This document shows positions 1 to 60,132 of a DNA stretch of 60,132 bases, piece by piece (the stretch's first letter is position 1; each line of letters opens with the position of its first letter). The notes beneath the pieces are model-generated. The model was not told the DNA's origin, did not search any database, and saw only the letters and a list, made by a program, of their open reading frames with translations. Source of the stretch: Bacteroides sp. (GTDB lineage Bacteria > Bacteroidota > Bacteroidia > Bacteroidales > Bacteroidaceae). Where the stretch lies: NCBI GenBank assembly GCA_017621035.1, contig JAGATY010000009.1, positions 1-60,132 of the forward strand. The letters run 5' to 3'. The translations under genes were made by a program, and so were the position numbers.

Positions 1-507
1 GCAAAGGGAACATATAAGACTTACAGAAAAACTGGGACAATAAATTTAAAACAGGCAGCGAAAGGTGAAATACTGGGTTTTGTAGATGATGTAAATACAT
101 TATTCGACGATGAAGCTTCTACAGCAGACAAGATTCTTGCCGGTTTTAATCTACTGACAGGTTTTGGTGAGGAAGCAAAAGGCTTATCAAAAGCACTTGG
201 GATTATAGATGATGTTTCTGATACTCAAAAGAGAACGAGGGAAATAGACTTCAATGTAGTGAAGTCTGAATCTGACGTAAAAAGTATAAATCAGCTTCAA
301 AAAGAAGTAGAAAAAGGACAAGCTCCTAAGGGAATTAAACGTTTTGATAAAGCACATGATTTAGAAACTGGACAGCCTCATGTTCACTTTAAAGATTCTA
401 AAAACTCTGCATTGAATAAAGATGGAAGTTGGAAAGAAGGTCAGTATGATTTAAATAAAAAGGAAAAAGATTATCTAAAAAAACATGGATGGAAAATTGA
501 AGAATAA
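1..507 (+). CDS. C-terminal part of a polymorphic toxin (partial at window edge)
   Basis: Reading frame 1 is open from the first base to the stop at 505-507, so this is the 3' end of a larger gene. The first 80 or so residues are a hydrophobic/acidic stretch (GFVDDVNTLFDDEAS, then KILAGFNLLTGFGEE) like the linker before the toxic domain in Rhs/YD-type toxins. The last 60 residues contain HVHF, then ALNKDGSWKEG and a terminal KKHGWKIEE. This HVHF...ALN.DG.W module is familiar from the tips of Rhs-type toxins, annotated from memory as a polymorphic toxin domain (possibly type 24). Activity cannot be read from the sequence. The AT-rich composition differs from the housekeeping genes that follow, which fits horizontal exchange of toxin tips. 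A GTG at 259 could start a short ORF, but continuity upstream makes that unlikely. Confidence 0.7.
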   Translation, partial: AKGTYKTYRKTGTINLKQAAKGEILGFVDDVNTLFDDEASTADKILAGFNLLTGFGEEAKGLSKALGIIDDVSDTQKRTREIDFNVVKSESDVKSINQLQKEVEKGQAPKGIKRFDKAHDLETGQPHVHFKDSKNSALNKDGSWKEGQYDLNKKEKDYLKKHGWKIEE

Positions 508-559
508 AGAATATCTTTTGAAGCAAATCTTTAAGTGGCTCAAACTGAAAGAAGAAAAC

Positions 560-949
560 ATGGATAGAAACTTTTGTTGTGATTTTCATATAGATTATTG
601 GGCTTCTATGAACTCAAAGAGTGAGTGGTTAAGTGTTGGAATGGCAATATATTCATTGTTACAAGATAATATAAAGCTATACTATCCTAATTTAAAAGTA
701 ATGATTGCATTTTATTTGTCTTCTACACGACAAACAAAAATACCCAAAACTCTTTCAAAAAGAAACTTTAGAGAAAGAACATATACACCTCCTGTTATAT
801 TTATTTATTCTGATAAAAAGGATGAACATAAAATTATGGGAGAAAATTCTTCTTTTTTACCTGAAATCAGTGCGAAATATAAACTGAAAGCATATTATAG
901 TGAAATACAAGAAGATGTTGTTTATCGAACAGTTTTTATGTTTAACTGA
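560..949 (+). CDS. Small protein after toxin tail, probable immunity protein
   Basis: A 129-residue protein of no family I recognise. I chose the ATG at 560 because it follows a purine-rich stretch (GAAAGAAGAAAAC) and lies clear of the toxin gene. An in-frame ATG at 485 would overlap the toxin stop. The protein has no signal peptide or clear membrane segment. It is rich in aromatic and hydrophobic residues (WASMNSKSEWLSVGMAIYSLL). Its only functional clue is position: a small AT-rich gene starting 52 bases after a polymorphic-toxin tip is where the cognate immunity gene normally sits. That assignment is inference. Confidence 0.55.
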   Translation: MDRNFCCDFHIDYWASMNSKSEWLSVGMAIYSLLQDNIKLYYPNLKVMIAFYLSSTRQTKIPKTLSKRNFRERTYTPPVIFIYSDKKDEHKIMGENSSFLPEISAKYKLKAYYSEIQEDVVYRTVFMFN

Positions 950-960
950 TATTTTGTAGT

Positions 961-1389
961 TTGATTATTAGCGTGTTGTATGAGAAAAATTATAAGACGA
1001 CATCTATATACATACCTAAGGTAAATGAGACACTTTACTTAATTAGTTACAATTATCCTTTCAGTGGCCTTGGGAATAGAATTGAGCTGTCTACATGTGA
1101 TTGGCGAACCTTTAGTGAGGAAGAAAAAGAATTTTGGTATCCTAAAGGCTCTATTGAATATTCAGAATCATCTCAAATTTTTTATTATAAAGTATCTAAT
1201 GATACCCTATTTATTTCTGTCTATACGGCTATTGATATACCAAAACAATGGAAATTAAAAGTTGTAATTATTCAAGAAGAAGACTCCCATTTTATTACTG
1301 AAGAGGGTATTCATGGTTGGTTAGCTGTTGATGAAGAGAAACGTGAAAAGGAACGTAAGCAATTAGGATACACCAAATTCCCCCGATAG
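961..1389 (+). CDS. Unknown small protein, possible second immunity gene
   Basis: About 142 residues if started at TTG 961; the frame has no early ATG, and GTG 973 or TTG 976 are equally plausible starts. The previous in-frame stop is at 943-945. The protein looks soluble, with an acidic, Lys/Glu-rich C-terminus (DEEKREKERKQLGYTKFPR). I do not recognise a family. Its base composition matches the two genes before it and not the GC-richer methyltransferase after it, so it belongs to the same toxin-associated cassette. It could be an extra or orphan immunity gene left from an earlier toxin tip. A strong hairpin follows its stop. Confidence 0.45.
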   Translation: MIISVLYEKNYKTTSIYIPKVNETLYLISYNYPFSGLGNRIELSTCDWRTFSEEEKEFWYPKGSIEYSESSQIFYYKVSNDTLFISVYTAIDIPKQWKLKVVIIQEEDSHFITEEGIHGWLAVDEEKREKERKQLGYTKFPR

Positions 1390-1410
1390 GTAAACGTAAA
1401 TGAGTGATAA

Positions 1411-1448
1411 AAAGGAGGGGATGTTTGATTGATGGCATACCCTCCTTT
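1411..1448 (+). terminator. Hairpin terminator closing the toxin/immunity cassette
   Basis: AAAGGAGGG at 1411-1419 is perfectly complementary to CCCTCCTTT at 1440-1448, with an inner ATG/CAT pairing in the loop. It lies about 20 bases after the last small gene. The following T-rich stretch is short, so termination strength is uncertain. Confidence 0.65.
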
Positions 1449-1676
1449 ATTCAACTCTCAGTTTATGAGAATATTGTTAACCTTCCAGTTCTTTACTTCA
1501 GGCTTGCAAGGGCTGCTGAAAAGCAGGGCCTTTCTTAAATCTACCATCTACCGAACTGACGTTAAATCTCCTTAACGGTTACCCCGAAGCTCGCATTTTA
1601 TTTGTTATTTTGCACCAAATTTAGGTGTGGTGCGCCCAGACGGTAGGCATCGCCCGTTCTTATCAGAGGAAATTTG
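1449..1676. other. Intergenic region before the methyltransferase gene
   Basis: No gene is visible. A GGCCC-type hairpin (GGGCTGCTGAAAAGCAGGGCC around 1511-1530) is followed by one copy of the dispersed CATCTACCGAA motif near 1546, which occurs inside hairpins near 19.95 kb and 32.0 kb. A near-match to the Bacteroides -7 element, one base short, lies at 1606-1612 (TATTTTG) and may drive the downstream operon. Confidence 0.4.
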
Positions 1677-2591
1677 ATGACGAGAATCCATATAGACACT
1701 TGTCCGCTGTGCGGACACCAAACTTCGGAACAGGCACTGATGTGTGTGGATCGCTATGCTTCGGGCGAAACTTTCCACGTGGAGCGATGTGCCTCTTGCG
1801 GATTCCTCTTCACGCAGGATTTCCCTGCTGAGAGTGAAATAGGTGTCTACTACGAAACCCCTGATTACATTTCTCATACTGATACCAAGCGCGGGCTGAT
1901 GAACACGCTCTACCACTACGTGCGTAACTACATGTTGCACAGAAAGGCACGCTTGGTGGAGCAGGCCTCGGGAGTGAAACGGGGTCGATTGCTGGACATT
2001 GGTACGGGTACCGGCTACTTCCCGGCTGTCATGCAACGGCGGGGATGGGCGGTGCAGGCCATTGAAAAGAGTGAACAGGCCAGAGGATTTGCTCGCGACC
2101 ACTTTGGGTTGCAGGTACATCCCGATGAGGCGCTGATGGAGGGACTGACGGGGGAACGTTTCGACGTCATCACACTGTGGCACGTAATGGAGCATCTGGA
2201 GCATCTGGATGAGGTATGGCAACGTTTGAACGCTTTGCTGACAGACAACGGTGTGCTGATTGTGGCTGTGCCTAATGCGGCTTCGTGGGATGCCAAGCAC
2301 TACGGTGCCGACTGGGCTGCCTATGATGTGCCGCGTCATCTTTGGCACTTTACGCCTGTCTCCATGTTGCAGTGGGGTATGAAGCATGGGTTTGTACCGG
2401 TGAAGCGTCTGCCGATGCCTTTCGACGCCTTCTATGTGTCCATGCTGACCGAGCAACATCTGAAGCATCGTTTTTCGTTTCTGCGCGGATTGGTTACAGG
2501 TACGCTGGCGTGGCTGGCCACATGGGGAGGAAAAGATCGCAGCAGCTCCATGATTTACCTCTTCCGCAAGGATGAAAAGGGCAGGGAATGA
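1677..2591 (+). CDS. Class I SAM-dependent methyltransferase with N-terminal zinc-ribbon-like motif
   Basis: A 304-residue protein starting at ATG 1677; TTG at 1674 is an in-frame alternative. The N-terminus has two Cys pairs, CPLC (about residue 9) and CASC (about residue 39), likely binding zinc. The Rossmann motif I, LLDIGTGTGYF, lies near residue 104, and the post-motif HVMEHLEHLDE near 168. This is the Methyltransf_23-like group that often modifies sugars or small metabolites. The substrate cannot be deduced. It heads a same-strand run leading into ftsX with a 35-base gap, so it may be the first gene of that operon. Confidence 0.8.
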   Translation: MTRIHIDTCPLCGHQTSEQALMCVDRYASGETFHVERCASCGFLFTQDFPAESEIGVYYETPDYISHTDTKRGLMNTLYHYVRNYMLHRKARLVEQASGVKRGRLLDIGTGTGYFPAVMQRRGWAVQAIEKSEQARGFARDHFGLQVHPDEALMEGLTGERFDVITLWHVMEHLEHLDEVWQRLNALLTDNGVLIVAVPNAASWDAKHYGADWAAYDVPRHLWHFTPVSMLQWGMKHGFVPVKRLPMPFDAFYVSMLTEQHLKHRFSFLRGLVTGTLAWLATWGGKDRSSSMIYLFRKDEKGRE

Positions 2592-2626
2592 ACTAACAGA
2601 TAACGCATAACTAGAATAGAGAAAAG

Positions 2627-3496
2627 GTGAAAGGAAAGAAAAGTTTCTTCGACATGCAGTTTGTCACATCGGGCATCAGTACCACGCTGGTGCTGTTGCT
2701 GCTGGGGTTGGTGGTCTTCTTTGTACTGGCTGCCCACAACCTTTCGGTGTATGTGAAGGAGAACATCAGCTTCTCCATCCTCATCAGCGATGACATGCGG
2801 GAGGCAGACATACTGAAGCTGCAGAAGCAGTTGGATAAAGAGGACTTTGTGAAACAGACCGAGTACATCTCCAAGAAGCAGGCCTTGCGCGAGCAGACCG
2901 AAGCGATGGGAACCGACCCGCAGGAGTTTCTCGGCTACAACCCTTTCACGGCCTCCATCGAGATAAAGTTGCACTCGCACTATGCCAACTCGGACAGCAT
3001 TGCCAAGATAGAGAAGAAAATAAAGAAACGCAGCAGTAACATTCAGGAGGTTCTCTATCAGAAAGATTTGATTGATGCCGTCAACGACAACATTCGTAAC
3101 ATCAGCCTGATGCTGTTAGGACTGGCACTTATCCTGACATTCATCTCCTTTGCACTGATCAATAACACCATCCGCCTGACTATCTATGCCAAGCGTTTCC
3201 TCATCCATACCATGAAGTTGGTGGGAGCCAGTTGGTCATTCATCCGACGCCCCTTCCTCCGTCGTAACTTGTGGATAGGAGTGCTCTCGGCACTGGTAGC
3301 CGATGCCATACTGTGGGGGGGTGCCTATTGGCTGGTGCAGTATGAGCCGGAACTGATACGGGTCATCACTCCGCAGGTGATGTTGCTGGTGTCGCTCTCG
3401 GTGCTGCTGTTTGGCGTGCTGATTACGTGGTTGTGCGCCCTGCTTTCCATCAACAAATATCTGAAGATGAAGGCAAGCACGCTTTACTACATCTAG
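2627..3496 (+). CDS. ftsX: Cell-division ABC transporter permease FtsX
   Basis: A 289-residue membrane protein from a GTG start at 2627. It has the FtsX layout: a short cytoplasmic N-terminus, one membrane segment (about residues 17-37), a roughly 130-residue extracytoplasmic domain with FSILISDDM and alternating charged residues, then three membrane segments near the C-terminus (about 160-280). In characterised bacteria FtsX works with the ATPase FtsE to activate septal peptidoglycan hydrolases. No ftsE is present in this window, as is common in Bacteroidetes where the two are unlinked. The neighbouring DUF3098, uppP and truB genes form a conserved Bacteroidetes order. Confidence 0.9.
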   Translation: MKGKKSFFDMQFVTSGISTTLVLLLLGLVVFFVLAAHNLSVYVKENISFSILISDDMREADILKLQKQLDKEDFVKQTEYISKKQALREQTEAMGTDPQEFLGYNPFTASIEIKLHSHYANSDSIAKIEKKIKKRSSNIQEVLYQKDLIDAVNDNIRNISLMLLGLALILTFISFALINNTIRLTIYAKRFLIHTMKLVGASWSFIRRPFLRRNLWIGVLSALVADAILWGGAYWLVQYEPELIRVITPQVMLLVSLSVLLFGVLITWLCALLSINKYLKMKASTLYYI

Positions 3497-3525
3497 ACGG
3501 AGAGCTTTCAGACAAGTAAAACATA

Positions 3526-3783
3526 ATGATAACCAAAGATATGAACAAAGAGAAATTTGCTTTCGATAAAACCAACTTCCTGCTGATTGGAGCCGGAATG
3601 CTGGTGGTAATCATCGGCTTCTTGCTGATGACCGGTCCTTCCACTACGTTGGACAACTTCGAGCCTGACATTTTCAGTGCACGTCGCATCAAGGTGGCAC
3701 CACTGGTGTCGTTGCTGGGATTTGTCTTCATCATGTATGGCGTAATCCGCAAACCTAAGACCAAGAAGGAGGAGGCTGAATAA
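3526..3783 (+). CDS. DUF3098 small membrane protein
   Basis: An 85-residue protein with two predicted membrane helices (about 20-42 and 60-78) separated by a short basic loop containing the SARRIKVAP sequence. The tail [10 protein letters not shown] is charged. This is the DUF3098 family, normally found directly after ftsX in Bacteroidetes. Function is unknown; the constant position suggests a role in the envelope or division. ATG 3526 and ATG 3541 are both possible starts. The stop precedes the uppP start by two bases, so the genes are surely cotranscribed. Confidence 0.8.
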
Positions 3784-3785
3784 CG

Positions 3786-4637
3786 ATGGGTGATTTAACT
3801 GCTTGGGAGGCAATCATCATTGCCATTGTAGAGGGACTGACCGAGTTCCTTCCTGTTTCGTCGACCGGTCATATGGTCATCACACAACACCTGTTGGGAG
3901 TGGAGAGCACAGAGTTTGTGAAGGCGTTTACCTTTATCATTCAGTTCGGTGCCATCCTCTCGGTGGTGGTGCTCTACTGGAAACGCTTCTTCCGGCTGAA
4001 CCAGACACCGGTTCCCGAGGGAGCCTCTCCCCTGAAACGCTTCCTGCACAAGTATGATTTCTATTGGAAACTGTTGGTGGCCTTCATTCCGGCTGCCGTG
4101 TTAGGCTTGCTGTTCAGCGATGCCATTGATGCCATGCTGGAAAGCGTGGTGGTGGTGGCAGTGATGCTGATATTGGGTGGCATCTTCATGCTGTTTTGCG
4201 ATAGGATATTCAACAAAGGCAGCGAAGAGACCGAGCTGACAGAGAAGCGTGCCTTTTGGATAGGTATGTACCAGTGCATCTCCATGATTCCAGGTGTGTC
4301 GCGCTCCATGGCCACCATCGTGGGAGGTATGTCGCAAAGATTGACACGCAAGGCTGCAGCCGAGTTCTCATTCTTCTTGGCAGTGCCCACCATGTTTGCG
4401 GCCACGCTGTTCAAGATGCTGAAGCTCTTCCTGGATGGAGGAACCGAGATACTTACTGCCAATATGCCGGCATTGCTTATTGGTAACGCGGTGGCCTTTG
4501 TGGTGGCACTGCTGGCCATTAAGTTCTTCATCAGCTTTGTGACGAAGTATGGTTTCAAGGCTTTCGGTTGGTACCGCATTGTGGTGGGAGGCGTGATTTT
4601 GATACTGTTGGGAATGGGATATAATCTGGAGCTGTAA
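3786..4637 (+). CDS. uppP: Undecaprenyl-diphosphatase (BacA/UppP)
   Basis: A 283-residue integral membrane enzyme that dephosphorylates undecaprenyl diphosphate to recycle the lipid carrier for peptidoglycan and other surface polymers. The two signature regions are clear: [15 protein letters not shown] (about residues 16-30), containing the catalytic Glu, and [14 protein letters not shown] (about 169-182) with the conserved Arg. Several hydrophobic helices follow, as expected for the family length of about 265-285 residues. It starts two bases after the DUF3098 stop and lies 15 bases before truB. Confidence 0.95.
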
Positions 4638-4652
4638 GAAAAGAGATAACGC

Positions 4653-5354
4653 ATGGATTTTAAAGAAGGAGAAGTACTCTATTTCAACAAGCCGCTCGGC
4701 TGGACATCGTTCAAGGTGGTGGGCCATGCCCGCTATCACATCTGCAGAGCCATTGGTCAGAAGAAACTGAAGGTGGGTCATGCCGGAACGTTGGATCCCT
4801 TGGCTACGGGTGTGATGATTGTCTGCACCGGCAAGGCAACCAAGCGCATCGAAGAGTTCCAGTACCATACCAAAGAGTATGTAGCCACCATTCGCCTGGG
4901 AGCAACCACACCCAGTTTTGACTTGGAGCACGAGATTGACGCCGTTTATCCCACCGAGCACATCACTCGCGAGCTGGTGGAACAGACCTTGCAGCGTTTT
5001 ACCGGCGAGATTTGGCAGACACCACCCGCCTTTTCGGCCTGCATGGTAAATGGAAAGAGGGCTTACGACCTGGCTCGCAAGGGTGAGGAGGTAGAGCTGA
5101 AGCCGAAGTTGCTGGTGATTGATGAGATTGAACTGCTCGACTGCGACCTCACCGTGCCCGAGATTAAGATTCGCGTGGTATGCAGTAAGGGTACCTACAT
5201 TCGCGCACTGGCTCGCGACATTGGGCAGGCCTTGCAGAGCGGGGCACACCTCACGGCACTGGAGCGCACCAGAGTGGGGGAGGTACGACTGGAAGATTGC
5301 CTGAACCCGCTCCATTTCAAAGAGTGGATAGAAGAAAACGAAATAAATTCATAA
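4653..5354 (+). CDS. truB: tRNA pseudouridine-55 synthase TruB
   Basis: A 233-residue enzyme converting U55 in the tRNA T-loop to pseudouridine. The catalytic motif GHAGTLDPLATGVM is present, with the nucleophile at Asp48. Further TruB features are FNKPLGWTSF near the start and CSKGTYIRALARDIG near residue 187. The protein lacks a long C-terminal PUA extension, which is common in short bacterial forms. It sits between uppP and queA with gaps of 15 and 19 bases, so two tRNA-modification genes are cotranscribed. Confidence 0.95.
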   Translation: MDFKEGEVLYFNKPLGWTSFKVVGHARYHICRAIGQKKLKVGHAGTLDPLATGVMIVCTGKATKRIEEFQYHTKEYVATIRLGATTPSFDLEHEIDAVYPTEHITRELVEQTLQRFTGEIWQTPPAFSACMVNGKRAYDLARKGEEVELKPKLLVIDEIELLDCDLTVPEIKIRVVCSKGTYIRALARDIGQALQSGAHLTALERTRVGEVRLEDCLNPLHFKEWIEENEINS

Positions 5355-5373
5355 AACCTAATTCATAAGAGAT

Positions 5374-6429
5374 ATGAAACTGTCACAATTCAAATTCAAG
5401 CTTCCCGAGGAGAGAATTGCATTGCATCCTACCCACTATCGGGATGAATCGCGTCTGATGGTGCTTCACCGCAAGACCGGAGAGATTGAGCATAAGGTGT
5501 TTAAAGACATTCTGAACTACTTCGACGACAAGGATGTGTTTGTGTTCAACGACACCAAAGTGTTTCCGGCCCGACTCTATGGAAACAAGGAGAAGACCGG
5601 AGCGCGCATCGAGGTTTTCCTGCTGCGTGAGCTGAACGAAGAGTTGCGCTTGTGGGATGTGCTGGTAGACCCCGCCCGAAAAATCCGCATCGGCAACAAA
5701 CTCTATTTTGGTGACGACGATTCAATGGTGGCAGAAGTGATTGACAACACCACCTCGCGCGGACGCACCCTGCGTTTCCTTTACGACGGTCCGCACGACG
5801 AGTTCAAGAAGGCACTCTACGCACTTGGCGAAACTCCGCTGCCTCACAGCATCATCAACCGACCCGTTGAGCCGGAAGATGCCGAGCGCTTCCAATCCAT
5901 CTTTGCACGCAGTGAAGGAGCGGTAACCGCACCCACGGCCAGCCTACACTTCAGCCGCGAACTGATGAAGCGCATGGAAATCAAAGGTATCGACTTCGCC
6001 TTCGTCACCCTGCATGCCGGATTAGGCAACTTCCGAGAGATTGACGTGGAAGACCTCACCAAACACAAGACAGATTCTGAGCAGATGCTGGTGGACGAAA
6101 CAGCCGTCGGCATCATCAACCGCGCCAAGGACGAAGAGCGCCAGGTGTGTGCCGTAGGAACCACCGTCATGCGTGCCATCGAAAGCACCGTCAGCACCGA
6201 TGGTCACCTGAAGACCTACGACGGATGGACCAACAAATTCATCTTCCCCCCGCACGAGTTCACCGTGGCCACTGCCATGGTCAGCAACTTCCACTTGCCC
6301 CTCTCCACTCTGCTGATGCTTGTGGCAGCTTTTGGAGGATACGAGCAGGTGATGAATGCCTACGACGTGGCACTGAAAGAAGAGTACCGCTTTGGCACCT
6401 ATGGCGATGCCATGCTGATTGTAGACTGA
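5374..6429 (+). CDS. queA: S-adenosylmethionine:tRNA ribosyltransferase-isomerase QueA
   Basis: A 351-residue enzyme that transfers the ribosyl part of SAM to preQ1-modified tRNA, making epoxyqueuosine. Family motifs include [14 protein letters not shown] at the N-terminus, [14 protein letters not shown] near residue 50, [12 protein letters not shown] near 187 and [13 protein letters not shown] near 311. Length is typical. The downstream folK begins nine bases after the stop. Both this enzyme and the methyltransferase upstream consume SAM, whose synthesis gene (metK) lies just beyond folK under its own riboswitch. Confidence 0.95.
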
Positions 6430-6438
6430 TTGCGCTGC

Positions 6439-6864
6439 ATGAAATACTATCTTTCACTGGGAACCAACCTGGGCCGCAAGGAGCAAAACCTGCAAGCGGC
6501 ACTGAAATGCATAGAAGAGCAGATAGGGAACATCGTTTCCCTGTCTGCTTTTCATGTTACCGCCCCTTGGGGATTCACCTCGGCAAACAGCTTCCTCAAT
6601 GCCGCCTGCTGCGTGCAAACCGGCCTCACACCCCTGCAAATGCTACAAGCCACCCAACGAATCGAGCGCCAACTGGGTCGCACACACAAAAGCGTGAACA
6701 GAATCTATGCCGACCGACTGATTGACATCGACCTGCTGCTCTGTTTTACTGACGAAGGCACCCCCCTCACCCTGAACACCCCCGCCCTGACCCTCCCACA
6801 TCCGCTAATGTGCGAGCGCGATTTTGTAATGACCCCCCTCCGCGAGATTCTCCCCACCGTCTGA
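6439..6864 (+). CDS. folK: Dihydropterin pyrophosphokinase FolK
   Basis: A 141-residue enzyme transferring pyrophosphate from ATP to 6-hydroxymethyl-7,8-dihydropterin in folate synthesis. The start is ATG 6439 (MKYYLSLGTNLG); an upstream in-frame TTG at 6430 would abut the queA stop. The SLGTNLG motif, ETxPWGF-like TAPWGFTSANSFLN and RIYADRLIDIDLLL (matching the PDRxxDxDLL signature except that Pro is replaced by Ala) are all present. It is the last gene of the run; the following 340 bases contain no gene. Confidence 0.92.
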   Translation: MKYYLSLGTNLGRKEQNLQAALKCIEEQIGNIVSLSAFHVTAPWGFTSANSFLNAACCVQTGLTPLQMLQATQRIERQLGRTHKSVNRIYADRLIDIDLLLCFTDEGTPLTLNTPALTLPHPLMCERDFVMTPLREILPTV

Positions 6865-7004
6865 CCCTACTCTTTTCTCTTGCTTATTCTCTTTTTTACC
6901 CTCCCGCACCTTGTCCTTTCTAGATATTGGTTATCCGTTTTTTTGTTTTCTGGTATAGGATGAATAAATAGCCTCTTTATGCATCTTTTCTGTGGAATAA
7001 TGCG
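6865..7004. other. Intergenic, pyrimidine-rich, no gene seen
   Basis: The stretch after folK is rich in C and T (CCCTACTCTTTTCTC, later GTTTTTTTGTTTTC). It may help end the upstream transcript, but I see no convincing hairpin. The metK promoter follows at 7005. Confidence 0.35.
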
Positions 7005-7012
7005 TACCTTTG
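7005..7012 (+). promoter_or_regulatory. metK promoter -7 element
   Basis: TACCTTTG matches the Bacteroides consensus TAnnTTTG exactly. Transcription would begin near 7019, just before the SAM-II-like aptamer at 7028. The -33 region is not a clear match. Confidence 0.7.
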
Positions 7013-7027
7013 CCGGCGAAACAAGAA

Positions 7028-7073
7028 GTGGAAAGATTTGAGTAGCTTGCAACCACGGAAAAAAATGCTAAAA
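7028..7073 (+). promoter_or_regulatory. SAM-II-like riboswitch in the metK leader
   Basis: GTGG at 7028-7031 pairs with CCAC at 7053-7056. The loop carries GATTTG (7035-7040) and CTTGC (7046-7050), and an A-rich strand leads to TGCTAAAA (7066-7073). TAGC in the loop (7043-7046) is complementary to GCTA (7067-7070), giving the H-type pseudoknot of SAM-II. Order, spacing and conserved bases match the SAM-II consensus as I remember it. It lies 128 bases before the metK start, so it cannot hide the ribosome site directly. A second hairpin, CCTTCG/CGAAGG within about 7090-7128, lies between and may pass on the signal. Confidence 0.82.
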
Positions 7074-7200
7074 CACATCCTTTTCTGAACCTTCGCACGC
7101 TGCTTGGTGGCGCGTTTCTCACGAAGGAGCTTCCCTACTCAGAGCATCTTCCCGACTTGCAGTGTTAATTCTTCATTCTACATTTATAAATTGACAAAGT

Positions 7201-8493
7201 ATGGGATATTTATTCACATCCGAATCGGTGTCTGAGGGACACCCCGACAAAGTGGCGGATCAGATTTCCGACGCTGTGCTTGACAAACTGCTGGCTTACG
7301 ACCCCAGTTCGAAAGTAGCTTGCGAAACGTTGGTGACTACCGGACAGGTGGTGCTGGCAGGAGAGGTGAAAACCAAAGCGTACGTTGACTTGCAACTTAT
7401 CGCACGCGAAGTAATCAACAAGATTGGCTATACCAAAGGTGAGTATATGTTTGAGAGCAACTCGTGTGGTGTGTTGAGCGCCATTCATGAGCAAAGTCCG
7501 GACATTAACCGCGGTGTGGAGCGTCAGGACCCGATGGAACAGGGCGCCGGCGACCAGGGAATGATGTTTGGCTATGCCACGAATGAGACGGAGAACTACA
7601 TGCCGCTGTCGTTAGACCTCTCTCACCGCATTCTGCAGGTGTTGGCCGAGATTCGTCGCGAAGGCAAGCAGATGACCTATCTGCGCCCCGATGCCAAGAG
7701 TCAGGTGACGATTGAGTATGATGACAATAACACGCCCGTCCGCATCGACACCATCGTTGTCTCTACTCAGCACGATGATTTCATTCAACCGACCGATGAT
7801 AGCGAGGCTGCTCAGCTTCGAGCCGATGAGGAGATGCTGGCCATCATTCGCAAGGACGTCATCGAGATATTGATGCCGCGTGTGATTGCCTCCATTCACG
7901 CTGAGAAGGTTTTGGCTCTGTTCAACGACAACATCACTTATCACGTAAATCCCACGGGCAAGTTTGTGATTGGCGGCCCGCACGGTGATACCGGTCTGAC
8001 CGGTCGCAAGATTATTGTGGATACTTACGGTGGAAAGGGTGCTCACGGTGGTGGTGCCTTCTCCGGTAAAGACCCCTCTAAGGTTGACCGCTCGGCTGCT
8101 TATGCGGCACGCCATATTGCCAAGAATCTGGTGGCTGCCGGTGTGGCCGACGAGGTATTGGTGCAGGTTTCTTATGCCATCGGTGTGGCTCGCCCCATCA
8201 ACATCTATGTAAACACTTACGGACGCAGCAACGTGGCCATGAGCGACGGAGAAATCGCTAAGAAGGTGGACGAACTGTTCGACATGCGTCCCAAGGCTAT
8301 CGAAGACCGTCTGAAGCTGCGTAACCCCATCTATCAGGAGACTGCTGCTTACGGACACATGGGTCGTGAACCGCAAGTGGTGACCAAGAGCTTCCGTAGC
8401 CGATACGAAGGCAATAAGGACGTGGAGGTAGAACTCTTCACTTGGGAGAAACTGGATTATGTGGATAAGGTAAAAGCTGCGTTCGGTTTATGA
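7201..8493 (+). CDS. metK: S-adenosylmethionine synthetase MetK
   Basis: A 430-residue enzyme making SAM from methionine and ATP. Signatures are [16 protein letters not shown] near residue 15, [12 protein letters not shown] near 117 and [18 protein letters not shown] near 282. The length matches Bacteroidetes MetK, which is longer than the E. coli form. It has its own promoter and a SAM-II-like aptamer in its leader, so product feedback is likely. The next gene overlaps its stop by four bases (ATGA). Confidence 0.96.
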
Positions 8494-9077
8494 ATCAGAT
8501 AAACTCGGTATGTGTCTATAGCGCATCGAGCACTCAAATAGATGCCGCTTATTTTGAAGCTGCCACTCGCCTGGGAACTCTCCTGGGTGAGCAAGGCATC
8601 TGTCTGATTAACGGTGCCGGTCGCATGGGGCTGATGGCTGCTACTTCGGATGCGGCATTAGCTGCCGGCGGGCGGGTGACGGGTGTCATTCCTCGCTTCA
8701 TGGTTGAGCAGGGCTGGCATCACACCGGTTTGACCGAGTTGCGCGAGGTGGAAAGCATGCACGAACGCAAGCAGTTGATGGCCGACCTAAGCGATGCCGT
8801 AATCGCTCTGCCCGGAGGATGCGGAACGCTGGAAGAGGTGCTGGAAGTTATCACCTGGAAACAGCTCGGCCTCTACCTGAAACCCATCGTTCTGCTGAAT
8901 GTGAAGGGATACTTCAATCCGCTGCTTGAGATGTTTGCCAAAGCCATGGAGGAACACTTCATGCGCCCTCAGCACGGAGCCATCTGGCAAGTGGCCGATA
9001 CGCCTGAACAGGCCGTGGAGCTGATTCGTACCACACCGCTGTGGGATGTATCGGTTCGTAAATTTGCAGCGATATGA
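8490..9077 (+). CDS. LOG-family phosphoribohydrolase (TIGR00730)
   Basis: A 195-residue Rossmann-fold protein with the family signature [18 protein letters not shown] (about residues 107-124; PGGxGTxxE) and an N-terminal [10 protein letters not shown] nucleotide-binding segment. LOG-type enzymes cleave the N-glycosidic bond of nucleotide 5'-monophosphates; the bacterial housekeeping role is often AMP or related nucleotide hydrolysis and the exact substrate is unclear here. It overlaps metK by four bases and the DUF4271 gene by four bases, so the three are translationally coupled. Confidence 0.88.
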
Positions 9078-9793
9078 TGTTCGCCCCTCTTTCTCTCTCC
9101 ACCGGCATCCCCTTGCCCTATTCTCCCCAAACTGACGACGGGCTGGCCATCTTGCTGCTCTGTTGTTTCTTCTTGTCGGCTCATGTTCTTTCACGCAGCC
9201 GAAAGTTCTTGTTTCAGTTGGGAAAAGATTTCCTTTTCAACCGCGAGCGCACGAGCATCTTTGCCACTTCTACCGCGGCCGACATGCGCTACCTGCTCTT
9301 GCTCATTCTGCAAACCTTCGTCTTGACCGGCGTCTGCATCTATACCTATACCCTGAAGCAAATGCCCGCGCTGCTGCAAGTGGTAGCTCCTCCACTGCTG
9401 CTGATTTGCCTGATTGCTGTCTGCCTGTTTTACTTTGCATTGAAGTGGGCTGCCTATCTCTTTCTGGGTTGGATTTTTTTTGACAAGCAACAGACGAGCT
9501 TTTGGCTGGAGTCTTATTCCACGCTGCTTTATTACTTGGGATTTACGCTTTTTCCCTTCACTCTTCTTGCGGTTTATTTCGATTTAAATCTGCATTTTGT
9601 TTTGATATTTGGCCTAATCCTGTATGTTTTCTCTAAAATATTGATGCTTTATAAGTGGCTAAAGCTTTTTTGTGACAATCTGCATGGCTGTTTGCTTTTA
9701 ATTTTGTACTTTTGTGCCCTCGAAATCATTCCCACTTTCTTGATGTACAGGGGAATGGTTCAATTAACGGAGTGTTTGATAATAAAAATTTGA
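9074..9793 (+). CDS. DUF4271 integral membrane protein
   Basis: A 239-residue protein with six or seven hydrophobic segments from about residue 30 onward (for example LLLLILQTFVLTGVCIYTYT and FALKWAAYLFLGWIFF). It resembles the Bacteroidetes DUF4271 family, which is regularly found next to the uroporphyrinogen synthase gene. Function unknown. It overlaps the LOG gene at its start and lies four bases before the hemD-like gene, whose TTG start it probably couples to. Confidence 0.72.
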   Translation: MMFAPLSLSTGIPLPYSPQTDDGLAILLLCCFFLSAHVLSRSRKFLFQLGKDFLFNRERTSIFATSTAADMRYLLLLILQTFVLTGVCIYTYTLKQMPALLQVVAPPLLLICLIAVCLFYFALKWAAYLFLGWIFFDKQQTSFWLESYSTLLYYLGFTLFPFTLLAVYFDLNLHFVLIFGLILYVFSKILMLYKWLKLFCDNLHGCLLLILYFCALEIIPTFLMYRGMVQLTECLIIKI

Positions 9794-9797
9794 TACG

Positions 9798-10547
9798 TTG
9801 AAAGTAAAGAAAATACTTGTGTCGCAACCTAAGCCGACGTCAGAAAAGTCGCCTTATTACGACATTGCGGAGAAGTATGGAGTTGAGGTGGTGTTTCGCC
9901 CCTTTATCAAAGTAGAGAGTGTTTCTGCAAAAGAGTTTAGGCAGCAAAAAGTGTCCGTGTTGGATCACACCGCCATTGTGTTCACATCGCGTCATGCTAT
10001 CGATCATTTTTTCCATTTGTGTACAGAGTTGCGTGTAACCATTCCGGAAACCATGAAATATTTCTGTATAACCGAATCCATCGCTTTGTATATTCAAAAG
10101 TATGTGCAATATCGCAAGCGTAAGATTTTCTTCGGTAATACCGGAAAGTTCGACGACTTGTTGCCCGCCATTGTAAAGCATAAGTCGGAGAAGTACCTGG
10201 TTCCCATGTCTGATGTTCACAACGATGACATCAAGAATCTTCTCGACAAGAGTAAAATTCAGCACCATGAAGTGGTAATGTACCGCACCGTAAGCAACGA
10301 TTTCGCTGCAGATGAGGCTTTCGATTACGACATGCTTGTATTCTTCAGCCCTGCCGGTGTGACCTCTTTGCAGAAGAACTTCCCCAACTTCGAGCAAGGC
10401 AACATTCAGATTGCTTCGTTTGGTTCAACCACTGCACAAGCTATCCGTGATGCCGGTTTGCGTCTGGATTTGGAAGCACCTTCCGTGCAGGCTCCATCCA
10501 TGACAGCAGCCTTGGATCTCTTCCTGAAGGAGAACAATAAAGCGTGA
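9798..10547 (+). CDS. hemD: Uroporphyrinogen-III synthase-like protein
   Basis: A 249-residue protein with the HemD fold pattern: an N-terminal KKILVSQPKP strand, AIVFTSRHAIDHFF near residue 55 (the VFTSxxAV region), and DMLVFFSPAGVTSLQ plus IASFGSTTAQAIRDAGL in the second half. The enzyme closes and inverts ring D of hydroxymethylbilane in tetrapyrrole synthesis. HemD proteins are poorly conserved, so assignment rests on these segments and on the DUF4271 neighbour. The only suitable start is TTG 9798. An inverted repeat follows the stop. Confidence 0.8.
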   Translation: MKVKKILVSQPKPTSEKSPYYDIAEKYGVEVVFRPFIKVESVSAKEFRQQKVSVLDHTAIVFTSRHAIDHFFHLCTELRVTIPETMKYFCITESIALYIQKYVQYRKRKIFFGNTGKFDDLLPAIVKHKSEKYLVPMSDVHNDDIKNLLDKSKIQHHEVVMYRTVSNDFAADEAFDYDMLVFFSPAGVTSLQKNFPNFEQGNIQIASFGSTTAQAIRDAGLRLDLEAPSVQAPSMTAALDLFLKENNKA

Positions 10548-10567
10548 TAATTACTTTTTTCCCTTTT

Positions 10568-10624
10568 GCGAGCTACAAGCTACGGGTATTTTTGCAATCT
10601 TTGCACTCGTAACTTGTAGCTCGC
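10568..10624. repeat. Long inverted repeat with a promoter element in its loop
   Basis: GCGAGCTACAAG at 10568-10579 is the exact reverse complement of CTTGTAGCTCGC at 10613-10624, and TACG/CGTA extends it after one mismatch. The loop holds TATTTTTG (10587-10594), a perfect Bacteroides -7 element placed to transcribe rnpA. The repeat could be the hemD terminator, a regulatory site for rnpA, or both. Confidence 0.7.
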
Positions 10625-10699
10625 TCTCTGTTTCCGAGTGTTGACCACTCAGAATCTGTAGTTTAGGAGTTGCAGATAAGAGTGTATGTAAAACTTTAA

Positions 10700-11185
10700 A
10701 TGATAACATTGACCGATATGCCAAATACCCTACATAAGTCTGAGCGATTGTGCAGAAAGAAAGCCATCGAGAAACTCTTTGCCGGTGGTGCACGCTCGTT
10801 TTCACTCTTCCCGTTGCGGGTGGTCTATCTGCCTATGGAAGAGGTGGAGAGTAGTGCTTCCATTCTGGTCAGTGTGTCTAAGCGCAGGTTCAAGCGTGCC
10901 GTGAAACGCAACCGAGTGAAGCGTCAGATACGTGAAGCTTACCGCCTGCACAAGCATCATTTACTTCAGGTGTTGCAAGAGCATGGCGTACACATGGGTG
11001 TGGCTTTCATCTATCTGGCTGATGAACTGATGGAGACAGCTGTTATCGAAGAGCGAGTGAAGACTGCCTTACATCGCCTTGCCGAGCGCGTTCCGGCTGC
11101 TGCTCATCTCCCAGCCAATCAGTCTGTTACACAGTCTGAAGCCGCACCTGCTGAACGTTTCATCCACACTCCGCAGCAGTCATGA
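10700..11185 (+). CDS. rnpA: Ribonuclease P protein component RnpA
   Basis: A small basic protein of 161 residues (155 if started at ATG 10718) that assists the RNase P RNA in trimming tRNA 5' ends. The RNA-binding signature [20 protein letters not shown] lies near residue 68. The C-terminal 35 residues ([21 protein letters not shown]) form a low-complexity tail absent from short homologues. It overlaps yidD by four bases, the usual rnpA-yidD pairing. The customary partner rpmH is not adjacent, as is normal in Bacteroidetes. Confidence 0.93.
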
Positions 11186-11403
11186 AAGCTTTTTTCTCCT
11201 ACCTGCTTCTGCTTCCTATCTACTTTTATCAGCGTTGCATATCGCCCATGCTGGGTCCTTCGTGCCGCTTCACTCCCACCTGCTCGCAGTATGCCGTGGA
11301 GGCCATCCGAAAACATGGCCCGCTGAAAGGAGTTTACCTCACCATCCGTCGCCTGCTCCGGTGTCACCCCTGGGGAGGTTCCGGATATGACCCGGTTCCC
11401 TGA
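11182..11403 (+). CDS. yidD: Membrane protein insertion efficiency factor YidD
   Basis: A 73-residue protein with the full family signature: [19 protein letters not shown] followed by [18 protein letters not shown]. The N-terminus is an amphipathic/hydrophobic helix ([17 protein letters not shown]). YidD helps YidC insert proteins into the inner membrane. It overlaps the rnpA stop by four bases and is followed 12 bases later by the tatD-like gene. Confidence 0.95.
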
Positions 11404-11415
11404 TCCCCTACTTCT

Positions 11416-12060
11416 ATGGACAAACTACTTGATATTCACACCCATCACCGCCCGCTTCATCCTTTTGAAGCCATTCAGAATTGTGCGCCGGAAGAGTTCT
11501 TGCCTCTCTCGGAAGGTTTCTACTCAGTAGGCATCCATCCGTGGAAAGTGAAAGAGGCCGGAGAACTGCAGTGGCAATGCCTGGAAGAGGCACTGCATCA
11601 TCCACAAGTGTTGGCTGTGGGAGAGGCCGGTTTGGACAGATGTACAGATGTTCCTTTAGCGCTGCAACAAGAAGTCTTTGTGCGTCAGGCCCGATTGGCA
11701 GAGCAGGTTGGCAAGCCTCTTATTATCCATTTGGTGCGGGCAGCAGATGAATTGCTTCGCCTGCACAAACTGCTCCATCCCTCACAGCCCTGGATTATTC
11801 ACGGTTTCCGAGGTAAACCACAGCAGGCCTCCCAACTGCTCCGTGCTGGCTTCTACCTCTCTTTTGGAGAGCGATACAATATAGAAACTGTACGTATCGT
11901 TCCTCTTGATCGTATCTTTTTAGAAACCGATGAAGCTGATCCGAAAATTCTTCCCGAAATCTTCCATCAAATAAGCTTGGCTCGAGGCATCTCTTCTGCA
12001 TTACTCGCCTCTACCCTTGAAAGTAATCAGCAGAAAGTGTTTCGGTTGGGAAGTATGTAA
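11416..12060 (+). CDS. TatD-family metal-dependent hydrolase
   Basis: A 214-residue TIM-barrel hydrolase, shorter than typical 255-265-residue TatD. Metal-binding motifs are DIHTHH (residues 6-11), VGEAGLDR (about 69-76), IIHLVRA near 104, HGFRG near 128 and LETDEADP near 173. TatD enzymes act as 3'-5' exonucleases or on related phosphoesters; the substrate of this compact Bacteroidetes form is not certain. It is probably cotranscribed with rnpA-yidD. Confidence 0.85.
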   Translation: MDKLLDIHTHHRPLHPFEAIQNCAPEEFLPLSEGFYSVGIHPWKVKEAGELQWQCLEEALHHPQVLAVGEAGLDRCTDVPLALQQEVFVRQARLAEQVGKPLIIHLVRAADELLRLHKLLHPSQPWIIHGFRGKPQQASQLLRAGFYLSFGERYNIETVRIVPLDRIFLETDEADPKILPEIFHQISLARGISSALLASTLESNQQKVFRLGSM

Positions 12061-12070
12061 TTCATTTGTG

Positions 12071-12105
12071 CTCTTACAAGTAAGTATTTTGTTCCAATGT
12101 AAGAG
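12071..12105 (+). terminator. Hairpin after the tatD-like gene
   Basis: CTCTTACA (12071-12078) pairs perfectly with TGTAAGAG (12098-12105), followed shortly by a T-run at 12110-12115. A typical intrinsic terminator about 10 bases after the stop. Confidence 0.65.
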
Positions 12106-12147
12106 AAATATTTTTCTCGCCGTGATGGGAATAATGCAGGAATAAAC

Positions 12148-12155
12148 TATTTTTG
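12148..12155 (+). promoter_or_regulatory. Promoter -7 element for the BACON lipoprotein gene
   Basis: TATTTTTG is an exact TAnnTTTG match 72 bases before the start codon. Confidence 0.55.
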
Positions 12156-12227
12156 CAAAAAATATATATGTTAAACCCATCAAAAACGTCTACTAATGTT
12201 AGTAGATGATGGAAAAATGAATAGAAT

Positions 12228-13526
12228 ATGGCAGAAAGTTATTCAAACAAGCGTTCATTCTTACGCCACTCGTTACTACTCGCAACGTATCTCATCATTG
12301 CTGTTGTTTATTCTGCATGTGGTGGGGATACTTCACCACTCAATGAGGATCCATCCAACGGTGACGATGGAATAGTTCTCTCACTCGATACCTTGGTTGT
12401 TGATGCCCAAGGTGCTACGGAGAAAAGCATTAAATTGAAATTCAATACCGTATCTAGCTTTTTTGCAAAGAGCGACCAAGCCTGGTGTGTTATTAAAAAT
12501 CCAGATGGAAGCGGTAAGTCTGAATATAATGTGCTGCTCGATATTGAAGAGAACAAAACCACAGAGGATAGGGTTGCAAAGATTTCATTCCATAGCGGAG
12601 AATATACCAAATATGCGTATGTAGCGCAACAAGGTGTTGAAAAGAAAGATGAGCCTCAGGACAACAATGAATACCAAATCACTATTGATCCAGACAGCTG
12701 TAATTATTCTCACGATGGTGGGACAGAATACTTTGTAGTATATGTAGATAAAGCAACTACCATATCAATAAAATCTGACGCAGATTGGTGCATCATTGGC
12801 GACGATTATAATGAAAGTTACTATAATACCCCGAGTACGGCCTTTAAGTTAGCTATTCAGGTTAACAGTAATATTGACGGTGTTCGTACTGCAACGGTAA
12901 CAGTACGTGCTGGTAAATCTACAGCTACCTGTACCATCACACAAGATGCCTATATCACCGGTGAAAATAAGATTGGCGGAACTATTGCCGAAGCCGTTGA
13001 TTTAGGCCTGTCTGTTAAGTGGGCATCCCACAATTTAGGTGCAACTAAAGAAACCGAAGCTGGGGCATACCTGGGCTGGGGACTTTTGGATAAAAGCAAA
13101 TACTACAATGAAGATTATCATCCATATTACAACAATAACTACGAGATGTATAAAGATATTGGTACAAACATCAGTAGGACGAAGTATGATGCAGCCTTTT
13201 ATCATTGGGGCGACAATTGGAGAATGCCAACTAAGGCTGAATGTGACGAACTCCTCAAAAAGTGTGAGTGGCAATGGACGCAGGTGAATAGGGTCAATGG
13301 CTATCGTGTGACCGGTCCCAATGGCAAGCAGATCTTCTTGCCAGCATGGGGTTATCAAGCAAACTCTTACGATTCTTCACCAGAAAACAAGTATATTAAT
13401 CTCTGGACTGGCGAAGTAAACGCACCTCATGATAAATCTGCAATCTATTTCGGAGGAGATTCTAGTGGTAAGTGGACTGGTTACTTAATTCGCTGTTGGG
13501 GACTTAACATCCGCCCCGTAAAGTAA
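12228..13526 (+). CDS. Surface lipoprotein with two BACON-like domains and a C-terminal FISUMP-like domain
   Basis: A 432-residue exported protein. A basic N-terminus and hydrophobic stretch end in a lipobox-like YSAC, with the lipidated Cys at residue 31. Two BACON-type all-beta repeats follow (about 48-140 and 150-240), each with a conserved W.....D pattern (QAWCVIKNPDG; DADWCIIGDD) and a YVAQQG- or TITQDA-type end strand. From about residue 250 the sequence AVDLGLSVKWASHNLG...WRMPTKAECDELL resembles the C-terminal module common in Bacteroides surface proteins. BACON domains often bind carbohydrate or mucin, but the ligand here is unknown. It has its own promoter and stands alone. Confidence 0.75.
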   Translation: MAESYSNKRSFLRHSLLLATYLIIAVVYSACGGDTSPLNEDPSNGDDGIVLSLDTLVVDAQGATEKSIKLKFNTVSSFFAKSDQAWCVIKNPDGSGKSEYNVLLDIEENKTTEDRVAKISFHSGEYTKYAYVAQQGVEKKDEPQDNNEYQITIDPDSCNYSHDGGTEYFVVYVDKATTISIKSDADWCIIGDDYNESYYNTPSTAFKLAIQVNSNIDGVRTATVTVRAGKSTATCTITQDAYITGENKIGGTIAEAVDLGLSVKWASHNLGATKETEAGAYLGWGLLDKSKYYNEDYHPYYNNNYEMYKDIGTNISRTKYDAAFYHWGDNWRMPTKAECDELLKKCEWQWTQVNRVNGYRVTGPNGKQIFLPAWGYQANSYDSSPENKYINLWTGEVNAPHDKSAIYFGGDSSGKWTGYLIRCWGLNIRPVK

Positions 13527-13566
13527 CTTTCCACATGAAAAAGAGGCTTCTTACAAGAAAAGTGCG

Positions 13567-13574
13567 TATTTTTG
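13567..13574 (+). promoter_or_regulatory. tyrS promoter -7 element
   Basis: TATTTTTG matches TAnnTTTG exactly and lies 52 bases before the tyrS start. Confidence 0.55.
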
Positions 13575-13626
13575 CAACTTCAACTAAAACATTATTAGAA
13601 AGATAATAAGAAATAAAAGAAACTAT

Positions 13627-14919
13627 ATGAATTTTGTAGATGAATTAAGATGGCGCGGCATGCTCCATACGATGATGCCGGGCACTGAAGAGTTACTTGC
13701 CAAAGAGATGGTTACGGCGTATCTGGGTATCGACCCAACGGCTGACTCGTTACACATCGGTCACTTGTGTGGTGTGATGATGCTTCGCCACTTCCAACGT
13801 TGCGGACACAAGCCGTTGGCACTGATTGGTGGTGCTACTGGCATGATTGGCGACCCTTCCGGTAAGTCGCAGGAACGCAACTTGCTGAATGAAGAAACTC
13901 TGCGCCACAACGTAGCCTGCATTAAGGCACAGCTCGCCAAGTTTCTTGATTTTGAGAGCGATGCTGAAAACAAGGCCGAACTGGTGAATAACTACGATTG
14001 GATGAAGGACTTTACTTTCCTCGACTTCGCACGCGAGGTGGGCAAGCACATCACCGTAAACTACATGATGGCTAAAGACTCTGTGCAGAAGCGCCTCAAC
14101 GGTGAAGCACGTGACGGTCTCTCTTTCACCGAGTTTACCTACCAGTTGCTTCAGGGTTACGACTTCCTCTACCTTTACGAACATAAAAACTGTAAGTTGC
14201 AGATGGGCGGTAGCGACCAGTGGGGAAACATTACTACCGGTTCTGAATTGGTGCGTCGTACCAATGGCGGTGAGGTGTTTGCCCTCACTTGTCCCCTTAT
14301 CACTAAGGCCGATGGCGGTAAATTCGGTAAGACCGAAAGTGGAAACATCTGGCTCGACCCACACTACACGTCGCCTTACAAGTTCTATCAGTTCTGGCTC
14401 AACGTAAGCGATGCCGATGCTGAGAAGTATATCAAGATTTTCACCATGCTTCCCAAAGAAGAAATCGACGCTTTGATTGCTGAACATCAGGCTGCACCCC
14501 ACTTGCGCGTACTGCAAAAGAAGTTAGCGCAAGAGGTTACCATCATGGTTCACTCAGAGGAAGATTACAACGCTGCCGTAGAAGCCTCCGGCATCCTCTT
14601 TGGCAATGCTACCGGCGAGGCGCTGAAGAAACTGGATGAAGACACATTGTTGGCTGTGTTTGAAGGTGTTCCGCAGTTTGAAGTTTCACGTCAGGCACTG
14701 GAAGAGGGCGTGAAGGCTGTCGACCTCTTTGTAGAAGCGGCTGCCGTGTTCCCCTCTAAGGGTGAGATGCGCAAGCTGGTACAAGGCGGAGGTGTTTCAC
14801 TCAACAAAGAGAAACTTACAGCTTTCGATCAGCTCATCACCACAGCCGACTTGCTGGATGAGAAGTACTTGCTGGTACAGCGCGGAAAGAAGAATTACTA
14901 CCTGCTTATTGCAAAATAA
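13627..14919 (+). CDS. tyrS: Tyrosyl-tRNA synthetase
   Basis: A 430-residue class Ic aminoacyl-tRNA synthetase charging tRNA-Tyr. The HIGH-type motif is [10 protein letters not shown] near residue 40, and the KMSKS-type motif is KFGKTESG near 234. Tyrosine-binding residues lie in [12 protein letters not shown] (about 197-208). The C-terminal 70 residues ([20 protein letters not shown]) form the S4 RNA-binding domain. It is monocistronic and ends in a perfect hairpin that also reaches the next promoter. Confidence 0.96.
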
Positions 14920-14936
14920 GGGGTTTTTTAGAAAAA

Positions 14937-14968
14937 AAGTTCCGGAACGTTTGCAAGTTCCGGAACTT
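14937..14968 (+). terminator. tyrS terminator overlapping the tRNA-Gln promoter
   Basis: AAGTTCCGGAAC (14937-14948) and GTTCCGGAACTT (14957-14968) form a perfect 12-bp stem with loop GTTTGCAA. The loop contains the -33 TTTG of the next promoter. An A-tract precedes the stem, so the structure could also act on the other strand. Confidence 0.65.
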
Positions 14969-14981
14969 CCCTTTATCTTTG
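14950..14981 (+). promoter_or_regulatory. tRNA-Gln promoter
   Basis: TTTG at 14950-14953 and TATCTTTG at 14974-14981, separated by 20 bases, match the Bacteroides vegetative promoter. The tRNA begins 31 bases downstream. Confidence 0.7.
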
Positions 14982-15011
14982 CACCGCTTTTTAACAGAAA
15001 GCCCAAAAGAT

Positions 15012-15082
15012 TGGACTATGGTGTAATGGTAGCACAACAGGTTTTGGTTCTGTTTGTCCAGGTTCGAATCCTGGTAGTCCAA
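15012..15082 (+). tRNA. tRNA-Gln (anticodon TTG)
   Basis: The acceptor stem TGGACTA (15012-15018) pairs with TAGTCCA (15075-15081). The D arm GTGTAATGGTAGCAC, an anticodon arm with loop TTTTGGT (anticodon TTG) and the T arm CAGGTTCGAATCCTG are all present. CCA is not encoded. The A/T start of the acceptor and the lack of a long variable arm fit tRNA-Gln. A solitary tRNA gene with its own promoter and terminator. Confidence 0.96.
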
Positions 15083-15090
15083 CACAAAAT

Positions 15091-15122
15091 CCTCGGTAAT
15101 CACACGGTTATCGAGGTTTTTT
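15091..15122 (+). terminator. Terminator after tRNA-Gln
   Basis: CCTCGGTAA (15091-15099) pairs with TTATCGAGG (15108-15116) with one G-T pair, followed directly by six T residues. A classic intrinsic terminator. Confidence 0.85.
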
Positions 15123-15333
15123 GTTTGTTCTCTTGTCAAGCTTCTCCCCACCTCCTCTCCCCGCGATGGTTTCCGGAAGTCATCTGCTCATTTCTTTCCA
15201 TTTCCGTCCTTCAACTGTAAAGTGAGGCTTTACACTTTGTGCCGGATTTGCAAATAATCTTCTCTTTTGTTGACAGTTTTCACAAATAGTCCCTATATTT
15301 GTGGCAGTATAACCCCTATAAACTCTCTAGCTT
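15123..15333. other. Intergenic with promoter for the secreted repeat protein
   Basis: No gene seen. TATATTTG at 15294-15301 is an exact -7 element, with TTG at 15270-15272 about 21 bases upstream. The leader would be roughly 25 bases. Confidence 0.55.
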
Positions 15334-17754
15334 ATGCGAAACACTACTCAAAGAATCTTCTTGTGCCTTGCTGCACTCTGTTATTTCACGTTCCTCCAAG
15401 CACAAAGTTGGAGCTATCCCACGTCGCAAATTGTACGCCTTCCTTATGAAGAGGGAGCGGGAACAGCCGAGCATCCTTACATTATTAAGAGTGCCCAGCA
15501 ATTGGCCGACTTGGCCTGGTATGTCAACACCGGTACTTCATACCCGGATGTCTATTTCACACTGGGGGCAGACATCGACCTCAATCCCGGTTTTACTTTT
15601 GGAAAAGATGGAACCATTACCGGCTCAGGCACACCGCAAGAGTGGGTTCCGATAGGTGATGGCACAAATGAGGGTTCAGACCTGAAGGCTTTCCGAGGAC
15701 ATTTTGATGGACGCGGGCACACCATTAAGGGGCTTTACCTGACCGTGAAGCAAAAGTACACCGGTCTGTTTGGATATGTTGAGGACGGTTCGGTAAAGAA
15801 TGTCACCGTGGACAACTCTTTGATTAAAACGGGGGCTCTTGCTGAGGCCGGAGAGATTTTTGTAGGTTTTCTTGTGGCCTATGCGTCCAACTGTCAGGTT
15901 ATGGGTTGCACCAATAAGTCATCCATTATGATTCCAGCAGCAGGTTTTGTTCAGAATCTCTACTTAGGTGGTATTGTCGGTTATTTGCCACTTACCACAA
16001 ATGCTGATGCAACCTCTTGTCTATTAAAGAATTGTCATAACAATGGAGATATCACAGTACTGGGAGACATTGACACGGCTTGGATAGGCGGTGTGGCAGG
16101 ATCGTCCGGCGCAACAGAGCATGCAAACTGTAGCAACTCGGGTGCAGTGTCGGGAAAAGGCACTGTTGGAGGTGTGATAGGCAGCACAGGTTATCGCGAT
16201 ATATTTACTGACTTACACAATAGCGGGCCGGTCACGTCATACCATCCCTTCGGGGGTGCAGGCGGAGTGCTGGGACGTGTTGGTGCCGATACGCTGAAGA
16301 ACTGTTCAAACACGGCTCCCGTTACCGGAATCAATGCTGCGGCAGGTATAGCTGTAACGTGCGAGATACATTGCGTGGAGAGCTGTACAAACACGGGAGA
16401 GATACGTGCTACGGCAGAAGTAAGCACCGATGAAACTACCGGTTCCTACTATCCTTGGGCAGCCGGTTTGTTTGCCCAGACAGACTATGTTGAGAGTTTC
16501 TCCGGCTGTGTCAACAAAGGAAATGTCTATAGCAATGGGGATGCGGCAGGTATTGCCGTGAAGCTTGCAGACCATAGCCAGGAGGAGAGTGAGAACAGTT
16601 TCCTGAAGGAGTCGCACAACGAGGCCGATGTTGTCAGCCTGGGCAACGGTAGAGTGGCCGGTATTGTGGTGGACATGTCCTGCAACTGGTTGCAAAATTG
16701 TTATAATACCGGCAAGATAGAAACCGGAGGAGACTGTGCCGGAGGTATTGCAGCCGAGGTTCAGTGTCGCTGGGATGATACTGAAAACCACATTGACGGG
16801 TGTTACAACACCGGAGCTGTGACGGGTGCAAAGAATGTTGGCGGCATCTATGGTAAGTCAGACCAGTACACCACCCTTTCCAACAGTCACAATCAGGGTG
16901 AAATCAGCGGCATCACTTGGGTAGGAGGATTGATTGGCGACGGCGGTGCAATGACCGCCTGCTACAACACCGGCAAGGTGACGGGCACCGACAAAAACGT
17001 GGGCGGACTGGCAGGTGCAGCCACAGGGGTAAGCCTCTCTTACAACACAGCAGCGGTTACGGGTGCCGTTCAGGTAGGAGGCTTGTGTGGTGCCTTCAAC
17101 GGGCAGCTGCGCAATGCTTATAACTTGGGTGAGGTTACTGCCACAGATTGGGCCGGTGGCCTGCTGGGAACAACCACTTCACCGGACGTGAAATATGCCT
17201 ACTCAGTGGGTAAACTGACCGCTCCTGAGGCATCCTATGCGGGTGCCATTGCGGGCGGACTGAGTGAATGGGCGTCAGAATATCTCTTCTCTAACTGTTA
17301 CTACCTCTCCACCTCAACGATTCCTGCCCTCGGCGGTAGTAACATCTGGTGGGATACCGACAAGACCCTCATCGAGGCAAAGACAGAGGCTGAGTTTGCC
17401 AATGGTACTGTCTGCATCTTGCTGAACGACAACCAGTCGCCCACACCCTGGGGGCAAGTGCCGGGAACAGATGCCACCCCCTTGCTCAACGGAGGCGGCA
17501 ACCCGGAAGTAGACCCCAACATCACCGGCCTTGTGCGTCCGGAGGCTTCTGCAGAGCCTTTCCTCACTTGCGATGGCACTATCCTCCGCATCTGCATTCC
17601 CTTTGAGCGAGCCGCGCTCTATACACTGACGGGGCAGAAGGTTACCGACCTGACCACCTCTTCCCTCTCTCTCAGCTCCCTGCCGCGCGGTGTCTACCTC
17701 CTCACCGTTTGCTCTGAGGGCACACAGCGCACGCAGAAGTTTGTGGTGAAGTAA
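15334..17754 (+). CDS. Large secreted protein with GLUG-like repeats and a T9SS-type tail
   Basis: An 806-residue exported protein with signal peptide RIFLCLAALCYFTFLQA (cleavage near residue 24). Residues about 45-110 (GTAEHPYIIKSAQQLADLAW, then ADIDLNPGF) resemble the entry repeat of GLUG proteins. Many turns of a G-G-rich motif follow (YLGGIVGYL, WIGGVAGSS, GTVGGVIGS, NVGGIYGKS, WVGGLIGDG, QVGGLCGAF, WAGGLLGTT), consistent with a beta-solenoid. The last 70 residues contain LYTLTGQKV and LPRGVYLLTV...QKFVVK, the pattern of a type IX sorting domain. Likely a surface adhesin or matrix-binding protein; ligand unknown. Confidence 0.75.
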   Translation: MRNTTQRIFLCLAALCYFTFLQAQSWSYPTSQIVRLPYEEGAGTAEHPYIIKSAQQLADLAWYVNTGTSYPDVYFTLGADIDLNPGFTFGKDGTITGSGTPQEWVPIGDGTNEGSDLKAFRGHFDGRGHTIKGLYLTVKQKYTGLFGYVEDGSVKNVTVDNSLIKTGALAEAGEIFVGFLVAYASNCQVMGCTNKSSIMIPAAGFVQNLYLGGIVGYLPLTTNADATSCLLKNCHNNGDITVLGDIDTAWIGGVAGSSGATEHANCSNSGAVSGKGTVGGVIGSTGYRDIFTDLHNSGPVTSYHPFGGAGGVLGRVGADTLKNCSNTAPVTGINAAAGIAVTCEIHCVESCTNTGEIRATAEVSTDETTGSYYPWAAGLFAQTDYVESFSGCVNKGNVYSNGDAAGIAVKLADHSQEESENSFLKESHNEADVVSLGNGRVAGIVVDMSCNWLQNCYNTGKIETGGDCAGGIAAEVQCRWDDTENHIDGCYNTGAVTGAKNVGGIYGKSDQYTTLSNSHNQGEISGITWVGGLIGDGGAMTACYNTGKVTGTDKNVGGLAGAATGVSLSYNTAAVTGAVQVGGLCGAFNGQLRNAYNLGEVTATDWAGGLLGTTTSPDVKYAYSVGKLTAPEASYAGAIAGGLSEWASEYLFSNCYYLSTSTIPALGGSNIWWDTDKTLIEAKTEAEFANGTVCILLNDNQSPTPWGQVPGTDATPLLNGGGNPEVDPNITGLVRPEASAEPFLTCDGTILRICIPFERAALYTLTGQKVTDLTTSSLSLSSLPRGVYLLTVCSEGTQRTQKFVVK

Positions 17755-18106
17755 ATAGTTACACAACTTATATCACGCAAGGAGGTGTGTCGTAATTAAA
17801 TAAAAGTCCTTGTTTTATTTTTACCAACCTCTTTCCGCACAGCTTTCCACCGGGCATTACACTGATTGTGCCTACCTCCGACATCAGACCTGCCTACCCA
17901 CCGCATTAGAACCAATCATGCACAAGATGGCATCTTATGCTGCACAAGATGCCATCTTGTGCAACACAAGTCCGCATCTTGTGCATCTTCCCAACCTGTG
18001 TGGAAGATGAAAAGTAAGGGTGCGGCGGGTGTGCCCAATAAGTGGGATGGGAGGGAGAAAGCGGTGCGGTTGTTTTTCCGGAAGAGTGGGGAGGGGGAGA
18101 GGTGCT
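17755..18106. other. Convergent intergenic region
   Basis: About 350 bases between the secreted protein and the HD-domain gene. There is no credible gene. It contains the 22-bp-period palindrome array described separately (17920-17985) and a following hairpin. Confidence 0.5.
17920..18009. repeat. 22-bp-period palindrome array 1 with trailing hairpin
   Basis: Three units begin at 17920, 17942 and 17964, each built on CACAAGATGnCATCTTGTG with small changes. A hairpin follows directly: CATCTTCC (17984-17991) with GGAAGATG (18002-18009). The hairpin loop contains CAACCTG after TTCC. A sister module is present at 48506-48590. Confidence 0.8.
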
Positions 18107-18736
18107 TTACCGGCTCTCCTCCCGGAAGAGGCGGGTGAAGGTTGCCTGCAACAGCGGCTCGTCGGCTATGATGGACTGCAGCAGGCGCAGACGCTCTGCG
18201 TTCTTGCCTTGCGGGAAGTAAAGCTTCAGGTAGCCGCCCGGGGCATACTTCTCCATCAGGTGTTGGCGGAAGCGTTGGTAGTGCCAAGCGGCATCGGCCT
18301 CAGGAGCCTGTCGCAATCCATACTGCACGGTACGACGAAGCGTAATGTCAGGGTCGATGATGCGGTCTGCTTCTGCCACAATGCGCCCGTAAAGGCTTCG
18401 GGGCTGGTGGTCGGAAGAGGCTCTGTGGTCTTCTACAGCTTCGCGCATGAGGATTATTTCCTCCGGAGTGAACCACTGCTTCAGTTGCTCGTCTGCCGCC
18501 AGCAGACGGCCTGAAACGAGGTGATGTGTCTTCCGATCCTCGCACAGTCCAGTGTCGTGGTAAGCGGCAATGGTGTAGACCAGTCTCTCGTCTGCCTCGT
18601 CCGGGAATTGTGCAGCCAGTGCGAGGCTCTCTGCCATCACCGTCCGCACATGCTCCACGTTGTGTGCCTTGTCGAACCCCGCATAGCGCGGAATTATCTC
18701 TTGCTCAATGTATTGTCTAAGTCCTTCGGGTATCAT
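18107..18736 (-). CDS. HD-domain phosphohydrolase
   Basis: A 209-residue protein starting at ATG 18736 (MIPEGLRQY). Metal-binding residues of the HD superfamily are visible: H25 and H29 in KAHNVEHV, then the H60-D61 pair in AAYHDTG, and further His/Asp in KTHHLVSG and EAVEDHRAS. Such proteins hydrolyse phosphate esters of nucleotides or related compounds; the substrate is unknown. The start lies one base after the stop of the upstream lipoprotein gene, so the two are cotranscribed. Confidence 0.8.
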   Translation of the reverse strand: MIPEGLRQYIEQEIIPRYAGFDKAHNVEHVRTVMAESLALAAQFPDEADERLVYTIAAYHDTGLCEDRKTHHLVSGRLLAADEQLKQWFTPEEIILMREAVEDHRASSDHQPRSLYGRIVAEADRIIDPDITLRRTVQYGLRQAPEADAAWHYQRFRQHLMEKYAPGGYLKLYFPQGKNAERLRLLQSIIADEPLLQATFTRLFREESR

Positions 18737-18737
18737 C

Positions 18738-19784
18738 TTAGTACGGAAATGCCATTTGAACGTTATACACCTCCTCCTTAATCGCATCCAGGAAGGGGTG
18801 ACTCAGCTTCTTACCGTTGAGGGTGAGGAGAGGACGACAGTCGCTAGTGTTGCCTGTGACATATATGTTACCTTCATGAATAGCTACAAAACGGTATGAG
18901 CCTTCGGCTTCCAGTGTTTGGGCAGTTCCGTTTATCCACAGGCAAGGGGCATTGTTTAGATATCCTGCCCAGTAGAGTTTGCCGTTGCTGGCAGTGGAGT
19001 AGTTGGCGTATGCGTTTTCGCTTTCGGCAAAGAAGCTTTGTTGTACTCCGTTTTTGATGGAGTAAATCATGTTTTGAGGGGCAAAGAGATTAGAAATGGT
19101 AGCTCCATCAGCAGGGTTTAAAAGTTGAAGATAGTTTAGGGTAAGATACCAGTTTCCGTTCTCGGTAGTGAAGTGTGTAATGCTGAAGTTGTTCTTGCTG
19201 TTTTTGTCAAGGTCATTCTCTATTTTAGTCCAGGCGGGTTGTTCATAGAGTACTTCACCATTCTTCCAGACGGTTATAGTGCTTGGTTCTGAAGTACTCT
19301 GAGCGTACACTTTTCCTACTGCATAGAGGTCTCCGGTTTGCTTGTCTACATGAAAGATTTCAATCCCACCGGAAGTTTCAAAAGAGTTCAGTTCTGTTTC
19401 GCCGGCGAAGAAGGTGCATTTACCATTATCGCCTACCACTTTATAGACTTTGCCTTGATAGAGGTCATATTCATAATGTTTTTCTCCGGCACTAAGTTCT
19501 TGTTGCTCTATCTTAGCTCCTTGTATGGTGTGTAAGGTATATCTATAGTTAATGCGCGTAATGCAATAGAACACTCCATTGTATATCTCTGAACAGACAA
19601 CATCGGCCGATTTAGGATAGTAATATTCCTGCCCGTTGTGGTAAAGCAGTGTGCTTTCTTTCAGTTTTACAATCAGGCTGAACACGTCGGAAGTAGTGGG
19701 TTCGTTACTCTCATCACTGCTACAAGCTGCAAAGCTTGTGCAGATGAGTAAAGAGGCAAGCAGGGAGGTGAAATAGTTCTTCAT
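18738..19784 (-). CDS. Lipoprotein of unknown function, possible beta-propeller
   Basis: A 348-residue protein. I chose ATG 19784 because it gives a clean lipoprotein signal (MKNYFTSLLASLLICTSFAAC, Cys at 21, then SSDE). Longer upstream frames lack such a signal. The body has repeated strands of the type TGDLYAVGKVYA, NGKLYWAGYLNNAPCLWING and EGNIYVTGNTSD, spaced 40-60 residues apart, which suggests a beta-propeller. No family is recognised. It precedes the HD-domain gene by one base. A cluster of inverted motifs lies just upstream. Confidence 0.7.
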   Translation of the reverse strand: MKNYFTSLLASLLICTSFAACSSDESNEPTTSDVFSLIVKLKESTLLYHNGQEYYYPKSADVVCSEIYNGVFYCITRINYRYTLHTIQGAKIEQQELSAGEKHYEYDLYQGKVYKVVGDNGKCTFFAGETELNSFETSGGIEIFHVDKQTGDLYAVGKVYAQSTSEPSTITVWKNGEVLYEQPAWTKIENDLDKNSKNNFSITHFTTENGNWYLTLNYLQLLNPADGATISNLFAPQNMIYSIKNGVQQSFFAESENAYANYSTASNGKLYWAGYLNNAPCLWINGTAQTLEAEGSYRFVAIHEGNIYVTGNTSDCRPLLTLNGKKLSHPFLDAIKEEVYNVQMAFPY

Positions 19785-19867
19785 ATTGCTTCTGTTTTTA
19801 AGCGTTTTTGCAAAGAAAGTGATTTGTGGGGAGAATAGCAAAGGAATGGGAAGGTTTGTTACAAAAG

Positions 19868-19995
19868 TAATGCTCGGTGTTTCTGTTGTAACACTGAGCA
19901 TTACAGGCGAAACACCGAGCATTATTTTAACCCGAATCCGGCAGATGGTCTTTCAGACCATAAATCGGACTGACATTTAACAACACCGAGCGTTA
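19868..19995. repeat. Cluster of AACACCGAGCATTA inverted motifs
   Basis: TAATGCTCGGTGTTTC (19868-19883) is the perfect 16-bp reverse complement of the segment at 19909-19924. A third variant (AACACTGAGCATTA) lies between them and a fourth (AACACCGAGCGTTA) near 19983. A separate hairpin around 19931-19968 carries the CAGATGGTCTTTC...GACCAT motif shared with 31968-32012. Lies between the lipoprotein start and the end of polA. Confidence 0.75.
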
Positions 19996-20025
19996 CTGAG
20001 AGGGGGCTTTTGAGAGGGTGCGCTA

Positions 20026-22887
20026 TCAATGCGCCTCCAGCCAGTTTTTGCCCCAGCCGCAGTCGGCACGGAGGGGAACTTGCATGGGGTAGGCACGTTC
20101 CATCTCTTCGATAACAATTTGTTGAACCTTTTCTTTTTCTGCGGTGGGGACTGAGAAGTTCAATTCGTCGTGTACTTGCAGAATCATCTTGGCTTGCAGA
20201 CCCTCATTCTCGAACCGTTGATGAATGCGTGCCATGGCTACTTTGATGATGTCGGCCGCACTGCCTTGAATGGGGGCATTGATGGCGTTGCGCTCGGCAT
20301 AGCCTCGTACGGTGGCGTTGCGGGAGTTGATGTCAGGCAGGAAGCGTTTGCGGCGGAAGATGGTCTCCACATAACCCTGTTCCTGTGCCACCTGAATGCT
20401 GCGATCCATGTACTCTTTAATCTGTGGGTAGGTTTGGAAGTAACCGTCAATCAGCTCTTTAGCCTCTGCTCGCGGCACGTTCATGCGCTCGGCCAGTCCG
20501 AAGACAGAGATGCCATAGATGATGCCGAAGTTAGCCGTCTTGGCCTTTCGACGCATGTCGGGAGTAACCTCACTGATATCCACCTTATAGATTTTAGCAG
20601 CGGTGGCGGCATGGATGTCGTGCCCGCTGCGGAAGGCGTCAATCATATTGGCATCGCCACTGAGGTGAGCCATGATGCGCAACTCTATTTGAGAGTAGTC
20701 GGCGGAGAAGAACTCAGCTCCCTCGTCGGGGATGAAAGCCTTGCGAATCTCCTTTCCGTCTTCATCACGGATAGGAATGTTTTGTAAGTTTGGATTACTG
20801 CTACTCAGTCGTCCGGTAGCTGTCACGGCTTGGTTGAACGAGGTGTGTATGCGACCTGTCCGTGGGTTGATAAGTTGCGGCAGCGCATCCACGTAGGTGC
20901 CCAAGAGTTTCTTCAGTCCTCGGTGCTCCAGTATCTTCTCTACCACGGGATGTTTGCTTCGCAGGCTTTCCAGCACCTCTTCCGAAGTGACGTACTGTCC
21001 GGTTTTGGTCTTCTTAGCCTTGGCGACAATCTTTAGGCGGTCGAACAACACTTCACCCACCTGCTTGGGGGAGGCAATGTTGAACGCTGTGCCGGCTAGG
21101 GTATAGATTTCTTGCTCGATGTCCAGGAGGCGTTGGGAGAAGTGGGCAGATGACTGCTTCAAGCTCTCCACATCCAGCAGCACACCGTTGCACTCCAGGC
21201 TGACCAGCACGGGGACGAGTGGCATCTCGATGTCGTAGAACAGTTGGCCTGCTCCCTGTGTTTCCAACTCTTTCTCCAAGATGTTTTTCAGCTTGAAGGT
21301 AACATCGGCATCCTCACAAGCATAGCGGTAGACCTCTTCGGGCGGAACGTCGCGCATAGACTTCTGTGTCTTTCCCTTGGCACCAATCAGCTCATCGATG
21401 TGAATGGTTCGGTAGTTGAGATAGATTTCGGCGAGATAGTCCATGTTGTGTCGCAGCTCCGGTTGCAGCACGTAGTGGGCAAGCATGGTGTCGAAGAGTT
21501 TCCCTCTTACCTGCACGCCATAGTTCCGGAGTACAATCATGTCGTACTTGATGTTTTGCCCAACCTTGGTGATGGCGCTGTTTTCAAGCAGCGGGCGGAA
21601 GAAAGTCACGACCTTCTCTGCTTCCGAACGTTCCGCAGGGACGGGAATGTAGTAGGCTTCGTTTTCTTTGCAACAGAAGCTTATTCCCACCAATTCGGCT
21701 TCCATGGGGTTGCTGCTAGTGGTTTCCGTGTCTAGAGCGAGAATTTCTGTTGTCAAGAGTTTTTGAAGAATTTCGCTTCTTTTCTCCTCTGTATCAATAA
21801 GTTGATACTCTACAGAGAGCGTTTCTAAGCTCGCGAGAATCGTTTTTTTTGCGTCAACCGTCCCCTCGGGCGCAAATAACGCAAACAAATCGCCTTGAAC
21901 AGGGCCTTGTTTTTCGTTATTGGCGGGTGTTGCTTGCGGTTGAGCGAAAAGAGTGCCGGCAAAGAGGTCGGGCTCTTCGGTCGGAAGAGTGGGGGAGGCT
22001 TGCGGGGCGGCGGGCTTCTTCAGCACGCGATCAATCAGTGCGCGAAACTCCAGCTCCTCAAAGATTTTCCGCAAGGCTGCTTCGTCCGGCTCTTTTCTGA
22101 CAAGCTGTTCCATCTCCAGCCGGATGGGTACATCAGTCTTGATGGTTGCAAGAAATTTAGAGAAGCGAATCTGCTCTTTATTCTCTTCCACTTTCTTCTT
22201 GAGCGCACCCTTCAGTTCGTCGGTTCTTTCCAGCAATGCTTCAATGCTGCCAAACTGAGTGACCAGCTTCTGTGCCGTCTTCTCTCCCACACCGGGACAG
22301 CCGGGAATGTTATCTGAGGCATCACCCATCAGGCCTAACATGTCTATCACTTGGTCGGTGCTCTGAATGTCGAACTTGGCCTTCACCTCTTCCGGTCCCA
22401 TCACCTCGAAGCCGCCACTGTGCTTGGGACGATACATGAAGACGTTTTCACGCACCAGTTGCCCGTAGTCCTTGTCCGGGGTCATCATATAGGTGGTGAT
22501 GCCTTGCCGTCCGGCCTCGGTAGCCAGTGTGCCGATAACGTCGTCGGCCTCGAAACCTGTTACCTCCAGAATGGGTATGCGGTAGGCACGAATAATCTCT
22601 TTGATGACGGGAACCGAGAGGCGAATGTCTTCCGGAGTGGCCTCGCGTTGTGCCTTGTACTGCTCAAAAGCCTCGTGGCGAAAGGTAGGACCGGCAGGGT
22701 CAAACGCCACGCCGATGTGCGTGGGTTGCTCCTTCTTCAGTACCTCTTCCAGTGTGTTGACAAAGCCTAGAACGGCTGATGTGTTGAATCCCTTTGAGTT
22801 GATACGTGGGTTTCTGATGAGTGCATAATACGCCCGATAGATGAGCGCATAGGCATCTAATAAGAACAGTTTATCGGTAGAATGCAT
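20026..22887 (-). CDS. polA: DNA polymerase I
   Basis: A 953-residue polymerase from ATG 22887 (MHSTDKLFLLDAYALIYRAY); an upstream in-frame ATG would add an implausible 25 residues. Residues 1-290 form the 5'-3' flap exonuclease (GFEADDVIGTLA, MLGLMGDASDNIPG). The 3'-5' proofreading domain keeps its acidic residues (ALDTETTS near 407; YACEDADVTF near 530). The polymerase domain has DYSQIELRIMAHLSGD, RRKAKTANFGIIYGIS and QVHDELNFSV. An Ala/Pro/Glu-rich linker (about 320-350) joins exo and proofreading parts. It is transcribed divergently from the polyprenyl synthase gene. Confidence 0.96.
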   Translation of the reverse strand: MHSTDKLFLLDAYALIYRAYYALIRNPRINSKGFNTSAVLGFVNTLEEVLKKEQPTHIGVAFDPAGPTFRHEAFEQYKAQREATPEDIRLSVPVIKEIIRAYRIPILEVTGFEADDVIGTLATEAGRQGITTYMMTPDKDYGQLVRENVFMYRPKHSGGFEVMGPEEVKAKFDIQSTDQVIDMLGLMGDASDNIPGCPGVGEKTAQKLVTQFGSIEALLERTDELKGALKKKVEENKEQIRFSKFLATIKTDVPIRLEMEQLVRKEPDEAALRKIFEELEFRALIDRVLKKPAAPQASPTLPTEEPDLFAGTLFAQPQATPANNEKQGPVQGDLFALFAPEGTVDAKKTILASLETLSVEYQLIDTEEKRSEILQKLLTTEILALDTETTSSNPMEAELVGISFCCKENEAYYIPVPAERSEAEKVVTFFRPLLENSAITKVGQNIKYDMIVLRNYGVQVRGKLFDTMLAHYVLQPELRHNMDYLAEIYLNYRTIHIDELIGAKGKTQKSMRDVPPEEVYRYACEDADVTFKLKNILEKELETQGAGQLFYDIEMPLVPVLVSLECNGVLLDVESLKQSSAHFSQRLLDIEQEIYTLAGTAFNIASPKQVGEVLFDRLKIVAKAKKTKTGQYVTSEEVLESLRSKHPVVEKILEHRGLKKLLGTYVDALPQLINPRTGRIHTSFNQAVTATGRLSSSNPNLQNIPIRDEDGKEIRKAFIPDEGAEFFSADYSQIELRIMAHLSGDANMIDAFRSGHDIHAATAAKIYKVDISEVTPDMRRKAKTANFGIIYGISVFGLAERMNVPRAEAKELIDGYFQTYPQIKEYMDRSIQVAQEQGYVETIFRRKRFLPDINSRNATVRGYAERNAINAPIQGSAADIIKVAMARIHQRFENEGLQAKMILQVHDELNFSVPTAEKEKVQQIVIEEMERAYPMQVPLRADCGWGKNWLEAH

Positions 22888-22949
22888 ATGTTTATCTGTT
22901 TTTTTCTCGGTAAAAGTACAAAAAAATACGGTATTAGCCGTTTTATTAT

Positions 22950-22957
22950 TACTTTTG
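22950..22957 (+). promoter_or_regulatory. Promoter -7 element for the polyprenyl synthase gene
   Basis: TACTTTTG is an exact consensus match 18 bases before the start codon. The divergent polA promoter must lie within the same 87-base gap. Confidence 0.6.
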
Positions 22958-22974
22958 TGCACAAATAGCTACTC

Positions 22975-23949
22975 ATGGATTACTTATCGCTGATAGAATC
23001 ACCAATATCTACCGAACTGGAGGAGTTTAAGCAACTCTTCGGAAGTTCTCTTGCCAGTTCCAATCCGCTCTTGAATCAAGTGACGGCTCACCTGCGTCGT
23101 CGCTCGGGTAAAATGATGCGCCCCATGTTGGTGTTGCTTACAGCCAAACTCTACGGCAAGGTAAACCAATCCACTCTCCATGCAGCAGTGGCACTGGAAC
23201 TGTTGCACACAGCCAGCCTGGTACATGACGATGTGGTGGACGAAAGCAATGAAAGGCGCGGACAACCCTCGGTGAATGCAGCCTTTAATAATAAGGTGGC
23301 CGTGCTGACGGGCGACTATATGCTCTCTACTGCTTTGATGCAGGTGGGCATGACTCGCAACTTTGAAATCTTTGACGTGGTCTCCCAGTTAGGACAAGAG
23401 TTGGCCGACGGTGAACTGTTGCAACTTTCCAACGTCAGCAACATGCAATTCTCCATCGACACCTACTTTGAGATTATCCGTAAAAAGACGGCTGTCCTCT
23501 TCGAAGCCTGCACAAAATCAGGAGCCTTGTCGGTGATTTCTTGCGATGAAATGGTGGAAAAAGCAAGAAAACTGGGTGAATACATCGGTCTCTGTTTCCA
23601 AATTAAAGATGACATCTTCGACTACTACGACAACTCCGCCATCGGGAAACCTACCGGAAACGACATGCTGGAGGGTAAACTGACTCTGCCGGTACTTTAT
23701 GCCCTCAATGTAACGCGGGATGAAGAGGCTGCTGCCATTGCTATGAAGGTGAAGAACGGTGCTGCAACTTCCGATGAAATCGCCCGTTTGGTACGTTTCA
23801 CCAAAGAGAATGGAGGCATTGAGTATGCCGTGAAGAGCATGAATTCTTTCCGCGAGCGTGCTCACGAACTGCTGAAAGAGTTTGAAGAAAGCTCGGTGAA
23901 AACGGCACTTTTGGCTTACCTGGACTACGTGATAGACCGTACAAAGTAG
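22975..23949 (+). CDS. ispB: All-trans polyprenyl diphosphate synthase
   Basis: A 324-residue long-chain prenyltransferase condensing isopentenyl diphosphate onto an allylic primer; the product likely serves as the menaquinone side chain. The first Asp-rich motif is HDDVVDES (about residues 83-90) and the second DDIFDYYD (about 212-219). RRRSGKMMRPMLVLL near 40 and GDYMLSTALM near 110 are family features. Exact chain length cannot be read from sequence. A strong terminator follows. Confidence 0.92.
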   Translation: MDYLSLIESPISTELEEFKQLFGSSLASSNPLLNQVTAHLRRRSGKMMRPMLVLLTAKLYGKVNQSTLHAAVALELLHTASLVHDDVVDESNERRGQPSVNAAFNNKVAVLTGDYMLSTALMQVGMTRNFEIFDVVSQLGQELADGELLQLSNVSNMQFSIDTYFEIIRKKTAVLFEACTKSGALSVISCDEMVEKARKLGEYIGLCFQIKDDIFDYYDNSAIGKPTGNDMLEGKLTLPVLYALNVTRDEEAAAIAMKVKNGAATSDEIARLVRFTKENGGIEYAVKSMNSFRERAHELLKEFEESSVKTALLAYLDYVIDRTK

Positions 23950-24007
23950 CGGGGAAACACCTGTAAAAGAGAGTCCGGACAGATACTTCAATAACTATTA
24001 TAACAAG

Positions 24008-24042
24008 TGCGCATACTTACTACTGTGGGTATGCGCATTTTC
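24008..24042 (+). terminator. Terminator after the polyprenyl synthase gene
   Basis: TGCGCATAC (24008-24016) pairs perfectly with GTATGCGCA (24029-24037), followed by a T-rich tail. A second hairpin, GACAGCC/GGCTGTC (about 24109-24127), lies nearer deoC and may terminate the opposite strand. Confidence 0.8.
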
Positions 24043-24148
24043 TTTGCAAAACACCCCTATTCATCGAGAAAAAACACGCCCCCACAACAGTGAGAGCGTG
24101 CATAACCGACAGCCTTTTGGGGCTGTCCTATCTCTTTTGGAAGGCTTC

Positions 24149-25060
24149 TTAGAAGAACTTAACCTCTTTCTCCAGAATCTCTGACAACAAAAGGTTGGCC
24201 AAACGACTGGTTCCCAGGCGGAACAGGCTGTTGTTGAGCCACTCTTCTCCTAACACCTCTTTTACGATGGTGTAATAAACCAGTGCATCGTTTACACTGT
24301 TGATGCCTCCGGCAGGTTTAAAACCAATCTTGATACCTGTCTGCTCGTGGTACTCCTTGATAGCCTGACACATGACGTACGCAGCCTCGGGAGTGGCGGC
24401 AGGTTGTTGCTTGCCGGTTGAGGTCTTGATGAAATCAGCACCTGCATACATCGCCAAGATAGAGGCCTTCTTGATGTTCTCAGCCGTTTTCAGTGCACCG
24501 GTTTCCAAGATTACCTTCAGATGCTTCTCCTTGCAAGTCTCCTTCAGTTCCTGTATCTCGTCGCACATACCTTCATAATCACCTGACAGAAACTTGCCTA
24601 CAGAGATGACGATGTCAATCTCGTCTGCACCATCCATCAGTGCCATAGCTGTCTCGGCCACCTTTACCTCTGTGAAGGTTTGTGACGAGGGAAATCCTGC
24701 TGATACACAGGCAATCTTCACATCTTCCACCTCCAGTGTGTCCTTTACAATCTCTGCAAAGCAGGGGTAGACGCAGATGGCTGCCACATTCTTCAGGTCT
24801 GGATATTCCTCATCGAAGCGGTTAACGTTTTGGGTAAACTTCATAACACTTTCATCACTGTCGGTAGTGTTCAGCGTGGTCAGGTCGATACAATTGAAGA
24901 GGAATTTCTTTACCTCCGGCGTGTTGTTCTCGGCCACTTTTCCCTCCACGATGGCAGCTACTTGTGCGCCGACTTCTGCATCGCTAAGGGCAGTGTTGTA
25001 CTTCGCCAGTGTAGCGTCGTACTTGTTCTGAGTAAGTTCTTGATTCTCCATACTGTTCAT
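24149..25060 (-). CDS. deoC: Deoxyribose-phosphate aldolase
   Basis: A 303-residue class I aldolase cleaving 2-deoxyribose-5-phosphate to glyceraldehyde-3-phosphate and acetaldehyde, in deoxynucleoside catabolism. The active-site motifs are VILETGAL (about 185) and DFIKTSTGKQ (about 212-221, with the Schiff-base Lys). GFKPAGGINS near 248 is the phosphate-binding part. The protein is longer than E. coli DeoC because of an N-terminal extension typical of the Bacteroidetes form. ATG 25060 overlaps the mazG-like stop by four bases; ATG 25051 is an alternative. Confidence 0.94.
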   Translation of the reverse strand: MNSMENQELTQNKYDATLAKYNTALSDAEVGAQVAAIVEGKVAENNTPEVKKFLFNCIDLTTLNTTDSDESVMKFTQNVNRFDEEYPDLKNVAAICVYPCFAEIVKDTLEVEDVKIACVSAGFPSSQTFTEVKVAETAMALMDGADEIDIVISVGKFLSGDYEGMCDEIQELKETCKEKHLKVILETGALKTAENIKKASILAMYAGADFIKTSTGKQQPAATPEAAYVMCQAIKEYHEQTGIKIGFKPAGGINSVNDALVYYTIVKEVLGEEWLNNSLFRLGTSRLANLLLSEILEKEVKFF

Positions 25061-25407
25061 GATAGTTTGGGGTTATTTTTATGTCTTTCTTTGTCACGGT
25101 TGGTCTTCTTCAGAAGGGTTTGGCGAAAGGCTTCGGTAAGGTCTACACCCGTTTGGTTGGCCAGACAGATGAGTACCCACAGTACGTCTGCCATCTCTTC
25201 ACTGAGGTTCTCCTTTTCTCCTGCCTTGAACGATTGGTCACCATACTTACGTGCCATGACGCGAGCCAGTTCGCCCACCTCTTCAGTCAGCACGGCCATG
25301 TTGGTCAGCTCGCTGAAGTAGCGCACGCCATAGGTTCGTATCCACTCGTCCACCTGCTGTTGTGCTTGTGCCAGGCTGATGTCAGAATCATTTTTTGCCG
25401 AATCCAT
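25057..25407 (-). CDS. MazG-like nucleotide pyrophosphohydrolase
   Basis: A 116-residue all-alpha NTP pyrophosphohydrolase. Metal-binding motifs are EEVGELARVM (about 43-52) and EEMADVLWVLICLA (about 70-83), the E..E/E..D pattern of the MazG superfamily. These enzymes clear abnormal or excess nucleotides. It is coupled to deoC by a four-base overlap and follows dtd by 17 bases, so a quality-control/nucleotide operon dtd-mazG-deoC is likely. Confidence 0.87.
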   Translation of the reverse strand: MDSAKNDSDISLAQAQQQVDEWIRTYGVRYFSELTNMAVLTEEVGELARVMARKYGDQSFKAGEKENLSEEMADVLWVLICLANQTGVDLTEAFRQTLLKKTNRDKERHKNNPKLS

Positions 25408-25424
25408 CGCTGTTTTTCCTTTCT

Positions 25425-25877
25425 TTATTCTTTGTTTTTGCTGTCGATGAGGATGGTTACAGGCCCGTCGTTCAGCAGCTCCACCTTCATGTCTGCACCA
25501 AACTCTCCGGTTCCGATGGGTTTACCCAATGCGCCGGTCAGCTCCTTGCAAAAGGCTTCATACAAGGGGATGGAGATTTCCGGCCGTGCAGCACGTATGT
25601 AGGAGGGGCGGTTACCTTTCTTGGTGGAGGCGTGCAGGGTGAACTGGCTGATGACCAGAATGTCGCCGCCATCGTCCAGGATGGAACGGTTCATTACCCC
25701 GTTTTCATCGTCGAAAATTCTTAGATTGACCACTTTTTTACACAGCCATTGGATGTCTTCCTCACCGTCACCCTCCTCGATGCCTACCAGTATGAGCATC
25801 CCTTTCCCGATGCTGGCTTTGCAGTGCCCCTCAATGGTGACGGAGGCGTGAGCTGTGCGCTGTATTACTATTCTCAT
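25425..25877 (-). CDS. dtd: D-aminoacyl-tRNA deacylase
   Basis: A 150-residue enzyme hydrolysing D-amino acids from tRNA. I chose ATG 25877 (MRIVIQRTAHASVTIEG), the standard family start, and rejected a 66-residue upstream extension that would cross the repeat-rich gap. SQFTLHASTKKGNRPSY (about 78-94) is the catalytic SQFTL region and FGADMKVELLNDGPVT (about 126-141) the cis-GP-containing region. Usual family length is about 145-150. Confidence 0.94.
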   Translation of the reverse strand: MRIVIQRTAHASVTIEGHCKASIGKGMLILVGIEEGDGEEDIQWLCKKVVNLRIFDDENGVMNRSILDDGGDILVISQFTLHASTKKGNRPSYIRAARPEISIPLYEAFCKELTGALGKPIGTGEFGADMKVELLNDGPVTILIDSKNKE

Positions 25878-26023
25878 ATTTCTTCTGTTTTGGGAGGAAG
25901 GGTAGGGTGATGTCTGTATAAACTTGTCCGCCCCTTCCGGTTTAGCGCGGTAAAGATAGAAATAAATCTCCTGAATTGCTGCTAAAAATGTAGGATTTGT
26001 GACTCCTTTGCAACGCGTTTCTT

Positions 26024-26106
26024 CCACACTTGTGTCCAGCGTATTCCACACAAGTGTGGCGTTTGCTCCACACAAGTGTCCAGCACGCTCCGCACTTGTG
26101 TGGAAG
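26024..26106. repeat. 22-bp-period palindrome array 2
   Basis: Four units start at 26024, 26046, 26068 and 26090. Each has a CCACACAAGTGT- or CCACACTTGTGT-type core, and neighbouring units are mutual inverted repeats. It lies between uvrC and dtd, upstream of dtd. Confidence 0.8.
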
Positions 26107-26130
26107 AAACGCTACTCTCGTAAACTATAA

Positions 26131-27951
26131 CTATTTGTTAATAAGCGACTTAATTAGAATCTCGGCTTTGGCTTTCCCCACTACGGATGCCAATTCTTCC
26201 GGGGTAGCCTCTTTGATGCGTTTCACACTTTTGAACTGCTTCAGCAACAAGGTTTTGCTCTTCTCCCCGATGCCTTTCACGCTATCCAGCTCAGAGACTG
26301 TCTGCCGCTTGCTGCGTTTGTCGCGGTGGAAGCTGATGGCAAAGCGGTGCACCTCATCCTGTATGCGCGTCAGCAGCTGGAAGAGTGGGGTGCTCTGTTT
26401 CAGCCCTATGACCTGGGGCGGGAATCCGTACAGTAACTCATGCGTGCGGTGGCGTCCGTCTTTTGCCAGACCTGCCACGGGAATGTCTAGCCCAAGCTCA
26501 TCCAGTACCTCTTTCACGGCACCCATTTGTCCCTTTCCACCGTCAGTTATCAGCAAATCGGGTAGGGGAGTTCCTTCTTCCATGGCGCGACTGTACCGGC
26601 GGCGTACTACCTCCTGCATGGAGGCGTAATCGTCCGGCCCTTCCACTGTCTTGATGTTGTACTTCCGGTACTCCTTCTTTAGTGGGAATCCTTTCAGGAA
26701 CACTACACAGGCCGCCACCGGGTCGCTTCCTTGCGTGTTAGAGTTGTCAAAACACTCAATGCGAAGCGGTACTTTCTCCAGATGCAACTGCTCCTGAATC
26801 TCTTTCAGCAGTCGTACAGAGCGCTGCTCGGGGTTGAGCTTTTCGGCCTGTTTCATTCTGTCCGCCTTATACTGCTTTACGTTGAGGGTGGAGAGTGCCA
26901 GTAGCTTCCGCTTATCTCCCCGCTGAGGCACGGTGAATTCGACGTTTTTCAACTCAATGCCCGGGTCAAACGGCACGATGATTTCGCGTGCCCGGCTCTT
27001 GTATCGCTCCCTCATCTCTACAATTCCCAGCGCCAGCAACTCTTCTTTGCTCTCGTCCAGTTTCTTTTTATACTCAAAGGTGAATGCTTGATTGATGGCA
27101 CCGTTGGTGATGTGCAGATAGTTCACAAAAGCTGCCTTTTCATCGGCATCTTCTTCTATGGAGAAGACGTCAATATTGTGTAAAATGTTGCTTACCACTT
27201 CTGACTTGGCACGGTAGTTTTCCAGCAGCATATATTTCTCCTTTACCTTCTGTGCCTCTTCAAAACGCATCTCGCCTGCCAGTTGCTGCATCTCATCCAT
27301 CAGCTTGCGGCTTAGCTCTTGCGTATTTCCTTTCAGAATTTCCCTGATTTCATCGATGTTTTTTAGATACTCTTCACTGCTCTGCAGTCCCACGCAAGGC
27401 CCGGCGCAATTCTTGATGTGGTACTCTAGGCACACTTTAAACCTTCCGCTTCGTATGTTTTCAGGGGTGAGGGGAAGGTGGCAACTACGCAAAGGATAGA
27501 GTTGATGAATCAGCTCAAGTAGCGCATTCATCGAGGGAATATGACTGTAAGGCCCGAAATAATTGGAACCATCGCGTACAATTCTTCGCGTCTTTATCAC
27601 GCGAGGGAAGTACTCATTTTGGATGCAAATACTGGGATAGGTCTTGTCATCCTTCAGCAAGACATTGTAGCGCGGGCGATACTTTTTGATGAGATTGTTT
27701 TCCAGGAGTAGGGCATCCTCCTCACTGTTGACTACTATGTAGCGTATGTCTGCAATCTTACTCACCAACACACGAGTCTTTCCTGCACCGTGGTCACGGT
27801 TGAAATAGCTGGAGACTCTCCGCTTCAGCCGCTTGGCCTTACCCACATAAATAACAGTACCCTCGGCATCCAGGTATTGATAGATGCCGGGGGTATCCGG
27901 TAGGTTTTCCACTATACCGCGCAAGTAGGCGTTGGTTTTCAGTTCTTCCAT
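26131..27951 (-). CDS. uvrC: UvrABC excinuclease subunit C
   Basis: A 606-residue nuclease making both incisions in nucleotide-excision repair. It begins with the GIY-YIG domain (DTPGIYQYLDAEGTVIYVGKAK, split here as TPGIYQY then VIYVGKAK). The UVR/UvrB-binding region (LMDEMQQLAGEMRFEEAQKV) lies near residue 205. The RNase H-like domain with IECFDNSNTQGSDPVA lies near 395-410, and two helix-hairpin-helix motifs are at the end. It begins one base after the apt stop, so apt and uvrC share a transcript. Confidence 0.96.
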   Translation of the reverse strand: MEELKTNAYLRGIVENLPDTPGIYQYLDAEGTVIYVGKAKRLKRRVSSYFNRDHGAGKTRVLVSKIADIRYIVVNSEEDALLLENNLIKKYRPRYNVLLKDDKTYPSICIQNEYFPRVIKTRRIVRDGSNYFGPYSHIPSMNALLELIHQLYPLRSCHLPLTPENIRSGRFKVCLEYHIKNCAGPCVGLQSSEEYLKNIDEIREILKGNTQELSRKLMDEMQQLAGEMRFEEAQKVKEKYMLLENYRAKSEVVSNILHNIDVFSIEEDADEKAAFVNYLHITNGAINQAFTFEYKKKLDESKEELLALGIVEMRERYKSRAREIIVPFDPGIELKNVEFTVPQRGDKRKLLALSTLNVKQYKADRMKQAEKLNPEQRSVRLLKEIQEQLHLEKVPLRIECFDNSNTQGSDPVAACVVFLKGFPLKKEYRKYNIKTVEGPDDYASMQEVVRRRYSRAMEEGTPLPDLLITDGGKGQMGAVKEVLDELGLDIPVAGLAKDGRHRTHELLYGFPPQVIGLKQSTPLFQLLTRIQDEVHRFAISFHRDKRSKRQTVSELDSVKGIGEKSKTLLLKQFKSVKRIKEATPEELASVVGKAKAEILIKSLINK

Positions 27952-27952
27952 C

Positions 27953-28477
27953 TTATAGGGTGAGTACAGATGCTACTTCTACCTCCTTGTCGAACACAGC
28001 CTTCCCGTTCAGTTCTTCCAGCTCGATGAGGAAGTTAACCATAATCTTTTGCGGGTTGAGCTGTTTAACCAGCTTGCATGCCGCCTGCATGGTGCCACCG
28101 GTTGCCAGCAAGTCGTCGTGCAGCAGTACTACATCGTCCGGGCTGATGGCATCCTTGTGCATCTGTATGGTGTCGGTACCATACTCTTTGCTGTAGCTCT
28201 CTTCAATGGTCTCTGCCGGAAGCTTGCCGGGTTTGCGGATGGGGACAAATCCGGCTCCCAGTCTGGTCGCTAAGATGGGTCCCATGATGAAGCCACGGCT
28301 CTCGATGCCCACCACTTTAGTAATGCCTTTGTCCTTGTACATTTCATACAATGTGTCCGACAATTCCTGTAGTGCCTCCGGGTTTTTAAACAGGGTTGTT
28401 ACGTCGTAGAACAAGATGCCCGGAATCGGAAAATCGGGTATCTCTCGGATGTTTTTCACAAGTGTTTCTTTACTCAT
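27953..28477 (-). CDS. apt: Adenine phosphoribosyltransferase
   Basis: A 174-residue salvage enzyme making AMP from adenine and PRPP. I chose ATG 28477 (MSKETLVKNIREIPDFP), the normal family start. A 17-residue upstream extension would begin MFHVKQ, but that segment is simply the parS site read in frame. The PRPP-binding motif is VVLLHDDLLATGGT (about 115-128), and VVGIESRGFIMG lies near 60. uvrC follows after one base. Confidence 0.94.
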   Translation of the reverse strand: MSKETLVKNIREIPDFPIPGILFYDVTTLFKNPEALQELSDTLYEMYKDKGITKVVGIESRGFIMGPILATRLGAGFVPIRKPGKLPAETIEESYSKEYGTDTIQMHKDAISPDDVVLLHDDLLATGGTMQAACKLVKQLNPQKIMVNFLIELEELNGKAVFDKEVEVASVLTL

Positions 28478-28511
28478 ACTCAGTATGTTTGATTGGGTTA
28501 ATTGATGCTTT

Positions 28512-28527
28512 TGTTTCACGTGGAACA
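28512..28527. promoter_or_regulatory. parS centromere site
   Basis: TGTTTCACGTGGAACA; its reverse complement TGTTCCACGTGAAACA is a canonical chromosomal ParB-binding parS sequence. It lies in the apt-mnmG gap, upstream of apt. ParB spreads from such sites to organise the origin region. Confidence 0.85.
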
Positions 28528-28555
28528 TTGACTGTTTCTTGCTCTCAGCCTCGCC

Positions 28556-30430
28556 TTATCTACCACTCAGTACCAGCAGCACATTGATGTCGCTGGGCGA
28601 AACTCCGGGAATGCGACTTGCCTGTGCAATGGTCTCCGGGTCAATCTTCTGCAGTTTCTGTCGTGCCTCCGTAGAGAGTGATTGTATGGAAGCATAGTCA
28701 AACTTTCCTTTGATTTTAATGCTTTCCAATCGGGCCAGTTTGTCTGCAATGATACGTTCCCGCCCGATGTAGCCCTCATATTTTATCAGGATTTCCGCGG
28801 CCTCGATAATCTCCTCTCTGCGTTCTGTCACCTTTTCCAGCTCACGCTTGAAGGCATCTATATGCTCAGAAATGTTTTCGATGGTGACTTGCGGACGATT
28901 GATGAGGTCTACCAGTTTGCAACCGTGGCGGAGTGGAGTGGTGCCCAACGACTCCAGCACCGGATTGATAAGGTTGGCCTTGATGGAGAAGTTTCGCGCG
29001 AAGTCAATGATGCTGTTCACGGCCTCACGCTTCTTGCGCAACAGTTCATAGCGGTCAGCCTTCGCCAATCCCAAGTTGTAGGACTTCTCTGTGAGGCGCA
29101 TATCGGCATCGTCCATCCGGAGCAGTATGCGGTACTCTGCGCGCGAGGTGAACATTCGGTAAGGCTCGTCCACACCTTTAGTAACCAGGTCATCAATCAG
29201 CACACCGATGTAAGCCTCGTCTCTACCCAGCGTAAACGGTTCACCACCGTGGCAGTTGATGTGTGCGTTGATGCCGGCAATGATGCCTTGTCCCGCCGCC
29301 TCTTCATATCCGGTAGTACCATTCACCTGTCCGGCAAAGAAGAGGTTCTTGATGTTCTTTGTCTCCAACGTGTGCTTCAGCTGAGTGGGGTCGAAGTAGT
29401 CATACTCGATGGCATAGCCTGGACGATAGATGACCATGTCGCGGAAGGCAGGAATCTTCTTCAAGGCACGAATCTGTATGTCCATGGGAAGGGAAGAAGA
29501 GAAACCATTCAGGTAAAGCTCCTGTGTGTTCTCACCCTCCGGTTCCAGAAAGAGCTGGTGCTGTGGCTTGTCAGGGAAGGTCACAATTTTCGTCTCAATG
29601 CTGGGGCAGTAGCGTGGACCGATACTCTGAATTTGCCCGTTGAAAAGGGGAGAATCTGCCAGTCCACTGCGCAACACATCGTGAGCCTCCTCGGTGGTGA
29701 AGCAGGTCCAGCAGGGCAGTTGTTTCAGTTTCCGTTGCGGTGTGTCCATAAACGAAAACTTGTGGAAGTCCTGCTCACCCTCCTGTATCTCCATCTCTTC
29801 GTAGTGCACGCTTCGCCCGTCAATGCGGACCGGTGTACCCGTCTTCATTCGCCCGTAGGTGAAGCCATGTTTGGCGATGGATTCGGTCAATTTGTAAGCG
29901 GCAGGCTCAGCCATTCGTCCGCCCGGGAGCATGGTTTTTCCCACGTGCATCAGTCCGTTGAGGAAGGTGCCCGCGGTCAGTATCACACACTTGGCTCGGA
30001 AGGTAACGTTCCATGCAGTCACCACCCCGCAAACTTCCCCGTTTTCAACAAGGATTTCCTGCACGGTGTCCTGCCAGATATGCAGATTTGGTATGTTTTC
30101 CAGCACCTCACGCCATGCCCAGATAAACTTGCCGCGGTCGCATTGTGCTCGCGGGCTCCACATGGCGGGTCCTTTCGATCGGTTCAGTATGCGGAACTGT
30201 ATGGCGGTTCGGTCTGTCACCAATCCGGTGTATCCTCCCAGGGCATCAATCTCCCTGACAATCTGTCCTTTGGCTATGCCTCCAATGGCAGGATTACAGC
30301 TCATTTGCCCGATTTTGTTCATGTCCATCGTGATGAGACATGTCTTCGAACCTAAATTGGCAGCGGCAGCAGCAGCTTCACATCCGGCATGTCCTGCGCC
30401 AATCACAATCACATCATACGTAAAATCCAT
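28556..30430 (-). CDS. mnmG: tRNA uridine-34 carboxymethylaminomethyl synthase subunit MnmG (GidA)
   Basis: A 624-residue FAD protein that, with MnmE, modifies U34 of certain tRNAs. The start ATG 30430 gives MDFTYDVIVIGAGHAGCEAA, with the FAD-binding GxGxxG-type motif. PGGRMAEPAAYKLTESI near 180 and GYEEAAGQGIIAGINA near 370 are family features. A perfect -7 element (CAAAGATA on this strand, 30456-30463) lies 26 bases upstream. mnmG is commonly close to oriC and parS, and a parS site follows its stop. Confidence 0.95.
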   Translation of the reverse strand: MDFTYDVIVIGAGHAGCEAAAAAANLGSKTCLITMDMNKIGQMSCNPAIGGIAKGQIVREIDALGGYTGLVTDRTAIQFRILNRSKGPAMWSPRAQCDRGKFIWAWREVLENIPNLHIWQDTVQEILVENGEVCGVVTAWNVTFRAKCVILTAGTFLNGLMHVGKTMLPGGRMAEPAAYKLTESIAKHGFTYGRMKTGTPVRIDGRSVHYEEMEIQEGEQDFHKFSFMDTPQRKLKQLPCWTCFTTEEAHDVLRSGLADSPLFNGQIQSIGPRYCPSIETKIVTFPDKPQHQLFLEPEGENTQELYLNGFSSSLPMDIQIRALKKIPAFRDMVIYRPGYAIEYDYFDPTQLKHTLETKNIKNLFFAGQVNGTTGYEEAAGQGIIAGINAHINCHGGEPFTLGRDEAYIGVLIDDLVTKGVDEPYRMFTSRAEYRILLRMDDADMRLTEKSYNLGLAKADRYELLRKKREAVNSIIDFARNFSIKANLINPVLESLGTTPLRHGCKLVDLINRPQVTIENISEHIDAFKRELEKVTERREEIIEAAEILIKYEGYIGRERIIADKLARLESIKIKGKFDYASIQSLSTEARQKLQKIDPETIAQASRIPGVSPSDINVLLVLSGR

Positions 30431-30455
30431 CTGTCCAATCTCTTTTAAAACGGTG

Positions 30456-30463
30456 CAAAGATA
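30456..30463 (-). promoter_or_regulatory. mnmG promoter -7 element
   Basis: Reads TATCTTTG on the minus strand, an exact TAnnTTTG match 26 bases before the start codon. Confidence 0.6.
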
Positions 30464-30611
30464 GTGCATGCACCGCGCAGAAACAAATTTATTTTCTTAG
30501 GCGGATAGCCCCGATTTCCACATAAGGCAGGGAAGACCTTTTGTCGGGCCTAGGTTAATGTATTGATAAACCTTTGTGGGTTTAATATGTTGGTTATCAT
30601 TTAGATAGCTT

Positions 30612-31031
30612 CTAAAGCGGCAGCATACTCAGTGCCTTCTCCTCGGCTGCCTCCATCACCTCTCTCTCGCCGGGGCCTTTGTCGTTGATGCCACACAGGT
30701 GCAGGATGCCGTGGATGATAACGCGGTGTAACTCACGCTGATAGTCGTTGCCGGCAAACTGTTCTGCGTTGGTGCGCACGGTGTCCAGGCTGATAAACAA
30801 ATCGCCACTGATACGGTTCCCTTCCGTGTAGTCAAAGGTAATGATGTCGGTGTAATAGTCATGCTGTAAGTACTGACGGTTCACCTCCAGAATCTTCTCG
30901 TCGGAGCAGAAGATGTAAGCAATCTCTCCCACCTTCTTACCATACTCGGCTGCTACAGCTTTTACCCACTCTGTGGTTTCGCGCTTCTTTAACTGAGGCA
31001 TCTGAATGCCTTCACTCTGATAACTAATCAT
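30612..31031 (-). CDS. ybeY: rRNA maturation endoribonuclease YbeY
   Basis: A 139-residue metal-dependent RNase for 16S rRNA 3' maturation and ribosome quality control. The zinc motif reads HGILHLCGINDKGPGE (about 112-127), matching HGxLHLxGxD but without the final His of the common HGxLHLxGxDH. The start ATG 31031 follows from family length; frames extending upstream would run past the promoter at 31088-31095 (TACTTTTG on this strand). It is divergent from the AlkD-like gene. Confidence 0.9.
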   Translation of the reverse strand: MISYQSEGIQMPQLKKRETTEWVKAVAAEYGKKVGEIAYIFCSDEKILEVNRQYLQHDYYTDIITFDYTEGNRISGDLFISLDTVRTNAEQFAGNDYQRELHRVIIHGILHLCGINDKGPGEREVMEAAEEKALSMLPL

Positions 31032-31087
31032 AGAATGTCTCTTTTTAAAATCCTGAATACCGGAAACCATCATCCGGTTATTTCCCA

Positions 31088-31136
31088 CAAAAGTAGAAAT
31101 ATCTTTTCAACTCTCTACTACTTTTTACTACTTTTG
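31088..31136. promoter_or_regulatory. Divergent promoters for ybeY and the AlkD-like gene
   Basis: TACTTTTG occurs on the minus strand at 31088-31095 (for ybeY) and on the plus strand at 31129-31136 (for the AlkD-like gene). Both match the -7 consensus exactly. Confidence 0.6.
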
Positions 31137-31164
31137 TGAAACAATACAATTTATACTACCCGCA

Positions 31165-31935
31165 ATGAACATGCAAGCAAAAGAGATAGAGGCTGCACTG
31201 CGCCTCTACAGTAATCCGGAGAAACAAGAGATTTTCCCCCGATTCTTTAAAACCGGAAAGGGAGAGTATGGCGAGGGCGACCGCTTCCTGGGAGTGGTAG
31301 TGCCCGATACTCGCAAGGTGGCACGCGCCGGCAAAGAGGCCTCGCCGGAAACTGTAGTCGAACTCTTGCAAAGCCCGTGGCACGAGTGTCGCCTTTGTGC
31401 ACTGCTGATATTGGTGGAGCGCTTCAAAAAGTGCGATGAAAAGGGGAAAAAAGAGATTTTCGACTTCTATCTTTCTCACACGGAGTACATCAATAACTGG
31501 GATTTGGTGGACCTCTCTGCACCGGCTATCGTGGGCGAGTATCTGCTTCACCGACCGGAAGAGCGAAGTGTGCTTTATCGCCTTGCCGACAGCTCTCTGC
31601 TCTGGGATAACCGCATTGCAGTAGTCTCTACCCTCACCTTTATCAAAAACCGCGATTTCATCGATATAATTCAGCTTTCTGCACACTATTTGCACACACC
31701 AGAGAAAGGGTTTTCGTACACTTTTCATACACCTTTCGTACACTTTTCGTACAAAAAACTGCATGATTTGATGCAAAAAGCCATTGGTTGGATGCTCCGC
31801 GAAATGGGCAAACGTGACAAAGCGTTGCTTGAACAATTCTTGGAAGAACATGTCGGCCAAATGCCCCGCACCATGCTTCGCTATGCCATTGAGAAATTCC
31901 CGGAACACGAACGCCGTGACTGGATGGAGCGATGA
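31165..31935 (+). CDS. DNA alkylation repair protein, AlkD-like
   Basis: A 256-residue all-helical protein of the HEAT-like-repeat AlkC/AlkD superfamily. Characteristic parts are RFLGVVVPDTRKVARAGK near residue 52, SPWHECRLCALLILVERF near 70 and DLVDLSAPAIVGEY near 113 (the NWDLVD signature). AlkD glycosylases remove N3- and N7-alkyl purines. The start may be ATG 31165 or ATG 31171. Monocistronic. Confidence 0.88.
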   Translation: MNMQAKEIEAALRLYSNPEKQEIFPRFFKTGKGEYGEGDRFLGVVVPDTRKVARAGKEASPETVVELLQSPWHECRLCALLILVERFKKCDEKGKKEIFDFYLSHTEYINNWDLVDLSAPAIVGEYLLHRPEERSVLYRLADSSLLWDNRIAVVSTLTFIKNRDFIDIIQLSAHYLHTPEKGFSYTFHTPFVHFSYKKLHDLMQKAIGWMLREMGKRDKALLEQFLEEHVGQMPRTMLRYAIEKFPEHERRDWMER

Positions 31936-32406
31936 GCAAGAAATATCAATCACTTGATTTATAATAGCCTGATTCCGGTAGATGGTATGAAAGACCATCT
32001 ACCGAATTCAGGTTAGCTTATACTCTGCCGCTCATAGCCTGCCGCTTATGACTCATAATTCAAAATCATAATTCAAAATCATAAATCATAACTCATAAAT
32101 CAAAATTCATTCTGAATCCTCCCCCTACCTTCTCCTTTATCTATTCAGTATTGGTTCGATATATCTATGATAACTCCTTGGAATATCAGTATTTTATCTA
32201 ATATATATCGAATCAGTACCGAATGTATAAATAATAGATAAGGGAGCTGGTAGGGCGTGGATATGGGGAGGTTGGCAGGGTGGTGAGGATGAGAATAGGA
32301 TGCGAAGAGGATAAGAAGGGAGTAAAAAGAGAACGAAAAGGAGTCTCAAACGGGCAAATGAATAACTTTTTAAAGCAAATCGAAGCGACTTCTATAAATT
32401 AAACTT
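31936..32406. other. Repeat-rich intergenic region before the R-M operon
   Basis: No gene is credible. It starts with a 19-bp imperfect inverted repeat (31968-31986 with 31994-32012, 17 of 19 pairs) that likely terminates the AlkD-like gene. A stretch of CATAATTCAAAAT-type direct repeats follows (32047-32108), then the long palindromic element at 32118-32271. Confidence 0.6.
32118..32271. repeat. 154-bp palindromic element (MITE-like)
   Basis: The two halves pair over most of their length: CCTCCCC/GGGGAGG outermost, CCCTACC (32123-32129) with GGTAGGG (32249-32255), TTATCTATT (32137-32145) with AATAGATAA (32233-32241), and 32143-32164 with 32203-32224 at 19 of 22 positions. No coding capacity. 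Could be a miniature mobile element or a giant hairpin. Confidence 0.65.
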
Positions 32407-32725
32407 TATCTTTGCCCCTGCCTTCACTTGTAAGCCCCCTGTGCGAGGAGTGGCCGAAGGTACTTTTTTGAGATTATAAACGGAAGCGTTTGTACGATAT
32501 TACCCGCAGTTGGAAATCTCGACAATTTTCATGCTAATAGGGTGATGGCAACAAATGGCTCCCGCTTGTAGTTTATGCGTACAGCCCGTGTTGTATCCAT
32601 ACGCTATAGGCGTGGAGCGTGTTGTCTTATCTATCTTATTAGCATCGGGAGTCGAGACCCGCCAACTGTAGATTGATAAGCACACGCACCACACTTCTTT
32701 TGTATAACCAGAGAACTATTAGCGT
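32407..32725 (+). promoter_or_regulatory. Structured leader of the hsdM operon
   Basis: The promoter TATCTTTG lies at 32407-32414. Just after the predicted start is a hairpin CCTTC (32421-32425)/GAAGG (32456-32460) followed by six T residues, an attenuator-like arrangement. A long rod follows: GCGT.../ACGC (32486-32493 with 32679-32686 approx.), CAGTTGG (32507-32513)/CCAACTG (32662-32668), TCTCGAC (32517-32523)/GTCGAGA (32651-32657), ATGCTAATA (32531-32539)/TATTAGCAT (32637-32645), GCTCC (32558-32562)/GGAGC (32614-32618) and GCGTA/TACGC at the tip. Segment 32531-32540 can instead pair with 32716-32725, which ends at the hsdM start codon. Confidence 0.65.
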
Positions 32726-34231
32726 ATGATTACCGGCGAAATCAAAAACAAGATTGACACTATTTGGGATGCCTTCTGGACGGGCGGTATTACCAACTCT
32801 ATCACGGTGCTTGAGCAGATGACTTACCTCTTCTTCATGAAGATGCTCGACGATGCACAGCGTAAAAAAGAGGCTGCGGCCAGCATCATGGGTGTACCGG
32901 TGAAGGAGCCTGTCTTTGCAGCGGGCAATTGGTTGAATCCCGACAGCGGGCAGGAGGTGCCCTATCAGTCGCTGCGTTGGCACGTCTTCAAGAATACAGA
33001 TGCCGCCGCCATGTTTGCCAACATACGCAACAACGTCTTCCCCTTCATCAAGCATCTGAACGGGGGCAAGGAGAGTGCCTACAGCCGTTTTATGCAGAAC
33101 GCCATCTTTTTGATTCCCACGGAGCGCACGCTGGCCAAGATTGTGGATGGCATAGATGGACTGGACATGAATAATCGCGATGCGATGGGTGATGTCTATG
33201 AGTATGTGCTGGGGAAGATGGCCGCCAGTGGCAATAACGGTCAGTTCCGTACTCCGCGCCACATCATCCGCATGATGGTGGAGCTGATGCGTCCCACGCT
33301 GGGTGATGTGATTTGTGACCCGGCTATGGGTTCGGCCGGCTTCATTGTAGAGAGTGCCAAATACATCCATGAGACCTATGGCAATGAGTTGTTGAAGCGC
33401 GACCATCAGGCACATTTCAAGAGCGGGATGTTTCATGGGTTTGACACCGACCAGACCATGCTGCGCATTGGTGCCATGAATCTGATGCTGCATGGGGTGG
33501 ACAATCCCAACATTGTCTACCGCGACTCACTCTCCACAGATAATAGTGATGCCGACTGCTACACCCTCTGCCTGGCCAATCCGCCCTTTGCCGGTACGCT
33601 GGACAAGGAGGCTGTCAGCAAGTCGTTGCTTTCCATTGCCTCCACCACCAAAACAGAACTGCTTTTTGTGGCCCTCTTTGTGCGGATGCTTCAGGCGGGC
33701 GGACGCTGTGCAAGCATTGTGCCCGACGGTGTACTGTTTGGCAACAGCAAGGCGCACAAGGCTTTGCGTAAAGAACTGATAGACAACCAGCGTCTGCAGG
33801 CCGTCATCTCCATGCCGAGCGGTGTGTTCCAGCCCTATTCGGGTGTCTCCACCGCCATCTTGATATTCACCAAGACCAACAGTGGCGGCACAGACCGTGT
33901 TTGGTTCTACGACATGCGCGCCGACGGTTACAGCCTGGACCAGAAACGTACCGAGGTGGCCGAAAATGATATTCCCGATGTGGCTTATCGCTTCCACCAC
34001 CTGGAAGAAGAACAGACTCGTACCCGCAAGGAACAGAGCTTCTTAGTGCCGGTGGATGAGATTCGCGAGAAGGATTATGACCTTTCTATGAACAAGTATA
34101 AGGAGGTGGAGCGCGAGGTAGTCATATACGACAAGCCCGCGGTAATTTTCAGCCGGATAGAGTCCTTGGAGCAGGAGATAGGAGCCGCCCTGAAAGAGTT
34201 TAAGGAGAAGTTCTTGGAGGACGAAGTATGA
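32726..34231 (+). CDS. hsdM: Type I restriction-modification methyltransferase subunit HsdM
   Basis: A 501-residue adenine methyltransferase. The N-terminal helical domain (MITGEIKNKIDTIWDAFW) is that of HsdM_N. The SAM-binding motif DPAMGSAGFIVES lies near residue 199 and the catalytic NPPF motif near 287 (LANPPFAGTLDK). FRTPRHIIRMMVEL precedes motif I, as usual. With HsdS it forms the modification enzyme. A structured leader precedes it and hsdS overlaps its stop by four bases. Confidence 0.95.
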   Translation: MITGEIKNKIDTIWDAFWTGGITNSITVLEQMTYLFFMKMLDDAQRKKEAAASIMGVPVKEPVFAAGNWLNPDSGQEVPYQSLRWHVFKNTDAAAMFANIRNNVFPFIKHLNGGKESAYSRFMQNAIFLIPTERTLAKIVDGIDGLDMNNRDAMGDVYEYVLGKMAASGNNGQFRTPRHIIRMMVELMRPTLGDVICDPAMGSAGFIVESAKYIHETYGNELLKRDHQAHFKSGMFHGFDTDQTMLRIGAMNLMLHGVDNPNIVYRDSLSTDNSDADCYTLCLANPPFAGTLDKEAVSKSLLSIASTTKTELLFVALFVRMLQAGGRCASIVPDGVLFGNSKAHKALRKELIDNQRLQAVISMPSGVFQPYSGVSTAILIFTKTNSGGTDRVWFYDMRADGYSLDQKRTEVAENDIPDVAYRFHHLEEEQTRTRKEQSFLVPVDEIREKDYDLSMNKYKEVEREVVIYDKPAVIFSRIESLEQEIGAALKEFKEKFLEDEV

Positions 34232-35367
34232 AAAGAGATGGTTGGAGTGTGAAGAGGTTGGGGGAGGTGTGCGAGATTTTTAATGGTCGAAACCAGAAGA
34301 AAGTTGAGGATATAAATGGTAAATATCCTATTTATGGTAGTGGTGGTATCATGGGATATGCCAATGATTATATTTGTAGAGCTGGTACTACTATTATAGG
34401 TAGGAAAGGCTCTATAAATAAACCGCTTTATGTAGATAAGGACTTTTGGAATGTAGATACAGCTTTTGGATTGCAACCCAAAGATTGTTGCCATAGTCGT
34501 TTCTTGTATTATCTCTGTAGAAGTATTGATTTTACAAGATATGACAAAGGAGTTACTATTCCAAGTTTGGTAAAATCAGATTTATTACAAATACCGGTAA
34601 GTCTTCCACCCCTCCCCGAGCAATCCCTTATCGTTGAAGAACTTGACCGGCTGAGTAGCATCCTTGAAAAGAAACGTCAGCAACTGAGTGACCTGGATAA
34701 TCTTGCCCAATCCATCTTTTATGAGATGTTTGGGGACCCGGTGAGGAATGAGAAGGGGTGGGAGGTGAAACCTCTAAAAGAAAATGTGTATGAAATGTTT
34801 CTAGGGCCTTTTGGAAGTGCACTTAAAGTGGATTCATATGTGGATAGGGTAGATGCGTATTGCATGGTTTATGAGCAAAAGCACGCCATACAAGGGTCTT
34901 TGGATGTCACGACTCATTACATTAGTAAAGAGAAATATGAATCGTTGAAACGATTTGAAGTGAGAGCTGGGGATTTTATAATGAGTTGTAGAGGAACTAT
35001 TGGCAAATTGTATCAGTTGCCTTTAAATGCCCCCATGGGTATTATTCATCCTTCACTAATGAAAATTCGGGTAAAGGAAGATGCTTATCATTCTATGTAT
35101 TTTAAATTTATGCTTGTAAAAGTTGTTGCAAATGAAAGTACAAATGGAAATTGTGTGCAAATGGCTATTACTGCAAAAGAATTGGGAAATAGAGAATTGT
35201 CTCTTCCTCCTCTCCCCCTTCAGCACCTCTTTGCCCAAAAGGTGGAGGCGATAGAGCAGGAGAAAGCACTTATCAAGCAATCCATCAAGGAGGTGCAGGA
35301 GCTGCTGGATAGTAGGATGGAGGAGTATTTTGGGGGAGTTGAGGAGAAAACAAGCTTCATTCGGTGA
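34228..35367 (+). CDS. hsdS: Type I restriction-modification specificity subunit HsdS
   Basis: A 379-residue DNA-recognition subunit with two target-recognition domains (about 5-135 and 178-330), each ending in a SLPPLPEQ- or SLPPLPLQ-type boundary and followed by a coiled-coil spacer (EELDRLSSILEKKRQQLSDL; QKVEAIEQEKALIKQ). The recognition domains are AT-rich relative to hsdM, typical of exchanged specificity modules. Only one hsdS is present here, with no partner for inversion within the window. It is translationally coupled to hsdM. Confidence 0.93.
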   Translation: MKRDGWSVKRLGEVCEIFNGRNQKKVEDINGKYPIYGSGGIMGYANDYICRAGTTIIGRKGSINKPLYVDKDFWNVDTAFGLQPKDCCHSRFLYYLCRSIDFTRYDKGVTIPSLVKSDLLQIPVSLPPLPEQSLIVEELDRLSSILEKKRQQLSDLDNLAQSIFYEMFGDPVRNEKGWEVKPLKENVYEMFLGPFGSALKVDSYVDRVDAYCMVYEQKHAIQGSLDVTTHYISKEKYESLKRFEVRAGDFIMSCRGTIGKLYQLPLNAPMGIIHPSLMKIRVKEDAYHSMYFKFMLVKVVANESTNGNCVQMAITAKELGNRELSLPPLPLQHLFAQKVEAIEQEKALIKQSIKEVQELLDSRMEEYFGGVEEKTSFIR

Positions 35368-35376
35368 ATAAATCTG

Positions 35377-35404
35377 CTATTCGCCGAATATTTTCGGCGA
35401 ATAG
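35377..35404 (+). terminator. Perfect hairpin between hsdS and fic
   Basis: CTATTCGCCGAA (35377-35388) pairs with TTCGGCGAATAG (35393-35404) around the loop TATT, ten bases after the hsdS stop. There is no T-run after it, so full termination is doubtful; it may reduce read-through into fic-hsdR. Confidence 0.6.
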
Positions 35405-35428
35405 GGTGGGTAATCCCCGAATAATTAC

Positions 35429-35436
35429 TACTTTTG
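35429..35436 (+). promoter_or_regulatory. Internal promoter for fic-hsdR
   Basis: TACTTTTG, an exact -7 consensus, 45 bases before the fic start and just after the hsdS hairpin. It implies that fic and hsdR can be expressed separately from hsdM-hsdS. Confidence 0.6.
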
Positions 35437-35481
35437 TGCAAACCATAGTAGTTTATTCATTTTATTAAAGAGATTAGAAAC

Positions 35482-36573
35482 ATGTATTTGCATGAAAGAG
35501 AAAACTGGTGGAAGTTCACCTTCGATAGCAATAGGGTGATGACAGAACTGGGCAAAGTGCGTGCCAAGCAAGGACTGATGCTGGGGCGAATGTCTTCTTT
35601 GGGATTCGACTTTCAGGAAGACGCCTTGCTTAGTACCCTTTCGCAGGAACTGGTCAGCTCGTCAGAGATAGAAGGAGAGACCCTTGACCGACAACAGGTA
35701 CGCTCGTCCATTGCCCGCAGGTTGGGTATCGAAACGGCTGGTATGGTGGGGACTTCTCGCTATGTGGAAGGAGTGGTGGAGATGCTACTCGATGCTACTC
35801 AGCGGTATGCGGCTCCTTTGACGGACGAACGCTTGTACGGTTGGCACAACGTACTTTTCCCTTCGGGTATGAGCGGGCTTTACCGGATAGAGGTAGCCCG
35901 TTACCGCAGTGGAGAAATGCAAGTGGTGTCGGGAGCAATGGGAAAGGAAAAAGTACACTACGAAGCCCCGAAACCCGAGCGTGTTCCCCAAGAGATGCAG
36001 CGGTTCATCGATTGGGTAAATGCAGAAGTGGAGATGGACGAAGTGGTGAAAGCGGCTATAGCCCACCTCTGGTTTGTTACCATCCATCCGTTTGATGACG
36101 GTAACGGACGTATTGCCCGTGCCCTGACTGATATGATACTGGCCAGAAGTGAGCAGACATCAAAACGCTTTTACAGCATGTCTGCTGAAATCAAACTGAT
36201 GCGGGCAGAGTATTACGAAGTGCTGGAGCGTACGCAACGCGGGAAGGGAGACATTACAGAATGGTTGCTTTGGTTCTTCCGGTGCTTTGATGCGGCTCTG
36301 GATTCTACGGAAGAGAGCCTTTCGGCTGTGCTTGCCAAAGCCCGCTATTGGGAACACTTCTCCAAGGAGGAGGTGAATGAGCGCCAGCGTAAACTCATCA
36401 ACTTGCAGTTTGACGGCTTCTTTGGCAAGCTGACTTCCGGCAAGTGGGCAAAGATAGGGAAATGTTCGTCGGACACAGCATTGAACGACATCAAGAACCT
36501 TTTAAATAAAGGTATGCTGGTGAAGAATGGTGAGGGAGGACGAAGCACCAACTATTCGCTGCCCGATATATAA
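35482..36573 (+). CDS. Fic-family AMP-transferase with DUF4172 N-terminal domain
   Basis: A 363-residue Fic protein. The catalytic motif HPFDDGNGRIARAL (about 196-209) is intact (HPFxxGNGRxxR). An upstream SSSEIEGE (about 63-70) fits the (S/T)xxxE(G/N) inhibitory motif, so the protein carries its own inhibitory helix. The N-terminus (YLHERENWWKFTFDSNRV) is the DUF4172 domain and the C-terminus ends in a winged-helix-like segment (LNDIKNLLNKGMLVKNGEGGRSTNYSL). It lies between hsdS and hsdR. Fic enzymes transfer AMP or similar groups onto proteins; the target is unknown. Confidence 0.9.
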   Translation: MYLHERENWWKFTFDSNRVMTELGKVRAKQGLMLGRMSSLGFDFQEDALLSTLSQELVSSSEIEGETLDRQQVRSSIARRLGIETAGMVGTSRYVEGVVEMLLDATQRYAAPLTDERLYGWHNVLFPSGMSGLYRIEVARYRSGEMQVVSGAMGKEKVHYEAPKPERVPQEMQRFIDWVNAEVEMDEVVKAAIAHLWFVTIHPFDDGNGRIARALTDMILARSEQTSKRFYSMSAEIKLMRAEYYEVLERTQRGKGDITEWLLWFFRCFDAALDSTEESLSAVLAKARYWEHFSKEEVNERQRKLINLQFDGFFGKLTSGKWAKIGKCSSDTALNDIKNLLNKGMLVKNGEGGRSTNYSLPDI

Positions 36574-36603
36574 TAAAGAATGGAATGAATAAACAACTAT
36601 GGT

Positions 36604-39600
36604 ATGAAGAACTTCGATTACTTGAAAAACTATGAACACCTGTCCGACCTGTATGCTTACTGCCATATGGCGGAGCTGAAGCAGGCAAGTGATCCGGAGA
36701 AGTCGGCACTGAATGCACGTAAGGCACTGGAGTGGCTGGTGAGGAACATCTACCGGATGAAGAACATAGAGGTGAGTGACCGGACATCGCTCTACACGCT
36801 GGTAGACGGAGAGCCGTTCAGGAGGTTTGTGGGGGATGACAGGCTGATGATGGCGGTGCACTACATTCGCAAAGTGGGAAACAAGGCGGCACACGCGGCT
36901 GTACCCACCAAGAGTGAGACCTACTTTGCAGTGTTCAACCTATACAATCTTACGGGAGCAGTACTGAAGAAGTTGCTGGTGGTGGATGACTTCCCGCCTT
37001 TTGACCCTGAGCTGCTGAAGCGCAAGCGGATAATGGTGGTGGAACCCAAGCAAGAACCGGCAGCAGACGAGCGCTTTGTGGCCAGCATTGATACTGCGAA
37101 AATTGTAGACAAGCCCATAGAGGTTCGGCCTACCTCTTTCAGTGAGGCAGAGACGCGTCGGTACTTCATAGACCAACTGCTGCAGGAGGCCGGCTGGGAG
37201 GTGCTGACAGAGCGGGGTGCCATTGTTCCCCTGAAGGCTTGCATAGAGATAAAGATAGAGGGCATGCCCACCCATAGTGAGGGTGGTTTTGCCGACTATG
37301 TACTCTTTGGAGCATCGGGTAAGCCCCTGGCTGTGGTAGAGGCAAAGAGGACAAGTGTTGACCTGGAGGCCGGAAAGGTGCAGGCTCAGCTCTATGCCGA
37401 CTGCCTGGAGCGACAGTATGGTGTGCGTCCTGTTATCTACATCACCAATGGCTATGAGACAGCAGTCAATGACGGGCTGGGCTATCCCTGGCGACCTTTA
37501 CTAGGCTATCACACGGCTGAAGAGCTGGAACTGCTGATTCAGCGTCGGGGCAGGAGTAACATTACCAATCTGCAGATAAGTGACGCCATCACCAACCGTG
37601 AGTATCAGAAGCGTGCCATCCGCACCGTGTGTGAGCGCTTCAACAAGAGACACCGGCGCACGCTGCTAGTGATGGCTACCGGTACGGGCAAGACCCGTGT
37701 GGCCATCTCGCTGACAGAGGTGCTGAAGCGTAATAACTGGGTGAAGAATGTACTCTTTCTGGCAGACCGCACCTCGCTGGTGAAGCAGGCAGCCAAGAAC
37801 TTTGCCAAGTTGCTACCGGCAGAGACACTCTGCATACTGTCAGAGGAGAGCAAACCGGACATGAAGGCACGCATCATGTTTAGCACCTATCAGACTATGA
37901 TAAACTACATAGACTGTGACAGCAAGGAGTTCAGCGTGGGGCGTTTTGACCTTATCATTGTGGATGAGGCACATCGCTCAGTGTTTGGCAAGTACACAGC
38001 CATCTTTGACTACTTCGACAGTCTGCTTGTGGGACTGACAGCCACTCCGCGGGATGAGGTGGATCGTAACACCTATGACCTGTTCCAGATGGATGAGGCA
38101 GACACCTTCTCTTACGAGTTGGATGAGGCGGTAGCTGACGGTTTTCTGGCTCCCTACAACGCCTTGAAGCGCGGTACGCAGTTGCTGAAAGAGGGCATCT
38201 GCTATGACAAACTGAACAGGGAGGAGAAGCTGCAGCTGGAAACCGTGTGGCAGTATGAGCAGGCACGCCGGGCTACAGACATCGACGGTGACTATCATCG
38301 GGACATAGAGAGCAATGAACTGTTCAGGTACATCTTTAATGAAGACACCATAGACAAGGTACTGCAAGACCTGATGGAGCATGGCCTGCGGGTGCAGAGT
38401 GGGGAGCGCATCGGGAAGAGCATCATCTTCGGTTACAATCACAGGCATGCCGAGCTGATAGTAGAACGGTTTGGCAGGCTCTATCCGGAATACGGTGCAG
38501 AGTTTTGTGTCTTGATAGATAACTACGTGAACTATGCACAGAGCCTGATTGACAGTTTTGAGGTGAGAGACAAACTGCCGCAGATAGCTGTGTCGGTGGA
38601 TATGCTGGACACCGGCATCGACGTGCCTGATGTGCTGAATCTGGTATTCTTTAAGCCGGTACATTCTAAGATAAAATTCTTACAGATGATAGGACGCGGC
38701 ACCCGTTTGTCGGCAGACATCTTTGGGGTAGGGCAGCATAAGGAGTGCTTCCAGATATTCGACTGGTGTAATAATTTTGAGTTCTTCAGTCTGCACCCTA
38801 ACGGGCAGGAGGCACAGCAGAACCTTTCTCTGACAGAGCGTTTATTCTGTTTGCGCACAGACATTGCTTTTGAACTGCAACACGCTTCTTATCAAGAAGA
38901 TGCATTTGCCAAGAATCTGCATAACGAGCTGAAAAGAGCACTTTGCGAGCAGGTTCAGGCGTTGCAGGAGACCCATGTGTCCGTGCGTCAGCATTTGGCT
39001 GTTGTCAATAAATATCGCAAGGCAGAAAGCTGGCAATATCTCTCTCCGGTGGATAGGGAAGAGGTGAAGAAAGAGATTCCCGCTCTGCTTGTCAGGAACA
39101 CGACAGATGAGAGTGCCAAGAAGTTTGACGTGCTGATGCTGAACATTGAACTGTCTAAGCTGGCTACAGAGATAAATGCGGTGAGAAGTCAGAATAAAGT
39201 GGTGCAGATAGCCGGCCTGTTGCAAGAGCGAGCCAGCATTCCGCAGGTGGCAGATAAGATAAAGACAATTAACGAGTTGACATTACCCTCATTCTGGAAA
39301 GCTCCCACCTTGCAACGCCTGGAGCAGGTGAGAATTGAACTGCGCGACCTGATAAAGTTTCTGACAAGTGGCGGAAACAAGACCTTCACGCTGAACATTG
39401 CTGACGAGGTGACGGAGACGGGAGAGGCAGAATCCTTCATGCCTACCAGTTACAAGCAGCGGGTGATAGATTACCTGGCCGAGAATCGAGACCTGCCGGT
39501 TATCCGGAAGATTGTGGGCGTGGAGCAGCTGGAGCATCGGGATATTGCAGAGCTGGAGCGCATCTTCTGGAAAGAGTTGGGCACCAAAGAGGAGTATCAG

Positions 39601-39912
39601 CGCTATGTGCAGAGCGGCAAGATGCTTTGTGGTGACCACGTAGCAGCCTTTATCCGGGCACAAGTGGGGGTGGACAGAGGCGTGGCACTGCAGAAGTTCT
39701 CAGATTACCTTTCTAACCATACGCTGAACAGTATGCAGGAGGAGTATCTGAAAACCATTGTCACTTATGTCTGTCAGAATGGGGACATCACGGCAGAGAC
39801 CATTGTCAATGAGCCGCCCTTTGATGAGTTTGAGTGGATTGAAACCTTTGGGCAGCACTTTGTCAGCGTGCGCAAGTATGTGGAGGAATTGCACCGTGCC
39901 ATCATAGCGTAA
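36604..39912 (+). CDS. hsdR: Type I restriction endonuclease subunit HsdR with N-terminal DUF4145
   Basis: A 1102-residue translocase-nuclease. The first 130 residues are helical and match the DUF4145 domain (SALNARKALEWLVRNIYR). The nuclease core is GGFADYVLF...VVEAKR (about 225-250; D-ExK type). Helicase motif I is MATGTGKTRV (about 358) and motif II DEAHRS (about 455). Motif VI-like IGRGTRLS lies near 697. The C-terminal 300 residues are helical and would contact HsdM. It follows fic by 30 bases with no promoter seen, so the two are cotranscribed. Confidence 0.94.
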   Translation: MKNFDYLKNYEHLSDLYAYCHMAELKQASDPEKSALNARKALEWLVRNIYRMKNIEVSDRTSLYTLVDGEPFRRFVGDDRLMMAVHYIRKVGNKAAHAAVPTKSETYFAVFNLYNLTGAVLKKLLVVDDFPPFDPELLKRKRIMVVEPKQEPAADERFVASIDTAKIVDKPIEVRPTSFSEAETRRYFIDQLLQEAGWEVLTERGAIVPLKACIEIKIEGMPTHSEGGFADYVLFGASGKPLAVVEAKRTSVDLEAGKVQAQLYADCLERQYGVRPVIYITNGYETAVNDGLGYPWRPLLGYHTAEELELLIQRRGRSNITNLQISDAITNREYQKRAIRTVCERFNKRHRRTLLVMATGTGKTRVAISLTEVLKRNNWVKNVLFLADRTSLVKQAAKNFAKLLPAETLCILSEESKPDMKARIMFSTYQTMINYIDCDSKEFSVGRFDLIIVDEAHRSVFGKYTAIFDYFDSLLVGLTATPRDEVDRNTYDLFQMDEADTFSYELDEAVADGFLAPYNALKRGTQLLKEGICYDKLNREEKLQLETVWQYEQARRATDIDGDYHRDIESNELFRYIFNEDTIDKVLQDLMEHGLRVQSGERIGKSIIFGYNHRHAELIVERFGRLYPEYGAEFCVLIDNYVNYAQSLIDSFEVRDKLPQIAVSVDMLDTGIDVPDVLNLVFFKPVHSKIKFLQMIGRGTRLSADIFGVGQHKECFQIFDWCNNFEFFSLHPNGQEAQQNLSLTERLFCLRTDIAFELQHASYQEDAFAKNLHNELKRALCEQVQALQETHVSVRQHLAVVNKYRKAESWQYLSPVDREEVKKEIPALLVRNTTDESAKKFDVLMLNIELSKLATEINAVRSQNKVVQIAGLLQERASIPQVADKIKTINELTLPSFWKAPTLQRLEQVRIELRDLIKFLTSGGNKTFTLNIADEVTETGEAESFMPTSYKQRVIDYLAENRDLPVIRKIVGVEQLEHRDIAELERIFWKELGTKEEYQRYVQSGKMLCGDHVAAFIRAQVGVDRGVALQKFSDYLSNHTLNSMQEEYLKTIVTYVCQNGDITAETIVNEPPFDEFEWIETFGQHFVSVRKYVEELHRAIIA

Positions 39913-39955
39913 AAGAAATTTCCCTTAAGCACACCAAGATACACATAATTTCCCT

Positions 39956-39963
39956 TACCTTTG
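39956..39963 (+). promoter_or_regulatory. ruvB promoter -7 element
   Basis: TACCTTTG, exact consensus, 28 bases before the ruvB start. Two copies of AATTTCCCTTA flank the upstream stretch. Confidence 0.6.
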
Positions 39964-39990
39964 TGCTCATCCAAATTTGATACAGAGATA

Positions 39991-41025
39991 ATGGAACAAG
40001 AAAACTTTGACATACGAAACCAGCAGCCGTTGTCGGGAAAGGAGCGGGACTTTGAGAACGCGCTCCGCCCGCTGGCGTTTGAGGACTTCAGCGGGCAGGA
40101 CAAGGTAGTGGACAACCTGCGCATCTTCGTGAAGGCAGCCCGCCTGAGGGGAGAGGCACTGGATCACACGCTGCTGCACGGCCCTCCGGGACTGGGCAAG
40201 ACTACCTTGTCGAACATCATTGCCAACGAGCTGGGCGTGGGGTTCAAGATTACCAGCGGACCCGTGCTGGACAAACCGGGCGACCTGGCAGGCATCCTGA
40301 CCAGTCTGGAGCCGAACGATGTGCTGTTCATCGACGAGATTCACCGCCTCAGCCCCGTGGTGGAGGAGTATCTCTACTCGGCCATGGAGGACTACCGCAT
40401 CGACATCATGATAGACAAGGGTCCCTCGGCACGAAGCATTCAGATAGACTTGAATCCCTTTACATTGGTGGGTGCTACCACCCGCAGCGGACTGCTGACG
40501 GCTCCTCTGCGTGCCCGCTTCGGCATCAATATGCACCTGGAGTACTACGACGCCGAGGTGCTGAGCGGCATCATCCGGCGCTCGGCCTCGATACTGGACG
40601 TGCCCTGCTCCTCGCGTGCAGCGATGGAGATTGCCAGCCGCAGCCGAGGCACTCCGCGTATCGCCAACGCCCTGTTGCGCCGTGTGCGCGACTTTGCCCA
40701 GGTGAAGGGTACCGGAAGCATCGACACCGAGATAGCCCAGTACGCACTGGAAGCGCTGAACATCGACAAGTACGGCCTGGACGAGATAGACAATAAGATA
40801 CTTTGCACCATTATCGACAAGTTCAAGGGCGGGCCTGTAGGTATCAGTACCATCGCCACCGCTCTGGGCGAAGATGCCGGCACGGTGGAGGAGGTGTACG
40901 AACCCTTCCTCATCAAGGAGGGCTTCCTGAAGCGCACACCCCGAGGCCGCGAAGTGACGGAGCTGGCTTACAAGCATCTGGGACGAAGTATCTACACTGC
41001 ACAACGCGGGCTTTTTGATGAATAA
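39991..41025 (+). CDS. ruvB: Holliday junction branch-migration ATPase RuvB
   Basis: A 344-residue AAA+ ATPase. I chose ATG 39991 ([14 protein letters not shown]). Walker A is GPPGLGKTT (about 63-71), Walker [11 protein letters not shown] (about 111-120), and the C-terminal winged-helix domain contains [18 protein letters not shown]. With RuvA it drives branch migration during recombinational repair. It is followed by a palindromic repeat. Confidence 0.96.
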
Positions 41026-41036
41026 TTTGAATAACG

Positions 41037-41129
41037 AACACAGAGACACGAAGACACAGAGGAAATAAATTGGAAAGGGTAGCAACCACTATTCGTAATT
41101 AAATCTCTGTGTCTCCGTGTCTCTGTGTT
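41037..41129. repeat. Inverted-repeat element, CACAGAG family, copy 1
   Basis: The 25-bp arm at 41037-41061 (AACACAGAGACACGAAG... ) is the reverse complement of 41105-41129 at 24 of 25 positions. The interior contains GAGGAAATAAA. A second copy with the same theme lies near 53099-53173. It sits between ruvB and the flippase gene. Confidence 0.75.
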
Positions 41130-41146
41130 AGAAGAAACAGAAGAAA

Positions 41147-42592
41147 ATGGCTAACCTGAAATCATTAGCAAAAGATACTGCCATCTACGGACTGAGCAGC
41201 ATCATCGGCCGGTTCCTCAACTACCTATTGGTGCCGGTCTACACAATGGCCATGTCGGCCCAGTCGGGCGGGTATGGCGTGGTGACGAACGTTTATGCTT
41301 GGGTGGCGCTTCTGCTGGTACTGCTTACCTTCGGCATGGAGACCACCTTCTTCCGCTTTGCCAACAAGCAGGAGGAGAATCCTGACCGAGTCTACTCCAC
41401 CGCCCTCATCAGCGTCAGCACCGTGGCGGGCGTGTTCCTGCTCTTGGGACTGCTCTTCCTGCAACCCGTGGCCGGCTGGATGGACTACGGCGAGCATCCC
41501 TGGTATCTCGGCATGATGATGATTGTCGTCGCTATGGACGCCATCCAGGCCATCCCCTTCGCCTACATCCGCTATCGCAAGAAAGCCCTCCGCTTTGCCG
41601 CGCTCAAGCTGCTGTTCATTGCACTGAACATTGCGCTGAACCTCATCTACTACGTCGGCCTGAAGGGGAGCGACGTGGGGTTCGCTTTCTTCTTCAACCT
41701 TGTTTGTACTGCCACCATCATGCTCTGCCTGTTGCCCGAGCTGAAGGGCATCGCCGCAGGGTGGGACGGGAGCCTTTTCCGTCGGATGCTGGCCTACTCC
41801 CTGCCGCTGCTGGTGCTGGGCATTGCCGGCATACTGAACCAGGTGGCGGACAAGATAATCTTCCCCTTCGTCTATCCCGATGCAGCTGAAGCAACCGTAC
41901 AGTTAGGCATCTACGGAGCCGCCAGCAAGATTGCGATGGTGATGGCCATGTTCACCCAGGCCTTCCGCTATGCCTACGAGCCGTTTGTCTTCGGTAAGAG
42001 CAGGGAGAAAGACAGCCGCAAGATGTATGCTGATGCCATGAAGTTCTTCATCATCTTCACCCTGCTGGCTTTCCTGGCCGTCATCTTCTACCTCGACGTG
42101 CTGAAGTACATCATCGCCCCCGACTACTGGGACGGCTTGCGCGTGGTGCCCATCGTCATGGCGGCCGAAATCTTCATGGGCGTCTACTTCAACCTCTCCT
42201 TCTGGTACAAGCTCATCGACCAGACCCGCTGGGGCGCCTACTTCTCGCTGGCCGGATGCACGGTGCTGGTGTTGCTGAACGTGCTGTTCATTCCCCACTA
42301 CGGATACATGGCCTGCGCCTGGGCGGGCTTTGCGGGCTACGGCGTGGCCATGCTGCTCTCCTACTTTGTCGGCCGGCGCAAGTACCCCATTGCCTACGAC
42401 CTGCGCGGCATCTTCCTCTACCTCCTCCTCGCCCTCGTGCTTTGGGCCGCTGCCGAGTGGGTGGAGATTGACAGCCTGCCCCTCCGCCTCGCCTACCGCA
42501 CCCTGTTGCTCCTCCTCTTCCTGCTCTACATCGTGAAGAAGGACCTGCCCCTGCACCACATTCCCTTGCTGAAGAGGCTGGTGAAGAGGTGA
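41147..42592 (+). CDS. Oligosaccharide flippase (Wzx/MOP family)
   Basis: A 481-residue polytopic protein with about 12-14 membrane segments, for example VAGVFLLLGLLFLQPVAGW and YFNLSFWYKLIDQTRWGAYF. The N-terminus KDTAIYGLSSIIGRFLNYLLVPVY is typical of polysaccharide biosynthesis exporters that flip lipid-linked sugar chains. The substrate is unknown. It is GC-rich, like the genes that follow from 43.6 kb. No other glycan genes are adjacent. Confidence 0.85.
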   Translation: MANLKSLAKDTAIYGLSSIIGRFLNYLLVPVYTMAMSAQSGGYGVVTNVYAWVALLLVLLTFGMETTFFRFANKQEENPDRVYSTALISVSTVAGVFLLLGLLFLQPVAGWMDYGEHPWYLGMMMIVVAMDAIQAIPFAYIRYRKKALRFAALKLLFIALNIALNLIYYVGLKGSDVGFAFFFNLVCTATIMLCLLPELKGIAAGWDGSLFRRMLAYSLPLLVLGIAGILNQVADKIIFPFVYPDAAEATVQLGIYGAASKIAMVMAMFTQAFRYAYEPFVFGKSREKDSRKMYADAMKFFIIFTLLAFLAVIFYLDVLKYIIAPDYWDGLRVVPIVMAAEIFMGVYFNLSFWYKLIDQTRWGAYFSLAGCTVLVLLNVLFIPHYGYMACAWAGFAGYGVAMLLSYFVGRRKYPIAYDLRGIFLYLLLALVLWAAAEWVEIDSLPLRLAYRTLLLLLFLLYIVKKDLPLHHIPLLKRLVKR

Positions 42593-42636
42593 AGAGGTGA
42601 AAAGGATGTATTCGGCTCCCCTCCTTCATGTGTTCA

Positions 42637-42782
42637 CCTACCACCCTCCCCTACGGGCACTCCTCCTTCCGGAAGGAGGAGAACTAAGTTACTTCTGTAA
42701 CTCAAAACCATTTGAAGGAGTAGCTATCCACGGCTCCCCTCCTTCTGGAAGGAGGGGTGGCGCGCAGCGACGGGGTGGTAGG
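42637..42782. repeat. GGGGTGGTAGG repeat element, copy A (upstream of DUF559)
   Basis: Terminal inverted repeats CCTACCACCC (42637-42646) and GGGTGGTAGG (42773-42782) enclose two palindromes: a perfect 22-bp one centred in CCTTCCGGAAGG (42660-42681), and CCCCTCCTTC/GAAGGAGGGG (42736-42757). Confidence 0.75.
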
Positions 42783-42821
42783 TAAACCATTCATAGTTAA
42801 AACAACAAGCAAATAAGAAAT

Positions 42822-43211
42822 ATGAAAGAAGACCTGATGAACAAACCTGAACAGCTATTCCAACGCCGGAAGCTCCGTAACCATTCCACCCCGGCTGAGG
42901 CTACCCTTTGGAAACTTCTGAAAGGCAGTCAGGTCTGTGGCTTGAAATTCAGGCGTCAGCATGGAGTCGGCCCCTACATCGTTGATTTCTATTGCCCGCA
43001 GATAAAACTTGCGATAGAATTGGACGGTGACCCGCACACTTTGCGCGAAGATTATGACGAACGCCGGACAGCATACCTGAACCGAGAAGCCGGTATCACT
43101 GTTCTTCGCTATGAGAACCGCACCGTGTTTGACGACTTTCAGCGCATAGCCGATGAGATAGAAATGCAGTACCAAATCTATATGAACCGTCATGAAACCT
43201 CTCTTCACTAA
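42822..43211 (+). CDS. DUF559 nuclease-like protein
   Basis: A 129-residue protein of the DUF559 (VSR/PD-(D/E)xK-like) family. The sequence RNHSTPAEATLWKLLKG, then FRRQHGVGPYIVDFYCP and KLAIELDGDPH carries the acidic residues expected of the nuclease core (PAE, VDF, ELD). Start is ATG 42822 or ATG 42837. It lies alone between copies of a palindromic repeat element, and its last codons run into the next copy. The arrangement recalls nuclease- or transposase-coupled repeats. Biochemical activity is not established from sequence. Confidence 0.8.
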   Translation: MKEDLMNKPEQLFQRRKLRNHSTPAEATLWKLLKGSQVCGLKFRRQHGVGPYIVDFYCPQIKLAIELDGDPHTLREDYDERRTAYLNREAGITVLRYENRTVFDDFQRIADEIEMQYQIYMNRHETSLH

Positions 43212-43213
43212 GA

Positions 43214-43610
43214 ACGGGGTGGTAGGTTTCCCCTCTTCTATGTATTCACCTACCACCTCCCCCTGCGGGTACTCCTCCTCCCGGAAGGAGGAGAGCCGAG
43301 TTAGTCCTGCATTCCGGAAACGATTGAAAGGGAGAAAACAACTTCTTACTGCAACCCCCAACTATTTGCAAAAGAGTACATCCACGACTCCCCTCCTTCT
43401 GGAAGGGCAGCGCGGAGTGAGCGTTGCTTGCGACGACGGAAGCTTTAGTTTCCCAAAGGAGTGCAGAAGGCTTTTGGCACAACGTGACGGGGTGGTAGGT
43501 TTCCCCTCTTCTGTGTATTTACCTACCACCTCCCCCTGTGGGTACTCCTCCTTCCGGAAGGAGGAGAGCCGAGTTAGTCCTGCATCTCGGAAACGATTGA
43601 AAGGGAGAAA
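43214..43610. repeat. GGGGTGGTAGG repeat element, copies B and C (downstream of DUF559)
   Basis: ACGGGGTGGTAGGT recurs at 43214-43227 and 43487-43500. ACCTACCACC recurs at 43248-43257 and 43521-43530. Each block is followed by TCCTCC...GGAAGGAGGAG and a nearly identical segment (GAGCCGAGTTAGTCCTGCAT... to GATTGAAAGGGAGAAA). The second block ends just before the peptidase gene. One frame is open through the whole repeat, which falsely extends the peptidase. Confidence 0.75.
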
Positions 43611-43638
43611 GCAAGTTTCCTCAACAATTCCATTCATT

Positions 43639-45774
43639 ATGAAACTCCTCCTCCTCGCCCTGCTGTTGCTCCTCGCCCTGGCTGCCCGTGCCGACGAGGG
43701 GATGTGGATGCCGGGCAACCTGAACAGGCAGACGGGCAAGGTGATGAAAAGCATGGGGCTGAAGATGTCGCCCCGCGAGCTGTACAGCGAGAAGCGGCCG
43801 TCGCTGAAAGATGCCGTGGTCAGCTTCGGAGGATTCTGCTCGGGCGTGGTGGTCAGCGAGCAGGGACTGGTCTTCACCAACCACCACTGCGGATTCAGCG
43901 CCATTCAGCAGCACTCGGCTGTGGGGCACGACTACCTGCGTGACGGCTTCGTGGCCCGCTCCCGGGAAGAGGAGCTGCCCAACCCCGAGCTGTACGTCCG
44001 CTTCCTGCTGAGGCAGGAGGAGGTGACGGAGCGCGTGCTGTCCGCCGTCCGCCCCGAGATGGACGAGAGCGCCCGCACCTCGGCCATCGACTCCGTGCGC
44101 TACCTCATCGGCCAGGAGGTGATGGAGGCCGACAGCACCCTGGTGGGCGTGGTGGATGCCTACTACGGAGGCAGCGAGTTCTGGCTCTCCGTCTACCAAG
44201 ACTTCAACGACGTGCGACTGGTCTTTGCGCCACCCTCCTCCATCGGAAAGTTCGGCTGGGACACGGACAACTGGGAGTGGCCCCGGCACACCGGTGACTT
44301 CTCCGTCTTCCGCATCTACGCCGACCGCGAGAACCGCCCCGCCGACTATTCGCCCGACAACGTCCCCTACCGCCCCCGCTACGTTGCCCCCATCTCCCTG
44401 GAAGGCTACTCCGAGGGCGACTTCTGCATGACCATGGGCTACCCCGGCAGCACCGAGCGATACCTCTCCTCCTACGGCATTCGGGAGATGGTCAGCAACC
44501 GGAACCAGGCCATGATAGACGTGCGCGGCGTGAAGCAAGCCATCTGGAAGCGCGCCATGGAGCAGAGCGACACCATCCGCATCAAGTACGCCTCGAAGTA
44601 CGACGAAAGCTCCAACTACTGGAAGAACTCCATCGGCGTGAACCGCGCCGTGCAGAAGCTGAAGGTGCTGGAGAAGAAACGCCGCACCGAGCAGGAACTC
44701 CTCAGCTGGATGCGTCACAACCCCGGCGAAGAGCTGCAGCTGCTCACCGACCTGGAGCTGGCCTACCGCAACCGCAGCCGCGCCAACCACGCCTTCAGCT
44801 ACTTCGTGGAGGCATTCCTCAACGGGCCGGAGCTGATTCAGCAGGCGTGGAGCATCCTGAACTTCGACTTCGAGGGCGACGAGCGCAGCGTGACGGCCGG
44901 ACTGAAGGAGATTGTGGAGCGATACAAGAACCTCGACCCGGAGATTGACAAGGAGGTCTTCACCGCCCTGCTCGGCGAGTACCGCAACCGCGTGGACAGC
45001 CTCTACCTGCCGCCCCTCTACCACACCATCCGGACCGACTACAACGGCAACCTCCGCGCCTACGTCGACACCCTCTACGCCCACACCCGCCTGGCCACCG
45101 TGGACGGGCTGCGCCTCTTCCTGGAGCGCGACACCACCTACAGCCTGCTGGACGACCCCGCCATCAGCCTCTCCATCGACCTACTCACCCAAGCCTTCGA
45201 GATGAACCTGGAGATGCAGCAACCCAACGCCCTGGTGGAGCGCGGCGAACGCCTGCTCACCGCCACCCTCCGGCGGATGTATGCCGACCGACGCTTCTAC
45301 CCCGACGCCAACGGCACCATGCGACTGAGCTTCGGCACCGTCTGCGGATACACCCCCTTCGACGGCGCCACCTACCACTTCCGCACCACCACCCAAGGCA
45401 TCCTGGAGAAAGTCCGCACCCATGCCGGCGACCCCGACTTCGCCCTCCAGCCCGACATCCTCCGCCTGCTCCGCTCCGACGCCTTCGGCCGCTATGCCGA
45501 CCGCGACGGCCTGATGCCCGTCTGCTTCATCTCCAACAACGACATCACCGGCGGCAACAGCGGCAGCGCCATGTTCGACGCCCGCGGCCGCCTCCTCGGC
45601 CTCGCCTTCGACGGCAACTGGGAAGCCATGAGCAGCGACCTCCTCTACGAGCCCCGCACCCAGCGCTGCATCGGTGTCGACGTCCGCTACATCCTCTTCA
45701 TCATCGAGAAGTGGGGCGCGGCGACAAGATTGATGGAGGAACTCCTCCCCACCTCCCCGTCGCCCCATTCATAG
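43639..45774 (+). CDS. S46-family dipeptidyl-peptidase, DPP7-like
   Basis: A 711-residue exported serine peptidase. I chose ATG 43639, which gives a clear signal peptide (MKLLLLALLLLLALAARA). Upstream in-frame codons lie inside repeat DNA. The catalytic triad is visible: His in TNHHCGFSAIQQHS (about residue 78), Asp in WEWPRHTGDFSVFR (about 215) and Ser in ITGGNSGSAMFD (about 640). After the Ser, LAFDGNWEAMS has Gly where DPP11 enzymes have Arg, so preference for hydrophobic rather than acidic P1 residues is expected. S46 enzymes supply dipeptides in the periplasm. Confidence 0.9.
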   Translation: MKLLLLALLLLLALAARADEGMWMPGNLNRQTGKVMKSMGLKMSPRELYSEKRPSLKDAVVSFGGFCSGVVVSEQGLVFTNHHCGFSAIQQHSAVGHDYLRDGFVARSREEELPNPELYVRFLLRQEEVTERVLSAVRPEMDESARTSAIDSVRYLIGQEVMEADSTLVGVVDAYYGGSEFWLSVYQDFNDVRLVFAPPSSIGKFGWDTDNWEWPRHTGDFSVFRIYADRENRPADYSPDNVPYRPRYVAPISLEGYSEGDFCMTMGYPGSTERYLSSYGIREMVSNRNQAMIDVRGVKQAIWKRAMEQSDTIRIKYASKYDESSNYWKNSIGVNRAVQKLKVLEKKRRTEQELLSWMRHNPGEELQLLTDLELAYRNRSRANHAFSYFVEAFLNGPELIQQAWSILNFDFEGDERSVTAGLKEIVERYKNLDPEIDKEVFTALLGEYRNRVDSLYLPPLYHTIRTDYNGNLRAYVDTLYAHTRLATVDGLRLFLERDTTYSLLDDPAISLSIDLLTQAFEMNLEMQQPNALVERGERLLTATLRRMYADRRFYPDANGTMRLSFGTVCGYTPFDGATYHFRTTTQGILEKVRTHAGDPDFALQPDILRLLRSDAFGRYADRDGLMPVCFISNNDITGGNSGSAMFDARGRLLGLAFDGNWEAMSSDLLYEPRTQRCIGVDVRYILFIIEKWGAATRLMEELLPTSPSPHS

Positions 45775-46039
45775 CCCTTTCTTGGGGCAACTGCCCGGGT
45801 GGGGAAGCCCGGGAAGCGGGAGGACGAAAAGACGGAGGGGGTAGTTCTTTTCGCCCAAGGGGTTCGCCGAAAGGATGGAGGGGTATTTCTTTTCGTTCAA
45901 GGGGTTCGCCGAAAAGACTGAGGGGTAGGTCGTTTCGTCCAAGGGGTTCGGCGAATAGACTGACCGGTAGGTCTTTTCGTCGAAGTGGTTCGACGAAAAG
46001 CTCAGGGGGTCAGGCTTTTCGCCGAAGTGGTTTCTGCCC
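45775..46039. repeat. 42-bp tandem repeat array between convergent genes
   Basis: The GGTTCG landmark recurs at 45861, 45903, 45945 and 45987, with a degenerate fifth at 46029, so the period is exactly 42 bp. Each unit has a CTTTTCG...TTCGnCGAAAAG inverted repeat; unit 4 is perfect (45973-45984 with 45989-46000, loop GTGG). The array fills the gap between the converging peptidase and response-regulator genes and could work as a two-way terminator. Confidence 0.85.
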
Positions 46040-46789
46040 TTACTCGGCTATGAGTTTGTATCCGATGCCTCGCACGTTGACGATGCGGATGCGGGGGTCT
46101 CTGGCAAGCTTGCGGCGCAGCTTGGTGATGAAGACGTGGAGGCTGCGCTGGTTGAAGAAGGTGTCGTCGCCCCAGAGGCGGAGCAGTATCTCCTGCATCT
46201 GCACCACGCAGTTCAGGTGGGTGCAGAGCATCCGGAGCAGTTCGCTTTCGCGGTAGGAGAGGGGGGTGGTGCGGCCGTCGATGTAGGTGAGCTGCTGGTT
46301 GAGGCTGTTCAGCCGGTAGTCGCCCACGACGAACTCTTTCTGTTCCTCCTCCCCGCCCTGCGCAAAGAGGGAGGCCTTGCCCAGCAGTGCTTTGATGCGG
46401 ATAATCAGCTCCTGCATGCCGAAGGGTTTCTTCAGGTAGTCGTTGGCTCCCAGCTCGAATCCCTGCACCACGTCGCCGATGGCCGAGCGGGCGGTGAGGA
46501 AGAGTACGGGCGTCTGCTTGTCGCGCCGGCGGATGTGGCTCACCATCTCGAAGCCGTCCATGCGGGGCATCATCACGTCGGCCACCAGCACGTCGGGCTT
46601 CTCGGCGAAGAACATCAGCAGTCCCTCTTCGCCGTTGTTGGCGGTGCGGATGCGGAAGCCTTCGCCCTCCAGCGTGTCTTTGATAATCATGGAGAGGGTC
46701 TCTTCGTCCTCTACCAGCAGGATGCTGATAGCTCCCTCAACTCCCCCCGAGGGGGCGCTTGCCGGATGTTTCATAGCGGTATTGTTCAT
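46040..46789 (-). CDS. OmpR-family response regulator (RprY-like)
   Basis: A 249-residue two-component regulator. The receiver domain has LLVEDEETL near residue 24, the phospho-acceptor Asp in VLVADVMMPRMDG near 70 and Lys in DYLKKPF near 120. A winged-helix OmpR/PhoB DNA-binding domain follows (TTPLSYRESELLRMLC...FFNQRSLHVFITKLRRKL). The 20-residue N-terminal leader before the receiver is unusual; ATG 46774 is an alternative start. It begins exactly after the kinase stop (TAA then ATG). Confidence 0.92.
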   Translation of the reverse strand: MNNTAMKHPASAPSGGVEGAISILLVEDEETLSMIIKDTLEGEGFRIRTANNGEEGLLMFFAEKPDVLVADVMMPRMDGFEMVSHIRRRDKQTPVLFLTARSAIGDVVQGFELGANDYLKKPFGMQELIIRIKALLGKASLFAQGGEEEQKEFVVGDYRLNSLNQQLTYIDGRTTPLSYRESELLRMLCTHLNCVVQMQEILLRLWGDDTFFNQRSLHVFITKLRRKLARDPRIRIVNVRGIGYKLIAE

Positions 46790-48343
46790 TTAGTGATTAG
46801 CAACTCCTCCCCTCGGGGGAAGGATGGGTGGGACTGTTATGGTGAACGTGCTTCCCTTTCCGGCCTCGCTCTGCACCGCTATCTGCCAGCCGTGCTTCTC
46901 CACCATGGTCTTGACGTAGTAGAGGCCCAGCCCGTAGCCTTTCACGTCGTGGCGGTTGCCGTGGGGCACGCGGTAGAACTTGTCGAAGATGCGGCTCTGC
47001 TGCTCGGGGGTGATGCCTATGCCCCGGTCGCTGACGGTGAGGCGGATGCCTGCCTCGCTCTGCCGCGCCGTGACGGTGACGTGCGGCTCGCCGGCTGAGT
47101 ACTTGACGGCATTGTCCAGCAGATTGCTCACGATGTTGGAGAAGTGGGTGCGGTCGGCCTCAATCTCCAGCTCCTCGGGGACGACGGTGAGGGTGATGTC
47201 GGCCCTCTTTCCCGCCTTCAGCCGGTGCAGTTCGGCCAGCGACATCAGCAGTTCCTTCAGCGCGATGCGCTCCTTGCTCAGGCGGAAGCTCTTGCGCCGC
47301 TCCATGCCGATGGAGAGAATCTGTTCCACCAGTCCGCCCAGCAGTCTCAGCTGCTCGCGGCAGATGCGCAGGTACTTGTCGCGCAGGTGCGGGTCGTCGG
47401 CCTTGTCGAAGTTCAGCAGAGCGTCGTTGGCGGCGTAGGCCACGGCGATGGGTGTCTTCAGTTCGTGCGTGATGTTGTTGGTGAAGTCGCTCTTCATCTC
47501 CTCCAGCGACTTCTGCCGGAGCATTGTGCGGATGAGGTACCAGAAGGCGAAGCCCAGGATGAGCAGGATGGTGAGCGACGTGGCCAGTATGCCTGCCATC
47601 TGCTTCAGGACGTGCCCCGACACCGGTTCCATCTGCAGCAGGTAGTGCCGGTGGTTGTTCAGGTCGATGTAGTGTTCGTATCCGCACGCCTTCCGTGTAG
47701 GCCGGTAGCCGGGGGTGGACGAGGCGTAAAGCGTGTCGCTATAGGCAGAAGTGCTGCCAGAGGTACGCCCCTGCTCGATGTACATCAGCCTGTGGGCAGA
47801 GGGGAGTCCCATCTCGGCAATGCGGAGTGTCAGCAGCGAGTCGAACACGGCCATGTCGGGACGGCTGATGTTGTCCAGCCCCGAGTGCAGCCCTTGCTGG
47901 AAGTAGACGGCCAACTGCTCGGTGCTGTGGTGCTGCTCCAGTATCAGCCCCATGCCTTTCTCCTTCATGTAGATGCCGGAGCGGGTGGTGTCCGTCGCCA
48001 CGGCCACGGTGTCGCGCAGCACCTCGTCCTTTATGGCTTGCTTCAGCGAGTCATCGGTCACCACGGTTACGGTGGACCTGCTTTGGATGACGTTTTGGTT
48101 CTTCTTCTCGTTGTACGCAGCTGCCACCTCTATCGAGCCGTGTACGCTGTCGTCGCTCTTCAGCCCCTGCACCCGCAGCATCATCTCATTGTAGTCGCAC
48201 GCACGCATTGCCTCCAGTATGCGCACCTCGGTCAGCCGCTTCTGCGTGCCGTAGAGGTTCAGCAGCCAGTAAGCCTGGTAGCCGAAGACCAGCGTCAGTG
48301 AGAGTATCACCAGGGCGGCTATGTGTCGGATGGGTAGTTTCAT
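46790..48343 (-). CDS. Sensor histidine kinase (RprX-like)
   Basis: A 517-residue membrane kinase from ATG 48343 (MKLPIRHIAALVIL). The first membrane segment is at about 8-28 and the second at about 255-280 (ILATSLTILLILGFAFWYLI), enclosing a 225-residue periplasmic sensor domain. The phosphorylated His is in NNITHELKTPIAV, the N-box is NIVSNLLDNAVKYS and the G-boxes are DRGIGITPEQQ and KGYGLGLYYV. Its promoter element (48349-48356, TACCTTTG on this strand) ends five bases before the start codon. Confidence 0.92.
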   Translation of the reverse strand: MKLPIRHIAALVILSLTLVFGYQAYWLLNLYGTQKRLTEVRILEAMRACDYNEMMLRVQGLKSDDSVHGSIEVAAAYNEKKNQNVIQSRSTVTVVTDDSLKQAIKDEVLRDTVAVATDTTRSGIYMKEKGMGLILEQHHSTEQLAVYFQQGLHSGLDNISRPDMAVFDSLLTLRIAEMGLPSAHRLMYIEQGRTSGSTSAYSDTLYASSTPGYRPTRKACGYEHYIDLNNHRHYLLQMEPVSGHVLKQMAGILATSLTILLILGFAFWYLIRTMLRQKSLEEMKSDFTNNITHELKTPIAVAYAANDALLNFDKADDPHLRDKYLRICREQLRLLGGLVEQILSIGMERRKSFRLSKERIALKELLMSLAELHRLKAGKRADITLTVVPEELEIEADRTHFSNIVSNLLDNAVKYSAGEPHVTVTARQSEAGIRLTVSDRGIGITPEQQSRIFDKFYRVPHGNRHDVKGYGLGLYYVKTMVEKHGWQIAVQSEAGKGSTFTITVPPILPPRGGVANH

Positions 48344-48348
48344 GCCTG

Positions 48349-48356
48349 CAAAGGTA
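48349..48356 (-). promoter_or_regulatory. Sensor-kinase promoter -7 element, very close to the start
   Basis: TACCTTTG on the minus strand, an exact consensus. Transcription starting about seven bases downstream would begin at or near the A of the start codon, giving a leaderless or nearly leaderless mRNA. Confidence 0.5.
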
Positions 48357-48455
48357 ACACCTTCTGCCATTCCCGCCACCATTCGGTAAGACTAAATAAG
48401 ACTTCCGGTAAGACTCTGTAAGCCACAGCATCGCGAGCCTCTCCCCCAAGCACCT

Positions 48456-48463
48456 TACCTTTG
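48456..48463 (+). promoter_or_regulatory. Promoter -7 element for the outer-membrane protein gene
   Basis: TACCTTTG, exact consensus. It predicts a 165-base leader that contains palindrome array 3. Confidence 0.6.
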
Positions 48464-48505
48464 CCCCGTGAGATACCGACGAGCTTCAGCACGGGTAGCC
48501 GGCAT

Positions 48506-48590
48506 GCACAAGTTGGCATCTCATGCTGCACAAGATGGCATCTTATGCAACACAAGATGGCATCTTGTGTAGGGAAGGTTCCCAACCTTC
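48506..48590. repeat. 22-bp-period palindrome array 3 in a 5' leader
   Basis: Units start at 48506, 48528 and 48550, each with the CACAAGATGGCATCT core. A hairpin follows: GAAGGTT (48574-48580) with AACCTTC (48584-48590), carrying TTCCCAACCT, a string also present after array 1. In RNA the units could stack as hairpins. Confidence 0.8.
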
Positions 48591-48636
48591 GCATCTAAGG
48601 TAAGAAACGTAGAATGATAAACTATTTATGTAACGT

Positions 48637-50730
48637 ATGAAACGAACTATTATGCTGGCTGCCCTGTGCCTGACCGCCCCGGTAGCCCTACAAGCCCAAA
48701 CCGAGGAGAGAACCCTGAGTGCCGACAGCATCGTCAGCCTCGACGGCCGTCTGGACAGCCTCTACCGAACCCTGCCGGAAGTGATGATAACCGGCGAACG
48801 CCCTGTGGTGAAGGCCGAGGGAGGGAAGCTGGTCTACGACCTGCCCCGCATGCTTGCAGACCGTCCGGCAGACAACCTCTACGAAGCCCTGAAACATCTG
48901 CCCGGTGTGGTGGAACAGGAGGGTCGCCTCACTCTGAGCGGGCAATCGGTGCGCGTGGTGCTGGACGGAAAGGTCACCACGCTGAGTACCGAGCAGCTCT
49001 ACGCGCTGCTGAAGTCCATGCCGGCCGACCGCATCGAGCAGGCCGAGGTGATGTACAACGCTCCCGCCCGCTACCAGGTGCGCGGTGCCCTTATCAACAT
49101 CAGTCTGAAGCATTCCGACAAGGAGAAGCCCACCCTGCAGGGCGAAGCCTATGCCCACTACGAGCAGCAACACGAGGCCGCCTTTGTGCAGCGTGCCGCC
49201 TTGCTCTACAGCCACCGACGCTTCAGTGCCGATTTGCTCTATCGACACGGTCACGGCCGCTCTTACAGCACCACCGGCAAGGAGGCTCGCCACACGCTTT
49301 CCGACGGAACCCTCCACACCCTCTGTACCGACGAGCAGGGGCGTGGCTCCTACTACTCGCACAACTTCCGCCTGGGCATGGATTACGCCTTTGCCAAGAA
49401 CCACACCCTCAGCATGGCCTACAACGGCATCCATGAAGCGTCCGACTCCGACATTCGCACTCAGGGCTTCCTCCACTCTGACGTGACGCGCACGGCCGAC
49501 AAGTGGCTGCACAACCTCCGCCTGGACTATGTCACTCCCATCGGTCTGACTGCCGGAGCCGAGATGACCTACTACCGCACCCCCTCCACCCAGTGGCTGG
49601 AGAGCGAGATGCAGGGCAGCGCCACCCGTTTCCGCTCCGACGAGCTGCAACGCATCAATCGCTGGAAGTATTTCCTTGCCGGCGAGCACACGTTGGCAGG
49701 GGGCTGGGGCGTGAACTACGGTGCGCTGCTGCAGACGGGCATCGACCACAGCAGTCAGCACTACTCTCAGGGCACCGACCTGCCTGCCTCCATGAGCTCG
49801 CGCCGACGGGAAGAGACGCTCAACCTCTACGCCGGCTTCAGCAAGTCGGTCGGCAAGAGGCTCTCCCTCGACTTCTCACTGGCAGCCGAGCGCTACCACT
49901 CTCCGGCCTGGAACGAGTGGGACTTTTACCCCACCTTCAACCTCTCTTTCCGCCCCGCCGACGCTCACATCCTCCAGCTGGCCTTCGGCGGGAGCAAAGA
50001 GTACCCCGACTACTGGGCTGTGCAGGACGCCGTCTCCTACATCAGCAGCTACAGTGAGGTGCAGGGCAATCCGCTGCTGAAACCCTACACCCTCTACAAT
50101 GCCTCCCTCACCTACACCCTGCAGGGACGCTACGTCTTCCGCCTCTGGATGGATCACATGGATGACTTCGCCGTGCAGACCCTCTACCAGAGTCCCGACC
50201 GCCTGGCGGAAATCTACCGCTACGTCAACTTCGACTACTGGCAGCAGTCGGGCATCATGGCTTCCCTCCCGCTGAAGATAAAGAAGGTGATGAGCGGTCG
50301 CCTCAACGCCATGGCCATCTTCATCCGGCAGAAGGACAGCGACTTCTACGACCTGCCCTTCAGCCGCCATCGCCTGCTGCCCATGCTGACGCTGAACACC
50401 ACCTGGACCCTCGCCTCCCGCCCCGACCTGAAGCTGCAAGTGGATGGCCGTCTGCAAGGTCGCGCCATCCAGGGCATCTACGACCTGCCCGCTTCCGGTA
50501 CCCTCAACCTAGCCCTCCGCCTCGGTCTGCTGCATGGACAAGCCTCCCTCAAACTCTACGCCAACGACCTCTTCCGTACCGCTGGCATCAGTCCCTACAT
50601 CCGCTACGCCACGCAATGGGTCACCAACAACTACAGCTGCTACCGCACCCTCGGCCTCTCCCTCACCTACAAACTGGGCGGCTACAAAGAGAAACAGCGG
50701 GAGGCAGTGGATGCAAGTAGGTTTAAGTAG
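48637..50730 (+). CDS. TonB-receptor-like outer-membrane beta-barrel protein
   Basis: A 697-residue exported protein with signal peptide MLAALCLTAPVALQAQ. Residues about 45-165 resemble a receptor plug (LPEVMITGERPVVKAEGG...ALKHLPGVVEQEGRLTLSGQSVRVVLDGK), and the rest is rich in alternating aromatic strands of a barrel ending in LGLSLTYKLGG. It belongs to the Bacteroidetes outer-membrane beta-barrel group (PF14905-like) without an N-terminal carboxypeptidase-like domain. The substrate is unknown. It is divergent from the two-component genes, which may control it. Confidence 0.82.
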   Translation: MKRTIMLAALCLTAPVALQAQTEERTLSADSIVSLDGRLDSLYRTLPEVMITGERPVVKAEGGKLVYDLPRMLADRPADNLYEALKHLPGVVEQEGRLTLSGQSVRVVLDGKVTTLSTEQLYALLKSMPADRIEQAEVMYNAPARYQVRGALINISLKHSDKEKPTLQGEAYAHYEQQHEAAFVQRAALLYSHRRFSADLLYRHGHGRSYSTTGKEARHTLSDGTLHTLCTDEQGRGSYYSHNFRLGMDYAFAKNHTLSMAYNGIHEASDSDIRTQGFLHSDVTRTADKWLHNLRLDYVTPIGLTAGAEMTYYRTPSTQWLESEMQGSATRFRSDELQRINRWKYFLAGEHTLAGGWGVNYGALLQTGIDHSSQHYSQGTDLPASMSSRRREETLNLYAGFSKSVGKRLSLDFSLAAERYHSPAWNEWDFYPTFNLSFRPADAHILQLAFGGSKEYPDYWAVQDAVSYISSYSEVQGNPLLKPYTLYNASLTYTLQGRYVFRLWMDHMDDFAVQTLYQSPDRLAEIYRYVNFDYWQQSGIMASLPLKIKKVMSGRLNAMAIFIRQKDSDFYDLPFSRHRLLPMLTLNTTWTLASRPDLKLQVDGRLQGRAIQGIYDLPASGTLNLALRLGLLHGQASLKLYANDLFRTAGISPYIRYATQWVTNNYSCYRTLGLSLTYKLGGYKEKQREAVDASRFK

Positions 50731-50777
50731 AGGATTGCTCTCATAGCTTCCCTCTATCCCCCGATAGAAACAATCTG

Positions 50778-50808
50778 TTGGAGTGCATGTTTTCCCGCCT
50801 TATCTTTG
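50778..50808 (+). promoter_or_regulatory. dps promoter
   Basis: TTG at 50778-50780 and TATCTTTG at 50801-50808 with a 20-base spacer match the Bacteroides vegetative promoter. The leader is about 75 bases. Confidence 0.6.
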
Positions 50809-50889
50809 CAACAAAATCAAGAGGATAGGTGTTCTATCCGAAAGAGTGAATCAATAAACAAAACATTAACCATTAACAAATAGAAGCGT

Positions 50890-51378
50890 ATGAAGACTTT
50901 AGATTTTTTGCACGTGAACGAGAGTAAGGCAGCTGCCGTAGTAGCAGGTTTGAACCAACTACTGGCCGACTTCCAAGTATATTACACCAATCTCCGTGGA
51001 TTCCACTGGGAGATTAAGGGACATGGTTTCTTTGTACTGCACAGCAAGTTTGAAGAACTGTATGACGATGCTGCCGCCAAGGTGGACGAACTGGCCGAAC
51101 GCATCCTGATGCTGGGCGGCACACCCGAGAACCGCTTCTCCGAGTATCTGAAGAAGGCACACATTCAGGAAATCTCCGGCGTGGCCTGCGGAAGCGATGC
51201 TGTGGACAACATCCTGGAAACCTACCGCCACCTCATCCGCGAGGAGCGTAAGCTTATCGATGTGGCCAACGAGGCCAACGACGTAGTGACCGCCGACCTG
51301 CTGACCGGCTACCTGAAGGAGCAAGAAAAGCTTGTCTGGATGCTCGTCGCCTGGAACAGCAAGTGTTGCGAGAAGTAA
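50890..51378 (+). CDS. dps: Dps-family ferritin-like protein
   Basis: A 162-residue four-helix protein that stores iron and protects DNA during oxidative stress. Ferroxidase residues are in FHWEIKGHGFFVLHSKFEELYDDAA, written here in two parts as FHWEIKGHGFF and LHSKFEELYDD (about 37-60). AERILMLGG near 76 and the C-terminal LKEQEKLVWMLVAW near 145 are typical. Monocistronic with its own promoter and terminator. Confidence 0.93.
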   Translation: MKTLDFLHVNESKAAAVVAGLNQLLADFQVYYTNLRGFHWEIKGHGFFVLHSKFEELYDDAAAKVDELAERILMLGGTPENRFSEYLKKAHIQEISGVACGSDAVDNILETYRHLIREERKLIDVANEANDVVTADLLTGYLKEQEKLVWMLVAWNSKCCEK

Positions 51379-51404
51379 ATTAGTAGTGTAATTGTGATAG
51401 AACG

Positions 51405-51437
51405 AGGGCACCCGACCGAGATGGTGGTGCCCTTTTT
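51405..51437 (+). terminator. dps terminator
   Basis: AGGGCACC (51405-51412) pairs perfectly with GGTGCCCT (51426-51433), followed by five T residues. Confidence 0.85.
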
Positions 51438-51557
51438 CTGTGTAGATTTGTATGATGTCCTCCTTATATTATGATGGCTATTGCTCTTTCAGTTCGTTTA
51501 TCTTGCGGCAGGTGGTCAGCACATGGCTTGTATTCCACAAACTTCTTCTCTCTATCG

Positions 51558-51647
51558 TTTGTTATTTCGACGGAAAGCGTTACATTTGCAGCGTTGAATC
51601 CCGGTAGCCCCTGACGCAAGTCAAGCTATCGGGTTTAGTTTTTTTCT
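51558..51647 (+). ncRNA. Candidate small RNA with promoter and terminator
   Basis: TTTG (51558-51561), a 19-base spacer and TACATTTG (51581-51588) form a good promoter. From about 51595 the transcript would be a short lead-in then a hairpin: CCCGGTAGC (51600-51608)/GCTATCGGG (51625-51633), with an inner TGAC/GTCA stem closed by a GCAA tetraloop (51616-51619). A T-rich tail with seven T ends it near 51647. No ORF is present. Predicted length is about 50-55 bases. Confidence 0.55.
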
Positions 51648-51734
51648 GCTCCCTGCACTTGTTTGCGCTTTCCTTTTGCAAATGTAATCAATTAAATAAT
51701 AAAAACAGATCAATTTGGTGTAGCTAAGACCAAA

Positions 51735-51796
51735 CTTGCCGATATCGGCAAGAAACACTATATTTGCGGCAAGAATAAGTAGTAAATTTGCCGATA
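51735..51796 (+). promoter_or_regulatory. Operator and promoter of the second fic gene
   Basis: CTTGCCGATATCGGCAAG (51735-51752) is a perfect 18-bp palindrome placed seven bases before the -7 element TATATTTG (51759-51766). A half-site TTGCCGATA recurs at 51788, and GCGGCAAG lies between. TTTGGT/ACCAAA flanks the upstream side (about 51714-51734). Confidence 0.7.
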
Positions 51797-51804
51797 GGAA
51801 GAAT

Positions 51805-52695
51805 ATGGAGTATGTATCAGTTGCAGAGTTTGCTAAGAAACAAGGTGTTTCAGAACGAACGGTCAGGAACTATTGTGCTGTGGGAAAAATTGCCGGTGCG
51901 CTGCTGGTGGGGAAAACGTGGAGCATTCCGGCAGATACAGAACTGCCACAACGGGGAAAGCATACAAGCAGGGTTATGCCGCTGCTTGCCGCATTGCGCG
52001 AGCAGAAAAAGATGCAGCTGAAGGGCGGTATCTACCATCGCACGCAGATAGACCTGACTTACAACTCGAATCACATCGAGGGTAGTCGCCTGACGCATGA
52101 CCAGACGCGCTACATCTTCGAAACCAACACTGTGGGTGTAGAGGGTGAAACTCTGCGGGTGGACGACATCATCGAGACGGCCAACCACTTCCGCTGCATA
52201 GACCTCATTATCGACAAGGCTGAAGAACGGCTCACTGAGCAGCTCATCAAGGAGTTGCATCGATTGCTCAAGTCGGGAACCTCGGATAGCCGCAAAGAAT
52301 GGTTTGTCGTGGGCGACTACAAACGCCTTCCGAACGAGGTGGGCGGTCTCGAAACCACGCCTCCCGAAGCCGTGGAGCAAGAAGTGCGGGAACTGCTTGC
52401 TACCTACAACGCCCTTCGCGAGAAGACACTCGACGACATCCTCTCCCTGCACCACCGCTTTGAAACCATCCATCCCTTTCAGGACGGTAACGGTCGCGTG
52501 GGGCGCCTCATCCTCTTCAAAGAGTGCCTGGCCACCGGCATCGTTCCCTTCATCATCACCGACGAGTTGAAACTCTTCTATTATCGGGGGCTGCAGCATT
52601 GGCCTCGCATCAAGGAGTACCTGCGCGACACCTGCCTTACAGCGCAAGACAACTACAAACGGCTGCTCGATTACTTCCGGATTCCCTATTGCTAA
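51805..52695 (+). CDS. Fic-family protein with N-terminal helix-turn-helix domain
   Basis: A 296-residue protein; ATG 51805 is chosen because upstream codons would cross the operator and promoter. The first 50 residues (MEYVSVAEFAKKQGVSERTVRNYC) form a MerR/excisionase-like DNA-binding domain. The inhibitory motif is SNHIEG (about 98-103) and the catalytic motif is HPFQDGNGRVGRL (about 222-234), intact. The fusion of DNA-binding and Fic domains next to a palindromic operator suggests autoregulation. The protein target is unknown. Confidence 0.88.
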   Translation: MEYVSVAEFAKKQGVSERTVRNYCAVGKIAGALLVGKTWSIPADTELPQRGKHTSRVMPLLAALREQKKMQLKGGIYHRTQIDLTYNSNHIEGSRLTHDQTRYIFETNTVGVEGETLRVDDIIETANHFRCIDLIIDKAEERLTEQLIKELHRLLKSGTSDSRKEWFVVGDYKRLPNEVGGLETTPPEAVEQEVRELLATYNALREKTLDDILSLHHRFETIHPFQDGNGRVGRLILFKECLATGIVPFIITDELKLFYYRGLQHWPRIKEYLRDTCLTAQDNYKRLLDYFRIPYC

Positions 52696-52732
52696 GAGAC
52701 CTTCTCATCTCCCGCCACCTCCACTCAACGCC

Positions 52733-53060
52733 TGCAAAACAGTGTCCCAACCCTGGGAAAGTGCTTTGCAACTGTTGAGTAACGCTGTCCCGCCCTGGGA
52801 AAGGCTCTACAACCGTTGAGTAATACTGTCCCAACCCTGGGAAAGTACTTTGCAACCGTTGAGTAACACTGTCCCAACCTCGGGAAAGTGCTTTGCAACT
52901 GTTGAGTAACACTGTCACCACCCGCTGAAAGTGCTTTGCAACCGTTGAGTAATACTTTCAGCACCCGCTGACAGGCTTTACAACTGTTGAGTAATACTTT
53001 CACCGCCCGCTGACAGTGTTTTGCAGGTGTTGAGAACCATTTTCCCCATCTGCTGACAGC
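52733..53060. repeat. 43-bp minisatellite (about eight units)
   Basis: GTTGAG landmarks occur at 52774, 52815, 52858, 52901, 52944, 52986 and 53029, giving spacings of 41, 43, 43, 43, 42 and 43. Units combine GTTGAGTAACACTGTCCC, a CCCTGGGAAA-type centre and TGCTTTGCAAC. The first half of the array has CCCTGGG centres and the second half CCCGCTGA centres, so it has evolved in two blocks. Short minus-strand frames through it are by-products. Confidence 0.85.
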
Positions 53061-53098
53061 AAGAGGCTGTGCCGTAATGAGTTCTTCATAGAGAACGG

Positions 53099-53173
53099 AA
53101 ACACGGAGGCACAGAGTTTTTTATTAAAAGCTAAGGACTTAAAATAAATCTCTGTGCCTCCGTGCCTCTGTGT
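53099..53173. repeat. Inverted-repeat element, CACAGAG family, copy 2
   Basis: CACGGAGGCACAGAG (53102-53116) is the perfect reverse complement of 53150-53164; CCTCTGTGTTT follows. The design matches copy 1 at 41037-41129, including the A/T-rich AAATAAA interior. Confidence 0.7.
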
Positions 53174-53231
53174 TTAAATACAGTTTCCTCTCCTCCGGGG
53201 TTTTGGTGGAGGCGAAGGCTTGGCTGCCTTT

Positions 53232-53435
53232 TTATTGAAATTCTCTTTTCAGTTCATCCACCAAATAGAGGTCGCTGCGACAGTGCAGGTCGGCAATGCC
53301 TTCTTGCAGCAGTTGGAAGGTGATGGAGTGGTAGAACATATCCATCGCTTGGGAAAGAGGGATACCGGCTTGTTCTGCAAAGGCATTGATGATGCGGGCG
53401 TATTTCAGCTGCTTGATGATTCCTACTGCGTCCAT
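53232..53435 (-). CDS. DUF3791-like small protein (second copy)
   Basis: A 67-residue protein, helical, with IIKQLKYARIINAFAEQAGIP and MFYHSITFQLLQEGIADLH. It resembles DUF3791 and the partner gene at 53929-54168 in its general shape (a short helical protein with a Y/F-rich middle). It follows the DUF3990 gene by 14 bases on the same strand. Function unknown; as the last gene of a three-gene unit it could be a partner or antidote of the DUF3990 protein. Confidence 0.65.
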   Translation of the reverse strand: MDAVGIIKQLKYARIINAFAEQAGIPLSQAMDMFYHSITFQLLQEGIADLHCRSDLYLVDELKREFQ

Positions 53436-53449
53436 GGTGTGTGCTGTGT

Positions 53450-53932
53450 TTATAATGTTATGGATTCTGTGAAGTGGAGGTACTTGTCTATCAGTGATTG
53501 ATTCAGCAGACAGACTTGGTGGTTGGGATGTTCGAACTTCAGTTTCTCCAGTGCCATTTCTTTGCTCATGTATCCGGCAAAGTAGGCGTCAAGGGTAGCA
53601 AAGATGCGGTCGTTGGCCACTCCACCGGTGACGATGTCGTACTGCTTGTAAGCGTCGGAACCTTTTCGGCAGTTGAAGATGTAGTCCAGCCATTCTTCGT
53701 TGTATGCGGTGAAGTGCTTGATTCGCCACATTGGGCTGTCCGGTAGCTCATCGGGTAGTTCATAGACATTGATGACTGCACTTTTCCCCACCTTGGAGTA
53801 GCGGGCGCACCATCTTTCGGCTTGCTCTTTGATGGGGGTGAGGTAGAAGCCCTTTCCGAAGTCCAACTTGTCGCGTGAGAAAGACAAGTCGGGCTTTTCT
53901 ATCCGGCAATATGAACCGTGGTATAGTATCAT
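53450..53932 (-). CDS. DUF3990 protein, ADP-ribosyltransferase-like
   Basis: A 160-residue protein. ILYHGSYCRIEKPDL at the N-terminus and LDFGKGFYLTPIKEQAERW near 23-41 match the H...Y pattern of ADP-ribosyltransferase folds to which DUF3990 has been related. VTGGVANDRIF lies near 102. No signal peptide or membrane segment. It overlaps the upstream DUF3791 gene by four bases (ATGA) and is followed by a second DUF3791-like gene. The layout suggests a toxin-antitoxin-like unit, which is inference. Confidence 0.78.
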   Translation of the reverse strand: MILYHGSYCRIEKPDLSFSRDKLDFGKGFYLTPIKEQAERWCARYSKVGKSAVINVYELPDELPDSPMWRIKHFTAYNEEWLDYIFNCRKGSDAYKQYDIVTGGVANDRIFATLDAYFAGYMSKEMALEKLKFEHPNHQVCLLNQSLIDKYLHFTESITL

Positions 53933-54168
53933 ATCAATCCTTTCTCTTTCATTACGTTGATAATATCCGTCACGATATATTCACGACTTTGTGTGTGCAG
54001 CACGTCATAGAAATCTATGATGTAGTCTTGCAGAAGATGGCTTTCGTTCAGCAGGTCGTAGACTTCCGTTGCCGAAAGTTTCAGCTCGTCGGCCACACAG
54101 CCGATGCAGAAGACGGCAAATTCCATCTGTTCGGCTGTTATTTCTTTGTATGACTTGTTGTTGCTCAT
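53929..54168 (-). CDS. DUF3791 small protein (first copy)
   Basis: A 79-residue helical protein (EQMEFAVFCIGCVADELKLS, then EVYDLLNESHLLQDYIIDFY) of the DUF3791 type. It is the first gene of the unit and lies only 16 bases after a full promoter: -7 element TATTTTTG at 54184-54191 and TTTG at 54212-54215 on the minus strand, 20 bases apart. It is coupled to the DUF3990 gene by a four-base overlap. DUF3791 often accompanies DUF3990; biochemical role unknown. Confidence 0.72.
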   Translation of the reverse strand: MSNNKSYKEITAEQMEFAVFCIGCVADELKLSATEVYDLLNESHLLQDYIIDFYDVLHTQSREYIVTDIINVMKEKGLI

Positions 54169-54183
54169 AATATATGTGTGCTA

Positions 54184-54215
54184 CAAAAATAGAGAGTTTT
54201 GCAGAGAGTAACAAA
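54184..54215 (-). promoter_or_regulatory. Promoter of the DUF3791-DUF3990 unit
   Basis: On the minus strand TTTG (54215-54212) and TATTTTTG (54191-54184) with a 20-base spacer match the full consensus. Confidence 0.65.
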
Positions 54216-54232
54216 TTTCGTTTCTCTTCTTC

Positions 54233-56140
54233 TTACCGCTTCTTCCCTTTCTTCATCGGCTTGGCCCAGCCTTCTTCGCTGAAGTCGGGTTCGGGGCCGC
54301 GGAAGTCGGGGTTGTTGTGCTGGAAGAATTGTTTCCAGTCGTCTTTCTTGCCTCGGGGCTTGGTGTAGCCGCGTTCTTCGCGACTGGGTTTCTGTTTCTT
54401 CTCCTTCTTGGCGGGTTTCTCTTCCTTGCGGGGCTTGTCGAAGGCTTTCTTGCCGCTCTCTTTGTGGAACTCCTTGCGGCTGTTTTTCTTACCCTTCTCG
54501 TTGGAGGCTTCTTCGCCGGTCACTTCCACTACCACTTTGCGGCCGTTCCACTTGGTGCGCGAGAGGGCTTTGACCACTTGGCGGGCGTCTTCTTCGGCCA
54601 CTTCGAAGAAGGAGAACTTCTGCATCAAGTCGATGCGACCCACTTCGACGCGGCTCTTCATGTGCTTGTTCAGCAGGCCGATGACGTCGGCGGGGAAGAA
54701 GCCGTCCATCTTGCCCAGGTTGATGAAGAGGCGGGTGTAGCCCTCTTCGGCCTGGTGGTCGTTGTTACCCTTCTTCTTGCCTTTCTTGCCGCTTTCGTCT
54801 TTCATCTTTCCGCTTTCCACATGAATCTCTTCGCGGTCGCGGTAGTAGTCCAGGAAGCGGTTGAACTCGCGCGACACCATGCGCTTGATGAGGTCTTCCT
54901 TGGAGAGCCAGTCCAGCTTGCGGTAGACGGCGGGCATGAAGTCGGCAATCTCTTCTTCGTTCACCTTCACCTTCTCCAGTTCGTCGATTCCCTTGTAGAG
55001 TTGCTTCTCGCAGATTTGCTTGCCGGTGGGCATGGTGCCCGGCTGGAACTTCTTGCCGATGATGTGTTCTATCTGGCGCATCTTGCCTTTCTCGCGCAGG
55101 TTGATGATGGCGATGGAGGTACCGGTCTTTCCGGCACGTCCGGTTCGGCCGCTGCGGTGGGTGTAGCTCTCGGTATCGTCGGGCAGTCCGTAGTTGATGA
55201 CGTGTGTCAGGTCGTCCACGTCCAGTCCTCGGGCTGCCACGTCGGTAGCTACCAACAGCTGCAGGTTGCGGATGCGGAACTTCTGCATCACCTGGTCGCG
55301 CTGTGCTTGGGAGAGTTCGCCGTGCAGCGAGTCGGCGTTGTAGCCCTCCTGCATCAGCTTGTCGGCAATCTCCTGCGTCTCTTTGCGGGTGCGGCAGAAG
55401 ATGATGGCGTAGATGTCGGGGTAGTAGTCGACGATGCGTTTCAGTGCGGCATACTTATCTTTGGCGTGTACGCAGAAGACGATGTGCTTCACGTTGGCCG
55501 TGCCTTCGTTCTTGCGGCCGATGGTTATCTCTTTGGCATCGTGCAGATAGTTCTTGGAGATGCGGCTGATTTCGGGACTCATCGTGGCGGAGAACATCAG
55601 CGTGTTGCGCTCTTCGGGCACCTGCTCCAGGATGGCGTTGATGCTGTCGGTGAATCCCATGTTCAGCATCTCGTCGGCTTCGTCCATCACCACGTTTTCG
55701 ATGGTAGCCAGAGAGACGGTCTTGCGTTCCATCAGGTCGATGAGTCGTCCGGGTGTGGCCACGATGATGTGTACGCCTCGCTTCAGTGCGCGAATCTGGC
55801 TCTCGATGCTGCTACCGCCATAGACGGGCAGTACGCGCAGTCCGTCGATGTACTTGGAGTAGTCGTTCAGGTCGCCGGCAATCTGTAGACACAGTTCGCG
55901 GGTGGGGCAGAGGACGAGCGACTGCGGTTCCTTTCGCTTCACATCAATCTTCTGGATGAGTGGCAGGCCGAAAGCGGCTGTCTTTCCTGTGCCTGTCTGT
56001 GCCAGGGCCACTACGTCGTTGTTCTCTCCCAGCAAGTAGGGAATAACCTCTTCCTGCACGGGCATGGGCTGCTCGTATCCCATCTCTTCGATGGCGCGGA
56101 GTATCTCGGCAGAGAGGCCGAGGTCTTGGAATGTCTTCAT
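54233..56140 (-). CDS. DEAD-box RNA helicase (DeaD/CsdA-like)
   Basis: A 635-residue RNA helicase. Motifs are intact: Q-motif region GYEQPMPVQEEVIPYL, AQTGTGKTAAFGLP (motif I), PTRELCLQI, DEADEML (II), SAT (III), and HRSGRTGRAGKTG (VI). A DbpA-like RNA-binding domain occupies about 470-545 (TRLFINLGKMDGFFPADVIG). The C-terminal 85 residues are a Lys-rich low-complexity tail. Such helicases remodel ribosomal and messenger RNA, often in the cold. The -7 element on this strand is at 56174-56181. Confidence 0.93.
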   Translation of the reverse strand: MKTFQDLGLSAEILRAIEEMGYEQPMPVQEEVIPYLLGENNDVVALAQTGTGKTAAFGLPLIQKIDVKRKEPQSLVLCPTRELCLQIAGDLNDYSKYIDGLRVLPVYGGSSIESQIRALKRGVHIIVATPGRLIDLMERKTVSLATIENVVMDEADEMLNMGFTDSINAILEQVPEERNTLMFSATMSPEISRISKNYLHDAKEITIGRKNEGTANVKHIVFCVHAKDKYAALKRIVDYYPDIYAIIFCRTRKETQEIADKLMQEGYNADSLHGELSQAQRDQVMQKFRIRNLQLLVATDVAARGLDVDDLTHVINYGLPDDTESYTHRSGRTGRAGKTGTSIAIINLREKGKMRQIEHIIGKKFQPGTMPTGKQICEKQLYKGIDELEKVKVNEEEIADFMPAVYRKLDWLSKEDLIKRMVSREFNRFLDYYRDREEIHVESGKMKDESGKKGKKKGNNDHQAEEGYTRLFINLGKMDGFFPADVIGLLNKHMKSRVEVGRIDLMQKFSFFEVAEEDARQVVKALSRTKWNGRKVVVEVTGEEASNEKGKKNSRKEFHKESGKKAFDKPRKEEKPAKKEKKQKPSREERGYTKPRGKKDDWKQFFQHNNPDFRGPEPDFSEEGWAKPMKKGKKR

Positions 56141-56219
56141 GAAATGCTTCTGTAGCTTAATGGTTTATGGCGGCAAAGATAGTAAAAATGGGAGTGTGCA
56201 TAAATTAAATTATTTACAT

Positions 56220-56304
56220 TTTAGGCACGGATGACACAGAAATCACAGTTCTTCTTAAACCATTTGGATGTAAATAGTGATTTCCCGTATCATCCGTGCC
56301 TAAA
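56220..56304. repeat. Inverted-repeat element, GGCACGGATGA family
   Basis: TTTAGGCACGGATGA (56220-56234) is the perfect reverse complement of 56290-56304, and inside it GAAATCAC (56239-56246) pairs with GTGATTTC (56277-56284). The element sits between the helicase promoter and the GH3 stop. Confidence 0.75.
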
Positions 56305-56358
56305 CTAAGCCTTATCTGCTAACGTCTTGCAGCTAGTTGCTGGTAGCTTATAGTCACC

Positions 56359-58596
56359 CTATTCCAGCGTAAAGGGAACCACTCCCTTGATGTCTGTTGC
56401 AGAGGCGGCAATGATGGCTTCAAACTTGCCCGGCTCGGCTACCCAGTCGTGCTTGGCCTCGTCGAAGAAGCTCAGTGCCTGCTTGCAGATGGTGAAGCTG
56501 ACCTCTTTTTCTTCGCCTGGGGCGAGAGTAATCTTTTGGAAGCCTTTCAGTTCCTTAACCGGACGTGCAACAGAAGCCTTCTTGTCGGCGATGTACAGCT
56601 GAACGATTTCCTTACCTGTACGGTTTCCGGTATTCTTCACTGTTACTTTCACAGTCAGTGTGCCGTCTGCATTCATCGTTTTGCTGTTGGCTGTCGGCTT
56701 GCCATACTCGAAAGTGGTATAGCTCAAACCGTGTCCGAAGGGGAAGGTCGGCTTCAACTTGTTCTTGTCAGTAAAGCGGTAGCCTACAAACACTCCCTCG
56801 TTGTAAGGCATGTCCCAAACCTCTTCACCCAGCGCACCTACACCTTTGGTACCGGGGTATGCACCTAACTTATGGGCACCACACTGTTCAAGGCTTGCGT
56901 AGTATGTATAGGGCAACTTGCCACTGGGGTTGGCATCACCCATCAGGATGGAAGCCAGTGTGTTGCCGGTTTCGTTACCCAAGTACCATGCTTGCAGAAT
57001 GGAAGGAACTTTGTTGACCCACGGCATGGCTACGCCTGTACCACTGATGTTGATGACTACTAAGTTGGGGTTGGCTGCTGCCAGAGTCTCAATCAAAGCG
57101 TTCTGGTTGTAGGGCAGATCCATTGTCAGACGGTCGGTACCTTCACAATCCTGATGGTCACTCTTGTTCAGTCCGCCGAAGAAGAGTACGATGTCTGCAT
57201 GTTTGGCAACTTCCACTGCCTCGGCAGTCAATTCTTCGGCAGAGCGGGGGTCATTCAAATCCTGACCGGTTTTCACACCGTTATATTCACCGGTGGGGTC
57301 GCCTACATAACCACGGGCATACACTATTTCTGCTTGGTTGCCGATGCGTGCCTTCAGTCCTTGCAGCGGAGTAACTTCATATTTCACTTTCAAAGAAGAA
57401 GAGCCACCACCTACAGTCATCATCTTGATGGCGTTTTCACCGATAACAGCAATCTTCTTTACCTTGTTCAAGTCGATGGGAAGCAGTGAACCTTCGTTGC
57501 GGAGCAGTACAACACCCTCTTCACCGATGGTTTTACAAGCCTGCTTGTGGGCATCTGATACCATGGCTCCCCACGGACGGTTACGATCCATGGCTGTGCG
57601 GAATGTCAGACGGAGTACGCGGCGTACCTTGTCGTTCAGTTCATCTTCGCTATACGTACCATCCTGAATGCCTTTCAGATAGGGAGTAGCCAGCCAGTAG
57701 TTGTCGTATGCATTGCTGGCACCTTCGGAAAGACCGTCTGTCCAGCTACCAAACTCCATATCCAAACCACCGCTTACAGCAGTTTTTGTATCGTGCACGG
57801 CACCCCAGTCGGAGATGACGGCACCGTCCCACTTCCATTCACCTTTCAGAATCTGATTCATCAAGATGGGATTGTAGCTGGCATGCTCGCCACGGAACAG
57901 GTTGTAACCACCCATAAAGCTCCATGCCTTGCCCTCTACGGCTGCAGCCTTGAAGGCGGGCAGATAGATTTCGTACAGTGTACGGTCATCTACAATGGGA
58001 TTGGATGTGTGGCGGTTTATTTCATTGTTATTCAGTGCGAAGTGTTTCACACAAACAGACACACCGTTGCTCTGTACACCTTGTACGTAGGGTACCACCA
58101 TGCGGCTGGCCAGGTACGGGTCTTCGCCCATGTACTCGAAGTTACGTCCGCAGAGGGGGGTACGGTAGATGTTTACACCAGGTCCTAACAGTACGCTCTT
58201 GTTACGGAAGCGAGCTTCTGCACCGATACTTTTGCCATAGAGTTGACCCATTTCGGGATTCCAGGTAGCTGCCAGACAGGTCAGTGAAGGGAAGGCGGTA
58301 CAAGAGTCGTTGGTCCACTTGGCCTGTTCCCACTCGTCCCACATTACTTCCGGGCGTACACCCATCGGGCCGTCGGTACACCACAGTTCAGGAATACCCA
58401 GGCGAGGTACACCCGGTGCACTGAACTTGCTTTGTGCATGGATGATGTTAATCTTTTCTCTCAGAGTCATACGCTTCAGTGCGTCTTCCACTCTTTCTTC
58501 CAAAGGTTTCTGTTCATTCAGGTAAACCGGCAGCTCTTGTTGTGCCGTCAGAGGAAGGGCGACAGCCAAAGCTACGGCAAGTGCAAGTTTCTTCAT
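56359..58596 (-). CDS. Glycoside hydrolase family 3, probable beta-glucosidase
   Basis: A 745-residue exported enzyme with signal peptide MKKLALAVALAVALPLTAQ. The GH3 N-terminal barrel has WCTDGPMGVRPEV and LLGPGVNIYRTPLCGRNFEY; the nucleophile Asp is in GAVISDWGAVHD near residue 269. The C-terminal alpha/beta sandwich follows (KIAVIGENAIKMMTVGGGSS), and a fibronectin III-like domain closes the protein (GTLTVKVTVKNTGNRTGKEIVQLY). It acts on beta-linked glucosides or related sugars, probably in the periplasm. The GH5 gene lies upstream on the same strand. Confidence 0.92.
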   Translation of the reverse strand: MKKLALAVALAVALPLTAQQELPVYLNEQKPLEERVEDALKRMTLREKINIIHAQSKFSAPGVPRLGIPELWCTDGPMGVRPEVMWDEWEQAKWTNDSCTAFPSLTCLAATWNPEMGQLYGKSIGAEARFRNKSVLLGPGVNIYRTPLCGRNFEYMGEDPYLASRMVVPYVQGVQSNGVSVCVKHFALNNNEINRHTSNPIVDDRTLYEIYLPAFKAAAVEGKAWSFMGGYNLFRGEHASYNPILMNQILKGEWKWDGAVISDWGAVHDTKTAVSGGLDMEFGSWTDGLSEGASNAYDNYWLATPYLKGIQDGTYSEDELNDKVRRVLRLTFRTAMDRNRPWGAMVSDAHKQACKTIGEEGVVLLRNEGSLLPIDLNKVKKIAVIGENAIKMMTVGGGSSSLKVKYEVTPLQGLKARIGNQAEIVYARGYVGDPTGEYNGVKTGQDLNDPRSAEELTAEAVEVAKHADIVLFFGGLNKSDHQDCEGTDRLTMDLPYNQNALIETLAAANPNLVVINISGTGVAMPWVNKVPSILQAWYLGNETGNTLASILMGDANPSGKLPYTYYASLEQCGAHKLGAYPGTKGVGALGEEVWDMPYNEGVFVGYRFTDKNKLKPTFPFGHGLSYTTFEYGKPTANSKTMNADGTLTVKVTVKNTGNRTGKEIVQLYIADKKASVARPVKELKGFQKITLAPGEEKEVSFTICKQALSFFDEAKHDWVAEPGKFEAIIAASATDIKGVVPFTLE

Positions 58597-58781
58597 TTTT
58601 CCTATTGTTTATGTAATTGTTGTTTCTTTTTAGTAGTCAAAGTGGTTAAATGATGAATTAAGAATGATGAATTAAGAATTAAGAATGATGAATTCAATCC
58701 CCAGTTGAGGGTGTGCCTAAAATATCAATAAGTTGATTTATGACATACTCTCCTAGGGAGAGGCTTTTCTACTTTTAATGA
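58597..58781. other. Gap between GH5 and GH3 genes
   Basis: It holds GATGAATTAAGAATGATGAATTAAG-like direct repeats (58652-58691) and a small palindrome, CTCTCC/GGAGAG, at 58748-58762. The repeats are of the ATGAATTA type also seen at 60108-60132 and, more loosely, near 32050. No gene seen. Confidence 0.5.
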
Positions 58782-60032
58782 TTACTTCATCTGCAACGAC
58801 CCGATGTATCCCTCTTGAACTACACAGTTCTTCAGCTTGCAGGCTTCGATGAAGTCGGTAAGTGCTTTGCGAGCCATGGCCTGGTCGGGGCGTGCTTCAC
58901 GTATCTCCTGATAAGTGGTGCGGGGTGCTTCCGAGAACTTCACCACCTCTTCCCAGTTTTCAGGTGCCTGAATGCCTACGAAGCAAGAGTTATCCATCTT
59001 CTTGTAAGGCCAGAAGGTGTAACCGATATTGTTCTCCTTCATCACACGGCAGAAATCGGCCTGCCACTCATCTGTGTTGTGTCCTATCTCACCCATGTAC
59101 ATTGGCAGGTTCACGCTGTCGCGGAAAGAGATGAAGTGATGGATGGCCTCCTTCGTGGCAGGACCTCCGTAACGGTGACAGGTGTACATGATTTTGTTGT
59201 CGAACGTGGCATCTTTAAACGGTCTGAAGTTGCCATTCCATTGTGCACCTCCCAGCAAGATGATGTGGTTCTTGTCCACTTCGCGAATGGCAGCTACACC
59301 TTTTTTATAGACCTCTTCCAGTTTGCTGTTCAGTTCATCCATGTTCTTAAAGTAAGGAGCAATCGGCTCGTTGAACAGTTCATAGCCCAGAATTACCGGT
59401 TCATTCTTATATCGGTCGGCTATTTGCTTCCAGATGTCGCAGTACAGTTGTTGACTTGCCTCGCTTTCAAACAGCCAGGGATAGCCGTAACTATCATCAA
59501 TGTTGTCACCCGTTTGTCCGCCGGGAGCATCGTGCATGTCGAGAATCAGGTAAAGTCCCTCCTCACGACACCACTCCACCAGACTGTCTACACGGGCGAA
59601 CCCGTCCTGCTTGGCAGTCAAACCCATGTAGTCCTCATCGGTAAACAGCTTGTAATGGAAAGGCAAGCGGATGGTGTTAGAGCCGGTGCTTTTGATGAAG
59701 CGGATGTCTTCGCGCGTTACATAATTCTCCTTAAAAGCTTTCCAGAAGTCGGCAACGAAATCCGGACCCACCATTTGGCAGAGCATCTCGTTGATGAAGC
59801 GTGCAGAATTTGTTTTCCTGAAGCGGAACATGTAACCCTCAGGGTTCAGCCAGTTGCCCAGGTTGGTTCCCATGATAAAGAGTTTCTCCCCATTGGGCTG
59901 AATCAGATTGGGACCTTGAATGGTGACAAACGATTCGGGAGTTACTTGTTTGGCCGCCGGTTTTTCACTACATCCTATCATGCCCGCAGCGCAGAGAGCT
60001 ATAGAAAGGACTGTTGTCAATAAGTACTTCAT
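58782..60032 (-). CDS. Glycoside hydrolase family 5 lipoprotein
   Basis: A 416-residue exported lipoprotein from ATG 60032; an in-frame TTG lies just upstream. The lipobox ends MIGC with Cys at residue 21. The TIM barrel contains NTIRLPFHYKLF, LYLILDMHDAPGGQ, the acid/base Glu in YELFNEPIAP and the nucleophile Glu in YMGEIGHNTDEW, the classic GH5 pair. Substrate could be beta-glucan or another beta-linked polysaccharide. It likely works with the GH3 enzyme, the GH5 cutting chains and the GH3 finishing the oligosaccharides. Confidence 0.9.
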   Translation of the reverse strand: MKYLLTTVLSIALCAAGMIGCSEKPAAKQVTPESFVTIQGPNLIQPNGEKLFIMGTNLGNWLNPEGYMFRFRKTNSARFINEMLCQMVGPDFVADFWKAFKENYVTREDIRFIKSTGSNTIRLPFHYKLFTDEDYMGLTAKQDGFARVDSLVEWCREEGLYLILDMHDAPGGQTGDNIDDSYGYPWLFESEASQQLYCDIWKQIADRYKNEPVILGYELFNEPIAPYFKNMDELNSKLEEVYKKGVAAIREVDKNHIILLGGAQWNGNFRPFKDATFDNKIMYTCHRYGGPATKEAIHHFISFRDSVNLPMYMGEIGHNTDEWQADFCRVMKENNIGYTFWPYKKMDNSCFVGIQAPENWEEVVKFSEAPRTTYQEIREARPDQAMARKALTDFIEACKLKNCVVQEGYIGSLQMK

Positions 60033-60132
60033 GGTCAAAATAGAGTTTATTGTTATTTATTAAAGTATCACAAGCTCAATTCTATGGAGATAAAGGGCAA
60101 TAGATAATTATGAATTATGAATTATGAATTAA

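Follow-up and report, generated by a model that had tools for sequence, protein, structure and literature searches.

The window, as we term the whole stretch of DNA analyzed here (60,132 nt of Bacteroides sp., GCA_017621035.1, contig JAGATY010000009.1, forward strand), contains hsdM (32726-34231, forward strand; HsdM_N and N6_Mtase by domain scan), followed downstream by hsdS (34228-35367) and hsdR (36604-39912), with a Fic-domain gene (DUF4172 and Fic, 35482-36573) between the latter two. Elsewhere in the window, a SAM-II riboswitch (7022-7081, forward strand; Rfam score 63.6 bits, gathering threshold 44) precedes the frame 7201-8493. Ahead of hsdM, on the same strand, lies a structured leader that begins with a promoter -7 box, TATCTTTG (32407-32414), of the Bacteroidetes TAnnTTTG type, the consensus of which is stated in PMC7366714. 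Upstream of this promoter, an imperfect inverted repeat with 46-nt arms, 74% complementary, spans 32116-32262.

All elements of the leader are on the forward strand. The promoter box is followed by the 5' hairpin P0 with its T-run (32421-32470), the first terminator-like hairpin, with arms at 32421-32429 and 32454-32460 and CTTTTTTG after them at 32463-32470. Strand Z (32480-32491), located before the rod, is able to pair with strand A in a two-hairpin fold. The long rod, which spans about 32496 to 32672, starts with strands Q5 and N5 (32496-32513), the former complementary to the start of A and the latter to N3. Next come hairpin H1 (32513-32530), the loop strand of which, K1 (TCTCGAC, 32517-32523), is complementary to K2; the variable strand R5 (32531-32539); strand A (32540-32565), which has B or Z/Q5 as partners; an apical hairpin (32579-32606) that includes CATACGCTA (32598-32606); and strand B (32609-32631), which can pair with A or C. 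The 3' side consists of R3 (32637-32645), the partner of R5; K2 (GTCGAGA, 32651-32657); N3 (CCAACTG, 32662-32668); and strand C (32675-32694), which, judging from duplex energy and covariation, forms a terminator-like hairpin with B and is directly followed by the T-run TTCTTTTGT (32695-32703). The hsdM start context including the ATG, TAGCGTATG (32720-32728), is complementary to 32598-32606.

The initial annotation, made from the sequence of the window, described a promoter, a hairpin with a T-run, and a rod of nested arms, and proposed that the segment 32531-32540 pairs either within the rod or with the ten bases before the hsdM ATG, as an RNA switch timing methylase expression. The promoter box, the hairpin with its T-run and the nested arms are all present where they had been placed, and the fold of 32415-32760 reaches -116.8 kcal/mol (z -5.7), a stability matched by none of 100 shuffled sequences. 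The pairing of 32531-32540 with 32637-32645 within the rod is borne out by the homologous helix 7, where 10 of 13 pairs show changes on both sides and through which R5 covaries with R3. The second pairing is present too but is not conserved, as considered below. By eye, the P0 hairpin and its T-run recur in the window-clade leaders L003, L012 and L013, which thus carry two terminator-like hairpins in series before their genes.

Homologous leaders were collected with a pattern that fixes GCGTTT, GATATTA and ATCTSGACAAT, so that the resulting 61-row set was selected to be invariant at these letters; the element scripts also demanded GTCSAGA as K2. Five of the 80 elements were left out because the K2 motif was missing or because of length (L047 at 3831, L072, L076, L097 and L111), although by eye the K2 variant of L097 would still pair. 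L046 was excluded from the fold comparison and from set A3, in which six end coordinates were lengthened by hand; set A4 omits 11 of the 61 rows. From 48 model matches, nine weaker ones were omitted in favor of a stronger match on the other strand, yielding 39 copies that were not thinned and include the near-alike pairs L141/L142 and L161/L163.

In the homologue alignment, the pairings A:B and B:C are mutually exclusive, and the antiterminator is maintained by covariation. The B:C duplex, which in the window comprises 24 pairs (-27.8 kcal/mol), reaches 13 pairs or more in 74 of the 75 homologues, the exception being L046, and at least five T within the 8 nt after C are found in 66 of the 75, compared to 11% of background windows. 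Of 80 homologues, 64 have a TAnnTTTG box in the 110 nt preceding the element, compared to 6.2 expected from single-base shuffling. The apparent invariance of K1 and K2 results from the search pattern: because pattern and script fixed the other letters, the K1:K2 pairing is informative only at its central position, which is G-C in 38 and C-G in 23 of the 61 rows and mismatched in none. In divergent copies among the 39 model matches, the sequences of K1 and K2 have changed yet, by eye, remain complementary. Many Bacteroides copies also appear, by eye, to offer strand C a downstream partner (GTTCCC/GGGAAC), alongside GCCAAC/GTTGGC, giving a pseudoknot; the swap test of C against the tail gave z -4.0, and in the window no downstream partner for C was seen.

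These observations support a leader-RNA switch with mutually exclusive pairings, as the initial annotation had anticipated, with one change of partner: the predicted alternative to the rod is formed by strand C, which pairs with B, and not by the ten bases before the ATG. In state I, A would pair with B in the rod, N5 with N3, and R5 with R3; in state II, Z and Q5 would pair with A, freeing B to pair with C into the terminator-like hairpin followed by the T-run. Forced state II is weaker than state I by 5.5 +/- 4.7 kcal/mol and is the lower of the two in five of 61 homologues; in the window the states differ by 13.3 kcal/mol. When B is complete, hairpin 1 is close to balance with A:B (0.57 and 0.68), with hairpin 1 favored in 21 of 61 rows (the window row among those with hairpin 1 ahead, 0.60 versus 0.38 for A:B), and once R3 has emerged, hairpin 1 leads in none of the 61. 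This near balance at B, followed by the loss of hairpin 1, suggests a decision point that would be kinetic or set by a hairpin-1 binder. With a promoter and leader ahead of a same-strand gene, and a hairpin with a T-run ahead of that gene, the leader is probably an attenuator-type RNA in which the A:B rod competes with the terminator-like B:C hairpin.

The leader turned up in 85 of the 344 genomes sampled from the order, a single genome having as many as seven matches, and a pattern search identified six copies in one genome of the genus. Cultured strains that carry it include Bacteroides clarus YIT 12056 and Parabacteroides gordonii MS-1. The genome of the window itself has eight model matches, scoring from 78 to 30 bits; by BLAST, one match with the core was found. 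In 74 of 80 elements, GCGTTT is followed within 480 nt by the start of a same-strand ORF; in two the ORF lies at a greater distance, and in four there is none, in part because the locus ends. A script assigned the downstream frame in 76 of the 80, the choice of frame being uncertain for some, and 73 of the 76 encoded proteins were scanned (set A2, which omits L059, L076 and L077). These match 47 Pfam families, of which 25 were listed; the commonest among those listed is Lipocalin_4, with four proteins, and N6_Mtase, MmeI_N, ECF sigma and LRR_5 are found in two proteins each. A lipocalin gene follows the element in L129. The PADLOC tallies include type I and IIG methylases and HKD+Snf2, with one or two members each; the defence members, unnamed in the tally, are consistent with the window clade. 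Of ten frames scanned at the level of the order, two resemble defence genes (L153, with an N6 methylase, and L160, of the HKD+Snf2 type), four match outer-membrane, DUF3575, WD40-like or HTH families, and four have no match. Neither the Pfam matches of the 73 proteins nor these ten frames indicate a common ligand. The homologues examined being located mostly before other genes, an hsdM-specific element is ruled out, and the timing of methylase expression would be at most one use of a more general device. Given that relatives before many different genes keep both folds, the leader looks like a widespread, uncatalogued device for switching genes on and off.

Several arrangements around individual copies stand out. 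Tandem leader copies, about 80-215 nt apart, occur in L141 (1289-1422 and 1501-1623), L142 (266-388 and 470-604) and L143 (1132-1287 and 1501-1650); a tandem arrangement is known for some riboswitches. In L014, L015 and L016, all from genome G005, large proteins share the leader and, by eye, a similar first stretch (MKKT-CF...) and then diverge, as if leader and signal peptide formed a shared cassette. The Rfam sRNA BTnc060 is found in L041 (1770-1984, reverse strand), about 230 nt upstream of the element.

Among known systems, trp-type attenuators, with their 1:2, 2:3 and 3:4 strand chains, resemble the leader in following a promoter box, in the chain of mutually exclusive helices, and in the last hairpin being followed by a T-run. 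The leader differs from them in that both folds span its whole length, the K1/K2 loop-loop complementarity is conserved, and the downstream genes are unrelated. Terminator-platform riboswitches share with it a conserved structured leader, two exclusive folds and many downstream genes, the last being typical of second-messenger riboswitches. Unlike in riboswitches, aptamer and platform are not distinct parts here, the strands that switch extend over the entire element, and no Rfam family matches over it. Specifically, when the window was scanned with Rfam 15 at gathering thresholds, no family covered the element, nor did any above gathering in 28 homologous loci (nine searched at E up to 1 and 19 at 0.5); weak overlaps below threshold, for example with MIR838 and S15 in L025, were attributed to chance. 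The DUF805 and DUF805b RNAs (RF03081 and RF02914) are cis-regulatory as well, but are short (68 and 35 positions) and lie outside the element: their models match only downstream of it, before the next gene (L148, 1692-1757; L033, 1161-1196, reverse strand), as does a weak match in L159 (1391-1426, reverse strand). Fremin and Bhatt (2021; PMC8040213) describe palindromic candidates found mostly or only in Bacteroidetes (HMP2_4205, HMP2_1065, HMP2_1032 and HMP_4078), 80-132 bp long, three of them predicted to hold terminators, and located near TPR, RuvA, TonB or phage genes. Compared by description, these could overlap parts of the element. Searches of the open-access literature brought up no described family of this kind among the papers listed. 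We class the leader as an apparently new, attenuator-type family of leader RNAs.

Control could instead act at translation, with the leader governing access to the start codon through 32531-32540:32716-32725 or through the apical CATACGCTA:TAGCGTATG, and the window has both complementarities. The former, the second pairing of the initial annotation, does exist (ten pairs, one of them G-U; -12.3 kcal/mol), but in L003/L011, L012 and L013 the longest runs are three to four pairs (-0.9 to -4.8 kcal/mol). Its absence from all three relatives means that nothing lifts it above chance, and a switch through these segments was dropped, being kept in none of the three closest leaders; the comparison of compensatory changes in homologous leaders counts against this pairing and leaves the switch as such standing. 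The apical complementarity, which was also recovered as inverted repeat I5, is kept in all four window-clade leaders, although the spacer before it has diverged, with Watson-Crick runs of 9, 9, 8 and 12 that were reached by 24, 19, 83 and 0 of 2000 shuffles, respectively. These four leaders are the only ones in which it is found, their run lengths vary, no compensatory changes were seen in them, and part of CATACGCTA is engaged in the apical stem whichever fold is adopted. Proof of such pairing would take more than four related leaders, and we treat it only as a putative rival or addition to attenuation; a translational lock is unlikely overall. Window-clade leaders were sought with CATACGCTATAGGCGTGG, and five of its six matches, outside the window, were discarded as leaders because they fall inside a coding frame, presumably metK. 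A ligand-free, constitutively bistable device, in which co-transcriptional folding splits the transcripts randomly and sets a fixed or noisy fraction of read-through, as in bet hedging, appears to be a minority possibility deserving more weight than the translational lock. It would fit the near balance of hairpin 1 and A:B once B is made and the surface and defence genes among the downstream genes, and the complementarity retained by divergent K1 and K2 argues against recognition of the loops by sequence. Keeping both folds leader-wide across the order, however, would seem costly for a device that merely sets a fraction.

Two alternatives remain. The own promoter box, the terminator-like end and the very stable rod would suit a stand-alone, trans-acting sRNA that ends mostly at C (up to about 290 nt in the window, from promoter box to C) and reads through only incidentally, but a same-strand ORF lies close behind 74 of the 80 elements, and a plain sRNA would hardly account for two exclusive folds, making this quite improbable. 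We consider still less credible, indeed very unlikely, a DNA-level or selfish element (a MITE-like repeat, or a site of recombination or inversion) spreading, promoter included, ahead of accessory genes. Several copies per genome, six in the genus genome above, and the unrelated downstream genes are compatible with mobility, as are a fecal phage record containing a stretch that resembles the element (30% of the query by BLAST) and the presence, upstream of the leader, of a recombinase gene in the Bacteroides loci L035, L066, L074, L104, L129 (2175-2810) and L131 (3167-3805). This gene, of about 211 aa, is annotated as 'recombinase family protein' in two plasmid records, and we take it, by its look, to be of the serine type. 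Partial matches number five in plasmid records and one in phage records. Against mobility, same-genome copies have diverged strongly with their pairings still kept, as the range of scores in the genome of the window illustrates, the T-run directly follows C and the promoter box precedes Z, and three exact patterns had no match in viral contigs.

Returning to the attenuator, we tentatively propose, at somewhat less than an even chance for the reading as a whole, a new class of switching leaders in Bacteroidales, with many copies per genome, through which one putative trans signal, such as a small molecule, a second messenger or an RNA-binding protein, would set a common on/off state of unrelated accessory genes, restriction-modification and other defence genes among them. 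Expression platforms are usually too variable to align, and the leader lends itself to testing covariation across entire platforms. It may also offer a way into the question of how a restriction-modification system newly arrived in a host sets the expression of its methylase. Recurring as it does across the order, and with both folds maintained in evolution, the leader would amount to a regulon-wide layer of RNA control in dominant gut bacteria, and its putative signal could be looked for directly.
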